Shown here: one piece after another, positions 1-64,000 of the stretch
Layout: the number at the start of each line of letters is the position of its first letter
Position numbering within the stretch: the stretch's first letter is position 1
Notes under the pieces: model-generated
Databases searched by the model: none
Told to the model about the DNA's origin: nothing
The model's input: only the letters and a program-made list of their open reading frames with translations
Translations under genes and position numbers: made by a program
Assembly: GCF_002197845.1 (NCBI RefSeq)
Contig: NZ_NIDE01000003.1
Coordinates: 186,001-250,000, forward strand
Direction: 5' to 3'
DNA: 64,000 bases
Source: Fimbriiglobus ruber
GTDB taxonomy: Bacteria > Planctomycetota > Planctomycetia > Gemmatales > Gemmataceae

Positions 1-1
1 G

Positions 2-610
2 CAACAGAACCTCCCCGCGCAGCCGCCGTTTATCCTGGTCGCCAACCACACGAGTCACCTCGACGCCCTGGTGCTTGCGGCTTCGCTACCTGTGTCGCTG
101 TGGGATCGTACCTTCCCAATCGCCGCAGGTGATGTCTTCTTTCAAACAACACTGGTTTCGGCCTTTGCTGCCGGTGCGCTGAACGCGCTGCCCATGTGGC
201 GGAAGAAATGCGGGCCACGCGCCTTGGGACAGCTGCGACAGCGACTGCTGGAAGATCCTTGTGTCTACATTCTTTTCCCGGAAGGTACCAGGAGCCGTGA
301 CGGCCAACTGTCCGCCTTCAAGCCCGGACTGGGTATGTTGGTCGCGGAGACTAACGTGCCCGTGATACCTTGTTATCTTGAGGGTTGCCACCGGGCGTTT
401 GCCGCGGGCCAGCTCTGGCCGCAACCGCGGCGGATTCACTTGCGCATCGGCGAGCCGCTCACCTTTGCGGCCGTGGCGGACAACCGAGAAGGTTGGCTTC
501 ACATCGCGGCAACGATGGAGGAGCGAGTCCGAGCGCTCGCCTCTGGTCCTACCCAGACGGCGTCGCAAGGTGTCACACAATCGTCGCCATTTCATACCGA
601 TTTGCGTTGA
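2..610 (+). CDS. 1-acyl-sn-glycerol-3-phosphate acyltransferase (PlsC family), 5' end outside window
   Basis: The product would acylate lysophosphatidic acid to phosphatidic acid at the inner membrane, in phospholipid synthesis. The frame is open from base 2 to a TGA at 608-610, so the N-terminus is missing; the first in-window GTG (71) lies inside the domain and is not the real start. Visible PlsC motifs in order are NHTSHLD (the HX4D catalytic motif, near base 44), FPEGTRSRDG (motif III, phosphate binding) and VPVIPCYLEG (motif IV). The gene stands alone; the next gene starts about 250 bp downstream with its own leader. The family is certain from the motifs; the exact acyl acceptor is inferred. 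Confidence 0.88.
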   Translation, partial: QQNLPAQPPFILVANHTSHLDALVLAASLPVSLWDRTFPIAAGDVFFQTTLVSAFAAGALNALPMWRKKCGPRALGQLRQRLLEDPCVYILFPEGTRSRDGQLSAFKPGLGMLVAETNVPVIPCYLEGCHRAFAAGQLWPQPRRIHLRIGEPLTFAAVADNREGWLHIAATMEERVRALASGPTQTASQGVTQSSPFHTDLR

Positions 611-863
611 ACAAAATGGCACTTCCCAACAGCTCGGCGTGGGTTCAGGAGTCTCTTTCGGGCTCCCGCGCGGGGCACGGTTGATGGCGGACACAGGGCC
701 AGCGCGCATTCGTCTCATGGTCATTTCGGCAGTTTCCAATTGAGCCAGACGACTGTTTCGTAAAGGCTTCTCGGCCGCTCATTTTTGCGTTGCACAGCCC
801 GTCGTGCTTGTTACGATATCAGCTCCTCCCGCCTTACGTTCACTTCATTCATCCGGGGCCGAC

Positions 864-1976
864 ATGGCACACGAGCCGAACCGGCGTGATTTTCTGCGTG
901 TTGGCGCCTCAGCCCTCGTCGCGGCGGGTGTCCCCGCGTTGCCCGTGGCGATGGCCGGGCCGACGATTCGCGAGATCGCGCCGACGGCCGACGCCTGCAT
1001 CTTCCTCATGCTGACGGGCGGCCCGAGTCAGCTCGACACCTGGGACCCGAAGCCGGACGCCCCGAGCGACGTGCGCGGCCCGTTCCGGCCGATCCAGACG
1101 AAGATACCGGGCGTTCAGTTCAGCGAATTGTTCCCGAAGATGGCGGCCATTGCGGACAAGTTCAGCCTCATCCGCGGCATGCACCATACTGCCGCGCCAG
1201 TCCATGAAACGGGCTTTCAACTGGTCAACACCGGGCACCTATTCGGCGCCGGTCCAGCTTGGCCGGCCGCGGGTGCGGTCGTGAATTCCCTGGTAGGCGA
1301 TTCTCGCAACCCGTGGTGTGTGTTGCCGGACGCTGCCCTTTCGACCGGCATCACAATCGGCCACGGGCAGACTTCTGGCTTTTTACACGGATCGCAGTCT
1401 GAATCGGCCAGGCAGACAATCTCGCGAGAGAACAGCCACGGGCGTCGGTTCGAGGCGGCGTGCCGCGATGCGATCGCACGAGTGAGCGGAGGCGCGCGGT
1501 TCGTCACCGTCAACATGTTCCCGACCGTGTTCGATTCCATCTCCTGGGACTGCCACGCGGACGGCGGCTCTCTCGCCACCGACCTGAACGACTACCGCGA
1601 TACCGTCGCGCCGTCGTTCGATCTGGCGTTTAGCTCGCTGATCGCCGACCTTGACGAGTGGGGCCAACTTGAACGCACGCTGGTCGTCGCGACTGGCGAG
1701 TTCGGGCGCACGCCGAAGCTCAATGCGAACGGCGGCCGCGATCACTGGCCCGGGTGCTGGACCGCGCTCGTGGCCGGCGGCGGCACGCAAGGCGGCCGCG
1801 TCGTTGGCGCGTCGGACGCAACCGCCTCGGCCCCGAAAGACCGGCCGGTTTCGCCGCAAGAATTCGTTGCCACCATTTTCCACGCCTTCGGCTTCCCGCC
1901 AGAAACCACCATACCCAGCCCCGCCGGTTCGCCGGTCCGTGTCGTCGACGCGAACCCGGTCCGCGAGTTGTTCTGA
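864..1976 (+). CDS. DUF1501 family exported protein with Tat leader
   Basis: This is a 370-residue member of DUF1501, a family abundant in planctomycetes and distantly related to the sulfatase/alkaline phosphatase fold; its biochemical role is unknown. The start at 864 was chosen because it gives a twin-arginine leader (NRRDFLRVGAS) directly; an upstream in-frame start at 804 only adds unlikely sequence. Family landmarks are GGPSQLDTWDPKP near the N-terminus, SWDCHADGG in the middle, and GEFGRTPKLNANGGRDHW near the C-terminus. At 370 residues it is shorter than many DUF1501 proteins, mainly between the HETG and RFVTVN segments. A secreted alpha/beta-hydrolase gene follows 54 bp downstream on the same strand, so the two may be co-transcribed. 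Confidence 0.88.
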   Translation: MAHEPNRRDFLRVGASALVAAGVPALPVAMAGPTIREIAPTADACIFLMLTGGPSQLDTWDPKPDAPSDVRGPFRPIQTKIPGVQFSELFPKMAAIADKFSLIRGMHHTAAPVHETGFQLVNTGHLFGAGPAWPAAGAVVNSLVGDSRNPWCVLPDAALSTGITIGHGQTSGFLHGSQSESARQTISRENSHGRRFEAACRDAIARVSGGARFVTVNMFPTVFDSISWDCHADGGSLATDLNDYRDTVAPSFDLAFSSLIADLDEWGQLERTLVVATGEFGRTPKLNANGGRDHWPGCWTALVAGGGTQGGRVVGASDATASAPKDRPVSPQEFVATIFHAFGFPPETTIPSPAGSPVRVVDANPVRELF

Positions 1977-2030
1977 TTCTTCACCCCTCGTTTTTACCTA
2001 AACACCGATCGTCAGCAGGGAGATAAACTC

Positions 2031-4331
2031 ATGCGCGATGTGTTGAAGTGGATTGTTTGTCTCCTTGTATTCTCCGTGATCTCTGTGACCTCTGTGGCAA
2101 GTTTCGGCGCGGAGCCATTGCCCGGTACGAAGCCGTTAACCGAGACTGGCGATCTCGCGCGGAAGATGGTCGACGGCATTCACGCCTACCTGGACCGCGA
2201 ACTCGCCGCGTCGCCTACCAACCGCAAGCAGCACTGGAAAATCGATCTCTCGTCGCCCGAGGCGTTTCAGAAGTCCGTGTCGCCGAACCGCGCGCGGCTC
2301 CAGAAGATCCTCGGCGTCGTCGACGCCCGAGTCGCCCCGAACCTGGAGTACATCGCCGGCCCCGATCACCCGGCGTTGGTCGCCGAAGTGGCCGGATGCA
2401 AAGTGTACGCCGTCCGGTGGGCCGTCCTGCCGGGCGTCGACGGTGAGGGGCTATTGATCGAGCCCGCAGGTAAGCCGGTCGCGAACGTGATTGCCGTCCC
2501 GCACGCGGACCAGACGCCCGAAGCGATCGTTTTCGGCAGTGACCCGTTTGCGCTCGACCTCGCCCGCGAAGGGTGTCGGGTCATCGTCCCGACACTCATT
2601 AGCCGGGACGACACGCTTTCCGGCAGCGCGCGACTGAACCGGTACACGAACCTGCCGCAACGTGAGTACGTCCACCGCATGGCCTACGAGATGGGCCGGA
2701 CGCTCGCCGGCTATGAAGTGCAAAAGATCCTTGCCGCCGTCGACTGGTTCTCGGCCCAGAGCGCGAAACTGCCCGTCGGCGTGATCGGGTACGGCGACGG
2801 CGGCATGCTCGCCCTCTATTCGGCGGCCCTGGACGAGCGGATTCACGTGGCACAGGTATCCGCATACTTTGGCCGGCGGGAAAAGCTCGCCGAGGAGCCG
2901 ATCGACCGGAACGTGTGGGGCCTTTTGCACGAGTTCGGCGTCGCGGAACTGGGCCTTCTGGTACACCCACGCGAACTGATCCTCGATCCCGCGCCGTTCG
3001 AGAAGTGCGACCCGAAATTCTGGCCGACCTGGGCCGGGCCGGTCACCGGAAAGCCGGGGCGCGGCGGCGCGGCCCCTGGTTCGCTGACCGCCCAGCCTTA
3101 CGAAGCGGTCAACCACGAAGCCGAACGAATGTATGCGCTCCGAGGAATCAAGCATCAATGGTCCGAGCGAGTCAAAGGCGGGATCGAAGTCGATCGGAAT
3201 CATTTCTTGGCCGCCATAACCGGCCAAAAGCACGATGAGAAGAAAAGCGACACTCCCGCGGCGCCCCACAAAGTCCACGACCCGGCAGCCCGGCAGAAAC
3301 GCCAGTTCGATCAACTCGTCGCGTTTACTCAGAAACTTTGGCGAGATAGCGAATTCGTTCGCAAAGCGTACTGGAAGAGCGCGAACACGGCGCCACCCGA
3401 TGCGTGGGAGAAGTCGTGCGAGCCTTACCGCCAGTATTTCCACGAAGACGTGATCGGCAAACTGCCCGAACCGACCGGCGCATTGAACCCACACACGCGG
3501 CAAATATACGACGAGCCGAAGTGGACCGGGTACGAAGTCACACTCGATGTCTATCCCGATGTCTTTGCCTACGGCGTCCTGCTTTTGCCGAAAGACTTGA
3601 AGCCCGGTGAGAAGCGGCCGGTCGTCGTCTGCCAGCACGGGTTGGAGGGGCGACCCACGGACGTGACCAACCCGAAGGAGAAGACGAAGTTCTACAACTC
3701 GTTCGGGGCCGCGCTCGCCGACCGCGGGTACATCGTTTACGCCCCCCAGAACCCATACATCTTCGAGACGCATTTCCGTCAGCTTTTGCGAAAGGGCAAT
3801 CCGCTCAAGCTCTCGCTGTTCAGCTTCATCGTCCGCCAGCACCAGCGCACGATCGACTGGCTCGAAACGCTCCCCGGCGTCGACCCGAAGAAGATCGCGT
3901 TCTACGGCCTGAGCTACGGCGGCAAGACGGCGATGCGGGTGCCGGCCATCGAGAAGCGGTACTGCCTGTCGATCTGCTCGGGCGACTTCAACGAGTGGGT
4001 CGGCAAGGTCGTCGCCGCCGACTTGCCGATGGGCTACATGTTCACCCGGGAATACGACATGTACGAGTTCGACCTGGGCAGCACGTTCAATTACGCCGAG
4101 ATGGCGAACCTGATCGCCCCGCGGCCGTTCATGGTCGAGCGCGGGCACGACGACGGCGTCGGGATCGACGAGATGATCGCATACGAGTACGCCAAGATCC
4201 GCTATCTGTACGCGAACCGGCTCAAAATCCCGGACCGCACGACGATCGAGTTCCGGCCCGGCGGCCACGAGATTTTCGCGAAAGGGACGTTCGACTTCCT
4301 GGACAAGCACCTGGGGAAGCCGGGCCAATGA
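2031..4331 (+). CDS. Secreted two-domain alpha/beta-hydrolase (dienelactone hydrolase / acetyl-xylan esterase-like)
   Basis: This is a 766-residue protein with a clear signal peptide (about residues 1-27) preceded by GGGAG at good spacing. Two alpha/beta-hydrolase-like units are visible. The C-terminal unit has an intact nucleophile elbow, GLSYGGKT with Ser628, a candidate acid in RPFMVERGHDD and a candidate His in GGHEIF, so it should hydrolyse an ester or similar bond outside the cytoplasm. The N-terminal unit has GYGDGG where the elbow should be: Asp256 replaces the serine, so this half is probably not a classical hydrolase. The substrate is unknown; polysaccharide-linked esters are plausible given family relatives. 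The signal-peptide DNA resembles a dispersed repeat (see findings). It follows the DUF1501 gene. Confidence 0.8.
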   Translation: MRDVLKWIVCLLVFSVISVTSVASFGAEPLPGTKPLTETGDLARKMVDGIHAYLDRELAASPTNRKQHWKIDLSSPEAFQKSVSPNRARLQKILGVVDARVAPNLEYIAGPDHPALVAEVAGCKVYAVRWAVLPGVDGEGLLIEPAGKPVANVIAVPHADQTPEAIVFGSDPFALDLAREGCRVIVPTLISRDDTLSGSARLNRYTNLPQREYVHRMAYEMGRTLAGYEVQKILAAVDWFSAQSAKLPVGVIGYGDGGMLALYSAALDERIHVAQVSAYFGRREKLAEEPIDRNVWGLLHEFGVAELGLLVHPRELILDPAPFEKCDPKFWPTWAGPVTGKPGRGGAAPGSLTAQPYEAVNHEAERMYALRGIKHQWSERVKGGIEVDRNHFLAAITGQKHDEKKSDTPAAPHKVHDPAARQKRQFDQLVAFTQKLWRDSEFVRKAYWKSANTAPPDAWEKSCEPYRQYFHEDVIGKLPEPTGALNPHTRQIYDEPKWTGYEVTLDVYPDVFAYGVLLLPKDLKPGEKRPVVVCQHGLEGRPTDVTNPKEKTKFYNSFGAALADRGYIVYAPQNPYIFETHFRQLLRKGNPLKLSLFSFIVRQHQRTIDWLETLPGVDPKKIAFYGLSYGGKTAMRVPAIEKRYCLSICSGDFNEWVGKVVAADLPMGYMFTREYDMYEFDLGSTFNYAEMANLIAPRPFMVERGHDDGVGIDEMIAYEYAKIRYLYANRLKIPDRTTIEFRPGGHEIFAKGTFDFLDKHLGKPGQ

Positions 4332-4338
4332 ACCGGTT

Positions 4339-4455
4339 CTAAAACGGGGGTTTCAGCGCAATAAATGCAAAAATGCGCCACGACGACCAAGGCCCCGGCA
4401 GTCGCGGCGACCCGCCGGCCCTAAAACGGGGGTTTCAGCGCAATAAATGCAAAAA
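4339..4455. repeat. Pair of identical 35-bp direct repeats between convergent genes
   Basis: The 35-bp unit beginning CTAAAACGGGGGTTTCAGCG occurs at 4339-4373 and again, identical, at 4421-4455, separated by 47 bp of GC-rich unique sequence. Both copies end in a run of A residues. They lie in the short gap between the hydrolase gene (+) and the DUF1559 gene (-), whose 3' ends converge here. Unit size is CRISPR-like, but there are only two units, a long spacer and no cas gene, so a dispersed intergenic repeat is more likely. Confidence 0.8.
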
Positions 4456-4493
4456 ATACTCCACAGCGCTGCGACTCGAAACTGCCGAACGCA

Positions 4494-5534
4494 TTAGAAG
4501 TTCCCGACGACCTCACCACCGTTCGGCGTGCAGATCGCGATCCAGACGGTCGGGTCGATGCCGTCCGCGATCCCCCTGACGGAACCGTCGCAGAGAACGA
4601 AGTTGGTCGTCCCGGTGTGATTGCTGCTGAATCCCCAAGCGTAGGTGCATTTCCGCGACGAATTCGGGTTCGGCGCGCAAGACCCGTAAGGGTAGTTCGG
4701 CGTGAACGTGCTGTAGTAACCCCGACCGTGGACGGCGGTGTGCGTCCCGGCCCCCCAATACGGGCCGAAGATCGTCGAGCTGTTGTGCCATTGCTGCAGC
4801 GACTCCCCGACCGCGATCGTGTTACTGGTTCCGTCCTGGATGGTGGTGAGCCTGGCGGCCCCGTTGTTCCCGAACGCCCCGCGGGCGGCCGTGCTGGTCG
4901 TGGCCCAGTCCGCGTCGTAGTCGGTGTAAGCGCCGGTGCTGAACAGGTAGTTGCTACGGGAGACGTTGGTCATCTCGTAGAAGTCGCTCGGCAGGCCCGG
5001 GTTCTCGTTCATGATCGGCGGCGGACTCGCGTCCGACGGGCAGACGTAAACCTTGACGAACGTGCCCGAAACGGTGTGATTCGGGTTGTTCGAGGGGTTC
5101 GGGGCGACCGGGAGCCCGTAGGGGCTGGAGACGCTCGCGGCCATCTGGTAGTTGTAGAGTGCGAACAGCGCGCTCTGTTCGAGGTATGGCAACAGCGCGA
5201 CGAAGCCGGTGTGGTTGTAGACCACGTAGGCTTGTCCGGCGTAGCTCACCTCGGGCCCCGAATACGGGGTGTCGCTCGGGTTGTTGTACCGCCCGGAATG
5301 GATCAAGGCGGCCGGGAACTGGCCGTTGTAGTTGCCCGCGAAGTTGTGCAGAGCCAGGCCGATTTGCTTCAGATTATTCTGGCACTGGGACCGGGCGGCC
5401 GCCTCGCGGACCCGTTGGACGGCCGGGAGGAGCAGGCCGATCAGGATGGCGATGATCGCGATCACCACCAATAATTCGATGAGGGTGAATCCCCACCGCA
5501 AGGGCCGGGTGTCCCGACCGGAACGAGATAACAT
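4494..5534 (-). CDS. DUF1559 domain protein with prepilin-type N-terminal methylation motif
   Basis: This is a planctomycete-type pseudopilin-like protein of 346 residues. The N-terminus carries the type IV prepilin cleavage/methylation signal [20 protein letters not shown], which gives both the processing site and the membrane helix, followed by [20 protein letters not shown], typical of the family. The C-terminus has the diagnostic [11 protein letters not shown] segment. The family is found in dozens of copies per planctomycete genome; the role is unknown but related to type II secretion/type IV pilus-like pseudopilins. The start at 5534 was chosen because it puts a short basic leader before GFTLIE; an in-frame start at 5636 would add 34 unusual residues. 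No secretion genes are adjacent. Confidence 0.92.
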
Positions 5535-5907
5535 CGCGCAGACCCCGTGAAGATAAAAACGGCGGCGAACAAATCCAGCAAAACCGAGTCCGGTAAACTC
5601 AAACCGTTTGACAATTAGCAAGATAAATTGACGCAACCGGAAATAGCCAGAGAGATGATTCGAGAGTAGTCGTGGTAGCGGTAGACTTCAACGGAAAAAA
5701 CTCGCGTCCCAATCCACCCATCGTCACTTTGACGACGTTCCGAAAGACGACTACACTCGGCCTGATGCCGCGAATTGGTGTGACGGGACCAACGAATTGA
5801 ATGCGCCTTTGATGCGTTGCCAGTTCTCAGCTGGACAGAATTAGAGGGCCGAGTTCGACCTCACACCAATTAAAGTCAAAGCGAAGTCGAACCCGGCGTA
5901 CCGCGTG
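5535..5907. other. Intergenic region with an 11-bp inverted repeat
   Basis: No gene was recognised in these 373 bp, which lie upstream of the DUF1559 gene and downstream of the DUF1508 gene (both on the minus strand). The sequence AATTGGTGTGA at 5773-5783 is repeated inverted at 5861-5871 with 77 bp between. This could be a spaced operator pair or the ends of a very short element. The first 100 bp are open in frame with the DUF1559 gene. Confidence 0.5.
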
Positions 5908-6339
5908 CTATTTGTCCGCTTTCTCGACTTCCTTCACGTCGGCGTTTTTCACTTCTTTGCTGATCGTTTCGGTCAATTTGTCCGCGTCGGCTTTCGTCTT
6001 TTGGCTGCGGCTGGAGGCGGCGATGATGTTCCCGTTGTTCGCCTTGAGCCGGAAGCGGTATTCTTTTTTCGCGTCTTCGTACACTTCGAACGTGTACTTC
6101 CCGATGTCGGCTTTGATGTTTTCGACCATCTTCTTGCAATCGGCCTTCCGCTTGTACCCGTCGCCGGACGTGGCCACGATGCCGCCATCGCCGTCCCGCA
6201 GCCGCCAGCGGAATTCGTCCTTGGCGTCCGGGTAGATTTCGAACTGGAACTTCTTATCGGCCGCCCGTGCGTGAACCGTGCCCAGTCCGGCACCAACGGC
6301 GGCGATCAGAGCCACGGCGAAAAATCGGCGGGTGAACAT
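5908..6339 (-). CDS. Exported protein with two DUF1508 (YegP-like) repeats
   Basis: This is a 143-residue protein. The start at 6339 gives a clean signal peptide (MFTRRFFAVALIAAVGAGLG, then HARAADKK) and has AAGGA about seven bases upstream. The mature part has two copies of a roughly 50-residue unit, starting KFQFEIYPDAKDEFRWRLRD and KYTFEVYEDAKKEYRFRLKA, which match the DUF1508/YegP fold. The tail is lysine/glutamate rich (KEVKNADVKEVEKADK). DUF1508 proteins are small and of unknown function, usually cytoplasmic, so export is a twist. It is divergent from the ATP-grasp gene starting about 230 bp away. Confidence 0.82.
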   Translation of the reverse strand: MFTRRFFAVALIAAVGAGLGTVHARAADKKFQFEIYPDAKDEFRWRLRDGDGGIVATSGDGYKRKADCKKMVENIKADIGKYTFEVYEDAKKEYRFRLKANNGNIIAASSRSQKTKADADKLTETISKEVKNADVKEVEKADK

Positions 6340-6570
6340 GGCCAGATCCTTTCTCTTTGCGGCGACGTGAGTGGAAAGCGAACGCGAGGTCATTCTATCG
6401 GGCGGACGGCAGTTCGTATCGGGAGAAAAATTGACGGGCGGGTGTGGCGCGTCGTTCCACGTCCGTCGTGGGTATTCCGAGGTGCGAGTCCGCCGGTCGC
6501 ATCTCGCCGCGGGACGTATCCCGGCTACATTTCCCCCGTTGTACTCGGTCCCCACCCGCGAGGCGCCCTC

Positions 6571-7929
6571 GTGCTCGCCGCCGCCCGCTACCACGACTTA
6601 TTAGCCACCGGCTCCGCCGCGGCCGACTCCGCCGCGGCACTCGACCGCCTCCAGGAACTGTGCGGCGTCACCTTCGACGGGCGGCCGCTCTGTACCGTTC
6701 TGCGCCCGCGGTTCCTGACCCCCGAACAGTATCGGTTCGTTCGCCAGCGGGTGGCCGACGTCCTGCCGGCGTTCCGGGCCGTCCACACCCGCGCGATCGA
6801 AGACCCGGCGTTTCGGGTGCAACTGCGAACGCGGGCCTGGGAGAACGAACTCCTCGCCCTCGACCCCGGCTTCCCCGACCCCAGCCCGACCAGCCGGCTC
6901 GACGCGTTCCTGACGGACGACGGCCGGGGCGGCCACGACCTCAAGTTCACCGAGTACAACACCGAGACGCCGGCCGGTGCCGGGTACTCGGACGCGCTCG
7001 CCGAGATCTTCCACGGGCTCCCGGTCTTTCAGGACTTCCAACGCCTGTACCACACACTCCCGATCCCGTGCCAGCCCGGCGTTTTCCACGCGCTCCTCGA
7101 CGCATACCGGAAATGGCGGGGGGCCAACCCCGAACCGCCGCGGATCGCGATCATGGACTGGCGCGAGGTGCCGACGTTCAGCGAGTTCGTCCTCTTTTAC
7201 GACTACTTTCGCAGTTTCGGGCTCGAAGTCCGTAACGTCGACCCGCGGGACGTCCACTACGCGCGCGGGAAGTTGATGGCCGGCGACTACCACATCACGC
7301 TGATTTACAAGCGCGTCCTCATCAACGAACTCGTCGACCGCGGCGGCCACGACCACCCGGTTATCCGGGCCGTCCGCGACGGCGCGGTCTGCATGGTCAA
7401 CCCGTTCCGGTGCCGGGTGCTGTTCAAAAAAGCCAGCCTGGCGGTCGTGACCGACGAGCGGAACGCCGACATGTTCACCGCGGTCCAACAACGGGCCATC
7501 GCCGCCCACATTCCGTGGACGCGGGTTGTGGAGGAACGCAAGACGCTGCTCAGCGGCGAGACGATCGACCTCGTGCCGTACATCCTGGCACATCAGGACC
7601 GGTTGGTATTGAAGCCGAACGATTCCTACGGCGGGTCGGGCATCGTCCTCGGCTGGACAGTCCCGCAAGGCGTCTGGGAAGCCGCGGTGCAGCTCGCGCT
7701 CAACGAGCCGTTCGTCGTGCAAGAGCGGATCGCGATCCCGAGCGAGCCTTACCCGGTGTGGCGGGACGGCGGGGTGACGATCGAAGACCGGATGCTCGAC
7801 ACGAACCCCTACGTGGCCTTCAACACCTACGCCCACGGCTGTCTAACCCGGTTGTCGACCGGCGAGTTAATCAACGTTTCTGCCGGGGGCGGTTCGACCG
7901 TCCCGACGTTCTTAATCGAAGAACGATAG
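6571..7929 (+). CDS. Circularly permuted ATP-grasp type 2 protein
   Basis: This product of about 452 residues belongs to the circularly permuted ATP-grasp group (DUF404/DUF407, related to glutathionylspermidine synthase). Such enzymes form amide bonds between a carboxylate and an amine using ATP. Visible landmarks are KFTEYNTETPAGAGYSD, the nucleotide-binding stretch LVLKPNDSYGGSGIVLGW, PFVVQERIAIP and a C-terminal STGELINVSAGGGSTVP. The frame is open far upstream, but that part is antisense to the DUF1508 gene; GTG 6571 with a weak AGG upstream is the best guess and the start is uncertain. The alpha-E and transglutaminase genes that often accompany this family are not adjacent, so the substrate cannot be inferred. 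Confidence 0.78.
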   Translation: MLAAARYHDLLATGSAAADSAAALDRLQELCGVTFDGRPLCTVLRPRFLTPEQYRFVRQRVADVLPAFRAVHTRAIEDPAFRVQLRTRAWENELLALDPGFPDPSPTSRLDAFLTDDGRGGHDLKFTEYNTETPAGAGYSDALAEIFHGLPVFQDFQRLYHTLPIPCQPGVFHALLDAYRKWRGANPEPPRIAIMDWREVPTFSEFVLFYDYFRSFGLEVRNVDPRDVHYARGKLMAGDYHITLIYKRVLINELVDRGGHDHPVIRAVRDGAVCMVNPFRCRVLFKKASLAVVTDERNADMFTAVQQRAIAAHIPWTRVVEERKTLLSGETIDLVPYILAHQDRLVLKPNDSYGGSGIVLGWTVPQGVWEAAVQLALNEPFVVQERIAIPSEPYPVWRDGGVTIEDRMLDTNPYVAFNTYAHGCLTRLSTGELINVSAGGGSTVPTFLIEER

Positions 7930-8084
7930 TGACGTCCGTGGTCCCCAGATTGATCTGACGCCAGTCGGCGCCACCAGCTCACGACTTCCAGCACCGGCCA
8001 ACCCGCCACGGAACTACACGCGTCAAGACGGCGAACCGGGCAGACGAAGTCTTTGTAACTGCGTCCCGATCGCCGCGGTATGTC

Positions 8085-8093
8085 TGGTACAAT
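8085..8093 (+). promoter_or_regulatory. Possible extended -10 promoter for the beta-propeller gene
   Basis: TGGTACAAT fits an extended -10 element (TGnTATAAT-like) 38 bp upstream of the ATG at 8132. No good -35 lies at 17 bp, which is tolerated for extended -10 promoters. Sequence match only. Confidence 0.35.
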
Positions 8094-8131
8094 GCCGACG
8101 ACCGGCGGGTTCTTCATCAGGAGTTTTCGCC

Positions 8132-9250
8132 ATGCGCGCCTGCAAGTGCTTCGCGTTAACGTGTGCTGTTCTGGCCTTACCGCTCGCCGCCCTGGTCCCC
8201 GCTGCCGACTGGCCGGTCTCCCGCGGCGACGCCCTCATGACCGGGACGAGCCAGGTGAAACTCCCGGACCAGCTCGCCGAGCGGTGGGTCTTCAAATGCA
8301 AAGACTCCGTCGAGGCCGCCCCGGCGATCGATAACGGCGTCGCCTACGTCGCCTCAATGGACAAGCACCTTTACGCGATCGACCTGACCAGCGGCAAAGA
8401 GAAGTGGCGGGCCAGCCTCGGGCACATGAAAGCCCCGCCCGCGGTCCGCGGCGGGCGCGTGTACGTCGGCACGATCGAAAACCAGTTTTACGCGGTCGAC
8501 GCCGCGACCGGCAAAGTGGTCTGGACGTTCGAGACCGGCGGGGAGATCGACGCCGGGGCCAACTTCTACAAGGACACCATCATCTTCGGCTGCCACGATT
8601 CGAGCCTCTACTGCCTGACGGCCGACGGCAAGAAAGCCTGGGACCTCAAGATCGACGGGCCGATCAACGCCGCGTCCGCGGTCGTCGGCGACCGGACGTT
8701 CGCGACCGGGTGCAGCGACGGCGCCTTACACGTGGTCGACGCGACGAACGGGAAAGACCTCGGGACGATCGACCTGGGCGGCCAGACGGTCGGAACGGCC
8801 GCCGTTTCAGGCGACCTCGTGGTCCTCGGGATGATGACGAATCAGGTCGTGGCCGCGGACTGGAAGACGCTCAAGAAAGCGTGGGAGTTCGAGCCCAAGC
8901 GGCGGCAGCAGCCGTTTTACGCGTCCGCCGCGGTAACGGAAAAATTGGTGGTCGCCGGGAGCCGGGACAAGAAGGTTTACGCACTCGACCGGGCGACGGG
9001 GAAAGAAGTTTGGAACTTTGTGACCGAGGGCTCGGTCGACGCGGCCCCGGTGGTGGTGGGCAATCGCGTTTACGTCGGGTGCCTGTCGGACATGGGAGAG
9101 TTTTACGTCCTCGATCTGAACACCGGCAAACGGGTGCAGGAAATCTCCCTCGAAGGTGCCGTGACTGGTTCGGTCGGCGTCGGCCCAGATTGCATCGTGG
9201 TCGGTACGGAGAAGGGGGCCGTGCATTGCCTCGGCACGAAGGCGAAGTAG
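8132..9250 (+). CDS. Secreted PQQ-binding-like beta-propeller repeat protein
   Basis: This is a 372-residue exported protein with a signal peptide (MRACKCFALTCAVLALPLAA) preceded by AGGAG. The mature part is made of PQQ-like blades: AAPAIDNGVAYVASMDKHLY, then LYAIDLTSGKEKWRASLG, FYAVDAATGKVVWTFETGG, VYALDRATGKEVWNF and FYVLDLNTGKRVQEISLEGA. This is the pattern of BamB and quinoprotein-dehydrogenase-like propellers. No dehydrogenase catalytic residues were recognised, so it is more likely a binding/scaffold propeller. It has its own leader and is followed about 90 bp later by a methyltransferase gene. The ligand is unknown. Confidence 0.88.
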   Translation: MRACKCFALTCAVLALPLAALVPAADWPVSRGDALMTGTSQVKLPDQLAERWVFKCKDSVEAAPAIDNGVAYVASMDKHLYAIDLTSGKEKWRASLGHMKAPPAVRGGRVYVGTIENQFYAVDAATGKVVWTFETGGEIDAGANFYKDTIIFGCHDSSLYCLTADGKKAWDLKIDGPINAASAVVGDRTFATGCSDGALHVVDATNGKDLGTIDLGGQTVGTAAVSGDLVVLGMMTNQVVAADWKTLKKAWEFEPKRRQQPFYASAAVTEKLVVAGSRDKKVYALDRATGKEVWNFVTEGSVDAAPVVVGNRVYVGCLSDMGEFYVLDLNTGKRVQEISLEGAVTGSVGVGPDCIVVGTEKGAVHCLGTKAK

Positions 9251-9340
9251 GCCACCCCCGCCGTCGATACAATATCGCCGGTTAATCGATCCGTGAGCCG
9301 GTCGTTGTTCGCGACGGCCGGGGGGAAGTTGAGACAGCCG

Positions 9341-10126
9341 ATGAATGTGACGCCCGCGGACGTGATGTCGATTTTTCAGATGAAATACGGGGCGCCCGAT
9401 TCCCTGGGCCCGAATCCGCGGCGGCGGTTCCGCTACGGGTACTTTTCCCCGGACGATTACTACGAAGCCCTCGTCGATAAACTCGTAACGCCGGGCTGCC
9501 GCTGGCTGGACGTGGGCGGCGGCCGGGACGTGTTCCCGAACAACCTCGAACTCTCCCGGCGACTCGCGGAGCGGTGCGGCTGGCTCACGGGCGTGGACCC
9601 GAGCCCGAACATTCACGAAAACCCCTACGCCCGGGAAAAAGTTCAGGCGTTCATTGAGGAATATCGGAGCCCGGAACCGTTCGACCTTCTCACCATGCGG
9701 ATGGTCGCGGAACACGTCACGGAACCGGACGCGGCCGTGGCCGCGATGGCCCGCTTGCTCAAGCCGGGCGGCCGGCTCGTGATTTATACCATCAACAAGT
9801 TCTCCCCGGTCTCCGCCATTGCCTGGGTCACGCCGTTCTGGCTACACCACCCGATCAAGAAGTTCGTCTGGCGCACGGAAGCGAAGGACACGTTCCCGGT
9901 GGCGTACCGGATGAACACCCAATGGCAGCTCCAGAGGCTCGCGCGAAAGCACGGGCTGACCGAGGAGTCGTTCGCGCACCTCGACGACTGCCGCACGTTT
10001 TTCCGGTTTAAGTGGCTTAACTACGTAGAACTCACCATTTGGAAGGTGCTGCGCGCGGTCCGCTTGCAGTATCCGGAGAATTGTTTGCTGGGACTCTACC
10101 GAAAGAGTGAAAAACCGTCCGGCTGA
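9341..10126 (+). CDS. Class I SAM-dependent methyltransferase
   Basis: This is a 261-residue cytoplasmic methyltransferase. Motif I is WLDVGGGRDVFPNN (SAM binding), followed by WLTGVDPSPNI (acidic loop end) and RLLKPGGRLVIYT (post-motif III). Homologous class I enzymes methylate small molecules, lipids or sugars; the substrate here is unknown. The ATG at 9341 was preferred since MNVTPADVMSIFQMKYG looks like the natural N-terminus; an in-frame GTG at 9293 would add 16 residues and has no better ribosome site. The C-terminal FRFKWLNYVELTIWKVLRAV may be an amphipathic membrane-contacting segment. It converges with the gene at 10262-10627 across a double hairpin. Confidence 0.82.
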   Translation: MNVTPADVMSIFQMKYGAPDSLGPNPRRRFRYGYFSPDDYYEALVDKLVTPGCRWLDVGGGRDVFPNNLELSRRLAERCGWLTGVDPSPNIHENPYAREKVQAFIEEYRSPEPFDLLTMRMVAEHVTEPDAAVAAMARLLKPGGRLVIYTINKFSPVSAIAWVTPFWLHHPIKKFVWRTEAKDTFPVAYRMNTQWQLQRLARKHGLTEESFAHLDDCRTFFRFKWLNYVELTIWKVLRAVRLQYPENCLLGLYRKSEKPSG

Positions 10127-10154
10127 AGTCCCAACCGCTTACCCCACGGAATTC

Positions 10155-10212
10155 GCCCGCCGGGCTGTCCGCGCGGCGGGCTCGTTCGACGGGCTGACCC
10201 GGTCAACCCGTC
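10155..10212. terminator. Tandem hairpins between convergent genes, likely bidirectional terminator
   Basis: Two hairpins lie back to back: GCCCGCCG (10155-10162) pairs with CGGCGGGC (10174-10181), and GACGGGCTGACC (10188-10199) pairs with GGTCAACCCGTC (10201-10212) with one mismatch. They sit in the 135-bp gap where the methyltransferase (+) and the small minus-strand gene converge. No strong U-tract is seen. Confidence 0.55.
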
Positions 10213-10261
10213 CGTCACGGCCGGGTTCTTGAGTGCTTCACTGGAGCAGATCGGAAGCCAG

Positions 10262-10627
10262 CTACTTCGGCTGCGTCGACCCGCTCGGCGCGTCAGCCAA
10301 CGTAAATGCGTCGAGCGTCTTCATGCTTGCTCGTTCGATCTTCGTGTTTTCGTCGAGGCTGACGCTGGTGAGTTCGCCGCTGTCCTTGGTGAAATGGACG
10401 GTGGGAACGACGATGTCGTCCGCGGCGACTCGCTCGGTCGTAATGCCCGTGGCCAGGTAGTTCACGCCGCGGAATGCACCGATCGCGACCGCCGGCCACG
10501 TCCGGGCGCCGACGCGGACCGTCTGGGTGATCTGGATGCGGTCGCCCACCTTCAGGCCGGTGAGCAGATCGATCAGTGCCGGCGCGAGCCGCCGGGTCGG
10601 GAGGACGATTTTGTCCGGGTGGCTCAC
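10262..10627 (-). CDS. Conserved hypothetical protein translationally coupled to ilvN
   Basis: This is a 121-residue protein of unknown function. Its GTG start (10627) overlaps the TGA stop of the ilvN gene in a GTGA arrangement, implying translational coupling. The sequence has no signal peptide or membrane helix. It begins VSHPDKIVLPTRRLAP, and a central stretch LKVGDRIQITQTVRVGARTW looks like a small beta-barrel. A threonine- and charge-rich C-terminus follows. The coupling hints at a link to branched-chain amino acid synthesis, but nothing in the sequence proves it. The upstream extension of the frame through ilvN is not coding. Confidence 0.7.
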   Translation of the reverse strand: MSHPDKIVLPTRRLAPALIDLLTGLKVGDRIQITQTVRVGARTWPAVAIGAFRGVNYLATGITTERVAADDIVVPTVHFTKDSGELTSVSLDENTKIERASMKTLDAFTLADAPSGSTQPK

Positions 10628-11121
10628 TCTTCGTCCCTCCGTTCGGGCATCCCGCGGACCAACGCGATGCGGCCGGTCCGGGCCAACTCGACGATCCCGT
10701 AGCCGCGCATCAGTTCGATGAACGACTCGATTTTGCCTTCGGTGCCGCTGATCTCGATCATGATGTTGTCGTGCTGGATGTCGACCGTCCGCCCGCGAAA
10801 CGTCTCGACCAGCAGGGCGACCTCGGCCCGCTTCTCGGCCGGGCACTTGACCTTGATGAGCATCAGGTCGCGTTCGACGAAGTTCTCGGCCGAGATGTCG
10901 TCCACCCGCACCACGGGTATGATTTTATCGAGCTGCTTCCGGATCTGATCGAGGGCCGCGTCGTCGCCGCGGACGACGAAGGTCATCCGGGAAAGTTCGT
11001 GGTTCTCGGTCTCGCCGACCGCGAGGCTGTCGATGTTGAAGCCCCGCGTCGCCAACATCCCGGAGACGCGGGCTAAAACGCCGGGTTCATTCTGGACGAG
11101 GGCGGACAAAACGTGGCGCAT
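10624..11121 (-). CDS. ilvN: Acetolactate synthase small (regulatory) subunit
   Basis: This 165-residue protein matches IlvN/IlvH in size and motifs. It is the regulatory subunit of acetohydroxyacid synthase, which makes acetolactate and acetohydroxybutyrate for valine, leucine and isoleucine, and it mediates feedback by valine through its ACT domain. The ACT domain is at the N-terminus: HVLSALVQNEPGVLARVSGM, then ATRGFNIDSLAVGETE. The C-terminal small-subunit domain contains SGTEGKIESFIELMRGYGI and ELARTGRIALVRG. The start at 11121 was chosen for length and for GGAAGGG upstream; starts at 11169 or 11193 are possible. The catalytic large subunit (ilvB) is not in this window, so the regulatory gene is separated from it. 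ilvH would be an equally valid symbol. Confidence 0.92.
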   Translation of the reverse strand: MRHVLSALVQNEPGVLARVSGMLATRGFNIDSLAVGETENHELSRMTFVVRGDDAALDQIRKQLDKIIPVVRVDDISAENFVERDLMLIKVKCPAEKRAEVALLVETFRGRTVDIQHDNIMIEISGTEGKIESFIELMRGYGIVELARTGRIALVRGMPERRDEE

Positions 11122-11317
11122 CGCGGCGGACCCTTCCGGAGAGCGTGTGAGCGAGTTCGGGGAAATCATATGGCCACCCCCGGGCACCTTCAACCGGCGC
11201 GGCCGGGAACCCTAATTTGCTGGACATTAGCGCTTTAGGATTTCTTCCCACGCGTCCGTCGGGCAGCCAACACTCGGACACCGTCGCCACCAGACGGGTT
11301 CGCGAATGATTGGTGTG

Positions 11318-13492
11318 CTATTTCTTGGCCGCTGTAACCGGCTGCGTCACGACCAGCGTGACCGGTTGAGCCGGCCGGAAAGCGAGGGTGGTCGGCTTCG
11401 TCCCGGGTTTGGCTTCCTTTACGAACGGCACCTGGGCCTGTCCGACGACGGTCACGGTATGGTCGCCGGGGCGCGTGCCGGCTTGCACCTCGAAGGTGAT
11501 CGTCGTCTCCGATTTATCCCCGCCGACGGTGACCTGCATGCCCTTGATGCCCGACGGCAGCGCCGGCTGTGTGACGGTGATCGGCCCCTGGAATTCGGGG
11601 CGGGGGCGGTCGACGCGAAGCTTGAGTTCGACTTTTTTGCCGGCTTCGACCTCGACCCTGTCTTTCTCGAATCGGAGCGCGAACGGCGCCGGCTCGGGTA
11701 GCACGGCGACGACCCATTCGCGGACCGGGCGGCTCGCGGAGTACTGCTGATCACTGGTGACCCGCGTGTAACCCCGCACCTCCCGCCGGATGACTTCGTC
11801 CCCGCGCTTGCCCGAGGCGATCAACTTGATCGGCCCGACGTAATCCGGGGCGTCGGCGTCGGCCCAGAGGACGAGGCTGCCCCGTGTGTCGTTCGTGATC
11901 GTCGTCGGTGCGACGTGGAGCCCCTTGGGCAGCCCTTCGGCCGTGAACGTGACCGGGCCGGTGTACCCGCCCTGGGCGTGGATCACGACGTCCAGCGCCT
12001 GGGCGTCGCCGCGCCGCAAGACCGTCGCCGCCGGGCCGGGGTTCTGGCCGTGAATGACGGCGGGGTAGAAATCGGGTGTCGGCCGGTGGATCGTGAGGAC
12101 GTACTGATACCGTGCCCCGCCGCGCCGGTATCGATCCTGGACGAGAACGCGGTACTTCCGTTTCGCGGCCAGGTTGATCGAGCCGGACGGGTCGCGGAGG
12201 TGGCCGTCGAACGCATTCATCCGGTGCCCGTAATCGTCCAGCTCGCCGACCCGCTGGTCCTTATCGTCGAGAACGACCAGGTAAGGGTCCGCGCGGCCGC
12301 CGATCCGCTCACAGTAGACGTCGAAGGAATACGCGCCGTCGGCGGTCGTTTCAAACTCATACCAGTCGGCATCGCGCTCGCGGTCGAACCGGCCAGCGAC
12401 GACCGCGGGTAGGCCGATCTTCTGAGGGGCGGTCGGATCGTCGTTGGGTTCGTGTTCCAGCGTCACCGGAGTATCGGTCACGAGAACCGGCACGCCGTTC
12501 ACCGTCCGGCCGTCGATCGTGTGCCGGGTTTGGAATCCCGTCAGCGTGCAGGTCGCCGCGGTGGGCAGGACGCTGTGAGCCGCCGGGTGATCGAAGAAGT
12601 GGTAAGCCCCCGTGCTGAGTAAATCGGCCGGGGCGGTGACTTCCTCACTGAGCGCGTCGAGCGGCAGGTCGTTGACCTTCCATTCGGAGGGCTTGGCCCG
12701 CGTGCCCAGATTGCGACCGTACACCGTGAGCGTTGTCGGCTTGCCCGCCTGGATGACGCGGGGGAAGACGTTTTCGACCTGCGGGTGATCGGTGACGATG
12801 AGCCGGTACGGCTGGCCGCCGCGGTAAGAAAGATCGTGCAAGCCGATGCAGTAGTCCCCGTCGCGCGGGGCGATGAAATCGACGAACGGGTCGCGGCCGA
12901 AGTAGTCGCCGTTCGAGGCAATGAGTTTTCCGTCCGCGTCGGTAAGCGACATGGTCGCGTCGAGGAACGAGTCGAGCTGCTGCGCCCGGCACTCGGCGGT
13001 CACCCGCTGGCCCTTTTTCGCCGCGAATCTGTAGAAATCCTCGCGGTTGCCGTCCGCGACCCCGTTGACGGCGGTATTGACGGCGACGACCTGGGCCGTT
13101 TCCGGGGTGTCGTTCGCCTTCTTTCGTTCCTTCTCGACTTCCACCAGGCCGCTCGACACGGCGAACAAGCGTGGATTGCTGACCCCGTATTTTCCGACCA
13201 CTCGCAGGTCATACGTGCCGGCCGGGACGTTCGCCGCGATGCTCACCTTGAACTTCCGATCTTTCAACCGCTCCGCTTTGAGCCCGGGGTGATCAAAGAT
13301 CAACGCGGTCGGCTCTTCCAAATCGTTTCCGGCCACCTCGATTTCCACGCTCGTCCCAACTGCCGCCCCGAGAGGTGTAATCCGATCGAGGCGCGGCGAG
13401 GGAAGCTCACCGCGAGCAACGGAGGCAAGTACACAGACAGCGAGAAGAGAGGAGAATCGCATGGAGAGCAGACCGGGTGGGACGGAAGCCAT
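11318..13492 (-). CDS. Secreted PPC-domain / Ig-like planctomycete protein
   Basis: This is a 724-residue exported protein. The start at 13492 was chosen because GGGAAGG lies just upstream; the second Met (13462) begins the obvious signal peptide (MRFSSLLAVCVLASVARGEL). An IPT/TIG-like segment follows (ITPLGAAVGTSVEIEVAGND). Two bacterial pre-peptidase C-terminal (PPC)-like modules are then seen, each introduced by an N-D-T/P motif and an aspartate-rich acidic loop: VNGVADGNREDFYRFAAKKG and PAVVAGRFDRERDADWYEFE. The C-terminal third is beta-rich with repeated tracts like VEAGKKVELKLRVDR. No protease residues are seen, so it is probably a structural or binding protein at the cell surface. The architecture is common in planctomycetes beside cytochrome/DUF1553 genes, which are absent here. 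Confidence 0.8.
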   Translation of the reverse strand: MASVPPGLLSMRFSSLLAVCVLASVARGELPSPRLDRITPLGAAVGTSVEIEVAGNDLEEPTALIFDHPGLKAERLKDRKFKVSIAANVPAGTYDLRVVGKYGVSNPRLFAVSSGLVEVEKERKKANDTPETAQVVAVNTAVNGVADGNREDFYRFAAKKGQRVTAECRAQQLDSFLDATMSLTDADGKLIASNGDYFGRDPFVDFIAPRDGDYCIGLHDLSYRGGQPYRLIVTDHPQVENVFPRVIQAGKPTTLTVYGRNLGTRAKPSEWKVNDLPLDALSEEVTAPADLLSTGAYHFFDHPAAHSVLPTAATCTLTGFQTRHTIDGRTVNGVPVLVTDTPVTLEHEPNDDPTAPQKIGLPAVVAGRFDRERDADWYEFETTADGAYSFDVYCERIGGRADPYLVVLDDKDQRVGELDDYGHRMNAFDGHLRDPSGSINLAAKRKYRVLVQDRYRRGGARYQYVLTIHRPTPDFYPAVIHGQNPGPAATVLRRGDAQALDVVIHAQGGYTGPVTFTAEGLPKGLHVAPTTITNDTRGSLVLWADADAPDYVGPIKLIASGKRGDEVIRREVRGYTRVTSDQQYSASRPVREWVVAVLPEPAPFALRFEKDRVEVEAGKKVELKLRVDRPRPEFQGPITVTQPALPSGIKGMQVTVGGDKSETTITFEVQAGTRPGDHTVTVVGQAQVPFVKEAKPGTKPTTLAFRPAQPVTLVVTQPVTAAKK

Positions 13493-14096
13493 TCGCCTTC
13501 CCGAAATTCTGGAAGATCAATGGCCGGAAACAGGAGAGCGCATTCGGTCGACAAACCGTCATGACCGACGGACACGCTCGTCAGGCGGGATGGATTTATA
13601 TTCGCACACGACGCGACGCGAAGCCATGTGATTTCTCAAGCCAAGGAAATTCGCGGACGGGTCGGCTGGACTGGTATGCACTTGTTCCGCAGACTGACGA
13701 TCACTTTCGAAATTTAGGGCCTGGCAACAATTGTCCCGCCCGACACATGCCTTCTCCGCCGGCAACAGTTGAGGCGGTCTGCACAAAATTTTCGGCTGCC
13801 TGCGCCCACTAATTCGACAACGTCATCGCGTACCGCCTGAAAATTCGCACATTGCTTGTTGTTATTAATTCTTATTGCCTGTGAATAAACATTTTCCGCT
13901 TTATACGGGAAATGTGCCCTACTATTCACGAAGGTACTCCCGGGATACCAATTGACTGAAACATTGAGTTTTCGACCGAACGGAAGGAAGCGGTGTGCGA
14001 ACCCTTCGTTCCAGGTGGTCGCGTCCGGTTCGGTCCGCGCCGAGAGGCACCTGAGAACAGGGTCGTCGCGCCGTTCGGGACGCCGGCCGCGCAGGC
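13493..14096. other. Intergenic region of about 600 bp between divergent genes
   Basis: No credible gene is seen between the PPC protein (-) and the hybrid kinase (+). The part near 13840-13915 is A/T-rich compared with the rest of the window and includes a 9-bp stem (CATTTTCCG at 13890-13898 with CGGGAAATG at 13906-13914, one G-T pair) around a 7-base loop. It must hold two divergent promoters, but no convincing -35/-10 pair was found. Confidence 0.5.
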
Positions 14097-18320
<4,224 letters not shown>

Positions 18321-18381
18321 GCGCCGGGTGGGGCAAAACGCATCGCCCGATGAGCGACGGGCGGGCGCGGGAGGAATGACC

Positions 18382-19017
18382 ATGAAGATCCTGGTCGCCG
18401 AAGACGACGCGATGGTGAGCTACCTGCTCAAAGCGACCCTATCCAAGTGGGGGTACGAGGTCGTTGCCGTCCACGACGGCGAGGCGGCCCTGCGCGCCCT
18501 CCAGGGACCGAACGCCCCGGGCATCGCGCTGCTCGACTGGATGATGCCCGGGCTCGACGGCACCGAAGTTTGCCGGCGGATTCGGTGCGACAAGGCCCGG
18601 GCCGCGACGTATTTGATCCTGCTCACGAGCCGCGAGTCGAAGGCGGACATCATCGTCGGCCTCCAGAGCGGGGCCAACGATTACATCATCAAGCCGTTCG
18701 ACCACGGCGAACTCCAGGCCCGCGTCGGCGTCGGGCGCACCGTCGTCGAACTCCAACAGGCCCTGGTCGCGCGCGTCCGCGAACTCGAAGACGCGACGGC
18801 ACACGTCAAACAGCTGCGCGGGTTGTTGCCCGTTTGCATGTACTGCAAGAAGGTTCGCGACGACCAGAATTACTGGGAAAAGGTCGAGGCGTACATCAGC
18901 AAGCACCTGGACACTACCATTTCGCACGGCATCTGCCCGGACTGCTGGGCGAGCGAAATCGTGCCGCAAATGAGCCGCTTCGGAATCAACACCGACTCAT
19001 TAAAGGAACTGGAATAA
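18382..19017 (+). CDS. Response regulator with REC domain and Cys4 C-terminal module
   Basis: This is a 211-residue probable partner of the hybrid kinase, in the same orientation 61 bp downstream. GGAGG lies 7 bases before ATG 18382, which makes that start better than the ATG two codons upstream. REC domain: MKILVAEDDAMVSYLL, phospho-acceptor Asp52 in LLDWMMPGLDG, conserved Lys in YIIKPFDHGEL. After a coiled coil (VVELQQALVARVRELEDATA) comes a module with Cys152/Cys155 (CMYCKKVRDD, then YWEKVEAYI) and Cys185/Cys188 (HGICPDCW). This Cys4 segment recurs at the C-terminus of many kinases and response regulators and may bind a metal. There is no DNA-binding domain, so output is through protein contact or phosphotransfer. 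Confidence 0.9.
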   Translation: MKILVAEDDAMVSYLLKATLSKWGYEVVAVHDGEAALRALQGPNAPGIALLDWMMPGLDGTEVCRRIRCDKARAATYLILLTSRESKADIIVGLQSGANDYIIKPFDHGELQARVGVGRTVVELQQALVARVRELEDATAHVKQLRGLLPVCMYCKKVRDDQNYWEKVEAYISKHLDTTISHGICPDCWASEIVPQMSRFGINTDSLKELE

Positions 19018-19161
19018 CCCGGCGCCCGCGTCCCGAGGGGAGGGCAGATGTCCGGGAAGTTGACGACTGTTCTCAACACACGTCCACTACACGTCGACCG
19101 ATAGCAAGCTTTCATTTCGAGCGTCCGCACGGCACTGGTGAACGGCGGGGGGGCCGATTCT

Positions 19162-19167
19162 TATAAT
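19162..19167 (+). promoter_or_regulatory. Consensus -10 element upstream of tyrA-purL
   Basis: A perfect TATAAT lies 39 bp before the tyrA ATG (19207). The -35 region at 17 bp is a poor match. In such GC-rich DNA an exact consensus is notable; it probably drives the tyrA-purL unit. Confidence 0.45.
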
Positions 19168-19206
19168 TGCCCACGTCCCGTACCCGGCACCCGCGAATGC
19201 TCTCCC

Positions 19207-20055
19207 ATGATCCCCGTCGAAACGTTAACGGTCGTCGGCGTCGGCCTGATCGGCGGATCGGTCGGGCTAGCGGCGAAAACCCGCGGGGCGGCCCGGCGCG
19301 TCGTCGGCGTCGGGCGGGACGAGCGCAACCTGGCGCGGGCCGCGGCCGTGGGAGCCATCGACACCTTTACCTCAGATTTGAGTGTCGGCGTCGCCACGGC
19401 CGACCTCGTCGTCGTCTGTACGCCGGTCGACCGCGTGGGCGCGGATGTGCTGGCGGCAGCGGCGGCGGCCCCTCCCCGCGCGGTCATCACCGACGCCGGC
19501 AGCACCAAGGGAAACATCGTGCGCGAGTTGGCCGGCAAACTCCCGGCCGACCGCCCCACGTTCGTCGGCAGCCACCCCCTCGCGGGCTCAGAGAAAAAGG
19601 GCGCGGCACACTCCCGGGCCGACCTGTTCGACGACCGGCTCGTGATCGTCACCCCGACGGCCGAGACGGACCTGGAAGCGGTTTCCCTGGTCGAACTCTT
19701 CTGGCAGAAACTCGGCGCGCGGGTCGTCCGCATGGACCCGTTTGAACACGACCGGGCGCTGGCCGTCACCAGCCACCTCCCCCACGCGGCGGCGTCCGGG
19801 TTGGCCGGGGTGACGCCCCCGGCGTGGCTCGGGTTGACCGCCGGGGGGTTCCGGGATTGCACGCGCATCGCCTCCGGCGACCCGCAGTTATGGGCCGCCA
19901 TCTTCGAGGCCAACCGGGACGCCGTGACGGCGGCTCTGGACAAATTCACCGACCGGATGGCGGGATTGCGGCAGGCGCTGACGGCCGGAGACACGGCGGG
20001 CGTGATTCAGTGGTTGACCGAAGCGAAACAGGTGCGCGATGCTCTGGGAAGTTGA
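19207..20055 (+). CDS. tyrA: Prephenate/arogenate dehydrogenase
   Basis: This 282-residue enzyme performs NAD(P)-dependent oxidative decarboxylation of prephenate or arogenate in tyrosine synthesis. The start at 19207 puts the Rossmann motif TVVGVGLIGGSVGLAA near the N-terminus; upstream in-frame sequence is not conserved in type. Other landmarks are VVVCTPVDRV, VITDAGSTKGNIV, FVGSHPLAGSEKKG (substrate-site loop) and LAVTSHLPHAAASGLAGVTP with a conserved His. No ACT or chorismate mutase domain is fused, so it is the monofunctional type; cofactor and substrate preference cannot be read. Its 3' end overlaps the start of purL by 17 bp, which suggests coupled translation of two unrelated biosynthetic enzymes. 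Confidence 0.9.
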   Translation: MIPVETLTVVGVGLIGGSVGLAAKTRGAARRVVGVGRDERNLARAAAVGAIDTFTSDLSVGVATADLVVVCTPVDRVGADVLAAAAAAPPRAVITDAGSTKGNIVRELAGKLPADRPTFVGSHPLAGSEKKGAAHSRADLFDDRLVIVTPTAETDLEAVSLVELFWQKLGARVVRMDPFEHDRALAVTSHLPHAAASGLAGVTPPAWLGLTAGGFRDCTRIASGDPQLWAAIFEANRDAVTAALDKFTDRMAGLRQALTAGDTAGVIQWLTEAKQVRDALGS

Positions 20056-22930
20056 GATCCGGCCGACCGGCCGCGATGGCGAGCGCGAGCGGGCGTGCGA
20101 CGAGTTCGACCTACTCACCCACTCGGCCCGCGGGGCGGACGTGGTCGTCGGCTCGGCCCGCGGGTTCCTGCTCGAAGGGCCGCTCGACGGCGCGGACGTA
20201 GCCCGGCTGTGTACCGCCTTACTAGTCGATCCACTGGTCGAGACGGTGGCCGTCCGCGAGGTCGGGATGGCGGCCGGTTCGCACGTCCACACCGTCCTGC
20301 TCAAGCCGGGCGTCATGGACCCAGTTTCCGAGAGCGTGAAGAAAGCCGCGGCGGACGTCGGCGCACAAGTCGACGAGGTTCGCACGTTCCGCCGCTACTT
20401 CGGCAAAGCGGATACGCCTGCGGCCGATCACGAACTGATGTTCCGTAAAGTGCTGGCGAACGACGCGATCGAACAAGTGGTAGCCGGTTCGCTCCACGCC
20501 GATCACCTCGCCCTCGGTCGGCCGTATGAATTCCAACGGATGACTGTCCCGATTCGGGACTTGAGCGAGACTGCCCTTCTGACGCTGAGTAAGGACGGTC
20601 AACTCGCACTCACGCTGGACGAGATGCTCACGATCCAGGCGCACTTCCGCAAGCAAGACCGCGACCCGACCGACGTGGAACTGGAAACGATCGCCCAGAC
20701 GTGGTCCGAGCACTGCTCGCACAAGACTTTGAAAGGCGCCATCGAGTACACCGAAGTCACGGCCAAAGGACGGCAAACCCGACGGTACAAGAACCTGCTC
20801 AAAGAAACCGTCTTCGGGGCCACCCAGACGATCCGCCAAACGCTCGGGGCGGACGACTGGTGCGTGAGCGTCTTCGCGGACAACGCCGGCGTGGTCAAAT
20901 TCGACGACAAGTTCCACATCTGTTTCAAGGTCGAGACGCACAACCGCCCGTCCGCCATCGAGCCTTACGGCGGCTCGAACACCGGCATCGGCGGCGTGAT
21001 CCGGGACATCCTCGGCACCGGCCTGGCGGCCAAGCCGGTCTGCAACACCGACATCTTCTGCTTCGCACGCCCCGACTACCCGGCCGACCAACTCCCGCCC
21101 GGCGTCCTCCACCCGCGCCGCGTCGCCCACGGCGTCGTCGCCGGGGTTCGCGACTACGGCAACCGGATGGGTATCCCGACCGTCAACGGGGCGATCGTCT
21201 TCGACGACCGCTACCTGGCGAATCCACTCGTTTTCTGCGGAACGGTCGGTCTCCTCCCGATCGGCCTGGAGAACAAGAAGGTCGGCGCCGGCGACCTGAT
21301 CGTGGCGCTCGGCGGGCGGACCGGGCGGGACGGCATCCACGGGGCGACGTTCTCGTCCGAAGGGTTGACCGACGCCTCCGAGAAGGTGAGCGGCGGGGCA
21401 GTCCAGATCGGCAACGCGATCGCCGAGAAGAAGGTTCTCGACGTGATCCTACAGGCCCGCGATCGCGGCCTCTACACCGCCGTGACCGACTGCGGTGCGG
21501 GCGGTTTTAGCTCGGCAGTCGGCGAAATGGCGGCCGACCTCGGCGCCCACGTCGCGCTCGAAAAAGCCCCCCTGAAATACGACGGGCTGAGTTACACGGA
21601 CATCTGGATCAGCGAGTCGCAGGAGCGGATGGTCCTGTCCGTCCCGTCGGCCTCATGGCCCGAACTTCGGGCTCTCGCGAAGAGCGAGGGCGTCGAGGCC
21701 GCCGTCCTCGGGACGTTCGAGGAGACGAGCCGGCTCAAGCTGAGTTACCACGGTCAGCCCATCGCCGACCTGGACATGCACTTCCTGCACGACGGCCGGC
21801 CGGACATCTCCCGCGTAGCCGAGTGGCACGCCCCGTCCGTCGAGCCGACGAATACCAAAGCCCCGGCGATCAATCCGCAGGACGCCCTTCTGAAGATCCT
21901 CGGCGCGTATTCCGTCTGCTCGAAGGAATGGGTGATCCGACAGTACGATCACGAAGTTCAGGGCGGGAGCGTGGTCAAGCCGCTCGTCGGCGTCGTGAAC
22001 GACGGCCCGTCGGACGCGGCGGTCGTCATGCCGGTCCTCGGGTCGTGGGTCGGGGCGGCGATTGGTAATGGGATAAACCCGCGGTACGCCGACCTCGACC
22101 CCTACGCCGGTGCCGCGGCCGCCATCGACGAGGCGGTGCGAAACGTCGTGGCCGTCGGCGGCGATCCGCGTCGGACGGCGATCCTCGACAACTTCTGCTG
22201 GGGCAACGTGACTGACCCGCAGATGCTCGGGGCACTGGTCCGCACCGCGGAAGCGTGCCGCGATGTGGCCGTCGCGTATGGCACGCCGTTCATCAGCGGC
22301 AAGGACAGCCTGAATAACGAGTACAAGTCGCCGACGCAACGGATCGCGATCCCGCACACGCTGCTCATTTCCGCGCTCGCCCGAGTGCCGGACGTCCGCC
22401 AGTGCGTGACGATGGATCTGAAGGAATCCGGCAACGATCTTTACCTCGTGGGCACGACAAAGGACGAACTCGGCGGGTCGCACCTGAATCTGGTGGCGGG
22501 CCGTCTGGGGGGGATGCCGCCGACCCCGGACGTCAGCATCGCTCCCCAAGTTTTCGCGGCCGTCCATCGAGCGATCGCGGGCGGACTTGTCCGCGCGTGC
22601 CACGACTTGAGCGAAGGCGGCTTGGCCGTCGCGGCCGCGGAGATGGCGTTCGCGGGCGGGGTCGGCGCAGACATCAAGGCTCTGCCCGGGGTCGATGGGT
22701 TGAGCGACGAAGCCCGACTCTTCAGCGAATCAACGACCCGCTTCCTGATCGAAGCCAAGCCTGGGAGCGCCGCTCAACTGGCGAAAGAGTTTGCCGGCCT
22801 CCCCTTCACCAAGATCGGCGCCACGACCACCGAGCCCCGACTCCGCATCGCCGGTGCGAGCGGTGAGTGGTTGATCTGGGTCAAACTCGCGGACCTGAAA
22901 GAAGCGTGGCAAAAGCCGCTTCGCTGGTAA
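20039..22930 (+). CDS. purL: Phosphoribosylformylglycinamidine synthase, PurS-PurL fusion
   Basis: This enzyme of 963 residues converts FGAR to FGAM in purine synthesis, using ATP and ammonia. The first 200 residues or so contain PurS-like halves (MLWEVEIRPTGRDGERERAC and HVHTVLLKPGVMDPVSESV), normally a separate small protein. The rest is PurL: QTWSEHCSHKTLKG, FKVETHNRPSAIEPYGGSNT, IVALGGRTGRDGIHGATFSS, VTDCGAGGFSSAVGEMA and RACHDLSEGGLAVAAAEMAF. It lacks the C-terminal glutaminase of the large 1300-residue enzymes, so a separate PurQ must supply ammonia; none lies in the window. The start at 20039 lies inside tyrA (17-bp overlap). The downstream gap holds a large hairpin repeat. Confidence 0.93.
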   Translation: MLWEVEIRPTGRDGERERACDEFDLLTHSARGADVVVGSARGFLLEGPLDGADVARLCTALLVDPLVETVAVREVGMAAGSHVHTVLLKPGVMDPVSESVKKAAADVGAQVDEVRTFRRYFGKADTPAADHELMFRKVLANDAIEQVVAGSLHADHLALGRPYEFQRMTVPIRDLSETALLTLSKDGQLALTLDEMLTIQAHFRKQDRDPTDVELETIAQTWSEHCSHKTLKGAIEYTEVTAKGRQTRRYKNLLKETVFGATQTIRQTLGADDWCVSVFADNAGVVKFDDKFHICFKVETHNRPSAIEPYGGSNTGIGGVIRDILGTGLAAKPVCNTDIFCFARPDYPADQLPPGVLHPRRVAHGVVAGVRDYGNRMGIPTVNGAIVFDDRYLANPLVFCGTVGLLPIGLENKKVGAGDLIVALGGRTGRDGIHGATFSSEGLTDASEKVSGGAVQIGNAIAEKKVLDVILQARDRGLYTAVTDCGAGGFSSAVGEMAADLGAHVALEKAPLKYDGLSYTDIWISESQERMVLSVPSASWPELRALAKSEGVEAAVLGTFEETSRLKLSYHGQPIADLDMHFLHDGRPDISRVAEWHAPSVEPTNTKAPAINPQDALLKILGAYSVCSKEWVIRQYDHEVQGGSVVKPLVGVVNDGPSDAAVVMPVLGSWVGAAIGNGINPRYADLDPYAGAAAAIDEAVRNVVAVGGDPRRTAILDNFCWGNVTDPQMLGALVRTAEACRDVAVAYGTPFISGKDSLNNEYKSPTQRIAIPHTLLISALARVPDVRQCVTMDLKESGNDLYLVGTTKDELGGSHLNLVAGRLGGMPPTPDVSIAPQVFAAVHRAIAGGLVRACHDLSEGGLAVAAAEMAFAGGVGADIKALPGVDGLSDEARLFSESTTRFLIEAKPGSAAQLAKEFAGLPFTKIGATTTEPRLRIAGASGEWLIWVKLADLKEAWQKPLRW

Positions 22931-22939
22931 GAAAATCCA

Positions 22940-23029
22940 TTTCACCGCAGAGGGCGCAGAGAACGCTGAGAAGACAAAATACTAAATGTTTTTGTCTTCT
23001 CAGCGTTCTCTGCGCCCTCTGCGGTGAAA
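22940..23029. repeat. Perfect 40-bp inverted repeat (hairpin) of a dispersed repeat family
   Basis: The left arm 22940-22979 and right arm 22990-23029 are perfect reverse complements over 40 bp, with a 10-base loop. The arms begin TTTCACCGCAGAGGGCGCAG, a sequence type recognisable as a common intergenic repeat of environmental bacteria. It follows the purL stop by 9 bp and could act as a transcription terminator or mRNA 3' protector. Both strands give short cysteine-rich open frames here that are artefacts of the repeat. Confidence 0.92.
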
Positions 23030-23114
23030 ATGCTTTTCTGGATTTTTCTCGCGCTCTCCGGCACCACAAAAGGTGAAATAGGGTACTTCCCTACCCGGAT
23101 GAGTATCCCCTCTC

Positions 23115-24386
23115 ATGACGTCTCCTGCCTCTCGTCGCGAGTTCCTCGCGGCTTCCGCCAGCGCGGTCGCGCTGGCGACCGCCCCCGCTGTCCACGCCGC
23201 CGGGGACGACACGCTACGGATCGGCCTGATCGGATGTGGCGGCCGCGGCACCGGCGCGGCCGACCAGGCACTGCGCGCGGATAAGAAAGTTAAACTCGTC
23301 GCGATGGGCGACGCCTTCGAGGACCGCCTCAACGAGAGCTTGACCGGTCTTCGCAAAATCCCCGAGATCGCCGACAAAATCGCTGTCGCACCCGACCACT
23401 GTTTCACGGGATTCGACGCCTACAAGCACGTCATCGCTGCCAGTGACGTAGTGCTGCTGTGTACACCCCCGCACTTCCGTCCGCTGCACCTGAAGGCCGC
23501 GGTCGACGCCGGGAAGCACGTCTTCGCCGAGAAGCCCTGCGCGGTAGACGCCCCGGGTGTGAGGTCGGTGCTGGCGAGCTGCGCGGCGGCCAAGGCGAAA
23601 GGCGTGGCCGTCGTCTCCGGGCTCTGCCTGCGGTTCGACGCCGGGTTCCGCGAGACGGTCCGCCGGATTCACGACGGCGCGATCGGCGACGTGGTCATGC
23701 TGGAAGCCAACGACTACCGGAGCGGGCGGTGGGCAAAGCCGCGGCAGCCGGGCTGGACCGACATGCATTACCAGATGCGCAACTGGTACAACTTCACCTG
23801 GCTCTCCGGCGATTTCAACGTCGAGCAGCACGTCCACTTCCTCGATACCTGCGCGTGGGTGATGAAGGACGAATACCCAGTCCGCGCGATCGGGATGGGC
23901 GGCCGGGAGGTGCTGACCGGGCCGGAATATGGCAACATTTACGACCACTTCTCGGTCGTCTACGAGTACGCGAGCGGCGCCCGCCTCGTGAGCAACTGCC
24001 GGCAGCAGAAGGGCTGCGACAACGATCTGAGCGCGCACGCTCTCGGCAGCAAGGGCCGGGCTTCACTTTCCGAACGCAGAGGTGGGTGCGCGATCAAGGG
24101 CGCGACGAACTGGGGTTACGACGGCTCGGGTAACGCCATGTATCAGGCCGAACACGACGAGCTGTTTGCCAGCATCCGTGCCGGTACCCCGATCAACAAC
24201 GGCGAGTACATGGCCAAGAGTACGCTGCTCGCCATCATGGGCCGGATGGCCGCGTACACCGGCCGCCGGGTGACGTGGCAGCAGGCGATGAAGTCGGTCG
24301 AAGACCTGTCGCCGCCGAAATACGATTGGGACGTCAAACTACCCGACCCGCACCCCGCGGTGCCCGGGGTGACGAAGTTTGTGTGA
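23115..24386 (+). CDS. Gfo/Idh/MocA family oxidoreductase with Tat leader
   Basis: This is a 423-residue NAD(P)-dependent oxidoreductase, probably acting on a sugar or inositol-type substrate, exported folded with its cofactor through the Tat pathway. The twin-arginine leader is at the N-terminus (SRREFLAASASAVALATAP, then VHAA). The Rossmann motif is RIGLIGCGGRGTGAADQAL, and the family motif AEKPCAVDAPGV carries the conserved Lys of EKP. The second half (YQMRNWYNFTWLSGDFNVEQ, then HVHFLDTCAWVMKDEYP) is typical of planctomycete secreted members. The substrate is unknown. It converges on an MFS carrier gene only 21 bp away. Confidence 0.9.
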   Translation: MTSPASRREFLAASASAVALATAPAVHAAGDDTLRIGLIGCGGRGTGAADQALRADKKVKLVAMGDAFEDRLNESLTGLRKIPEIADKIAVAPDHCFTGFDAYKHVIAASDVVLLCTPPHFRPLHLKAAVDAGKHVFAEKPCAVDAPGVRSVLASCAAAKAKGVAVVSGLCLRFDAGFRETVRRIHDGAIGDVVMLEANDYRSGRWAKPRQPGWTDMHYQMRNWYNFTWLSGDFNVEQHVHFLDTCAWVMKDEYPVRAIGMGGREVLTGPEYGNIYDHFSVVYEYASGARLVSNCRQQKGCDNDLSAHALGSKGRASLSERRGGCAIKGATNWGYDGSGNAMYQAEHDELFASIRAGTPINNGEYMAKSTLLAIMGRMAAYTGRRVTWQQAMKSVEDLSPPKYDWDVKLPDPHPAVPGVTKFV

Positions 24387-24407
24387 ACCGACGGTGGGTC
24401 TGGGGCC

Positions 24408-26090
24408 TCAACTCGGAGTGCCGGCGTTCGTCTTGCCTGGGTCGCTTGTTTTGAACAGCGGTTCGGCCGCGTTCGCCATCACTCCGGTAATCGTGCAAAG
24501 AACGAACGCCCCGGCACCGGAGTACATCACGGCGTCCCACCCGCCCCGTTCGAAAACGAACTTGACCAGTAGTAACGAGAGGCCGGCGCCCAAGTTCCCC
24601 CACATGTTCGCCCACCCGATCACCGCCCCGACCTGCTTGCCACCGGTGTCCTGGGCGAACGCCCAGACGGCGGGGATGCCGAAATCCTGGAAAACGGCCA
24701 TGACCGTGAGTGCGGCCGTCACCAGCCAGGGGTCGGGCAGCCAGGGAATCGAAGCCATCATGACGACGCACGGAACTTTGGCCGCCCCCATTGTGAGCGC
24801 CCGGCCCCAGCGCGGGCCGTAAGATTGTGTGAGCCGATCGGTCACCCACCCGCCGGCGACGAGACTGAACGACGCGAAGAACAGCGGCAGCGTCGTCATC
24901 AGGCCACGGAGATCGACCGGCACGCCAAACCGCTCCTCAAGGAACCGCGGCATCAGGGTGATCAAGAAGACCCAGCCGGCGTTCCCGAACAGGTTGGTCG
25001 CCGAGAAGAGCCACTGGTTTCGGCTCCCCACGAGTTCGCGCCACGGGATGGCGTTCGTGCCGGCTTTCTGCTCGTTTTGTGATTGCCCCCGCTCGATCTC
25101 CTCGACCTCGGCCGCGTTCGCCCACGGGTGGAGCCGCGGCCAGTCGCGCGTGCATACCCAGAAGAATATGCCTACGACCAATCCGGCCACGCCGTACGTC
25201 ATCAACGACGGCCGCCACCCCGAGCCGTGGAGCTGTTTCACGACACCCGGGAACGCGCGGTCCACGGCGAGACGGTTGAGCCGTTCGCTCTCGGCCGGCG
25301 TTCGCTCGCCGGCCGGCTTCGCCAGAATCGCCCGACCGTCTCGGGCCAGATGGAGTTCGGACCAATCCAGACCAGGCAGAGCGTTCGGGTCGAGGATCAC
25401 GGCATTGAGCTTCGCGACCGCTTCTTCGACTTTGTCGGGAGCCTGGGTCGGTGCGACCGGCGCGTCGGCCACGGCCCGGCGAACGATTGTCTGCCACTCG
25501 GGATAGGGTTTGTCCGGAGGAGTCTCGACACTCCACAGGTCGGGTTTGAGTAGGTCGCCCGGGGTGACAGTCGCCGGTGTGCTGAGGGGAACGAACACGA
25601 CGATGAGGATGCCCGTGAGCCAGTTCGCGCCCGCCCCGCCGAACCGGCCTCCGAACGCGACGACCCCACTGGCGAGCCCCCGCGACCGATCCGGCACCCA
25701 TCGTTTCACGAGCAGCGCCGCCGTCGGGTATGCCCCGGCCTGCGACAACCCGAGCAGGAACCGTGCGGCGAACAGTGTGTAGAAATCTTGCGCGAGGGCG
25801 ATGAACACGCCGAACAGCGACCAGCCGAGCATGTACAGCGTCATCATCATCCGCGGGCCGAACCGCTGGGACAGCCACCCGGACGGCACCTGGCCCAGTG
25901 CGTACGCGATGAAGAAAGCCCCGAACGCGGCCTCCATCTCGCTCTTCCCGATCCGCAAATCTTCCCGGATGTACACTTCCGCGACGCCGACGCAAACGCG
26001 CTCCAGGTAGAGGAGAACGGCGGCCGACATGGCGACGAACACGATCAGGTAACGAACGTGGGACGGGCGAACCGTCGAAGTCGGATTCAT
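24408..26090 (-). CDS. MFS transporter (ACS-like) with a large periplasmic insert between TM5 and TM6
   Basis: This is a 560-residue inner-membrane carrier related to the anion:cation symporter group (hexuronate/glucarate-type), normally about 430 residues. N-half landmarks are AAVLLYLERVCVGVAEVYI, FIAYALGQVPSGWLSQRFGP and RFLLGLSQAGAYPTAALLVK. After TM5 (ANWLTGILIVVFVPL) there are about 120 extra hydrophilic residues (about 168-291) before WRPSLMTYGVAGLVVGIFFW (TM6). In MFS topology this loop faces the periplasm. The insert has no motif I recognise; it is charged and helix-rich (KVEEAVAKLNAVI, ERTPAESERLNRLAVDRAF). The substrate is probably an organic acid, not determinable here. It converges with the Gfo/Idh oxidoreductase. 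Confidence 0.85.
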   Translation of the reverse strand: MNPTSTVRPSHVRYLIVFVAMSAAVLLYLERVCVGVAEVYIREDLRIGKSEMEAAFGAFFIAYALGQVPSGWLSQRFGPRMMMTLYMLGWSLFGVFIALAQDFYTLFAARFLLGLSQAGAYPTAALLVKRWVPDRSRGLASGVVAFGGRFGGAGANWLTGILIVVFVPLSTPATVTPGDLLKPDLWSVETPPDKPYPEWQTIVRRAVADAPVAPTQAPDKVEEAVAKLNAVILDPNALPGLDWSELHLARDGRAILAKPAGERTPAESERLNRLAVDRAFPGVVKQLHGSGWRPSLMTYGVAGLVVGIFFWVCTRDWPRLHPWANAAEVEEIERGQSQNEQKAGTNAIPWRELVGSRNQWLFSATNLFGNAGWVFLITLMPRFLEERFGVPVDLRGLMTTLPLFFASFSLVAGGWVTDRLTQSYGPRWGRALTMGAAKVPCVVMMASIPWLPDPWLVTAALTVMAVFQDFGIPAVWAFAQDTGGKQVGAVIGWANMWGNLGAGLSLLLVKFVFERGGWDAVMYSGAGAFVLCTITGVMANAAEPLFKTSDPGKTNAGTPS

Positions 26091-26719
26091 TGAAGAGACC
26101 GGCGGGGATTAGAAAGTGCGGTAGGCAGAGGTGCTGCTATCGATACGCAAGGCCGGGCGTGCGGCAATGGTGCCCCGAGTCGCAGATGTCGTAACCCAGG
26201 TGCCGATGAAATCAGCGAGCCCGAAAAAGCACTATTCTCGGCCCTCAAAAAAGGAGGGTGTCGAGCCCAAACGGATCAGATTGCACCACAACTCCGTACA
26301 CCTTCTCGAAATAGGATCTCGTACTCATCGGTGATTGTGAGGCGTTTTGGTGCGTAATCAAGAAGACGGCAGTGGCGAAAGCGATCCAAGGTATGAAGCG
26401 ACACGGCGACCCTCTCGGCAGCATCGCACACGCCGTAACCGTTTATCATCGCGATCGTTATCGAAGTCTATGAGAAGTGACAGACTGTGGCAAATGAGGT
26501 GGTCCAGGGGCTTTGTCAAGGGTAATCCCGCTGCACAATCGGCCTTCTTCAGCTCCCGCGCGGCAAAACTGCGCAACTTGTCGTTTACATCACATGAGGA
26601 TTTGCGTGCGGCGCAAGCCTGTTCTAGTTTTCTGACAACAAAATCGCCCCTGACCATACTTCGGGTGTGGGGTTGCGATTGCGGTTCGCCCCCTCCTGCC
26701 TCGTAGCGGTACTCCTCCG
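26091..26719. other. Intergenic region of about 630 bp
   Basis: No gene, tRNA or clear promoter was recognised. It separates the divergent MFS carrier and the Ser/Thr kinase. A minor stem (CCCTC 26242-26246 with GAGGG 26254-26258) is present. Short open frames in it have no coding character. It is less GC-rich than its neighbours, so a decayed gene is possible but not visible. Confidence 0.45.
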
Positions 26720-28465
26720 ATGTCAGCCCCTGCTTCGGTCGAAGAACTATTTCAACTCGTCCGCAAGAGCGGGATGATCGACGACCAAAAATTGAATGCG
26801 TACCTCCAGCGCCGCCAAATCGGCCGGGGGCTATCGGACGACCCCAGAGAGGTCGCGGACGCGTTGGTTCAGGACGGCATCATCACGTATTTTCAGGCCG
26901 AGCAATTTCTTCTCGGGAAGTGGCGTGGCTTTACGATCGGCAAGTACAAGTTGTTGGAGCGGGTCGGGGTCGGCGGGATGGGGCAGGTGTTCCTGTGCGA
27001 ACACATGTTCATGAAGCGGCGGGTGGCCGTGAAGGTGCTCCCGCCGGCGAAGGCCGAGCAACCGGCCGCGCTCGGCCGCTTTTACCGCGAGGCCCGCGCC
27101 GCCGGGGTTCTCGAACACCCGAACATCGTCCGCACGCACGACATCGACCAGGACGGGAACCTGCACTTCATCGTAATGGAGTACGTCGACGGCTCGAATC
27201 TGCTCGACGTGGTCAAGAAGTTCGGCCCGCTCGACATCCGTCGGGCCGTCCACTACGCCCGCCAAATCGCCCTCGGCCTCGATTACGCCTTCCGCAACGG
27301 GATCATCCACCGGGACGTGAAGCCGGGGAACGTACTCATCGACCGGCACGGGACGGCCAAAGTTTTGGACATGGGGTTGGCCCGGTTTTACAAAGACCAG
27401 ACCGACATGCTGACGGTCAAATACGACGACAAGATCGTTCTCGGGACGGCCGACTACGTGGCCCCGGAACAGGTCGCGAACAGCCACGGGGTGGACATCC
27501 GGGCGGACATTTACGCACTGGGCGCGAGCTTCTACTTCCTGCTCGCCGGCCACCCGCCGTTCCCGTCCGGAACCGTCTCGCAGAAGTTGCTGTGGCACCG
27601 GACCAAAGACCCGACCCCGGTCCGAAACATTCGGCCCGAAGTGCCCGAGGGGTTGGCCGCCGTCGTGGCGAAGATGATGGCGAAGAACCCGGACCAGCGT
27701 TACCAAACGCCGGCCGAAGCTGCCGCCGCTCTCGAACAGTGGGCGTCGAACGACGTTCCGCTCCCGGCCCCCGAAGAGATGCCGGAGCTGAGCCCCGCCG
27801 CCTCCATCGGACTCCCGATTGGGGAGAACGAACCAGCTGCTCCTGCCACGGTTGACAGGCACCCAAATGAGCGGCCCGTCGCGGTGGGGGCCGCGGTCGG
27901 TGGCGGTTCGGAAAACGTACCGGGCGCGGATTTCATGCTGTCGGCGGCGCCGGCCGCGGGTCCGTTCGCGCCGCCGGTGGCCGGCCCGTTCGCACCGCCG
28001 CTTTCGCAGCTCCGCGAAAAATCCCGGTCGTCGGCCGTGACGACGACGCCGACGCGGGTGCCCTCATTGCCCCAGTCGGGTACGTGGCCGTCCGGCTCCC
28101 TACCGGTTCCCAACCGCCCGCGCAACCCGTTCGCGCCGCCCCAGGTCGACATCCAGACTAATAGCGAGGCGGCGCACGACGCGACGCCGGCCGACATGGG
28201 TCGTCGCCCGGACGTGCCCGTTTTCCTGACCGTACTGGGCGAGAAGACGACCCCCGGGGCCTCCAAACGAAATCTGTTATTGGTCTCGCTGATCGCCGCG
28301 TCGCTGTTACTCGCGGGCGTTCTGGTCGTCTGGAAACTCGCGCGGGCCGGCGACACGTCGGCGGCCCGCCCGGGCACCGAGCAAATCGAAGCGGCCCCAA
28401 CGGAGCCAGCCCCAGTCGAACCGGCCCCGTCTGCCAACAAGGAACGGCGCAACACGAAGAAATAA
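26720..28465 (+). CDS. Membrane-anchored Ser/Thr protein kinase (PknB-like)
   Basis: This 581-residue Hanks-type kinase starts with a planctomycete N-terminal helical domain (about residues 1-70). The kinase domain (about 75-340) has the glycine loop GVGGMGQV, Lys105 in RRVAVKVLPP, the catalytic loop IIHRDVKPGNVLI with Asp199, DMG in place of DFG (VLDMGLARF) and YVAPEQVA. A proline/alanine-rich linker follows, with a repeated GPFAPPVAGPFAPP stretch, then one transmembrane helix (about 528-548, NLLLVSLIAASLLLAGVLVV) and a short Pro/Glu-rich tail. The kinase is therefore cytoplasmic with a tiny external tail and no PASTA or sensor domain outside. The target is unknown. A strong hairpin terminator follows. 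Confidence 0.93.
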   Translation: MSAPASVEELFQLVRKSGMIDDQKLNAYLQRRQIGRGLSDDPREVADALVQDGIITYFQAEQFLLGKWRGFTIGKYKLLERVGVGGMGQVFLCEHMFMKRRVAVKVLPPAKAEQPAALGRFYREARAAGVLEHPNIVRTHDIDQDGNLHFIVMEYVDGSNLLDVVKKFGPLDIRRAVHYARQIALGLDYAFRNGIIHRDVKPGNVLIDRHGTAKVLDMGLARFYKDQTDMLTVKYDDKIVLGTADYVAPEQVANSHGVDIRADIYALGASFYFLLAGHPPFPSGTVSQKLLWHRTKDPTPVRNIRPEVPEGLAAVVAKMMAKNPDQRYQTPAEAAAALEQWASNDVPLPAPEEMPELSPAASIGLPIGENEPAAPATVDRHPNERPVAVGAAVGGGSENVPGADFMLSAAPAAGPFAPPVAGPFAPPLSQLREKSRSSAVTTTPTRVPSLPQSGTWPSGSLPVPNRPRNPFAPPQVDIQTNSEAAHDATPADMGRRPDVPVFLTVLGEKTTPGASKRNLLLVSLIAASLLLAGVLVVWKLARAGDTSAARPGTEQIEAAPTEPAPVEPAPSANKERRNTKK

Positions 28466-28504
28466 GGCTACTCGGCGAGTCGGGTACTCGTCGACGCGAA
28501 CAGA

Positions 28505-28550
28505 GCCGGCGGCCGGGTGGGAGGTGTAGGACCTCCTCCCGACCGCCGGC
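28505..28550 (+). terminator. Rho-independent-like terminator after the Ser/Thr kinase
   Basis: GCCGGCGGCCGGGTGGGAGG (28505-28524) folds with the complementary stretch ending GACCGCCGGC (to 28550) around a short GTAGG loop, with a mismatch and a bulge. The T-rich TTGCGTTTCTTC follows. It lies 40 bp after the kinase stop codon. Confidence 0.7.
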
Positions 28551-28716
28551 TTGCGTTTCTTCACCGGTCGACCAGTTTCCGGCGTCCCCGATGTATCGGT
28601 CACGAACCTGTCCGCGGTCTGCCGTGTCTGTGTCGCCGTTCGATGAAAGGCGCGCGTTCGCGAGCGAGTACATTCAAATACGTGGCGATGTCAGCCGGCG
28701 AGATCTAAGGAGTGTC

Positions 28717-29664
28717 ATGGAGATTTCCGATTCCAGGCCGTCACGGATTGGGCTACTCCTCGCGTTTGCCGCCGTTTATGTCCTCTGGGGTTCGACCTAC
28801 CTCGCCATCCGCCTTGCGATCGACAGCATCCCGCCGTTCCTCATGGCCGGTTCGCGGTTCGTGGTCGCGGGCGCCATTCTTTTTGCCTACGGCTCGCAGC
28901 GGTACGCCGGTCGTTTGACGCTCGTTCAGTGGCGAAACGCCGCCCTGGCTTCCGTGCCGCTGTTCGTGATCGGGAACGGCGGGGTGACGTGGGCGGAGCA
29001 GTCGGTTCCGTCCGGCCTGGCGGCTCTCGTGGTCGCGACGATTCCGGTCTGGATGTTGCTTTTCGACTGGATGTATGGCGGACGCCGGGGACCGCGGCGG
29101 GCCGAATTGATGGGGGTTGGGGCGGGTCTGGCGGGTGTGACCGTACTGGCGGCGCCCGGTGCGGACGGCGGATCGCCGGCAGGCATCGGGGCACTCGTGT
29201 TCAGTGCCGTCGGTTGGTCGTGTGGTTCGCTCGTCAACCGGTACGCCGACCTGCCGAAGTCGCCGTTCATGATCTCGGGGATGGAAATGTTGGTCGGCGG
29301 TGTATTCCTCCTGGGCGTCGGGTTGGTGACCGGAGAAGCATCCCGGTTCGATCCGGTGGCGGTGTCATGGCAATCGGGTGCCGCCCTCGTTTATCTGATC
29401 GCGGTCGCGGTCGTCGCCCTTCCCGCCTACACCTGGCTGATGACGGTCTGCTCGCCCGCGCTCGTCGGCACGTATGCGTTCGTGAACCCGGTCATCGCGG
29501 TGCTGCTCGGGTGTGCGGTACTCGGGGAAGAATTGACGAGCCAAACGTTGGCGGCCATCGCCCTGGTCGTGGTGGGGGTGGCCCTGTTGACCAGACCGCA
29601 GAAGTCGGTCAGTTCGCCCGGTGAGAGAAGGCGTGAGGTTCTGGTAATCGAAGAAGGAGTCTGA
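28717..29664 (+). CDS. EamA/DMT family drug-metabolite exporter (YedA-like)
   Basis: This is a 315-residue inner-membrane permease with ten predicted helices in two EamA repeats. The first repeat contains AAVYVLWGSTYLAIRLAID and MAGSRFVVAGAILF; the second contains AVGWSCGSLVNRYADLP, and ends VNPVIAVLLGCAVLGEELTS. WGSTYLAI matches the YedA/RhaT-type subgroup that exports amino acids or metabolites. The start at 28717 has AAGGAG upstream; the open frame before it is not used. The next exporter gene starts two bases after this stop, so the pair forms an operon. The substrate is unknown. Confidence 0.9.
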   Translation: MEISDSRPSRIGLLLAFAAVYVLWGSTYLAIRLAIDSIPPFLMAGSRFVVAGAILFAYGSQRYAGRLTLVQWRNAALASVPLFVIGNGGVTWAEQSVPSGLAALVVATIPVWMLLFDWMYGGRRGPRRAELMGVGAGLAGVTVLAAPGADGGSPAGIGALVFSAVGWSCGSLVNRYADLPKSPFMISGMEMLVGGVFLLGVGLVTGEASRFDPVAVSWQSGAALVYLIAVAVVALPAYTWLMTVCSPALVGTYAFVNPVIAVLLGCAVLGEELTSQTLAAIALVVVGVALLTRPQKSVSSPGERRREVLVIEEGV

Positions 29665-29666
29665 CG

Positions 29667-30890
29667 ATGGGAGTGGACGAAAGTGAATCGGTGGGAGGGC
29701 AGAAACGTGCTGGGGAAACGGTCTACATCGTGCTAGCGGCGCTGAGCGTTTCGCACCTTCTCAACGACCTGATGCAATCGCTGATCCCGGCCGTTTACCC
29801 GGTCTTTAAAGAGACGTACGACCTCAACTATACCCAGGTCGGGCTGATTACCTTCACGTTTCAAGTGACGGCGTCCCTCCTGCAACCGGTCGTCGGCTTG
29901 TACACGGACCGGCGGCCGCAGCCCTATTCGCTGGCGGCCGGCATGGCTTTCACCCTCACGGGCCTCGTACTCTTGTCGGTGGCCAACCATTTTTACAGTA
30001 TCCTCCTTGCCGCCGGGTTGATCGGGATCGGGTCGTCGGTGTTCCACCCGGAGTCGTCCCGCGTCGCCCGACTCGCGTCCGGCGGCCGGTATGGGTTCGC
30101 CCAATCGCTGTTCCAGGTCGGTGGCAATGCCGGGACGGCCCTCGGCCCGCTCCTGGCGGCTTTCATCGTCGTGCCGTGGGGGCAGCCGAGTATCGCGTGG
30201 TTTTCCGCCGTTGCGCTGCTGGCGATGGCCGTGTTGATCGGTGTCGGCCGGTGGTATCAGAGGCAACTGATGGCCCGGATCGCGAAGTCGAAGACGGGCG
30301 GAGGCGAAAGCCGGCCGGGACTGTCGCGTACCCGCATCGGCGTCTCGATTGTCATTTTACTGTTGCTGATTTTCTCGAAATACTTCTACCTGGTCAGCCT
30401 GAGCAATTACTACACCTTTTACCTGATCGACAAGTTCGGGGTCTCGGTCCAGGAAGCACAAGTCTACCTGTTCATCTTCCTCGGGGCGGTGGCCGTCGGC
30501 ACCGTCGCGGGCGGACCCGTCGGCGACCGGGTGGGGTTCAAGACGGTGATCTGGGTGTCGATCCTGGGCGTCCTCCCGTTCACCCTGGTCCTCCCGTACG
30601 TCGGGCTATTCTGGACGGCCGTGTTGACGGTGCCCATCGGCATGATTCTGGCGTCGGCGTTCTCCGCGATTATCGTGTATGCCCAGGAACTGGTGCCCAG
30701 CAAGGTCGGGACGATTGCCGGCCTCTTCTTCGGGTTCGCGTTCGGTATGGGCGGTCTCGGGGCGGCCGCTCTGGGCGGCCTGGCCGACAAGACGAGCATC
30801 GAGTTCGTTTACCGCGTCTGCTCGTTTCTTCCAGCGATCGGGCTGCTAACGGGGTTCCTGCCAAACCTCGAACGAGCCCGCCCGAAATAG
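29667..30890 (+). CDS. fsr: MFS exporter of the fosmidomycin resistance (Fsr) type
   Basis: This is a 407-residue, twelve-helix MFS permease. Landmarks of the Fsr group are SVSHLLNDLMQSLIPAVYPV in helix 1, YTQVGLITFTFQVTASLLQP, GLIGIGSSVFHPESSRVARL and GFAQSLFQVGGNAGTALGPL. Known family members pump out fosmidomycin and related compounds. It has a strong ribosome site (AAGGAG) and sits two bases after the DMT exporter stop, so both are one transcript and may form an efflux unit. The physiological substrate is inferred only from the family. Confidence 0.88.
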   Translation: MGVDESESVGGQKRAGETVYIVLAALSVSHLLNDLMQSLIPAVYPVFKETYDLNYTQVGLITFTFQVTASLLQPVVGLYTDRRPQPYSLAAGMAFTLTGLVLLSVANHFYSILLAAGLIGIGSSVFHPESSRVARLASGGRYGFAQSLFQVGGNAGTALGPLLAAFIVVPWGQPSIAWFSAVALLAMAVLIGVGRWYQRQLMARIAKSKTGGGESRPGLSRTRIGVSIVILLLLIFSKYFYLVSLSNYYTFYLIDKFGVSVQEAQVYLFIFLGAVAVGTVAGGPVGDRVGFKTVIWVSILGVLPFTLVLPYVGLFWTAVLTVPIGMILASAFSAIIVYAQELVPSKVGTIAGLFFGFAFGMGGLGAAALGGLADKTSIEFVYRVCSFLPAIGLLTGFLPNLERARPK

Positions 30891-30937
30891 TTCGGGTGTC
30901 CCGACCGCGCGAGCCGAACGACCCTGACGTTTAGACC

Positions 30938-33382
30938 TCACAGGGGAGGATTGGGCTTCACTTGCGCGTCGCCCGATTCGCTTACTACGATCCCGGCCGG
31001 CGGCTTCCCGGCGGCGTAACTGTCCCACATGGCCCGGTAAGCCTGTTCCAGGTGCCGGGTCACGCGGGTCGTGTCGAAGAGCGGCCACGTCGTCCGATTG
31101 GCAGCCAACTTTTCTCGGAGTCGACTCAGTTCGTTGGGGCGTTGGGCCAGATCAACCGCCCGCCGCGCGTACTCGTCATGGGTAGCCGCGATCAGTTCCG
31201 GCTGGCCGATGTTCGTCAACAAACTCGCGGCCACGCGGGAAGCAAACGTCTGACCCGGGCAGGTCAGGACGGGCAGCCCCGCCCACAGCGCATCGCAAGC
31301 CCCGGTGTGGGCGTTCACCACTGGCGTATCGAGGAATAGATCGGCCAGACGGAGCCGGGCGAGGTGTTTGGTCTTCGTTTCGTGAGCCGCGAAGATGATG
31401 CGGTCGGACGCCAGCCCCCGAGCCGTTGCCTCCCGACGGAGGTTGCGTTCGACCGTGGCACCAGACGAATATAACCACAACACACTGCCGGGAACCTGCC
31501 CCAGAATCTTCGCCCAGACGTCGAAAATGCCCGGCTCGAATTTGTAGCTGTTGTTGAAACAGGTAAAGACGAACCCGCTCTCCGGTAAGCCGTAGTCGGC
31601 TCGCCGGACGGGCGCGGTTGCGATCTCTTGTTCGCGATCCGTCACCAGGTAGCAGTTCGGTAGAAGGACCAATCGCTCGCTGTATCCGGCCGCCATCTCG
31701 GGCGGCGTCACGGTCCGGTCACTGATCAGATAATCGAGGAACGAAGCGCCGCAGGTGCCGGCGAAACCGATGTAGCTGACCTGAATCGGCGCCGGTCGCA
31801 GGGCGACGATCTCCTCGCGGGCTCCGCCGGTGTGGCCCATCAAATCGACGAGAATATGGACGCCGTCGTCATAGATCCGGCGGGCCGCGGTTGCAGTCGG
31901 GACACCCGCGAGGTCGCGGAACTGATCGCAGTCGCGGCGGGCCCGCTGCCGGTAAGTGCTGCCATCGTCTGGGCCGTAGGAGTAGATGAAAACCTCGAAT
32001 TCGCGCCGGTCGTGCAGACCGAACAGGCCCATCATTAATTGCATCAGGGCGTGGTGGTGAAACGTCCCGCCGATGTACCCGATCCGCAAGCGGCCGGTCC
32101 GCGATCGGAGAAACGAGAAAGCCGGGGGCGGTCCCGCGCCGAGTACGATGTCCTCCGAAAACCGGCGGGCGACGGCCAATTGAAAGTCCAGTGACCAGTC
32201 GGTGGTCATCATGTTGAACGGCGTGATCGCCGGCCGCCGGCCGCCCGCCAACCGCTCCTCAGCATCGCGCCGTAACCGTGCGAAATCGGCGTCCCGCGTC
32301 CGCCAGTCGCAGAGCAGCTCGCGGATGCGGACCAGGTTGGCGAACGCCTCCGCGTGGTCGGGTTGCAATGACAAAACCCGCTCGAATACCGGCTGGGCGG
32401 CTTCCCAGCGCGCCTGCTGCAAGATGATGTGGCCGATATTTTCGAGGGTTTCCACGGAATCGGGAGCCAGCTTGAGCGCACTTTGTAAGGCAGCGAGCGC
32501 CTCGTCGCGACGACCCCAGGCCGCCAGGGCGATACCCAGGTAGCAGTGGGCTTTGACGTACTCGGGCCGGAACCGGATAGCCTCCTGATAACACCCGATG
32601 GCCGCCGGGTCGCCCTGGTTGCGGAAAATGTTTCCGAGATTGCAGTGGGCCTCGGGGTAGTCTGGTTGCAACGCGATCGCCCGTCTCAGATGGACAATGG
32701 CTTCCACGAATTTCCTTTGCTCGTTGAAGACAGCCCCCAGGTTGTTGTGGGGGATGGCGTAGTCCGGTTTGAGTCGGATCGCCCCGGCGAAGCAGGCTGC
32801 GGCTCCGTCCAGGTCGCCGTTGCGGTGTAAAACCTGTCCCAGGTTGGTCAGCGCCCGGGGTTGGTCTGGCTTGATGGCCAGGCTCTGGCGAAAGCTGGCC
32901 GCGGCCCGAGCGAGTTGACCTTGGTCCGAGAGAATCATCCCGAGGCCGTTGTGCGCGGCGGCCAACGTCGGGTCCAGGCGCAATGCCGTCTGGAAGCACG
33001 CCTCGGCCTCGCTTCGGTCGCCCCGGACACGGTAGGCTTCCCCGAGGGCGTGGTGGAAGGGTGCGTGGCCGGGCCGCAAGAGCGTCGAGTGGTGGAGGTG
33101 AAGGAGCGCGACGACGGCTTGACCGGCTTCGAGGGCGAGGGCACCGAGCAGATGGACGGCCTCGGCGTGCAACGGTTCTCGCTCCAACACGTCCCGACAG
33201 AAACTCTCGGCCCGTCGGTAGTCGCCGTTCCGGTAATGCGCGATCGCATGTCCGTACAGCGTGGTGACGGTGCCGTCATCTTGAGGCCGTTTCTGGTGTG
33301 TCGACTGCGTCTGGCAATGGGCATCCTTCTTGCCCAGGTTGCCGTCCCGTTTCGGGTTTTCGGCGGGAATTACTGGCGGCAT
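30938..33382 (-). CDS. TPR-containing O-GlcNAc transferase-like glycosyltransferase (GT41)
   Basis: This 814-residue protein has eight to ten TPR units in the N-terminal half (about 40-370, e.g. AAHNGLGMILSDQGQLARAA, PHNNLGAVFNEQRKFVEAIV). A C-terminal GT41/SPINDLY-type catalytic region follows: RIGYIGGTFHHHALMQLM, then VSYIGFAGTCGASFLDYLIS, FVFTCFNNSYKFEPGIFDVW, GSVLWLYSSGATVERNLRRE, DTPVVNAHTGACDALWAGLP and GQTFASRVAASLLTNIG. These match the UDP-sugar pocket of human OGT. It should transfer a sugar to Ser/Thr of proteins in the cytoplasm. It is divergent from the giant surface-protein gene, a tempting but unproven substrate. Confidence 0.92.
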   Translation of the reverse strand: MPPVIPAENPKRDGNLGKKDAHCQTQSTHQKRPQDDGTVTTLYGHAIAHYRNGDYRRAESFCRDVLEREPLHAEAVHLLGALALEAGQAVVALLHLHHSTLLRPGHAPFHHALGEAYRVRGDRSEAEACFQTALRLDPTLAAAHNGLGMILSDQGQLARAAASFRQSLAIKPDQPRALTNLGQVLHRNGDLDGAAACFAGAIRLKPDYAIPHNNLGAVFNEQRKFVEAIVHLRRAIALQPDYPEAHCNLGNIFRNQGDPAAIGCYQEAIRFRPEYVKAHCYLGIALAAWGRRDEALAALQSALKLAPDSVETLENIGHIILQQARWEAAQPVFERVLSLQPDHAEAFANLVRIRELLCDWRTRDADFARLRRDAEERLAGGRRPAITPFNMMTTDWSLDFQLAVARRFSEDIVLGAGPPPAFSFLRSRTGRLRIGYIGGTFHHHALMQLMMGLFGLHDRREFEVFIYSYGPDDGSTYRQRARRDCDQFRDLAGVPTATAARRIYDDGVHILVDLMGHTGGAREEIVALRPAPIQVSYIGFAGTCGASFLDYLISDRTVTPPEMAAGYSERLVLLPNCYLVTDREQEIATAPVRRADYGLPESGFVFTCFNNSYKFEPGIFDVWAKILGQVPGSVLWLYSSGATVERNLRREATARGLASDRIIFAAHETKTKHLARLRLADLFLDTPVVNAHTGACDALWAGLPVLTCPGQTFASRVAASLLTNIGQPELIAATHDEYARRAVDLAQRPNELSRLREKLAANRTTWPLFDTTRVTRHLEQAYRAMWDSYAAGKPPAGIVVSESGDAQVKPNPPL

Positions 33383-33786
33383 GGACCTGTTCCGACAGGG
33401 AGTTTGGGGCTTCTCACAGTATTAAGAACGCAACGGGTCCCAATATGCCAAGGGATTTTCCGGGACTCCTCGCTACCGGCGACTGGCCGACCTGACGAGA
33501 AGCGCCTCATGTCCTTATGCCGATGCATAACACCGTGACTCCCAGGATGCGTTTCGCGACCCTGGGCTGTGTAGTGCAACAGTCTTCGGCTTAATGACGG
33601 CGGGGATTGTTGCCGTGTCCATCGAGAGGTCTCGCTTTCCCTTGGGAAAGTTAGGTAGAAATTGACCGCCCGATTGATAATCGGGGTGGTATAGGTAATG
33701 TGCGTCGTGCGATCGCGGATTTTTACTTGCGGCGATCTCGGTCGTGTTCAATACTCGGGCTCAACCAGACCTCTCGAGAACTTGCC
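33383..33786. other. Divergent promoter region between GT41 and the giant surface protein
   Basis: This 404-bp gap has no gene. It contains the palindrome CCCGAT-TGATA-ATCGGG at 33669-33685, which could be an operator, and a TTGACC at 33662-33667 whose spacing to TATAGG (33690-33695) is too wide for a standard promoter. The region is relatively A/T-rich near 33640-33740. Divergent control of both genes from here is plausible. Confidence 0.45.
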
Positions 33787-36700
33787 ATGTCTCGCCCTTC
33801 TTCCTTCGAACAGCTTTTGACCCGCTTGTTCGGAGTCGCGGCCAGTTCTCAACGGCGGGCCGCAGCCCGAAAGCCGTCGCCACTCGTCCTCCAACAGTTG
33901 GAATCGCGCCTCGTGCCGGCGACCACGGTCAGCATTGCCGATAATAGCGTCGTTGAGCCGGCCCCCGGGGGAACCGTGAATTTGGACTTCACGGTCACGC
34001 GGACGGGAGATTTGACCTCACAGCTCACGGTCGGGTACACCACGGTCGCCGGAACCGCTCAGGCCAATACCGATTTCACGCCCGAGACCGGCACGACGAC
34101 CTTTTCTTCGGGGTCGGCCACCGCCACCATTTCTATCCCGGTGATGGGGAACGGGGTTTACGAGCCCGCGAATTTAACCTTTTCGGTCCAGTTGACCGGC
34201 GTCGTGAACGACGTCGGCCCGCCCGTGACGTTTGCGGCTCAGAACACGTTCGGCACGGCGAACGCTCCCACCTCCGTGGCCATCGGCGACTTGAACGGCG
34301 ACGGCAAGCCGGATCTTGTCGTGGCCGAGTCTGCGAGCGACGCAGTCGGCATCTTCATCAACACGACAGTCCCGGGAGCGACGACGCCCTCGTTTGCCCC
34401 CGAGCAGACATTCTTCGCGTGGACCGCTCCGACCGCCGTCGCCATCGCGGACGTGAACGGCGACGGCAAGCCCGATATCATCGCCGTCAACGATTTGCTC
34501 AACGGTAGCGTCACGGTCTTGCTGAATAACACGCCGACGGGGTCCGCCACCGCCTCGTTCCCCTTCAATTCCCCGGCCCAGGTCTTCAACGTCGGCGGTT
34601 CGCCCCAATCCCTGGCCGTGGCGGACGTGAACGGCGACGGGTTGCCCGACATCGTCGTCGCCAACACGGCCGACAACACGGTTTCCGTCCTGCTGAACAC
34701 GACCTCGCCCGGGGGGAAAGCCCCCTCGTTCGCCACCCAGCAAACCTTCGCCACGGGCAGTTCGCCGAGCGGAGTGGCGGTGGACGACGTGAACGGTGAC
34801 GGCAAGCCCGATATTACGACGGCAAACGCGGGCGACGACACCGTGTCGGTCCTCTTGAACACGACGCCGGCTGGGGCGACGACGGCGGCATTCACAAACC
34901 AAAAAACCTTCGCCACCGGAACGACGCCCACCGCCGTCGCGGTGGCCGACGTGAACGGCGACGGCAAACCCGACTTGCTCGTCGCGAATTCCGGCGCGAA
35001 CAGTGTCAGCGTGCTGGTGAACACGACGCCAGCGGGCGCCACAACGCCCTCGTTCGCCACCCAGCAAACCTTCGCCACAGGAACGCAGCCCGTTTCCTTG
35101 ACCGCCGACGACCTGAACGGCGACGGCAAACCCGACCTGATTGTCGCGGACCAACTCGGCAACGACATCTCCGTGCTGGTGAACACGTCGCTGCCGGGTT
35201 CCTCGACACCGACCTTCGCCGCCCAACAAACCTTCGCCGCGGGCAACACACCGGCGTTCCTGGCGACGGGGGATTTGAACACCGACGGGTTGCCCGACGT
35301 CGTCGTCGCCAACAACGGCGACAACAGCCTGTCGGTTTTGTTCAACACGACCCAGTTAGGCGCGCCTAAGATCGCGCCGGCGTTCCCGACGGCCGCAACA
35401 TCCGCGACCGGGGACAAAGCCAACAGGGTCACCGCGGGGGATCTCAACGGTGACGGGTTGCCCGACCTCGTCGTGGCGAACGTCGAGGACGGAGACGTGT
35501 CGGCGTATTTAAACGAGACCCCGCCCGCGGCTACCACCTTCTCGTTCGCCGCCCAACAAACCTTCGCCACCGGGTCCACCCCTTTTCAGGTCGCCATCGG
35601 GGACGTGAACGGCGACGGGTTGCCCGATCTCGTCGTCTCCGGCGCGGGCGGCGGGGTGGCGGTGCTGCTGAATACGACGCCGCCGGGTGCGACCACGCTG
35701 TCGTTCGCGGCCCCGCAAATCTTCGCCACCGGTAGCGGACCGGGCGCAATTCAACTCGCGGACGTGAACGGCGACGGCAAACTCGACATCGTCATTGCCG
35801 ACGAGAACAGTAACGACGTGTCCGTCCTACTCAACTCGACAACCCCGGGTGCGACCACGCCCTCGTTCGCGACTGCCCAGACGTTTGCAGTCGGCCGAAC
35901 TCCCTTGGGGCTAGCGGTCGGGGACGTGAACGGTGACGGCCTGCCCGACCTCATCGTTACCAATTCGTCCGACAACACGGTTTCCGTATTGCTAAACGAC
36001 ACTACGCCGGGAGCCACCGTAGCGGCATTCGCGACCCAACAAACGTTCGCTACGGGATCGTTTCCCGATTCGGTCGCTCTCGGCGACGTCAACGGCGACG
36101 GTCTGCCCGATCTCGTGATCACGAATTTCGATGATAATGACATCTCGGTGCTGTTGAACGCGACGACTTTTGGCGCGTCCGCCCCGACCTTCGCCTTCGC
36201 CACCCAGCAGACCTTCGCCACAGGTGCCGGTCCTAACTATGCCCTACTGGGGGATGTGAACGGCGACGGCCGCCCCGATGTCGTGGTGGCTAACAAGAAC
36301 GAGAACGACGTTTCGGTACTGTTGAACGCGACGACCCCTGGTGCGTCCGCCCCGGCGTTCGCCACCCAACAGACGTTCGCTACGGGGGCGCTTCCCACGG
36401 CGGTGACGCTGGCTCAGGTGAACGGCGACGGTCGCCCGGACCTGGCCGTGGTCAACTTCCAGGACTCGTCGGTCTCCGTGCTGGCCAACACGCCGGCCAC
36501 GATCACCCGCGGCCAGGCCACGGGCACGATCGTTGAAAGTGGTTCGCCACCAACCGTCCCGTTCTCGACTGGCGCGGAGACGGTCGACGCATCGACCGGG
36601 ACGTTCAGTGTCACGGTCACGATGTCGTCCGCCTCGGCCGTCGACACGACCATCCCGTTCACGGTCGGCGGGACGGCCGTCGCCGGGACCGACTACAGCG

Positions 36701-39471
36701 GACTGACTGCGTCCCCGCTCGTCGTCCCTGCCGGTCAGACGACCGCCACCATCACCGGCTCACTCATCAGCCACCCGGGCAGCAACCAGACCCTGACGCT
36801 CACCCTCGGCACCCCGACCAACGCCACTCTCGGAACGACCACCGCCAATACCCTGACGATCACCGAACCCGCCGCAACGCCGCCGTCCGTTCAATTCGCC
36901 ACGACTACTGAGATGGTCGACGCATCGACTGGATCGTTTACCGTAACTGTTACCCTGTCGGCCGCGTCGTCCACCGATGCCACGATCCCGTTCACCGTGG
37001 GCGGAACGGCCGTCGCCGGGACCGATTACAGCGGACTGACGACATCTCCCCTCGTCATCCCCGCCGGCCAAACGACCGCCACCATCACCGGAACTCTGAC
37101 CCCGGAAGCCGGGTTCGACCCGACCGGCAAGACCCTAACGCTCACCCTCGGCACCCCGACCAACGCCACACTCGGAACGAACACCACCAACACCCTGACG
37201 ATCACCGAACCCGCCGCACCGCCGTCCGTCCAGTTCAACACGGCTGCCGAAACGGTGAACGCATCGGCCGGGACGTTCAGCGTAACCGTCAACCTGTCCG
37301 CCGCGTCGACCGTGGATACGACCGTACCGTTTACCATCGGCGGCACGGCGGTCGCGGGAACCGATTACAGCGGGCTCACTGCGTCCCCACTCGTTATCCC
37401 CGCTGGCCAGACGTCCGCCACCATCACCGGCACACTCATCAGCCATCCGGGTAGCGACCAGACCCTGACACTCACCCTCGGCACCCCGACCAACGCCACT
37501 CTCGGCACCACGATAACCAACACCCTGACGATCACCGAACCCGCGGTCGCGACGCTGCCGGCCGTTCAGTTCACCACGACCAGTGAAACTGTCGACGCGA
37601 CGGCGGGGACGTTCAGCGTGACCGTCACCCTCTCGGCCGCGTCGCCGACTGACACTAGCATCCCGTTCACGGTGGGTGGGACGGCGGCAGCCGGGATCGA
37701 CTACAGCGGGCTGACCGCGTCCCCGCTCGTCATTCCCGCCGGCCAGACGTCTGCCACCATCACCGGGGCACTCGTCGATGATCCCGGCGCGAACAAGACC
37801 CTGACGTTCACACTCGGGGCTCCGACCAACGCCACACTCGGGGCGACCACCACCAACACGCTCACCATCACCGAGCCGTTGGCCAACGTCCAGCCGGAGG
37901 TCGGATTCATCAGCCCGACCGAAACCGTCAACGCGGCGGACGGGACGTTCAGCATCACCGTCCAATCTCTCCAGTCGGCCACGGATGTCACAATCCCATT
38001 CACCGTTGGGGGAACGGCCGTCGCCGGGGTCGACTACACCGGGCTGACGGCATCTCCGCTCGTCATTCCCGCTGGCCAGTCCTCCGTTACCATCACCGGG
38101 AAGCTTCTCAGTCACCCCGGCAGCAACCAGACCCTGACGTTCATACTCGGCACCCCGACCAACGCCCTCCTCGGAACGATCAGGGTCAACACCCTGACGA
38201 TCTCCGAACCGGCGGTCGTTTCACAGCCGACCGTTCAGTTCGCCACGACCAGCGAGACGGTCGACGCGACGGCCGGAACGTTCAACGTGACCGTCAACCT
38301 GTCGACCGCGTCGGCGACGGCGACCACGATCCCATTCACTATCGGCGGGACGGCGGCCGCGGGGACCGACTACACCGGGCTGACCGCGTCTCCACTCGTC
38401 ATCCCCGCCGGCCAGACGTCCGCCACCATCACCGGCACACTCGTCAGCCACCCGGGCAACGACCAGACCCTGACGTTCACCCTCGGCACCCCGACCAACG
38501 CCACACTCGGCGGTTCGGCAACCAACACCCTGACGATCCATGAAGCGAAGATCGTCTTGATCGCCACCGGCGCGTCGGCCGGGAATGCTCCGGAAGTGAA
38601 GGTCTTCAACGCCGACGGCTCCATCCGCTTCGACTTCATGGCCTACGCCGCGAACTTCACGGGCGGCGTCACCGTTGCGGTCGGCGACGTCAACGGCGAC
38701 GGCGTACCCGACATTATCACCGGGGCAGGCCCCGGCGGCGGCCCCCGCGTCGAAGTCTTCGACGGCGTCACCGGAGCCCTCATTGGTAATTTCTTCGCGT
38801 ACAGCCCGACGTTCACGGGCGGCGTCTACGTCGCGGTCGGGGATGTAAACGGCGACGGCAAAGACGACATCATCACCGGCGCGGGAGCCGGTGGCGGTCC
38901 CCACGTCAAGGTCTTCGACGGCGCCACGGGTGCCACACTGCAAAGCTTCTTCGCGTACAGCCCGACGTTCACGGGCGGCGTGACGGTCGCGGCCGGGGAT
39001 GTGAACGGCGACGGCAAGGCCGACATCATCACCGGAGCGGGCCCCGGCGGCGGACCCCAGGTCAATGTTTTCGACGGCGCCACCGGCGCGGTGCTGCAAA
39101 GCTTCTTCGCCTACGATGTGCAATTCACGGGCGGCGTCTACGTCGCGGCCGGAGACTTCAAGGGCGACGGCGTGGCGGATATCGCCACCGGGGCCGACGT
39201 CGGCGGCGGCCCCCACGTGAAAATCTTCGACGCGGAAACCGGCGCGGCATTCCAGAGCTTCTTCGCGGGCGACTCGGGCTTGCGAAATGGCGTGACGGTC
39301 GCGGCAGGGGACGTGAACGGTGACGGCAAGGACGACGTGATCACCAGTGTCGGGGCCGGCGGCGGTCCCCACGTCATCGTTTTCGACGCGACCACGAACG
39401 CCACCTTGTTGAACTTGTCGGCTTACCCGGCGTCGTTCGTCGGCGGCGTGTACGTGGGGTCGGACGGCTGA
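33787..39471 (+). CDS. Giant FG-GAP / Calx-beta repeat protein with N-terminal LESR motif
   Basis: This is a 1894-residue repetitive protein, predicted to be outside the cytoplasm. The N-terminus has the planctomycete-type segment LVLQQLESRLVPATTVSI instead of a classical signal peptide. Order: one Calx-beta domain; 14 FG-GAP/VCBS blades with the calcium-binding core DVNGDGKPD or DLNGDGLPD (34240-36490, spaced about 165 bp); six tandem 110-residue Calx-beta-like units (36540-38540); and five C-terminal FG-GAP units with the consensus DVNGDGKDDIITGAGAGGGP (38640-39470). No catalytic residues are seen. Such proteins act as Ca-dependent adhesins or envelope structure. Start 33787 was chosen for the MSRPSSFEQLLTRLF leader. 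It is divergent from a GT41 glycosyltransferase and separate from nhaA. Confidence 0.9.
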   Translation: MSRPSSFEQLLTRLFGVAASSQRRAAARKPSPLVLQQLESRLVPATTVSIADNSVVEPAPGGTVNLDFTVTRTGDLTSQLTVGYTTVAGTAQANTDFTPETGTTTFSSGSATATISIPVMGNGVYEPANLTFSVQLTGVVNDVGPPVTFAAQNTFGTANAPTSVAIGDLNGDGKPDLVVAESASDAVGIFINTTVPGATTPSFAPEQTFFAWTAPTAVAIADVNGDGKPDIIAVNDLLNGSVTVLLNNTPTGSATASFPFNSPAQVFNVGGSPQSLAVADVNGDGLPDIVVANTADNTVSVLLNTTSPGGKAPSFATQQTFATGSSPSGVAVDDVNGDGKPDITTANAGDDTVSVLLNTTPAGATTAAFTNQKTFATGTTPTAVAVADVNGDGKPDLLVANSGANSVSVLVNTTPAGATTPSFATQQTFATGTQPVSLTADDLNGDGKPDLIVADQLGNDISVLVNTSLPGSSTPTFAAQQTFAAGNTPAFLATGDLNTDGLPDVVVANNGDNSLSVLFNTTQLGAPKIAPAFPTAATSATGDKANRVTAGDLNGDGLPDLVVANVEDGDVSAYLNETPPAATTFSFAAQQTFATGSTPFQVAIGDVNGDGLPDLVVSGAGGGVAVLLNTTPPGATTLSFAAPQIFATGSGPGAIQLADVNGDGKLDIVIADENSNDVSVLLNSTTPGATTPSFATAQTFAVGRTPLGLAVGDVNGDGLPDLIVTNSSDNTVSVLLNDTTPGATVAAFATQQTFATGSFPDSVALGDVNGDGLPDLVITNFDDNDISVLLNATTFGASAPTFAFATQQTFATGAGPNYALLGDVNGDGRPDVVVANKNENDVSVLLNATTPGASAPAFATQQTFATGALPTAVTLAQVNGDGRPDLAVVNFQDSSVSVLANTPATITRGQATGTIVESGSPPTVPFSTGAETVDASTGTFSVTVTMSSASAVDTTIPFTVGGTAVAGTDYSGLTASPLVVPAGQTTATITGSLISHPGSNQTLTLTLGTPTNATLGTTTANTLTITEPAATPPSVQFATTTEMVDASTGSFTVTVTLSAASSTDATIPFTVGGTAVAGTDYSGLTTSPLVIPAGQTTATITGTLTPEAGFDPTGKTLTLTLGTPTNATLGTNTTNTLTITEPAAPPSVQFNTAAETVNASAGTFSVTVNLSAASTVDTTVPFTIGGTAVAGTDYSGLTASPLVIPAGQTSATITGTLISHPGSDQTLTLTLGTPTNATLGTTITNTLTITEPAVATLPAVQFTTTSETVDATAGTFSVTVTLSAASPTDTSIPFTVGGTAAAGIDYSGLTASPLVIPAGQTSATITGALVDDPGANKTLTFTLGAPTNATLGATTTNTLTITEPLANVQPEVGFISPTETVNAADGTFSITVQSLQSATDVTIPFTVGGTAVAGVDYTGLTASPLVIPAGQSSVTITGKLLSHPGSNQTLTFILGTPTNALLGTIRVNTLTISEPAVVSQPTVQFATTSETVDATAGTFNVTVNLSTASATATTIPFTIGGTAAAGTDYTGLTASPLVIPAGQTSATITGTLVSHPGNDQTLTFTLGTPTNATLGGSATNTLTIHEAKIVLIATGASAGNAPEVKVFNADGSIRFDFMAYAANFTGGVTVAVGDVNGDGVPDIITGAGPGGGPRVEVFDGVTGALIGNFFAYSPTFTGGVYVAVGDVNGDGKDDIITGAGAGGGPHVKVFDGATGATLQSFFAYSPTFTGGVTVAAGDVNGDGKADIITGAGPGGGPQVNVFDGATGAVLQSFFAYDVQFTGGVYVAAGDFKGDGVADIATGADVGGGPHVKIFDAETGAAFQSFFAGDSGLRNGVTVAAGDVNGDGKDDVITSVGAGGGPHVIVFDATTNATLLNLSAYPASFVGGVYVGSDG
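36541..38540 (+). repeat. Six tandem about 330-bp coding repeats (Calx-beta-like units)
   Basis: Each unit encodes a version of FTVGGTAVAGTDYSGLTASP, then LVIPAGQTSATITG and LTLGTPTNATLGTT, ending in NTLTITEP. Identity is high at DNA level too (for example CTCGGCACCCCGACCAACGC recurs in several units), which indicates recent duplication or gene conversion. These repeats are a likely site of copy-number variation and of assembly error. Confidence 0.85.
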
Positions 39472-39559
39472 TCGCGGTCGACGCCGGTAACCAGAGACCG
39501 CCACCTGTGAAACGTGCGTGTTGGGTGTTCTGTCGCCCGTGTACCGATCGGGTTCGCGA

Positions 39560-40903
39560 ATGGCCCACAAATCCCAATCCCGGCGGCGACCGCCGGTACG
39601 CCCGGCCCCGATCGACCGAATCAAGGAGCCCGTCCGGCGATTCCTCGCGATCGAATCGGCCAGCGGGGCGGTGTTGATCGGCTGTACGTTGCTCGCGATG
39701 GCGGCGGCCAACTCTGGGGCGGCTCACGCCGTTCATGCGTTCTGGGAGACGCACGTTCGCGTCGGCGTGGGCGAATACGTCCTCGATCAGCCGTTGCATT
39801 TCTGGGTGAACGACGCCCTGATGACGTTGTTCTTTTTCGTCGTCGGGTTGGAGATCAAGCGAGAACTGGTCGGCGGCGAACTGAGTACACCCCAGAAAGC
39901 CGCTCTACCCGTGGTAGCCGCGCTCGGCGGAATGTTGGCCCCGGCGGGTCTTTATCTCGCGCTCCATGTGGCACTCGGTAAGAGTGATGCCGGAGCCCGC
40001 GGGTGGGGCATCCCGATGGCCACGGACATCGCGTTCGTGGTCGGCGTCCTGGCCGTCTTCGGTCCCCGCGTTCCGTTCGGGCTGAAGATCTTCCTCCTCT
40101 CGCTGGCCATTGCCGACGACATCGGCGCGATCCTCGTCATCGCCGTGGCGTACAGCGGGTCGCCGGACGGATTGGCGCTGTTGACCGCCGCGGCCGGGTT
40201 CGCGGCGATCTTCGGCATGCAGCGTCTCGGCGTTCGTTCGGTCGGTCTTTACGTACTCGCGGGTGCCGGAATCTGGCTGGCGGTTCTGAAGTCCGGAGTC
40301 CATCCCACGATCGCCGGCGTCTTGCTGGGACTGATCACCCCGTCATCCGCCTGGGTCGCCCGCCCGACCCTCACGGACACCCTCACGGACACCCTCGCCC
40401 GCTTGTCCGACGCCAAGGTCGCCCACATCGACGGGGACGACGTGCGGCGGGTCGCGTTCGCCGCGCGGGAGTCAGTATCCCCTCTGGAACGCCTGGAAAG
40501 ATTCCTCCACCCGTGGATCGGCTTCGCGGTCATGCCGTTGTTCGCGCTTGCGAACGCGGCCGTCGAGGTGCGGTTGGAGGCGGTGAAAGACCCGATCGCA
40601 CTGGCGATCGCGGTCGCACTGATCGTGGGCAAGCCGGTCGGCATCGTCGGGTTCAGTTACGCGGCGGTACGAATGGGAATCGCGCAGCTTCCGACCGGTG
40701 TGAACTGGAAGATGCTGGCGGGGGCCGGTTGCCTCGGTGGGATCGGGTTCACGATGTCGTTATTCATCGCCGGCCTCGCGCTGCCATTCGACTTGCTGGA
40801 CGCCGGGAAAATTGGCATCCTGATCGGCTCCGCAGCCAGCGCCTGCATCGGGAGCCTTTTGCTCGTGTTCGGCCTTCCGAAATCGGTGGCAAACCCGACG
40901 TGA
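39560..40903 (+). CDS. nhaA: Na+/H+ antiporter NhaA
   Basis: This 447-residue inner-membrane antiporter exchanges H+ for Na+, controlling pH and sodium. Family signatures are LHFWVNDALMTLFFFVVGLE, then IKRELVGGEL, IPMATDIAFVVGVLAVFGPR, SLAIADDIGAILVIAVAY with the paired ion-binding aspartates, LKSGVHPTIAGVLLGLITP and GIGFTMSLFIAGLALP. An N-terminal basic extension (KSQSRRRPPVRPAPIDRI) precedes helix 1. Start ATG 39560 was chosen because the upstream alternative lies 14 codons ahead with no ribosome site. A short duplication encodes LTDTLTDTL in the central loop. It stands alone, 88 bp after the giant protein's stop. Confidence 0.96.
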   Translation: MAHKSQSRRRPPVRPAPIDRIKEPVRRFLAIESASGAVLIGCTLLAMAAANSGAAHAVHAFWETHVRVGVGEYVLDQPLHFWVNDALMTLFFFVVGLEIKRELVGGELSTPQKAALPVVAALGGMLAPAGLYLALHVALGKSDAGARGWGIPMATDIAFVVGVLAVFGPRVPFGLKIFLLSLAIADDIGAILVIAVAYSGSPDGLALLTAAAGFAAIFGMQRLGVRSVGLYVLAGAGIWLAVLKSGVHPTIAGVLLGLITPSSAWVARPTLTDTLTDTLARLSDAKVAHIDGDDVRRVAFAARESVSPLERLERFLHPWIGFAVMPLFALANAAVEVRLEAVKDPIALAIAVALIVGKPVGIVGFSYAAVRMGIAQLPTGVNWKMLAGAGCLGGIGFTMSLFIAGLALPFDLLDAGKIGILIGSAASACIGSLLLVFGLPKSVANPT

Positions 40904-41023
40904 AGTAGCTCGTAATCGGAATAAGTCGTCTGGGTTTCAGGCTCCCGAATTTGGCACGATTTCTGCTCAAATCGAATTTCTTAAAAGCACACTTTGACCT
41001 TATTGATTCGTGTGCCACTCGCG

Positions 41024-41614
41024 ATGAATGAAGCTGCCCAAAAACCGCTCTCGATTCTGATCGTGGACGACAACCGGGATTTGGCGGACAGCCTGGGTAC
41101 GCTCCTGGAAATCTGGGGGCACGAGGTCCGAATCACATACGACGGACTGAGCGGGTACCAAGCCGCCTACGACCGCGCACCGGACTGCCTAATTGCTGAC
41201 ATTCAGATGCCCGGTTTAACCGGATACGAGTTGGCGCGCCGGGTGCGTGACGAGCCGAAACTTCGGCGGACGCAATTGGTCGCGTTGTCGGCATTTTCGG
41301 ACGCGAAGCATGTTGCCCGCGCCGAGATGTCGGGGTTTGATTTCCAGCTAGTTAAGTCTCACGACAATTCTCGATTAGCGGAGATTCTATCTATGGTCGA
41401 GCAAATCAAGAAGATTGCCGAGCAGACGCAAGAGCTCGCCCGGCGCAACGTCGACCTCGCGGGCCAGACTCAAGAGTTAGCCAAACAGAACGTCGAACTC
41501 GCGGGGGAAACCAAACAACTCCTCAAGGAAGTGAAAGAAGACATTCGGGAAGTGAAAGAAGACATCAAAGAGGTGAAGAAGCAGGTCAAGGAGATCAAAG
41601 GCTCCGAGTCTTGA
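41024..41614 (+). CDS. Response regulator receiver with C-terminal coiled-coil repeat
   Basis: This is a 196-residue stand-alone REC protein. The REC domain starts LSILIVDDNRDLADSLGTLL with phospho-acceptor Asp59 (IADIQMPGLTGYEL) and a Lys in QLVKSHDNSRLAEI replacing the usual KP pair. The C-terminal 70 residues are a repetitive coiled coil: EQTQELARRNVDLAGQTQEL, then AKQNVELAGETKQL, and EVKEDIREVKEDIKEVKKQV. There is no DNA-binding or enzymatic output, so it may multimerise or bind a partner. ATG 40994 is an alternative start. The nearest neighbour is the convergent hrpB gene, 18 bp beyond its stop; no kinase is adjacent. Confidence 0.85.
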   Translation: MNEAAQKPLSILIVDDNRDLADSLGTLLEIWGHEVRITYDGLSGYQAAYDRAPDCLIADIQMPGLTGYELARRVRDEPKLRRTQLVALSAFSDAKHVARAEMSGFDFQLVKSHDNSRLAEILSMVEQIKKIAEQTQELARRNVDLAGQTQELAKQNVELAGETKQLLKEVKEDIREVKEDIKEVKKQVKEIKGSES

Positions 41615-41632
41615 TCGTCCGGCTTCCCGTTG

Positions 41633-44170
41633 TTACTCGCTCCGCCGCCGCGGACCGCGAATGGCTTCAGCGGTGAAGGGGTCATCGGGCCAGGAGTGTC
41701 TCGGATAGCGAGCGCGGAGTTCTTTCCGCACGAGCGGGTAGCCGTTTTTCCAGAAGCTCGCGAGGTCGTCCGTCACTTGTTGGGGACGGTAGTTCGGCGC
41801 GAGTAAATGCAGAAGGACTTTGACCCGGCCGCCGGCAACGCGCGGCGTTTCGGTCAGCCCGAACAGTTCTTGAATGCGGGCGGCCAGGATCGGCGGCCGC
41901 CCTTCTTCGTACTGCATCGTGATGTGACTGCCGCTTGGCACTTCGATGCTGTCCGGCGCCTCGCGGTCGACGGCTTGTAATTTCTGATAGGAGAGCATCC
42001 TGCGGAGTGCATCCAGCCAGGGGCCGTTTCGCAGGTCCGCCAGCGACCGGCGGCCGCGGCAGAACGGCTCCAACAATTCCCCCAAATCCGTGTCGTCGAA
42101 CGCGGGCAGTTCCAGCGCGGGCATCCACCCGCGAAGACAACGAACGCGCACCCGGAATCGGCCGGCGTCCGAGTCCGCCGGCGGAAGCACCTGGTCTAAT
42201 CGTGCGGCAGCCGCGGCGGCGAGGACTTGCGCGGCCCGCGTTTCGTCGCCGATGTGACCGGCGGTGTCGTCGATCACCAAGTCTTCGTACCGCGTCTGCT
42301 TTCGCGCGACGAGTTTTCCGGCCTGCCCGTCGAACAGAATCTCGTTCGCTACGACCAGTTTCTCGGCCGGCAGCCATTCGCGCTCGACGGACGACGCCAG
42401 ACGGACAAGCGATTCCACGCCGCCCGCGTCCACGTCGACGCAAACGAACAGATCCGATTCGACCACACCACTACTTGGTCCCAAGCGCACCCCACGGCCG
42501 CCGACCATCTTCGCCCGGCGATCGTTCGGCCCGCGCCGCCTGGCCAGACGGTCCGGGAACGCAGCCAGAATCGCTCGGAGTAGGTCGTTGTCGGGATTCG
42601 AACAGGAGACAGTTCCAGTGGTCGTTTCATCCCTGACCAACCGCCGTAACTGGTCGCGGGCCTGCAAGACGCTCCACGCCCCGCCGCGGTGCAAGCGACC
42701 GAGCGGCCCGTCGAGCCGGCCGGACGAATCGAACGCTTCTAACGCCTCCACCCGATCGAGGACGTCCGAGACGGTCGGTGCGGGCGCGCGGGGTGGGCCG
42801 GCGTCGACGCCTCGCTCGAAAGAGTCGCGCTCCGAAAGGATCGCCCCGGCTAAAGCGGCGCGATCGGGGATACCGAGTCGTTGACCCTCGACCAGTAACC
42901 GGCCGACGCGCGGGTGAACCGGCAGGCGGGCCAGCGTGCGGCCGGTGTCGGTCAGGGTGTTTCCGTCTAACGCGTCGAGTCGACGGAGCAAGCCGAGGGC
43001 TTGCGCGACCGCCTCAGGGCGAGGCGGTTCCAGCCAGGGGAAGGCTTCGACGGCCGTTTCACCTAGCGCGAGTAGCTGCAGGACAGCCCCGGCGAGGTCG
43101 ACCCGGCGAATCTCGGGCTCGGTCTGTTCGGGTCGGCTGCGGTGGCCGGGTTCGTCCCAGAGTCGGACGCAGACGCCCGGCCGCGTCCGCCCGGCGCGGC
43201 CGGCCCGTTGGTCGGCCGACGCGCGGGCGATTGGCACGAGCCGCAGCCGATCCATGCCGACGCCCGCGTCAAACTCCATGACCCGCGCGAGGCCCGTGTC
43301 CACAACGACCGTGACGCCGTCCACCGTAACCGACGTCTCGGCCACGTTGGTTGCCAGCACGATTTTGCGGCGGTCGAGCTTTTGCAGCGCGCGGTCCTGC
43401 TGCTCCGGGGGCAGGTCGCCGTGGAGGGGTAGGAGGGCGATGTTCTGGTCCCGGGCAAACCCTTCCAACTCGGCCGTCGTCTGGCGAATCTCGCGGAGCC
43501 CGGGGAGGAAAACGAGGGCGTCGCCGTCCGTCTCGTCCAGCACTGTGCGAACAGCCGCAGCCGTGGCGACCGGCCACGGGGCCTCAGGACGTCGGGGGCG
43601 GTAACGGATGTCGACCGGGAACGTCCGCCCTTCACTCGTTACAACCCGACAGTCGCCCAGGTAAGCGGCCACCGGGTCGGCGTCGATGGTCGCGGACATG
43701 ACGACGACCTGGAGGTCCGGCCGGACCGTCTGCCGGACGAGCCGGACCATCCCGAGCGCGAGGTCGGCTTCGAGCCCGCGCTCGTGGAACTCGTCGAACA
43801 CGACGGCCGAGATCCGTTCCAGAAACGGGTCGTCGTGTAGCATCCGCAGGAGAATACCGGGCGTGACCGCGACGGCCCGCGTTCGCGGGCCGGCCTTCCG
43901 GTCGAAGCGCACGTGGTAGCCGTACACGTCGCCGAGGGCCGACCCGTGTTCGACGGCCATCCGCCGCGCCGCCGCACGGGCCGCGACGCGGCGCGGCTCC
44001 AGCAGCAACACCTGCCCCGCCCCGGCCAGCCCGGATTCAACGATCGCCGGCGGAACGCGGGTCGTCTTCCCCGCCCCGGTCGGCGCGCGCAACACGACGG
44101 CCCCGGATTGCTTGAGGGCGTTAAGCAGGTCGGGGATCACGTCGTCGATCGGGAGCCGGTCGCGTGCCAT
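41633..44170 (-). CDS. hrpB: ATP-dependent RNA helicase HrpB
   Basis: This 845-residue DEAH/RHA-type helicase is of HrpB size. Motifs in order: Walker A VVLRAPTGAGKTTRVPPAIV, Walker B/II AVVFDEFHERGLEADLAL (DEFH in place of DEAH, usual for HrpB), motif III VVMSATIDADPVAAYLG, motif V ATNVAETSVTVDGVTVVVDT and motif VI QRAGRAGRTRPGVCVRLW. The C-terminal part has the HrpB-specific domain (GSHITMQYEEGRPPILAARI, then QELFGLTETP). Start 44170 (ATG, MARDRLPIDDV) was preferred over 44239. The role is uncertain in bacteria, probably RNA metabolism. It is divergent from the ABC importer operon. Confidence 0.95.
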   Translation of the reverse strand: MARDRLPIDDVIPDLLNALKQSGAVVLRAPTGAGKTTRVPPAIVESGLAGAGQVLLLEPRRVAARAAARRMAVEHGSALGDVYGYHVRFDRKAGPRTRAVAVTPGILLRMLHDDPFLERISAVVFDEFHERGLEADLALGMVRLVRQTVRPDLQVVVMSATIDADPVAAYLGDCRVVTSEGRTFPVDIRYRPRRPEAPWPVATAAAVRTVLDETDGDALVFLPGLREIRQTTAELEGFARDQNIALLPLHGDLPPEQQDRALQKLDRRKIVLATNVAETSVTVDGVTVVVDTGLARVMEFDAGVGMDRLRLVPIARASADQRAGRAGRTRPGVCVRLWDEPGHRSRPEQTEPEIRRVDLAGAVLQLLALGETAVEAFPWLEPPRPEAVAQALGLLRRLDALDGNTLTDTGRTLARLPVHPRVGRLLVEGQRLGIPDRAALAGAILSERDSFERGVDAGPPRAPAPTVSDVLDRVEALEAFDSSGRLDGPLGRLHRGGAWSVLQARDQLRRLVRDETTTGTVSCSNPDNDLLRAILAAFPDRLARRRGPNDRRAKMVGGRGVRLGPSSGVVESDLFVCVDVDAGGVESLVRLASSVEREWLPAEKLVVANEILFDGQAGKLVARKQTRYEDLVIDDTAGHIGDETRAAQVLAAAAAARLDQVLPPADSDAGRFRVRVRCLRGWMPALELPAFDDTDLGELLEPFCRGRRSLADLRNGPWLDALRRMLSYQKLQAVDREAPDSIEVPSGSHITMQYEEGRPPILAARIQELFGLTETPRVAGGRVKVLLHLLAPNYRPQQVTDDLASFWKNGYPLVRKELRARYPRHSWPDDPFTAEAIRGPRRRSE

Positions 44171-44332
44171 GTCGGATTGATACCGCGCGGCGAACCGGGT
44201 TCCAAGATTTGCGGTGTCCACCGGCATACGCCAAGTCATTGTGTGGGGACGCTGATCCGGTGCGGAGTGGCGTCTCCGAGGCGTCCCGTCGAGGAAAATT
44301 CCGAAAGTGGCGCACGCAAACGAGAGCTTCCG

Positions 44333-44360
44333 TTGTGGCCCCGCTACAACCTGCTACACT
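44333..44360 (+). promoter_or_regulatory. Probable sigma-70-type promoter of the amino acid ABC operon
   Basis: TTGTGG (44333-44338) and TACACT (44355-44360) are separated by 16 bp, with TG one base upstream of the -10 (extended -10). The start codon lies 55 bp downstream. Confidence 0.5.
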
Positions 44361-44414
44361 CGCTCGCAGTCCGGTCTCTTTTTTCCACTCCGACTGCCCG
44401 GAGGTGCCTCACCG

Positions 44415-45968
44415 TTGTACCCGAAGCCCCGTCGTGCGCACGCCCATTTCTTGTCCGCGTGCGCGGTCTTGCTGTGGCTGTCCGCGACCAGTGTCGCTCA
44501 AGAGAAAAAGCCCCTTCGGTGGGGTGCCGACGCGACCGGCGGCGCGCCGTTCGTTTACAAGAACAATGCCGACCAATTCGTCGGCTTCGAATGGGATCTG
44601 GCAGAATATCTTGCCGACAAACTCGGGCGCAAGAGCGTCATGCAGCCCGGCGACTGGGACAAGTTACCCGAGCGGCTCGACCAGCCGGCCGACGGGGCCG
44701 AGGGCATCGACATTGTTTTGAACGGCTACGAGTTGAACGACGAATTGACGAAACGGTATGCGGCCACGCGGCCGTACTACGTTTACCGGCTCCAACTCCT
44801 GGCCCGCAAATCGGACGACGGCATCCAGGGCTGGAGCGACCTTCCCGCCCGCGGCGGACGGCCGGGCAAAAGCGTCGGCGTCCTCGGCGGGTCCGCGGCC
44901 CACAAGTACACGAAAGAACTGTTCGGCGATCAGATCGATCTGCGGATCAACCCGGACGTGGCGACTGTTTTCGGACTGGTGAAAGACGGCCGGATGGACG
45001 CCACCGTTCAGGACAACGCGGCGGCCACGTACTTCGTGAACGAAATACCCGAGTTACGCAAGGTCGACGAGCCGCGGCGGCCCGGGTTTTACGTCATGTA
45101 TCTGCGCAAGGCCGACAGCGAGTTGCGCGACCAGATCGACGCCGCCATCGCGGCCGGCATCCGCGACGGCATGCTCAAGCGGATTTACCAAAAATACGAC
45201 CTGTGGAACGACGACCAGGAACGCCTGCCTTACTGGACCGATCGACCCTGGCCGCCGAGCGGGGGCGACACGCCCGCCGGCGCGGAGGCGACATCGAATG
45301 AAAACCCGTGGCCGCGCATGTTGGGCGAACTCCTCCGGGCGGCGCTGACGACGATACTATTGTCGGTGACATCGTTCCCGCTCGCGATGGCCCTCGGCAT
45401 GCTCGTCGCCGTCGGCCGCGTGTACGGCTCGCGGCTCGTCGCGCTTCCACTCGGTGTTTATGTCGAAGTGCTGCGGGGAACCCCGCTCATGCTCCAGCTT
45501 TACACGATCTATTACCTGTTGCCGAAAATCTCCCAGCACCTCGCCCTGGCACCGATTGAAGCCGGCATACTCGGGCTCGCGATCAACTACTCGGCCTACG
45601 AGGCAGAGAACTACCGAGCCGGTCTGCTGGCGATTCCGAGAGGTCAGATGGAAGCGGCCCTCTCGCTCGGGATGAGCCGGCTGACGGCGCTTCGGGTCGT
45701 CATCGTCCCGCAAGCATTCCGCATCGTGATCCCGCCGGTCACGAACGATTTCATCGCTCTGTTCAAGGATACGTCGGTCTGCTCCGTGATTCTGATCACG
45801 GAACTGACACGAAAGTACAACGAATTGTACAACTTCAACCGCGACTACATCGTGGAACTGGCGTTCGTCACGGCCGGCCTGTACCTCCTGATGAGCTACC
45901 CGCTCGCCATCGCGGCCCGCCGACTCGAACGTATGACCGCCAACGGCCGGGAAGGAGGTCGGGCGTGA
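44415..45968 (+). CDS. Polar amino acid ABC importer: fused binding protein and permease
   Basis: This 517-residue protein joins two usually separate parts. The N-terminus is a signal sequence (FLSACAVLLWLSATSVAQ), then a periplasmic SBP_bac_3 binding domain (about 30-280: PLRWGADATGGAPFVYKN, FEWDLAEYLADKLGRKS, GKSVGVLGGSAAHKY). Then comes a HisM/GlnP-type permease (about 295-510: LLRAALTTILLSVTSFPLAM, EVLRGTPLMLQLYTIYYLLP, INYSAYEAENYRAGLLAIPR), with the EAA-like ATPase contact. The start is TTG 44415, with GGAGG 10 bases upstream; the longer frame from 44307 lacks this. It should import a polar amino acid. The ATPase gene overlaps its stop by four bases (GTGA). Confidence 0.9.
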   Translation: MYPKPRRAHAHFLSACAVLLWLSATSVAQEKKPLRWGADATGGAPFVYKNNADQFVGFEWDLAEYLADKLGRKSVMQPGDWDKLPERLDQPADGAEGIDIVLNGYELNDELTKRYAATRPYYVYRLQLLARKSDDGIQGWSDLPARGGRPGKSVGVLGGSAAHKYTKELFGDQIDLRINPDVATVFGLVKDGRMDATVQDNAAATYFVNEIPELRKVDEPRRPGFYVMYLRKADSELRDQIDAAIAAGIRDGMLKRIYQKYDLWNDDQERLPYWTDRPWPPSGGDTPAGAEATSNENPWPRMLGELLRAALTTILLSVTSFPLAMALGMLVAVGRVYGSRLVALPLGVYVEVLRGTPLMLQLYTIYYLLPKISQHLALAPIEAGILGLAINYSAYEAENYRAGLLAIPRGQMEAALSLGMSRLTALRVVIVPQAFRIVIPPVTNDFIALFKDTSVCSVILITELTRKYNELYNFNRDYIVELAFVTAGLYLLMSYPLAIAARRLERMTANGREGGRA

Positions 45969-46663
45969 TCCGCGTATCCAATCTGGTCAAACATCACGGG
46001 CCGGCCCGCATTCTGGACGGAATCTCGATCGAGGCGCGGGCCGGCGAGGTGACCGCCCTCGTCGGCCCGTCGGGCGGCGGTAAGAGTACGCTCTTGCGCT
46101 GCATCAACGCGCTGGAGCCGTTCCAGGAAGGCGAGATCACCGTCGGCGAGGTGACGCTGACCGGCGGCCGGCCCGCGCCGCACGGCACTTTGCTGCGGCT
46201 CCGCCGGGTGGTCGGGATGGTGTTCCAGCAGTTCAACTTGTTCCCGCACATGACGGCCCTGGAGAACGTGATGGCCGGGCCGCGACACGCACTCGGCCGC
46301 CCCAGGGCGGAAGTCGAGCCACGGGCACGGGAACTCCTCGCGCGGGTGGGGCTGAAGGACAAGTGCGACGCCCGCCCGGGGCAGTTGTCCGGCGGCCAAC
46401 AGCAGCGGGTCGCGATCGCCCGCGCGCTGGCGGTGAACCCGGTGGCCATCTTGTTCGACGAACCCACCAGCGCTCTCGACCCGGCGATGGCCCGGGAGGT
46501 TCTAACAGTCATGCGCGACCTGGCGCGGGACGGCCAGACCATGATTGTCGTCACGCACGACATGGGGTTTGCCGCGCAGGCGCACGTCGTCCATCTGATG
46601 GAAAGAGGTAGGGTCATGTGGAGTGGGCCGCCCGGCGAACGGCCAGGCGATCACGCACAATAA
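45965..46663 (+). CDS. glnQ: Amino acid ABC transporter ATPase (GlnQ-like)
   Basis: This 232-residue ATPase energises the fused permease encoded just upstream; its GTG overlaps that stop codon (GTGA), so the two are translationally coupled. Motifs: Walker A LVGPSGGGKSTLLRCI, Q-loop GMVFQQFNLFPHMTALEN, signature QLSGGQQQRVAIARALAV, Walker B ILFDEPTSALDPAM and the switch His in TMIVVTHDMGFAAQ. Length is typical of polar amino acid ATPases. The gene symbol is assigned by family; glutamine itself is not proven. An FMN reductase gene follows about 80 bp later with its own ribosome site. Confidence 0.93.
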   Translation: MIRVSNLVKHHGPARILDGISIEARAGEVTALVGPSGGGKSTLLRCINALEPFQEGEITVGEVTLTGGRPAPHGTLLRLRRVVGMVFQQFNLFPHMTALENVMAGPRHALGRPRAEVEPRARELLARVGLKDKCDARPGQLSGGQQQRVAIARALAVNPVAILFDEPTSALDPAMAREVLTVMRDLARDGQTMIVVTHDMGFAAQAHVVHLMERGRVMWSGPPGERPGDHAQ

Positions 46664-46744
46664 CGGGATTGCGGCGAAGGGTGTTCGGGCCGCGCCAGTT
46701 TGTCGCGGCCCGCGAGAGGGGTCATCCGTTTTCAAGGAGAGACG

Positions 46745-47317
46745 ATGCCAAAGATTTTGGCGTTCGCGGGCAGCACGCGGCGGGACTCGTTTAACAAGAA
46801 GCTCGTCCGCTGCGCCGTCGAGCGGGCGAAGGAACACGGGGCGAACATCACCTTCATTGACCTCCGCGATTACCCGCTGCCGATCTACGACGGCGACCTG
46901 GAAGCCGAATCCGGGCAGCCGGAAAACGGGACGAAACTGTACGAACTCATGAAGGGCCATCAGGGGCTGTTGTTGGCCTGCCCGGAGTACAACAGCTCCA
47001 TCTCGGCCGTACTCAAAAACACCATCGACTGGGTCTCCCGCCCGCGGCCCGGGGAAGCGCCGCTCGCCGCGTTCACCGGCAAGGTGGCCGCACTCCTCAG
47101 CGCGTCGCCCGGTGCGTTGGGCGGACTTCGCGGGCTCGTCCACGTCCGCGCGATCCTGGGCAACATCGGCGTGTTCGTGATCCCAGATCAAATTGCCGTT
47201 CCGAAGGCGCACGAAGCGTTCGGCGAAGACGGCACGTTGCGGGACGAAAAGCTGGCCCAAGGTCTGGCCGGAGTCGTCCAGAAGTTAGTCCACGCGACTC
47301 ACAAGCTGCACGGGTAG
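46745..47317 (+). CDS. NADPH-dependent FMN reductase / quinone reductase family
   Basis: This 190-residue cytoplasmic flavoprotein reduces FMN, quinones, azo compounds or chromate using NAD(P)H. Landmarks: MPKILAFAGSTRRDSFNKKL (phosphate loop of the flavodoxin-like fold), DLRDYPLPIYDGDLE and GLLLACPEYNSSISAVLKNT, then IDWVSRP. ATG 46745 has AAGGAG close upstream; the in-frame start at 46700 lacks one. It may be cotranscribed with the ABC importer. The specific acceptor is unknown. Confidence 0.9.
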   Translation: MPKILAFAGSTRRDSFNKKLVRCAVERAKEHGANITFIDLRDYPLPIYDGDLEAESGQPENGTKLYELMKGHQGLLLACPEYNSSISAVLKNTIDWVSRPRPGEAPLAAFTGKVAALLSASPGALGGLRGLVHVRAILGNIGVFVIPDQIAVPKAHEAFGEDGTLRDEKLAQGLAGVVQKLVHATHKLHG

Positions 47318-47398
47318 GATTGTGTCGGCGGGTTAGCGCCGTCGTCGCGTGGAACGGACCGTGCCTGTGAGTCGTTTATCTCAACCGTGAGGTTGTAA

Positions 47399-47920
47399 AT
47401 GGACGCGCCGGTGAACCCCGCGGGCGATTTCGTTCCCGAAGAGTCCTACGGCCCCGAACGTCGAAATGAATTCATTGGCACCATCGAGACCACTCCTGCC
47501 ACCGCTCGCGAAATCGTCTCGGACCTTCAAGCCCACCAGCTCGACACCCGTTATCGGGTCTGGAGTGTCCGCCAAATCGTTCACCATTTGGCGGACAGCC
47601 ATGTGAATAGTTACGTTCGTTTCAAATGGGCCCTCACCGAAGATCACCCAACGATCAAAGCCTATGATGAAGGCCGGTGGGCGGCGTTGGCCGACACAGT
47701 ACAAGGTGACGTCCGCGCGCCGCTCCTGCTGCTGGAAGGGCTCCACCTTCGCTGGGTACAACTTTTGCGAACGATGACGGACGAGCAGTTCCGTCGCTCC
47801 TTCTACCACCCAGAGACCGGGAAGACGATTCGGTTATCCGAGGCGTTGTGCTACTACGCGTGGCACTGCCGGCATCACGTGGCACAGATCCGTTGGCTTC
47901 GCGAACAACGCGGGTGGTAG
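47399..47920 (+). CDS. DinB-superfamily YfiT-like metal-dependent protein
   Basis: This 173-residue protein has the DinB/YfiT four-helix bundle pattern with three metal-ligand histidines: WSVRQIVHHLADSHVNSYVR and YYAWHCRHHVAQIRWLRE. Relatives act as thiol S-transferases (bacillithiol or similar) or metal-dependent hydrolases. It has GAGG upstream of the ATG. It converges with the SUKH gene 12 bp downstream. The thiol partner is unknown in planctomycetes, so function stays at family level. Confidence 0.85.
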   Translation: MDAPVNPAGDFVPEESYGPERRNEFIGTIETTPATAREIVSDLQAHQLDTRYRVWSVRQIVHHLADSHVNSYVRFKWALTEDHPTIKAYDEGRWAALADTVQGDVRAPLLLLEGLHLRWVQLLRTMTDEQFRRSFYHPETGKTIRLSEALCYYAWHCRHHVAQIRWLREQRGW

Positions 47921-47932
47921 AGAAGACTTCCG

Positions 47933-48598
47933 TTAGACGAGTCCGGGAATTCGGTACGGATCGCGGAACTGCTCACCGTCCCAAGCCACTCCGCCACCCG
48001 GTGTAAAACTCGACGGCCAGTACAGGTTGTTCGGTAACTGGAAACAAACACTGGCCCAACTCGTCAGGAACATTCGCCATGATGGTGCAAGAAGGTGGCC
48101 GTCATCGCCAGTACCGCCATCGAGCCAGTCGTGCCGATGGAAGACAACCGGGCCATTCGGAACAGCCAAGTCGATGCAGATCAAATCGCCATTACCCTCT
48201 TGGATTATCGGCAGCCAAAACCACATTCTGGCCGCCGTCTGCTTTGCCAACCTTGGGTCGTCGGTGTACGGAAATTCATATGCTTCGGCCTTTTCAGGCG
48301 TATACAGTGCCACCTCCCGCCAACCATGATACAAACTCACGAGATCCGCAAGAGTTGGAATAAGCAAGCTTCCAAATGGGCTATTGGGGTCATTCGCGTC
48401 AGCATTCCAAAAGAACGAAAAACCGTTTCCAATAGTCGTATAAAACTCTCTCAATTCTCCGGGCAGGCGTATTTTTGTTTCGCTCTCGGCTTTCGCGAGG
48501 ATTTTTTCGGTCACTTTCGAACCGGTTTCGACCTCACAGGTGATTCCGTGAAGGTTCAGATGACGGCGAACCGTTTCGAATAAAACACGACAATCCAT
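47933..48598 (-). CDS. SMI1/KNR4 (SUKH) family protein, orphan immunity candidate
   Basis: This 221-residue SUKH protein shows the family core ETKIRLPGELREFYTTIGNG, FGSLLIPTLADLVSLYHGWR, and ends with a beta-rich segment. SUKH proteins are immunity partners of nuclease toxins in polymorphic toxin systems. No toxin gene is next to it. It is 2 kb from the portal-WHH toxin with its own SUKH gene at 53265. The coding sequence and the DNA before it are A/T-richer than the neighbours, which suggests acquired DNA. The start at 48598 was chosen; 48610 is possible. It might instead be a general SUKH protein with no toxin. Confidence 0.75.
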   Translation of the reverse strand: MDCRVLFETVRRHLNLHGITCEVETGSKVTEKILAKAESETKIRLPGELREFYTTIGNGFSFFWNADANDPNSPFGSLLIPTLADLVSLYHGWREVALYTPEKAEAYEFPYTDDPRLAKQTAARMWFWLPIIQEGNGDLICIDLAVPNGPVVFHRHDWLDGGTGDDGHLLAPSWRMFLTSWASVCFQLPNNLYWPSSFTPGGGVAWDGEQFRDPYRIPGLV

Positions 48599-48656
48599 GG
48601 CAGATACCAATATCTCAACAATTTAGACTGTTATTTTCTATGCGTCACTCTTTGCC

Positions 48657-50144
48657 TCACACCAGCCCCGGTAGCCGCCCGCCGAAGGCCGCGTGCTTGG
48701 ACGTCTTGCTGTCGCCGAACTCGTCGGCTTTCGCGCCCATGCGATTGATCATTTCGAGGTAGAGGTTGGCCGCGGGTGTTTTCTTGGGGAACGACAACTG
48801 ACGGCCCGTTTTGAGCGTCCCCTGGGCGTTGCCCACCAGGACGGCCGGGTAGTCTTCCGTCCCGTGCCCGCCGTCGGCCATGTACGACGTGTAGAGCAGC
48901 ATCGTGTTGTCGAGGAGCGTGCTGCCGCCCTCGTCGATTCCTTTCATGGTCATGACCATTTCCGCGAACAGCGACGTGTACCAGGCGTGGATCTGCCGGC
49001 ACGCCTCGCGGGCGATCGGGTCGGCGTCCTCGGGGCGGGACGCGTTGCCCTGGTGTTCGAGCGTGTGGCAGTGCGTCTCGTACCCGACCGTGACCACTCC
49101 CGGGAAACTCGCGTCGTCGGCACCGATCGCCAGCGTCGCCACCCGCGTCGTGTCCGTTTGGAACGCCAGAACGAGCAGGTCCGAGACGAGGCGGATGTAT
49201 TCGCCGTGCTTTTCGGGATCGCGGTAAACGAGGTCACGGAGCTTGTAAAACGGGGCGTTTTTCGCCGGCAATTGGGGGACGACGAGTTTCGCCGGGCCGG
49301 GGTATTTCAGGTCTTCGGCCTCGATCCGCAGCCGGGCTTCGAGCCGCTCGATCCGCGTCTCGACCGACCGGACGGCGTCCAGATACTGGTCGAGCTTCTG
49401 CCGGTCCGCCACCCCCACACGACCGCGGAGCGACCTGGCTTCGTCTCGTACCGAATCAACCACGCTCCGGTCGTAGGTGTCCGTCGCGGCCGACGCGCGA
49501 ACCGCCTGCCCGGCCTTCGCGGCCGCCCGCCGCTGCCAGTTCGGGACGACCGGCGGCCGGCCCCGGAACATCCGTTCGAACACGAGCCGCGGGTCGGCTT
49601 CGTAAGGCACCGGTTCGTCAGCCGACCGGAACGAGTATTGGGTCTCGTGATTGGAGAGGCCGAATTCGAGGGACGGCAGGAACGTCTCGTCGCCCGCCGC
49701 CCGTGCCGCCGCCTGATCCACCGACACCCCGGCGTACGGTTTTCCGGCCGCCTTCCCGACCCGCGGCGACGCGGTCAGGTGCTTGAACGCGCAGTATTCG
49801 TGCCCGTTCAGGTTCTCGCCTTCGCCCGAGTGGCTGAGCCCGGTGACGACGAGCATGTCCTGTTTGGCGAACTCCAGCGGGCGGAGGATCGACGGCAATT
49901 TCGCGGGCAGCGGCCCGGCATCTTTCGCGCGCCACGATTCGAGGATTGTCCCACCAGTCACGGTAACGATACCCATGCGCAGCGGCGGGCGAACCGCAGC
50001 GGTGGCCGATTGTCCCGCCGCTTTCGCGAGCCGGGCCGCCCACGATTCCAGAAACGGCAGCGCGACGACCGTACCAGCCCCGCGCAATACCGCCCGGCGT
50101 GACAGGGGAGCAGTCCAGTCACTCGGCGCGTTCCGACCTCGCAT
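48657..50144 (-). CDS. DUF1552 family exported protein with Tat leader
   Basis: This 495-residue planctomycete-typical DUF1552 protein has a twin-arginine leader (SRRAVLRGAGTVVALPFLES). Family landmarks are RMGIVTVTGGTILESWRAKD, TGLSHSGEGENLNGHEYCAF, ASPRVGKAAGKPYAGVSVDQ and SVETRIERLEARLRIEAED. The C-terminal part has GGSTLLDNTMLLYTSYMADG and HGTEDYPAVLVGNAQG, typical of DUF1501/DUF1552 relatives. The reaction is unknown. In other planctomycetes it pairs with a DUF1592/DUF1588 cytochrome-type gene; none is beside it here. Start 50144 was chosen over 50267 because it fits the leader. Confidence 0.92.
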   Translation of the reverse strand: MRGRNAPSDWTAPLSRRAVLRGAGTVVALPFLESWAARLAKAAGQSATAAVRPPLRMGIVTVTGGTILESWRAKDAGPLPAKLPSILRPLEFAKQDMLVVTGLSHSGEGENLNGHEYCAFKHLTASPRVGKAAGKPYAGVSVDQAAARAAGDETFLPSLEFGLSNHETQYSFRSADEPVPYEADPRLVFERMFRGRPPVVPNWQRRAAAKAGQAVRASAATDTYDRSVVDSVRDEARSLRGRVGVADRQKLDQYLDAVRSVETRIERLEARLRIEAEDLKYPGPAKLVVPQLPAKNAPFYKLRDLVYRDPEKHGEYIRLVSDLLVLAFQTDTTRVATLAIGADDASFPGVVTVGYETHCHTLEHQGNASRPEDADPIAREACRQIHAWYTSLFAEMVMTMKGIDEGGSTLLDNTMLLYTSYMADGGHGTEDYPAVLVGNAQGTLKTGRQLSFPKKTPAANLYLEMINRMGAKADEFGDSKTSKHAAFGGRLPGLV

Positions 50145-50631
50145 GCGCGGGCTCCAAGAATTCGTGTAGGAAGGTTGAACGTCGGGGTAGGTACACGTCT
50201 GCAGCACAAACGGATGGTTTCCGGCAGGCCGACATCTCAAGACCGAGTTCAGGGCCGCTCGCCCCAATCTTCTCGCGGTTCAGGAATGATACCACACTCG
50301 CCGCGTTAATACACGATCCACCCCGATTTGTCAGACCAAGAGCGCATTCGCAAAGCGGGCACTCCGACTCGTCACGCCACAGATGAATTTGCATCTGCAA
50401 CGGACACCATGTCGAGAGTGAGTACCACACCGTTTGCGGTCGTTCGCCTCAGCCCTTCAACCTTCGCCGCGCATATCAACGGGGCTCGAATTCGCCAGGG
50501 TTAGCCTGCTCTTAACGACCCCTCAGCCGCCTCCGTGTCACGTCTCGCGACGGCGGAATCACTCGGCGGGATGTCGACCACGCTCCTCGAATCACGAGTG
50601 CGGCTCGGCTGCACCCGCGCGGGAACATTGC
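50145..50631. other. Intergenic region upstream of the portal-toxin gene
   Basis: No gene was recognised in 487 bp. It is the left border of the portal-toxin cassette. The frame is open into the portal gene for the last 200 bp, but the translation is not portal-like. No att site, tRNA or inverted repeat could be picked out by eye. Confidence 0.45.
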
Positions 50632-51291
50632 ATGCCAAGAGCCAACACCCCGATCGACGCCCAGGCGACGGACGCCCGGGGGTTCCTCATCCCGCCCGTC
50701 CGCTCGTTCTCGGCCCTCTACAACTTGTTCTCACGGACCTACTCGTACCGCTGGGACGAAGCCGTCCGGGCCGGCCGACAGAATGCCCAGGCCATGCGGC
50801 GGGACGCCTACCTGGCCGCGTTGGAGCAGGAGCGGGTACTCCCCCTGACCCGGTGGCCGTGGGAGGTCGAAGCCGACCCCGACGACATCGATCTATCCAA
50901 CCCCAAGGATCCGTACTCCGAAGACCGGGAACACGTCCGCCGACTCCTCCAGGCCCTCTGCCGCCGCACCCCCAGCCTCTCGCAACTCCTGACTGCCCTC
51001 GGGTCGGCCGTCTTCTTCGGGCGGTCCGGCGCCCAACTGGCGTGGACCCAGGACGCGGTCGCGGGCGAACCCCGGTGGGTGGTGCGGGCGTGGGAACCGG
51101 TCCACGGGGACGCCATCCAGTACGACTGGGACGGCAACCCGGGCATCACCATCCGGCCCGGCGACACCGCCGCCTTTCCCCCCGACGACCTCAAACTGTG
51201 GGACGGCGGCACCCTCCTGGCCATGCTCCGCCGGCCCCACCTCCGTCGGCGGTTCATCCTCCACGCCCACAAGCGGGAAGCGGCCGACTAA
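50632..51291 (+). CDS. Mu-like phage portal protein (DUF935), N-terminal fragment ending at an in-frame TAA
   Basis: These 219 residues match the first half of the Mu gp29-type portal (DUF935): VRSFSALYNLFSRTYSYRWD, MRRDAYLAALEQERVLPLTR, WPWEVEADPDD, then ALGSAVFFGRSGAQLAWTQD and PRWVVRAWEPVHGDAIQYDW. In a phage this protein forms the DNA entry ring of the head. The stop TAA (51289-51291) falls right after FILHAHKREAAD. The very same frame continues with WQPEMAGRSHGVGLRDYVYW, the expected next portal segment. So this and the next gene look like one original gene with a nonsense change. The start is at ATG 50632 (MPRANTPIDAQ). Confidence 0.85.
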   Translation: MPRANTPIDAQATDARGFLIPPVRSFSALYNLFSRTYSYRWDEAVRAGRQNAQAMRRDAYLAALEQERVLPLTRWPWEVEADPDDIDLSNPKDPYSEDREHVRRLLQALCRRTPSLSQLLTALGSAVFFGRSGAQLAWTQDAVAGEPRWVVRAWEPVHGDAIQYDWDGNPGITIRPGDTAAFPPDDLKLWDGGTLLAMLRRPHLRRRFILHAHKREAAD

Positions 51292-51303
51292 TGGCAACCG
51301 GAG

Positions 51304-53247
51304 ATGGCCGGCCGGTCCCACGGCGTCGGCCTCCGGGACTACGTCTATTGGGCCTGGTGGCTCCGCGACGAGATGTTGTCGTGGCTGACCGACTACATGG
51401 AAAAAGTCGGCAGCATGGGTTTGCTGCTTTTTTACTACGAGGACGGCAACCCGGCCGCCGAGGCCGCCGCCAAGCAAGCGGCCGCCGAGGCCCGGGGCAA
51501 GAGCGCCCTGGCCGTCCCCGTCCCCCGCGGGCGGGACAAGGACGCGGCCAAGGTCGAGGTGATCGCGGCCCAGACGGCCGGCGCCCAGTTCCTGGTCGAC
51601 ATGGTCGACCGGTATTTCGAGCGGCACATCGAGCGGTTGTACGTCGGTCAGTCCCTGTCCGCTGGGACCGAGGGGAGCGGGCTCGGCGGATCGGGCGTAG
51701 CCGTCCTCCACGCGGACACCAAGTTCAACCTCCTCGCGTGGGACGCCGACAACCTGGCCGACACCCTCACACGCGACCTCGTCGGCGTCTTTCAGCACCT
51801 CAACTTCCGGGGCGTGAACTGGCGGTATCGGTGGGCGTTTCGGCTGCCCGACCCGGACGCCAAGGCCAAACTCGACGCCCTCGTCCAGGTGGCCAACCTT
51901 CCTGGGGCCAAGCTGGCGTTCAAGGCCGACGAGGTGCGGGCGTTAGTCGGGCTGACCAAGCCCGGCCCGGGCGACGAGATCGTCGGCGGCGACGACGCGC
52001 CCGACCAGGGTGGCCCCGCGGGGCCGGCCGACGGAGCAGGCGGCGAACCCGACGGCGGCGACCCGGGGGACCCTTGGACGGCGGCCCTGGTGGCCGCCAT
52101 GATGGCCGCCCGGGCCCGGGGCGACGACGCGGCGGTCGACCGACTCGCCGCCTTGGTTCAACCCGACGACCCGCCCGCCGATCCGAATGACGAACGCGAC
52201 CGCTCACCGGACCACACCCCGGAACAGTACGAGTGGCTTGACGAGAGCCCATCGAGCGGGGGGAAAACCAAGGCCGTCGGTTACGGCGAACACGCCGATC
52301 AAGTGCTGTACGGGGAGCGGGCCAAGCAGGCACTGAGGGCACAGGAGAAGGCCAAAGGGGCCGCGCCGGGGAGCACGCAGAAGAAGGGTTCGGCCGACCA
52401 TTCGCCCGCGGCGAACTCGGCCACGGTCGCGACGGCCGCCGCCAAACCCGGGGCCGTGCCGACAGGCCAGATCGAGAGCCTCGCCGATCAGTTGAAGGCG
52501 AAGCCCGCGGCCGAGGCCGCGAAGGCCCAAAAGGCCGCCTGTCAGGTTATCAGGGCGTCAACGTTCGATGTCCGCAGCGCGGCCCGGAGAGCAGGGCTGG
52601 CCCCGATCGTCGCGGGCGGACGAGTCGAGCAACTCAAGCGAGCCGTCGACGCGGCGAACACAAGTAACGACTGGGACGAGGTCGAACGGATCTTGACGCG
52701 ACATTACAAAGGTAAATCGCTGGCCATGCAGGCGGAAATGCGTCAGAATCTTAAAGACAACACCGACCCGGCGGTCATCGCCGCTCGTCGGGCGGCCGAG
52801 GTGGCCGCCGTTCCAAAGGTAGACCACCTCAAGAAGTACGGGACACTTACCCCGTACCATCCGAACACCCATGGCACGAAAGACAAGCCACCGCACTCGC
52901 CCTCCTATGAAAAATGGACCAAGAAGAAGGGGAAAATCTTCGTCGGGGAGGACGACACCTGGATTTATCAGCACCGTGATGGGACGGCCGTGGCTTATCC
53001 CGGCGGGCATCCCGACTTCCGATCGGCCGGGCTAGTCAAGGCGCATGCGACGATCAAGGGAGGATACGCCGGTAACCGGTCCGAAAGTGGTGATTTCGGG
53101 AAGTTTGAAGCGGAATCGGGTCGGCAACGAATCGACGGCAAAGAAACTTGGCATCACCACGAAGATTGTAAAACGGGCGAGTTGATTGATGAAAAATATC
53201 ACCGCGCATTCACCCATGAAGGCGGGGTAAGTATCTTAAAAAGATAA
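51304..53247 (+). CDS. Portal C-terminal half fused to a WHH (HNH/Endo VII) nuclease toxin domain
   Basis: This 647-residue protein continues the DUF935 portal: LRDYVYWAWWLRDEMLSWLT, YFERHIERLYVGQSLSAGTE, then LADTLTRDLVGVFQHLNF (about residues 1-210). A low-complexity acidic/alanine-rich linker follows (about 220-500). The C-terminal 130 residues or so form a toxin domain ending in KETWHHHEDCKTGELIDEKY and HRAFTHEGGVSIL. This is the WHH family of HNH/Endo VII nucleases (Trp616-His617-His618-His619), found at the tips of polymorphic toxins and predicted to cut nucleic acid. A SUKH immunity gene starts 17 bp downstream. The upstream fragment is in the same frame across a single TAA. ATG 51304 is the first ATG after the stop. 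Confidence 0.85.
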   Translation: MAGRSHGVGLRDYVYWAWWLRDEMLSWLTDYMEKVGSMGLLLFYYEDGNPAAEAAAKQAAAEARGKSALAVPVPRGRDKDAAKVEVIAAQTAGAQFLVDMVDRYFERHIERLYVGQSLSAGTEGSGLGGSGVAVLHADTKFNLLAWDADNLADTLTRDLVGVFQHLNFRGVNWRYRWAFRLPDPDAKAKLDALVQVANLPGAKLAFKADEVRALVGLTKPGPGDEIVGGDDAPDQGGPAGPADGAGGEPDGGDPGDPWTAALVAAMMAARARGDDAAVDRLAALVQPDDPPADPNDERDRSPDHTPEQYEWLDESPSSGGKTKAVGYGEHADQVLYGERAKQALRAQEKAKGAAPGSTQKKGSADHSPAANSATVATAAAKPGAVPTGQIESLADQLKAKPAAEAAKAQKAACQVIRASTFDVRSAARRAGLAPIVAGGRVEQLKRAVDAANTSNDWDEVERILTRHYKGKSLAMQAEMRQNLKDNTDPAVIAARRAAEVAAVPKVDHLKKYGTLTPYHPNTHGTKDKPPHSPSYEKWTKKKGKIFVGEDDTWIYQHRDGTAVAYPGGHPDFRSAGLVKAHATIKGGYAGNRSESGDFGKFEAESGRQRIDGKETWHHHEDCKTGELIDEKYHRAFTHEGGVSILKR

Positions 53248-53264
53248 AAGGATAAGAAAAAGGT

Positions 53265-53822
53265 ATGATCAATTACAACAACTTGTCTTTTAGTAATTCG
53301 GAGCCGCCGGTCGATGAGAAAATCGTCAGTCGGACCGAGAAGAAGCTGAAGTGCCAATTCCCGCCGGATTACAGAGATTTTCTCTTGAAGGTAAACGGAG
53401 GCGTGCCGTCGACTTGCGAATATCACACAGAACAATGGGGGCCTCTTTGTATCGACTGCTTCTATGGTATCACTCGGACCCGCGATTCTTCTGACCTCAT
53501 TTACGAGCAGGATGATGACGACTTGGCGACTGGGTTCTTGAATATCGGCTTCGACCCGGGCTCCGCGCCCTACTACCTGGTGATCTCGGGCGAGGAAACC
53601 GGCAACGTCTACTTGCGCGATACCGGGTTAATGGATGAGGACGGGGAGCCGGCGTTGTATCTAATAACGACCAGCTTCCGCGAATTTCTCCAGATATTAT
53701 CGCGGGCCACTCCTCGGCGCCCCCGAACCGCGGCCAACGCACCTCCCCCTGATAACACCCCATCCGAATCCGCGGCCCCCGAGAAGCCCGCGCCCAAAGC
53801 CTCCAAAAAACGCCGCAAATAG
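53265..53822 (+). CDS. SMI1/KNR4 (SUKH) immunity protein for the WHH toxin
   Basis: This 185-residue protein has a typical SUKH core: VSRTEKKLKCQFPPDYRDFL, LKVNGGVPST, and a beta-rich middle ending YLITTSFREFLQIL. SUKH proteins neutralise nuclease toxins by binding them in the cytoplasm. The gene starts 17 bp after the toxin stop with AAAAAGG upstream, so the two are co-expressed as a toxin-immunity pair. The last 35 residues are Pro/Ala/Lys-rich and end KASKKRRK, an unusual basic tail. The N-terminal coding part is A/T-rich against the local background, a sign of transfer. Assignment to the toxin is by position and family. Confidence 0.88.
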   Translation: MINYNNLSFSNSEPPVDEKIVSRTEKKLKCQFPPDYRDFLLKVNGGVPSTCEYHTEQWGPLCIDCFYGITRTRDSSDLIYEQDDDDLATGFLNIGFDPGSAPYYLVISGEETGNVYLRDTGLMDEDGEPALYLITTSFREFLQILSRATPRRPRTAANAPPPDNTPSESAAPEKPAPKASKKRRK

Positions 53823-53895
53823 GCAGTCACACCGCGCCGGCCGCCGTGCCAATACAGCCGGCGTCAGACTTACCGCATTCGCCCACCGCAGCCAT

Positions 53896-54696
53896 TTAAT
53901 CGTGTCGATGGGCGAACAGGCCCATCTCCGCACCAAAGATGTCGGCGAGCGTGTGCGGGTTGAGGATTTGCTGGGGGTGGCCCTGGCAATGGATCACGCC
54001 GTCGCGCAGGCAGAGGACGTGGTCTGCGAATCGGCTCACCACGGTCAGGTCGTGCGACACGAGCAGAATCGTCACACCGGTGCGGCGGTTGATGTCGGAG
54101 ATGAGGTCGTAAAAGGATTGCTGCGATTTGAAGTCGATGCCGGAAGCCGGCTCGTCGAGGAGGAGGAGTTCGGGCTGCGGTTCCAGCGCGAGCGACAACA
54201 ACACCCGCTGCAACTGGCCGCCGGACAACCCGTCGACGGGAACGTCGATCAGATCGCCGACACCAACCTGATCGAGTAAGACGGCGATTTTCTGGTTCAG
54301 GGCGCGGCCGAGGCCAAAGAAGAGCGGCAGCCGCTTGAGGGCGAGCCCCATTAGATCGCGGACTGTGAGCGGGAGCCGCGGGTCGATGGTCAACCGCTGG
54401 GGCACGTAGCCGACGTGGTCCGGCCGCGGGTGCGTGTGGTCGTGGCCGCAGCGGAACAGGATTTCCCCGCGGTATGGGAACTCGCCCACGACCGCCCGGA
54501 GGAGAGTCGACTTGCCCGAGCCGTTCAGCCCGATCAACGCGGTGATCCGGCCCCTTGCGAGGTCGGCCGTCACCTTGTTGATGATCGGGCGGCCGCCGCG
54601 GTCGACGCACACGTCGCGCAGGCTGACGAGCGGCGTGGTCGGCGGGCGGCCCTGGTCGGGCGGGACGACTTGGGTCAGCGGAATGCTCGCGGTCAT
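53896..54696 (-). CDS. znuC: Zinc/manganese-type ABC transporter ATPase (ZnuC-like)
   Basis: This 266-residue ATPase is of the metal-importer group. Motifs: Walker A ALIGLNGSGKSTLLRAVVGE, Q-loop VGYVPQRLTIDPRLPLTVRD, signature DGLSGGQLQRVLLSLALEPQ, Walker B LLLLDEPASGIDFKSQQ and the switch His in ILLVSHDLTVVSRFADHV. Histidine-rich spots (FRCGHDHTHPRPDHVG and the C-terminal AHRHD) fit a metal system. Its ATG overlaps the stop of the binding-protein gene (ATGA). A permease gene would be expected next, but the portal/toxin cassette's immunity gene lies 73 bp away on the other strand. Confidence 0.88.
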   Translation of the reverse strand: MTASIPLTQVVPPDQGRPPTTPLVSLRDVCVDRGGRPIINKVTADLARGRITALIGLNGSGKSTLLRAVVGEFPYRGEILFRCGHDHTHPRPDHVGYVPQRLTIDPRLPLTVRDLMGLALKRLPLFFGLGRALNQKIAVLLDQVGVGDLIDVPVDGLSGGQLQRVLLSLALEPQPELLLLDEPASGIDFKSQQSFYDLISDINRRTGVTILLVSHDLTVVSRFADHVLCLRDGVIHCQGHPQQILNPHTLADIFGAEMGLFAHRHD

Positions 54697-55700
54697 TTCA
54701 GTGCCTTCGCCAGGGCGTCCAGGTTGGCCCGCATTTTGGTCTCGTACCAGTCCGCGTTCAAGTCGGCTTCTTGGGCCGTTTCGAGCGGGTCGATCTCGAC
54801 CAGGACCGCGTCCGTGATTCCTTTCCGCTTCAGTTCGTCCAGTACCCGGGCGGCGGCCCCTTGTCCCGAAAATTGCGGCTCGACCGCGATCACGCGTGTC
54901 TTGTTTTCGACGCAGGTTTTGACCAGTTTCTCCAGCGCCTTGCCGCTCGGCTCCTTACCCGGCACCTTCTGGATCACGTCCGCAATTTCGAGATTAAAGG
55001 TCTTGGCGAAGTAGGCCAGGGATTCGTGGAAGGTGACGAACTTCCGCTCCTTCTTGTCCTTCAAGAGCGCTACGCCATCGGCCCGCAGCTTGTTCAGTTT
55101 GGCAGTGTATTCGGCCGCCCGGCGATCGTAGTCGGCGGCATGGGCCGGGTCGATTTGTTTGAACTCGTCCCGGATCTCGCCCACGAAGGTAATCGCGTGG
55201 TCGAGCCCGAGCCAAACGTGCGGGTCGGTGGTGCCGTGGTCGTGATGGTGGCCATGCCCTTCCTCGTCGTCTTCGTGGGCGTGTTCGTTCGGCGCTTCGA
55301 GACGTTTCTTGTCGAGCCCCGCCCCGAGGTCGACGAGCTTGAGTCGCGTGTTGCCGGACCCGCCTTTAAGCCGGGCCGCGATCTTCTCGTCGAGCCCCAG
55401 GCCGTTCATGAAGAACAGGTCAGCTCGGTTAAGTGTCCGGAGTTCGGCGGTTTTAGTGTCCGGGTTGTGGACGCCCTGGTTGGTCAGCACGCTGCGGACG
55501 CTGGCGTCGTCGCCGGCCACGTTCACCGCGAAGCAATAGAGCGGCGGGAACGACGCGACCACCTTCGGCCCCGGCTTGTCCGGCCAAACGCTCGGATCGT
55601 TCCCACATCCCGTAAAAGGGATCAACGCCAGCAAGCCGAGGAACACCGGCAAGAGGGCGTACGCGCCGCGTGGGAGGTCGAGTCGCGTGAACATGGCCAT
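54693..55700 (-). CDS. znuA: Zinc-type ABC transporter metal-binding lipoprotein (ZnuA-like)
   Basis: This periplasmic metal-binding protein of about 335 residues has a lipoprotein signal (LGLLALIPFTGCGND, lipobox Cys). First-lobe motifs are VVASFPPLYCFAVNVAGDDA, QGVHNPDTKTAELRTL with a ligand His, and FFMNGLGLDEKI. The typical His/Asp-rich loop of zinc ZnuA proteins follows, HAHEDDEEGHGHHHDHGTTD, then PHVWLGLDHAI. The second lobe has KFVTFHESLAYFAKTFNLEI and VIAVEPQFSGQGAAARVLDE. The His loop points to zinc. The start could be 55700 or 55694. The ATPase gene overlaps its stop (ATGA). No Zur box was recognised upstream. Confidence 0.9.
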   Translation of the reverse strand: MAMFTRLDLPRGAYALLPVFLGLLALIPFTGCGNDPSVWPDKPGPKVVASFPPLYCFAVNVAGDDASVRSVLTNQGVHNPDTKTAELRTLNRADLFFMNGLGLDEKIAARLKGGSGNTRLKLVDLGAGLDKKRLEAPNEHAHEDDEEGHGHHHDHGTTDPHVWLGLDHAITFVGEIRDEFKQIDPAHAADYDRRAAEYTAKLNKLRADGVALLKDKKERKFVTFHESLAYFAKTFNLEIADVIQKVPGKEPSGKALEKLVKTCVENKTRVIAVEPQFSGQGAAARVLDELKRKGITDAVLVEIDPLETAQEADLNADWYETKMRANLDALAKALK

Positions 55701-55884
55701 ACCCAACCGAAGACATACGAAGTAAAACCACGCACAGTCATGTTACGCCACGACCTGACGGCAAACAAGAACAACGACGGCTTCTTTTTGCGTCCGCAGC
55801 GGCGGCCGGATAGATTCTCGCTCATGCTGGTTCCGCGGGCGGCGACCCGCTACTCTCTCCTGACCAGCCTGTGGAGAACTCATC

Positions 55885-57450
55885 ATGCTAAGCCGTTTGC
55901 TTCTGTTCGCGCTCGCCACGACCTTCGCGATCACCGCGCCAGCCCGGGCGGCCGACGAACCGGCCGCGAAGCCGAAGCCGCCGAACATCGTGTTCATCTT
56001 CTCGGACGACCACGCCTATCAGGCGGTCAGTGCGTACGGGCACCCGTTCAAGCTGTTGGACACGCCGAACATCGACCGCATCGCCAAGGGCGGGATGCGG
56101 TTCGACCGGTGCCTCGTACCGAATTCGATCTGCGGCCCGAGTCGGGCCACGGTCATGACCGGGAAGTACAGCCACGCGAACGGGTTTTACAACAACGAGA
56201 ACAGCCGGTTCGACGGCACGCAGGTCACGTTCCCGAAACTACTGAAGGCGGCCGGGTACCAGACCGCGGTTGTCGGCAAGTGGCACCTCGTCTCCGACCC
56301 GACCGGGTTCGACTACTGGCACATCCTCCCGGGCCAAGGCGTGTACTACAACCCGCCGATGATCCGAAACGGCGAGCGGGTCAAGCACGAGGGGTACACG
56401 ACCGACCTGATTACCGACTTCTCCCTGGATTGGTTGAAGAATCGGGACAAATCGAAGCCGTTCCTGCTCATGTGCCAGCACAAGGCTCCACACCGCGAGT
56501 GGTCGCCGGCGCTGCGGCACCTGGGACACGACAAGGACCGCAAGTACCCGGAGCCCGACACCTTGTTCGACGACTACGCCGGCCGCGGGCGGGCCGAACA
56601 CGGGCAGGACATGACGATCGCCAAGACCATGACGCCGCACGATAACAAGCTCACCACGCCGCCGGCGGGCATGACCCCCGCCCAAAAGAAAGAGTGGGAC
56701 GCCTACTACACCCCCCGCAACGATGCCTTCCGCGCGGCCAAACTCGAAGGGAAAGACCTCGTCCGCTGGAAATATCAGCGATATCTCCACGATTACTTGG
56801 GCTGCGTCAAGGCAGTTGACGAGGGCGTCGGCAAGCTGCTCGACTACCTCGACCAGGAAAAGCTGGCCGACAACACCATCGTCGTCTACTCGTCCGATCA
56901 GGGGTTTTACCTGGGCGAACACGGCTGGTTTGACAAGCGGTGGATCTTCGAGGAGTCGCTGCGGACGCCGCTCGTCGTGCGATGGCCGGGCGTCATCAAG
57001 CCGGGTTCGGTCAACGCGGACATGGTGAGCAACCTGGACTTCGCCCCGACGTTCCTGGACGCCGCCGGGCTGTCGATCCCCGACGGCGTTCACGGCCACA
57101 ATCTGAAGCCGATTTTCAAGGGTGAGAAGCCCGCGGACTGGCGGAAGAGCTTCTACTACCACTACTACGAAAACCCCGGCCCGCACAACGTCGAGCGGCA
57201 CTACGGGGTCGTGACGGATCGGTACAAGCTGGTCAAGTTCTATGCGTCCGTCGAGCCGTACTGGGAGATGTTCGACCTCAAGACCGACCCCAAGGAAATG
57301 ACCAGCGTGTACGGCAAGGCCGAGTACGCGGAGATTCAGAAGGAACTGGAAACCGAACTCGCGCGGCTCCGCAGGGAGTTGAAAGTCCCCGACCCTGACC
57401 CGCCGACCTCTGGTAAAACCATCGCTCCCAAAGGCACGAAAAAGCTGTAA
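55885..57450 (+). CDS. Secreted sulfatase (formylglycine type)
   Basis: This 521-residue exported sulfatase has a signal peptide ([20 protein letters not shown]) before the catalytic domain. Motifs: [20 protein letters not shown] (metal-binding Asp pair), [20 protein letters not shown] with Cys83 in CGPSR, the residue converted to formylglycine, then [20 protein letters not shown], and a later metal-site stretch [18 protein letters not shown]. It hydrolyses sulfate esters, probably on algal or other sulfated polysaccharides, outside the cytoplasm. A maturase is needed but is not in the window. It converges with uppP across a shared terminator. Confidence 0.95.
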
Positions 57451-57457
57451 ACGCGGG

Positions 57458-57491
57458 CGTGGCGCGTGAAAACTCGTTTCCACGCGCCACG
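57458..57491. terminator. Bidirectional hairpin terminator between sulfatase and uppP
   Basis: CGTGGCGCGTG (57458-57468) is a perfect 11-bp inverted match to CACGCGCCACG (57481-57491), with AAA/TTT extending the stem around a CTCG loop. The A- and T-tracts serve both directions. It sits between two converging 3' ends, directly after the sulfatase stop and just before the uppP stop. Confidence 0.8.
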
Positions 57492-57495
57492 TTCA

Positions 57496-58371
57496 CTATC
57501 CTTTCACGACGCCCGCGGCGAGGAGCGCGAGAATCGTGAGCCCGAGAACCAGGCGGTAAACGACGAAGACGGCCATCGAGTACCGCCTGAGGAACCCGAG
57601 CAGCCACGCGATCGAGACGTAGCCCACGACCCCGGAGACGACCAGCCCGACGGCGAGGGCGATCAGATCGTCGCCCGAGGCGAACAGCCCCTGCGGGCCG
57701 TCCGGGTGCTTCAACAACTTGTACTCGTCGTACATTTCCTTGACCCCCGCCCCGAACACGGCCGGCAGCGACAGCAGGAACGAGAAGCGGGCCGCCGCCC
57801 GGCGGTCCAGGCCGGCGAAAAGCCCGCCTGTGATCGTGGTCCCCGACCGACTCGCCCCGGGCATGAGCGCCAGCACCTGCCAGCAGCCGACCCACAGCGC
57901 TTCCTTCCACCCGATCCGGTTCTCCTCGATCGGCACGAGCCCCCGGTCGCGACGAACGCGCACCCAGATCTCGGCGGCCGCCATGAGCAGTGCGAAGATG
58001 ATCGCCACGAGGGCCATCGTCGGCAGATCGTAGAAGGTGCCCTTCAGCCATTTCTTCGCGACCATGCCCACGACCACGACCGGGACGGTGCCCAGCACGA
58101 TGAGCCACGCCATCCGGGAGTCCGGGGTGCTGGCGAAGCGGAAGGTGGCGAAATCTCTCAGGACCGCGCGAGTCAGATGCAGAATGTCCGCGCGAAAATA
58201 CCACAGCACGGCGAACAACGTCCCGAGTTGGATGACGGTAGTGAACGCGTCCTCCGGGGTTTTGTGCCCGAGGAGCTGGCGGACGAGCAGCAAGTGGGCG
58301 GTACTGCTGATGGGGAGAAACTCGGTCAACCCCTGCACTATCCCGAGCAGGATCGCTTCCCAGATCGGCAT
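57496..58371 (-). CDS. uppP: Undecaprenyl-diphosphatase
   Basis: This 291-residue integral membrane enzyme (BacA/UppP) removes a phosphate from undecaprenyl diphosphate to recycle the lipid carrier for cell-wall precursors; overproduction gives bacitracin resistance. Family signatures are GIVQGLTEFLPISSTAHLLL (the E/FLPISS motif) and VLALMPGASRSGTTITGGLF (PGxSRSG). Hydrophobic helices fill most of the chain. Start 58371 (MPIWEAILLG) is supported by family N-termini. It stands alone, converging with the sulfatase gene, and its upstream region is shared with the divergent ATPase cassette. Confidence 0.96.
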   Translation of the reverse strand: MPIWEAILLGIVQGLTEFLPISSTAHLLLVRQLLGHKTPEDAFTTVIQLGTLFAVLWYFRADILHLTRAVLRDFATFRFASTPDSRMAWLIVLGTVPVVVVGMVAKKWLKGTFYDLPTMALVAIIFALLMAAAEIWVRVRRDRGLVPIEENRIGWKEALWVGCWQVLALMPGASRSGTTITGGLFAGLDRRAAARFSFLLSLPAVFGAGVKEMYDEYKLLKHPDGPQGLFASGDDLIALAVGLVVSGVVGYVSIAWLLGFLRRYSMAVFVVYRLVLGLTILALLAAGVVKG

Positions 58372-58612
58372 CCGCGTGTTCCTTCGTTCGTCCGGGCGGT
58401 AAGATCACCGGAGGCTTCTGGTCTCCGGGCCGCCACCGTGCGTGTCAGCCTCGCCCACAGATATTTCGTTGTAGTGGCCGCTGCGGTTGCCGGCTGTTGT
58501 GGAAACGTGGTGCGGTCGCGCCGGCTGGTAGAATAAATAACGAACCGCGGTGAAAGACGAGACGTGAGGGAAGTTCGGTCGAACAAGGGCATGCGGTACG
58601 GACTGGCAAATT

Positions 58613-60130
58613 ATGATAACTCGACTCAAAGTCTCCGGATTTAAGAATCTCATTGATGTAGACGTTTACTTCGGCGCTTTTACATGCATCGCCGGCCCAA
58701 ACGGGGTCGGGAAATCCAACCTGTTCGATGCGATACGATTGCTCAGCGCCTTGGCCGACCACACTTTGATTGACGCCGCGCGCTCGGTCCGGGACGGCTC
58801 AGACAGTAATTGGGACGTGCGCAGCCTGTTCCACCGCGACGGAAACCAGTTCGCGAACGAAATGTCGTTCACGGTGGAAATGATTATCCCATCCTCCGGG
58901 CAGGATGGGATCTTGCAGTCCTCGATAAAAGCCACGTCGACGTTGTTGGAATACGAGTTAATTCTGTCCTATGATGCGGCCACAAATGGCGGGATCGCGA
59001 ACCCGTTGAGAATTGTCAAAGAGCAGTTGGTTCCCATTGCCCGGGGCGAGGCACCGAAGCACATCCGGTTCCCGCAATCTGCCGGATGGAAGAGTTCCGT
59101 ATTGCTCGGCCGAAGAACCGTTCCCTACATTTCAACCAAAGAGCAAAACGGGCAACCGATTATCCATTTGCATCAGGACAAACAAGCCGAGCAGGCGAGT
59201 GGGGGACGGACGTTTCAAAACCCGGCGGCGACACTGTCTCGCACCGTTTTGTCGCTGACAAACTCCGGGGAAAGCCCCACGGCTCTCCTTGCCAAGCGGG
59301 AAATGCAATCCTGGCGGTTGCTGCAACTGGAGCCGTCCGCGCTGCGCCAACCGAACGCGTTCCTGGCCGCACCGCGCTTGGGCTCAAACGGGTCGAACCT
59401 GCCCGCCACCTTATATCGCTTGGCGCACCAATCCACCGATCAGTCGGCGGACGCGTCCAAGGATACGAGCGAACCGCCCGTGTATTCGCGTGTCGCCAGT
59501 CGCCTGTACGACTTGCTAGGCGACGTGCGTCGCGTTCACGTTGACCGCGATGACAAGCGCGACCTGCTGACGCTACAGGTCATCGACAAGCGGGGCACCC
59601 CACACCCCGCGCGCTCGCTGTCCGACGGTACGCTGCGGTTTCTGGCGTTAAGTGTCCTTGCCGAAGACCCCGACGCGAGTGGCGTGATTTGTTTTGAAGA
59701 GCCGGAAAATGGAATACATCCTTTGCGGATTGAAGCCATGCTCACGCTTCTAACCGATATCGCGTGCGATACAAAAGAGCCAATCGGTGAAACGAATCCC
59801 CTCCGTCAAGTGATTGTCAATACACATTCGCCGGGCGTCGTGCGGATTGTTGATGCGGATGATTTGATCGTCGCCACAGCTGCCGAAACGCTCCGAGGCG
59901 ACCGCCGATTCGAGCGCGTCGAGTTCGGTTGCATGAGCAATTCTTGGCGGTCGAAGATCTTCGGGGCTAAGACATTTAGTCTGGGCAACCTTTTCGTCTA
60001 TTTAGACCCAAAAGAGTACCAACAACCACCAAATGGCAAACACGGCGCCCACAAGCGGACAAGGGTGATCGATCATCCGGCCGTTTTGGAACGGAACCTT
60101 TTCAGTCAAATTGCGGACTCCGCGGAATGA
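58613..60130 (+). CDS. OLD/RecF-like AAA ATPase (AAA_21/AAA_15 type), defence-module candidate
   Basis: This 505-residue ABC-class ATPase starts MITRLKVSGFKNLIDVDVYF, the RecF/OLD N-terminal pattern, with Walker A GPNGVGKS at residues 28-35. The signature-like SLSDGTLRFLAL, Walker B GVICFEEPENGIHPLRIEA and the switch His in IVNTHSPGVVRIVDADDL are all intact. A central 200-residue insertion holds the dimer/coil part. No TOPRIM is fused, unlike OLD. The next gene overlaps its stop codon (ATGA) and encodes a small TOPRIM-like protein. The pair resembles ATPase/nuclease defence modules (PARIS- or RloAB-like). The sequence is less GC-rich than the flanks. It is divergent from uppP. Confidence 0.83.
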   Translation: MITRLKVSGFKNLIDVDVYFGAFTCIAGPNGVGKSNLFDAIRLLSALADHTLIDAARSVRDGSDSNWDVRSLFHRDGNQFANEMSFTVEMIIPSSGQDGILQSSIKATSTLLEYELILSYDAATNGGIANPLRIVKEQLVPIARGEAPKHIRFPQSAGWKSSVLLGRRTVPYISTKEQNGQPIIHLHQDKQAEQASGGRTFQNPAATLSRTVLSLTNSGESPTALLAKREMQSWRLLQLEPSALRQPNAFLAAPRLGSNGSNLPATLYRLAHQSTDQSADASKDTSEPPVYSRVASRLYDLLGDVRRVHVDRDDKRDLLTLQVIDKRGTPHPARSLSDGTLRFLALSVLAEDPDASGVICFEEPENGIHPLRIEAMLTLLTDIACDTKEPIGETNPLRQVIVNTHSPGVVRIVDADDLIVATAAETLRGDRRFERVEFGCMSNSWRSKIFGAKTFSLGNLFVYLDPKEYQQPPNGKHGAHKRTRVIDHPAVLERNLFSQIADSAE

Positions 60131-60777
60131 ACGCCCTCTGCTACACTCTGCAATCCGACGGGCCGACCGATCGAATGTTGTTGCCGATACTCAATTGGCT
60201 ACTGTCGGTTCATTTGCCCGACCACGCGGTCACTCCCCAATTCGCAGATTTGCGATCGGCTCAGCCGACTAAAGGGTTGGTAAACAGAATCCGAATGGCA
60301 CTTTTCCTCTACCCGTGCGATGTATTATTCGTTCATCGAGACGCGGAAAATGACGATCCGGGGGTACGTGTCATCGAGATCGAAAAAAGCATCAAAGCTT
60401 TGAACACCAAAATGGTAATTCCCCGTTGCGTACCCGTCGTTCCGGTGCGGATGTCCGAGGCTTGGTTGCTCATCAATGAGCGTGCCATCCGACGGGCCTC
60501 CGGTAATCCGAACGGGAAGTCTCACCTCGCGCTGCCAAACATCAAAACGCTGGAAAAACAACCAGACCCCAAGACTCTCCTTCGCGAACTTTTGCGCAAC
60601 GCGTGCGGGCTCCAGGGGCGACGATTGAAAAACTTCAATGCAGAGGCTCGGGTTCCACAGGTAGCCGGCTGGATCGACGACGACTTTACTCCACTGCGCG
60701 CGTTATCGGCATTTCAAAAACTGGAAAGCGATATTGGACAGCTGGCCTTTGAAATTACGAATGACCACGAACAATAG
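60127..60777 (+). CDS. TOPRIM-like small protein (DUF4276/RloB-like) paired with AAA ATPase
   Basis: This 216-residue cytoplasmic protein of uncertain family overlaps the ATPase stop by ATGA, so the two are translationally coupled. The N-terminus LCYTLQSDGPTDRMLLPILN fits the position of the TOPRIM glutamate motif (EGPTD), with an Asp in place of the Glu. VLFVHRDAENDDPGVRVIEI resembles the acidic metal motif of DUF4276/RloB-type TOPRIM proteins. PVVPVRMSEAWLLINERAIR is typical of DUF4276 relatives. Likely a nuclease or nucleotide-acting effector activated by the ATPase. The Glu-to-Asp change may alter or abolish catalysis. Confidence in the family is moderate. Confidence 0.65.
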   Translation: MNALCYTLQSDGPTDRMLLPILNWLLSVHLPDHAVTPQFADLRSAQPTKGLVNRIRMALFLYPCDVLFVHRDAENDDPGVRVIEIEKSIKALNTKMVIPRCVPVVPVRMSEAWLLINERAIRRASGNPNGKSHLALPNIKTLEKQPDPKTLLRELLRNACGLQGRRLKNFNAEARVPQVAGWIDDDFTPLRALSAFQKLESDIGQLAFEITNDHEQ

Positions 60778-60840
60778 TGTGCGTTGCGCACTGTTTTGCC
60801 CACGCATTTAGTGATTTTCTGTGTCAACTAAAGGTCACCC

Positions 60841-61833
60841 ATGTCCGAGCCGAAACGCCGCAAGCGCCCGTTCAACCGCCCGCGCCGCAAGGGCCAGCGG
60901 TCGACCGCGCACGGGGAACACCGGCCGGTCCTGCTCGCCGAGGTGTTGACGGTCCTAAATCCGCAACCCGGGCAGGTCGTCATCGATTGCACCCTGGGCT
61001 TTGCCGGGCACTCGGTCGAGTTGCTCCGCCGGGTCGGAGCAGCCGGCACACTCGTCGCCATCGACCTCGACCCGGACAACATCCCCCGCGCGGAACCGAA
61101 ACTCGCCGAAGTCGGGTTCCCGTTCAAATTGCACCACGGGAACTTCGCCGGGGTGCCGACGTTCCTCGCGATGGAAGGGATCGCCGGGGTCGACGGCTTG
61201 CTCGCCGACCTGGGAATGTCCAGCATGCAGGTGGACGACCGCGAGCGCGGGTTTTCGTTCATGCGCGACGGGCCGCTCGACATGCGCATGGACCGGTCGC
61301 GCGGGAAGACGGCCGCCGTCCTGCTCAACACGCTGCCGGAAGAAGAACTGGCCGCCGCATTCCGCGACCTCGGGGACGAACCGGCCGCTGCCGCCATCGC
61401 CGCGGCCATCGTGGCCCAGCGGGCCGTCCAGCCGATCGAGCGCACCGGCGAGTTGCGCGAGCTGATCGACCGCGCGGCCCCGGTGGATGTCGTCCGCGGC
61501 CCCGGCCGCCCCGCCGCCCGCAAGCAACGACTCCTGCCCACGACCCGCGTCTTCCAGTCGCTCCGCATCCTCGTGAACCGGGAACTCGCGAACCTGCGAC
61601 AACTCCTCCGCGTGCTGCCCGACCTGCTCAACCCCGGCGGGACGGCCGCGTTCATCAGTTTCCACAGCGGGGAAGATCGGATCATCAAGGCCGCGTTCCG
61701 GGACGGGTTACGGACTGGGATCTACGAGGCCGCGTCCGACGACCCGATCCGGCCGAGCGAGCAGGAAAAGCTCGACAACCCCCGGGCACGGTCCGCGAAA
61801 CTGCGGTGGGCGCGGAAGCCGGCCGCAAGTTGA
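60841..61833 (+). CDS. rsmH: 16S rRNA (cytosine-1402-N4) methyltransferase RsmH
   Basis: This 330-residue enzyme methylates N4 of C1402 in 16S rRNA (former MraW). Landmarks: HRPVLLAEVLTVLNPQPGQ, VIDCTLGFAGHSVELLRRV (SAM site), GVDGLLADLGMSSMQVDDRE, RGFSFMRDGPLDMRMDRSRG, FQSLRILVNRELANLRQLLR, and AAFISFHSGEDRIIKAAFRD. The first 25 residues are a basic, arginine-rich extension. AAAGGT precedes the ATG. In most bacteria rsmH is next to mraZ and ftsLI in the dcw cluster; here it follows the ATPase cassette and precedes an unrelated secreted protein. Confidence 0.96.
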   Translation: MSEPKRRKRPFNRPRRKGQRSTAHGEHRPVLLAEVLTVLNPQPGQVVIDCTLGFAGHSVELLRRVGAAGTLVAIDLDPDNIPRAEPKLAEVGFPFKLHHGNFAGVPTFLAMEGIAGVDGLLADLGMSSMQVDDRERGFSFMRDGPLDMRMDRSRGKTAAVLLNTLPEEELAAAFRDLGDEPAAAAIAAAIVAQRAVQPIERTGELRELIDRAAPVDVVRGPGRPAARKQRLLPTTRVFQSLRILVNRELANLRQLLRVLPDLLNPGGTAAFISFHSGEDRIIKAAFRDGLRTGIYEAASDDPIRPSEQEKLDNPRARSAKLRWARKPAAS

Positions 61834-62017
61834 GTGGGCTTGGGAAATTGGTGGAATGGGCAAGCCGTTTATTCCGAACGACTTGCCTCATTTAACGAAG
61901 ATTAGCAAATCGAATGGTAAGAGCGGCAAAACAGGCAGATTTGATTCGACCCGGCAAACTACGGAGGCGGGGACAAAGATTCCGACCGTATCGAGGGGAC
62001 CGGGCAACCGACGCAGT

Positions 62018-62023
62018 TATACT
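62018..62023 (+). promoter_or_regulatory. Possible -10 element of the last gene
   Basis: TATACT lies 43 bp upstream of the ATG at 62066. No clear -35 accompanies it. Sequence match only. Confidence 0.3.
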
Positions 62024-62065
62024 ACACGTGTAACGGATTCACCTAAACTCGGAGGCCGTGTCGGC

Positions 62066-64000
62066 TATGCCGGCCACTCCCACCCGCCCCCATTTCGGTA
62101 TCGCGGCACGATTCTGCGCCCGCCGGGTGGTGGCGGGGGTGGGTTTGTTGATACTCGTGTGTGCGGTCATCCCCGCACGAGTTTCGGGCCAGCCGTCGAA
62201 AACGGCCGATTCGCCCCGCGCCGGTGCGGTCAAATTGCCGGACGGAACGATCGTCTTTTTCACCAAGAATCCCGACGAGCCCAACCCGCCGGTCAACGGC
62301 GTCCTACTCACCCCGCAAGAATACAAAACCCTGGTCGACCAAAGCGACCAGCTCAAAAAGCTCAAAGAGGCGCCCAAGCCCGTCTCCCCGAGCCGGTGTC
62401 AGGTTCGCGGCCGCGTCGAGGCGCGGGGGGATCGGTCCGTCGCCATACTCGCGATCACGTACACAGTCCAAACGACGAGCCCGTGGAAGACGGTCGCCCT
62501 GGGCGGGCAGCGGGCGTTTCCGACCACGGCACGGTTCGCGGACGGCAAACTGCCGATCCTGGCGACCGGCCCCGATGGCTTGACGGTCGGGATCGAGGCC
62601 CCGGGGGTCCACACCCTCACGGTCGAATACGAGGCTCCGGTTCGCGCGCGGGTGGCCGCCGCCGGACCGAAGGGCGACCTCGGGTTCGACCTGGGATTGC
62701 CGGGGGCGTCGATCACACTCTTCTCGTTCGACGTCCCCTCTGGTGTTAAGAAGGTGAACATCGGCGTCCGGGAATCGGGTGAAATCAAGTGGGCGACTGA
62801 AGAACCCGCCGCACTGGCGAAGAAGGCAGACCAGCCCACCTACCCACTCGGAGGAACGGACCTCCTTGAATTGTCCTGGGACGCACCCTCAGTGGCGCCC
62901 GGCGCGGTGGAGGCCGTGCTGACGGCGGACACGGACGTCGTCGTTCGGGTCAGCGAAGTGCAGATCGAAACCGTGGCGAGTTTCCGCCTCCGCGGCCCGG
63001 CCCGCGAATGTCTCCTCGCACTCCCACCCGGTGCGGACGTGTCGCCACCCGAGCGGGTAACCCCGACGCCGTTGGTTAAGCCCGCCAACCCGACGACCGG
63101 CCCCCCAGTGCCGGCGGTTCCGGAAGTACCACTCCCGTCGCCCACGTCCGCCGGCCCGCAACTGATTCGCCCGTCGGACCCGAACAAGCCGGTCTGGACG
63201 TTCCGGCCCCCGGAAGGTGCGGTCGGGGAGTGGCGGGTGACCGCGACCGTCGTTCACCCGCGGCCGAAGGCGAACGACGGGCGGTACAAGGGACCGTACG
63301 CGGTCGGGCCGTTCGCCGTCCTGACGGCCGCGCGGCAGACGGGGACGGTCAAGGTCGTTGCCCCGCCCGCCATCCGCGTTCGCTTCAAGCCCGTACACGG
63401 GGATTTGCGCCGGCCCGACGTGCCACTTGGTGAAGACGATCTGGTGGGGCTGTTCAAATTCACGACCGCGGGCACCCCGGGCGGGAAACAGTACCCGGCC
63501 CCGTTGCTCGAATTCGAGGCCGCCCCCGCCCGCGTCTTTCTCCAGGTCCAGCCGACGTACACCTTCCAATGGACCGAGGCCGGATGGAAACTCAGGGTCG
63601 ACGCGCGCGTGACTCCCGTGCGCAAAGATGTCGACGAGATCGCCATCGAAGTCCCGTCCGTGTGGCAGGTCGACGACGTGACCACGTCGACCACGAAGAA
63701 GCCCGAAGTTCGGGTCGATAAGGACACCGGCTCGCTCCGCAACCTGACGGTGCTGCTCGACAGCCCCGAGAAAGCCCCGTTCGACCTGACCCTGACCGCG
63801 ACCGCTCCCGTCCCCCCCGCGGGCCAGCTGGCCTCCTTCCCGGTCCCGCGGTTTGCCCCGGCGATCGAGCAAGGGGCGAAGGTCTCAGCCACGGTTCAGG
63901 ACGGGCTCGAAGTCCAGGGGACGGCGACATCCGCGACCGCGCCGGCCGGTGCGGCGGGGCAGGATCTGGCATCGATCCAGACGGGGCCGCGGGGGCCGGG
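62066..64000 (+). CDS. Large secreted protein of unknown function, 3' end outside window
   Basis: The frame is open from ATG 62066 to the window end (645 codons so far), with GGAGG 10 bases upstream of the start. A hydrophobic leader (VVAGVGLLILVCAVIPARVS) is followed by a short coiled stretch (YKTLVDQSDQLKKLKEAPKP). The rest is beta-rich and Pro/Asp-rich, without a family I recognise: SRCQVRGRVEARGDRSVAIL, then TARFADGKLPILATGPDGLT, and repeated Ig-like strands. Its organisation suggests a cell-surface or periplasmic beta-sandwich protein. Codon use is normal for the window. Function unknown. Confidence 0.75.

Follow-up and report, generated by a model that had tools for sequence, protein, structure and literature searches.

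Fourteen FG-GAP blades probably nested as two propellers in an N-terminal Calx-beta domain of a giant Fimbriiglobus ruber protein

Within the window, the 64,000-nucleotide stretch of Fimbriiglobus ruber DNA analyzed here, an ATG open reading frame at 33787–39471 (+) encodes a giant protein of 1894 aa, in which we consider it probable that 14 FG-GAP blades, as two seven-bladed propellers, are nested in an N-terminal Calx-beta domain of an exported chain, with a rod and a third module following. By open reading frame reading and composition, the protein is rich in Thr (16.5%), with a pI of 4.05, no Cys, and a mass of 187 kDa. FG-GAP loop motifs number 14 at aa 168–877 and five at aa 1634–1842 (13 + 5 by a stricter pattern), and six Calx-beta-like units begin at aa 924, 1035, 1148, 1260, 1372, and 1483; the original prediction of 14 FG-GAP blades, six Calx-beta-like units, and five further FG-GAP units in one reading frame is thus correct by motif and unit counts. 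Pfam assigns FG-GAP_3 (E 8e-128), FG-GAP (E 1e-87), and Calx-beta (PF03160; E 2e-38, 131.3 bits) to the protein, the last in seven stretches, of which the seventh, at the N-terminus, had been missed and is the main feature of the gene. No integrin thigh or calf families are listed by the Pfam scan of the whole protein.

All parts of the chain lie on the plus strand. The N-terminal motif LVLQQLESRLVPA (aa 33–45; 33883–33921), a candidate planctomycete export signal by its match to a published motif, is followed by the first part of the split Calx-beta domain, with strands up to F (aa 46–140; 33922–34206; Pfam and model). Blade counts and a seam after blade 7 divide the insert, with approximate borders, into a putative propeller 1, consisting of a leading outer strand and blades 1–7 (aa 141–523; 34207–35355), and a putative propeller 2, consisting of blades 8–14 (aa 524–903; 35356–36495). 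The candidate last (G) strand of the host, ATITRGQATGTIVESGS (aa 904–920; 36496–36546), is assigned from the joined HMM score against shuffles, the six Calx-beta-like units (aa 924–1585; 36556–38541; period ~336 nt) by unit comparison, and the C-terminal FG-GAP module (38551–39471), with its five loop motifs and the closing strand GGVYVG near the very C-terminus, by motif pattern. In the arrangement that we propose, the Calx-beta sandwich would be interrupted between its last two strands by the 14 blades, as the sequence and its homologues indicate with support from models; the blades would fold as two consecutive seven-bladed integrin-type propellers, and the chain would then complete the sandwich. 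The six units may serve as a spacer rod, and the chain may end in a third, propeller-like FG-GAP module. Blades and rod units would have been homogenized or re-amplified while the blade number in the Calx-beta host stayed fixed at 7 or 14, a constraint that presumably comes from the need to close a propeller ahead of finishing the host sandwich.

The Pfam Calx-beta profile matches over positions 25–96 of 119 at aa 67–138, ending just ahead of the first blade, and this first part alone scores 50.2 bits against a cut-off of 27. After blade 14, ATITRGQATGTIVES resembles the missing last strand of this domain, which would place the blades in the F–G loop of a Calx-beta sandwich that is complete with its last strand only once joined across the insert. 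The join was assessed with an HMM built from 185 Calx-beta segments (71 of 95 fetched loci used, known split proteins excluded), only 74 of which carry the expected strand motif near their end; the joined domains of 12 proteins were each scored against 200 shuffled tails. No shuffled tail reached the joined score in seven of the 12 (the giant protein, G106, G064, G386, G156, G192, and G055), while the score was reached by 1/200 in G062, 7/200 in G336, 12/200 in G382, 21/200 in G176, and 52/200 in G000b, the paralogue from the same genome. The joined domain also outscored the natural contiguous sequence in 11 of the 12 proteins, with G382 as the exception. The generic Pfam Calx-beta model gains 0.1–2.7 bits from the join in five proteins, 0.8 bits in the giant protein itself, and its end is reached in one of the five. 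The clearest evidence for a split domain is an intact Calx-beta domain in genome G049 (L155), which contains both halves of the G060 domain in one piece with 85 of 109 residues identical and one internal one-residue gap; the uninterrupted domain aligned to both halves thus represents an empty insertion site. The paralogue, in a 487-aa segment at L021:2717–4177, has a like layout with seven blades, and in all, 15 proteins with differing downstream domains carry such a tail behind their 7 or 14 blades, although the tails of G176, G386, G192, G772, G787, and G774 were chosen by eye with the rule in mind, the pattern having missed the first three.

All 15 complete split-Calx proteins in an open frame carry either 7 (five) or 14 (ten) blades, although these proteins are related and do not constitute 15 independent tests. 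Fourteen blades were counted in the first surveys in the giant protein, G106, G062, G064, G176, G382, G386, G156, and G192, and seven in G055, L021, and G336; a later search, made when the multiple-of-seven rule had already been noted, added G772 with 14 by pattern and G787 and G774 with seven each by eye. Counts were finished by eye where loop motifs had diverged, in L153 and L154, both among the 15 and settled with the rule in mind, and in L132, which was excluded for its unrecognized last strand (49-residue blades, 14 by eye). Also excluded were L058 (in-frame TAG, 12 blades), a second split domain in L129 that ends before its last strand (7 blades), L059, L060, L061, L130, and L151 (contig or frame ends), L063 (contig start), and L064/L138 (7 blades and a tail, the first part lost to a frame change). 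The exception to the rule is G060:C188, a draft-genome copy with an in-frame TAG, 12 blades, and a deviant junction after blade 6, which may be misassembled or may truly break the rule. For comparison, a cruder pattern was used to count 26 control FG-GAP runs of 4–24 blades in 13 other regions, with some runs merging with other FG-GAP modules or abutting N stretches; multiples of seven were found in 12 of the 26 (ten runs of seven blades, all from genome G012, and two of 14). Since the control runs are often not multiples of seven, the regularity is limited to certain nested arrays.

While the number of blades is kept, their sequences turn over, since a blade in one protein rarely finds its best match at the corresponding position of another, with 0–3 of 14 being mutual best matches in 36 comparisons. 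A same-position excess at p<0.03 in four of the 36 pairs (P1–G192, P1–G106, G106–G064, and G106–G382) suggests that some positional memory of the blades remains. An origin of the 14 blades by doubling of a seven-blade block left no trace in eight of nine proteins (offset-7 permutation p 0.16–0.80); the ninth, G064, gives a weak signal (p 0.028). Separately, the blade spacing in the second ring of L129 (G192), which carries its second split Calx-beta domain further along the same protein, follows a 52/54 alternation, a hint that the amplified units were two blades long.

The seam between the putative rings was ranked in nine of the ten fourteen-blade proteins, with G772 left out. Among the 13 junctions, junction 7 ranks lowest in five proteins, second in two, third in one, and 8th in G156. 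The irregularity falls in a turn that would link two strands of one blade, and its position after the third strand of blade 7 fits a linker between tandem rings. A structural model of aa 46–920 (9 alignment rows; pLDDT 80.4, pTM 0.60) has a strand at model residues 865–871, where the G strand would be expected. Foldseek matched this model to Calx CBD1 over ~96 columns (3gin_B, E 7e-4, TM 0.63 by target; 3ead_A, E 3e-3, TM 0.73), below double-propeller proteins such as DDB1, which rank higher at low TM-scores. The 14-blade model gives propeller matches up to Z 21 with spans of 97–858, 98–477, and 482–857. The seven-blade paralogue models as a closed integrin-type propeller (3 alignment rows; pLDDT 86.3, pTM 0.83), with the propeller mostly above 90 and the sandwich at low confidence (block pLDDT 49–77); its residues ~100–472 match integrin alpha propellers at Z 32–33 over ~320 residues, on a par with the matches to aldos-2-ulose dehydratase (Z 34.3) and virginiamycin B lyase. 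The ring assignment of the 14-blade region is less certain in the models than that of the paralogue.

The six central units had been described as near-identical at the DNA level over long stretches; in fact, they are 67–82% identical over 324–336 nt in all 15 pairs, the longest exact run is 35 nt, and units 1 and 2 share the best local match, a 95-nt stretch at 94%. Identity at four-fold sites is 0.52–0.71 against 0.39–0.41 expected from codon usage (15 pairs), and Tandem Repeats Finder detects the array with a period of 336, 5.8 copies, and 75% matches: a genuine repeat, well outside what chance would give, but an old one. The identity and silent-site tests rule out both near-identity of the units and their recent duplication. 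A homologue in G106, from another genus of the same family, aligns end to end with 60% amino-acid identity (1121/1862 aligned residues) and has the same unit numbers of 14/6/5. Between the two proteins, the Calx units share 27–45% of four-fold sites, which at 33% expected means saturation, whereas they share 49–69% within the giant protein (41% expected by codon usage) and 56–74% among units 1–5 of G106 (34% expected). Unit 6 of G106 is the exception, at 20–33% to its own neighbors and no nearer to them than to the units of the giant protein. Since silent sites are saturated between the proteins and not within them, the units were homogenized or re-amplified within each lineage in the distant past, with unit numbers unchanged. 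Permutation tests for silent-site runs gave p = 0.66 for the giant protein (39 silent sites) and p = 0.16 for units 1–5 of G106, of whose ten pairs a single one, 2 and 4, reached p = 0.016 uncorrected. In unrooted trees, units 1–5 of G106 form one clade with 100% support, beside unit 4 of the giant protein (59–84%), whose own units form no clade; unit 6 of G106 lies beside unit 2 of the giant protein (88% protein, 51% DNA). Conserved synteny was rejected, as flanking genes of at least 250 aa differ at the two loci. Two genomes of the same genus yielded weak partial matches to the split-domain query only, in a collection holding one genome per species.

Of the proposed duplication or conversion of these units, the past homogenization therefore stands, while its description as ongoing finds no support in the run tests. 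The wider reading, in which ongoing duplication and gene conversion produce strain-level length variation, draws on homogenization within lineages; however, with DNA identities of 67–82%, no tract signal, and a 14/6/5 pattern unchanged in the 60%-identical homologue, we regard it as highly improbable. Two proteins with equal unit numbers, from different genera and with different neighbors, argue against loose length variation. The absence of any nesting is a somewhat better, though still unlikely, account: here tandem propellers would come after an incomplete or degenerate Calx-beta-like sandwich, and the TGTI-like tail would either link to the next unit or form its first strand. The small gains on the Pfam model and the frequent equal scores of shuffled tails in the paralogue and G176 agree with it, whereas it leaves unexplained the seven of 12 joined domains that beat every shuffle, the uninterrupted homologue with both halves side by side, and the similar tail that 15 proteins, their downstream domains differing, have in a constant place behind 7 or 14 blades.

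Two further alternatives, each of which we hold to be rather unlikely, concern the rings and their role. One propeller could interrupt the other directly after its first strand, making a ring within a ring, so that the whole insert would be entered and left within one blade. A ring made of the leading strand and blades 8–14 would give the 97–858 span that many matches of the 14-blade model show with only ~275–300 residues aligned, the span being that of the first and last residues reported; yet other matches give 98–477 and 482–857, and the irregularity after the third strand of blade 7 lies where a tandem linker would. Alternatively, the protein may be a secreted enzyme or lectin with the propeller as its active part rather than a scaffold or adhesin, which the best structural match of the seven-blade model, aldos-2-ulose dehydratase (tied with integrins), would favor, as would the typical linkage of VCBS propellers to carbohydrate recognition in the consulted part of PMC9218822. 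Set against this, Pfam and NCBIfam scans of the giant protein returned no fitting catalytic family above cut-off. Two tandem propellers nested in the Calx-beta domain remain our preferred reading.

The split-domain layout is patchy; one class accounts for its occurrences, in the three families f1, f3, and f4. In tables sorted by E-value, full-junction matches occur in 7 of 95 genomes of the family, 14 of 397 of the class, and 17 of 396 relatives of G192 (E<=1e-25). Among 392 genomes sampled from the phylum (E<=1e-16), F. ruber's own genome was the only one with such matches, the four sets being overlapping ones; one other near-full match, G419 (L133), has complete Calx-beta domains ahead of the blades and, like the weaker candidate L062, proved on reading to hold ordinary Calx-beta domains. 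A wider search of genome contigs for relatives returned one FCB-group locus with ordinary Calx-beta domains and no nesting, and a plasmid search returned one Hymenobacter record matched by the blade part alone. Additionally, seven-blade arrays in G012 (L156, L157, L166) lie ahead of a TYTL-like strand in sandwiches with a Big_12 match (31.3 bits, cut-off 27; joining adds only 0.2 bits), with three sandwiches of seven blades each in one protein, and a Big_12-like sandwich in G102, at 18.4 bits and below cut-off, seems to hold 13 blades. From these sequences, the nesting of propellers in Big_12-like sandwiches is suggestive only. A broader proposal, that in planctomycetes the last loop of immunoglobulin-like sandwiches (Calx-beta, Big_12-like) is a general propeller socket in which ring closure and completion of the host favor multiples of seven while sequences turn over, is tentative and falls somewhat short of even chances; it is made less probable by G102, with its 13 blades and a joined score that drops from 18.4 to 14.4.

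The original prediction of a Ca-binding protein would fit the propeller loops, since the D.[ND].DG..D motif is complete in 17 of 19 FG-GAP loops, but it fits the acid-poor Calx-like units poorly. In NCX-type Calx-beta domains, the acidic cluster is the Ca2+ site. At the position of the four acidic residues in the consensus of the relatives, the split domain carries a single one, and the counts for the six units are 0, 2, 1, 2, 0, and 1; as the cluster is mostly gone, the split domain is classed as Calx-beta-type and not as Ca-binding, and the units, without most of the usual acidic residues, are more likely structural.

The anticipated LESR-type N-terminus was confirmed as LVLQQLESRLVPA, a candidate export signal that fits LxLExLExRxxP, put forward as such for planctomycetes in the accessible text of PMC8567305, but for one E. 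The strict motif occurs in one of the 15 split-Calx proteins (G106) and a loose pattern in 12, including the giant protein; PF07595 gave no match in its own genome at E<=0.001, and NCBIfam none on this N-terminus. The giant protein is probably exported and, by analogy with BapP and planctomycete surface proteins (both discussed below), most likely a surface scaffold or adhesin. From its domain families, it may be a cell-surface scaffold, adhesin, or glycan-binding protein, in which Ca2+ in the propeller loops would stabilize the fold. The C-terminal FG-GAP module is itself widespread, the whole-protein query matching 41 of 41 genomes (F. ruber's included) with most listed matches there; of 16 closed reading frames with the module, a loose pattern places a GGVxVG-like closing strand at the end of the protein in 14, most of these loci having been found by similarity to the module itself. 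A sorting or anchoring role is possible. Upstream, across a 404-bp gap, a divergent gene at 30938–33382 (-) encodes a TPR and Glyco_transf_41 protein of the O-GlcNAc transferase/SPINDLY type, which could glycosylate the Thr-rich giant protein; no gene of the Glyco_transf_41 type is found among the reading frames examined beside the G106 homologue. Downstream, a reading frame for an NhaA-type Na+/H+ antiporter (39518–40903, +) shares the strand of the giant gene and starts 46 bp past its stop.

Bacterial integrin-type FG-GAP propellers with seven blades, sometimes in tandem, are known, as stated in the part of PMC3192720 available to us, and the giant protein resembles them in its blade motif, its 14 blades as tandem sets of seven, and a Ca-site motif found in almost all blades; the top structural matches of the seven-blade paralogue likewise include integrin alpha propellers. 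Unlike those propellers, the blade set here would lie inside another domain, and the term Calx-beta occurs 0 times in PMC3192720. According to the consulted sections of PMC9218822, propellers are amplified from single blades, WD40 proteins peak at 7 and 14, and blade numbers form a continuum, with a VCBS median of 6 and related chitinases of 3, 4, 6, and 9 blades. The present blades are similarly homogeneous within a protein and different between proteins, but depart from that continuum, as all 15 complete split-Calx cases have 7 or 14. BapP, described in the excerpted text of PMC12153261 as a Ca2+-dependent adhesin of Pseudoalteromonas tunicata, likewise combines an N-terminal propeller and Calx-beta repeats on one large exported protein; it differs in its five-bladed propeller ahead of the sandwiches, its Sec signal peptide, and its phylum. 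Planctomycete surface proteins with LxLExLExRxxP share the N-terminal motif and large size, and the accessible text of PMC8567305 describes no nested propeller among them. The novelty is the nesting, as seven-bladed propellers in tandem are already known from bacteria and so is the N-terminal motif; in the open-access literature, searched by titles and abstract starts and in part through the best-ranked entries, no description of a Calx-beta domain with an inserted propeller was found.

A forecast of length variation between strains made from repeat identity alone can mislead, as a warning from this gene. With ring-closing sizes in every one of the 15 complete split-Calx proteins, old sequence turnover in evidence, and varying arrays elsewhere, the host domain may check the repeat number, and the nesting allows genome comparison and altered blade numbers to test whether folding and repeat copy number are linked. 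The nested layout further suggests a building plan for some of the giant surface proteins of planctomycetes.
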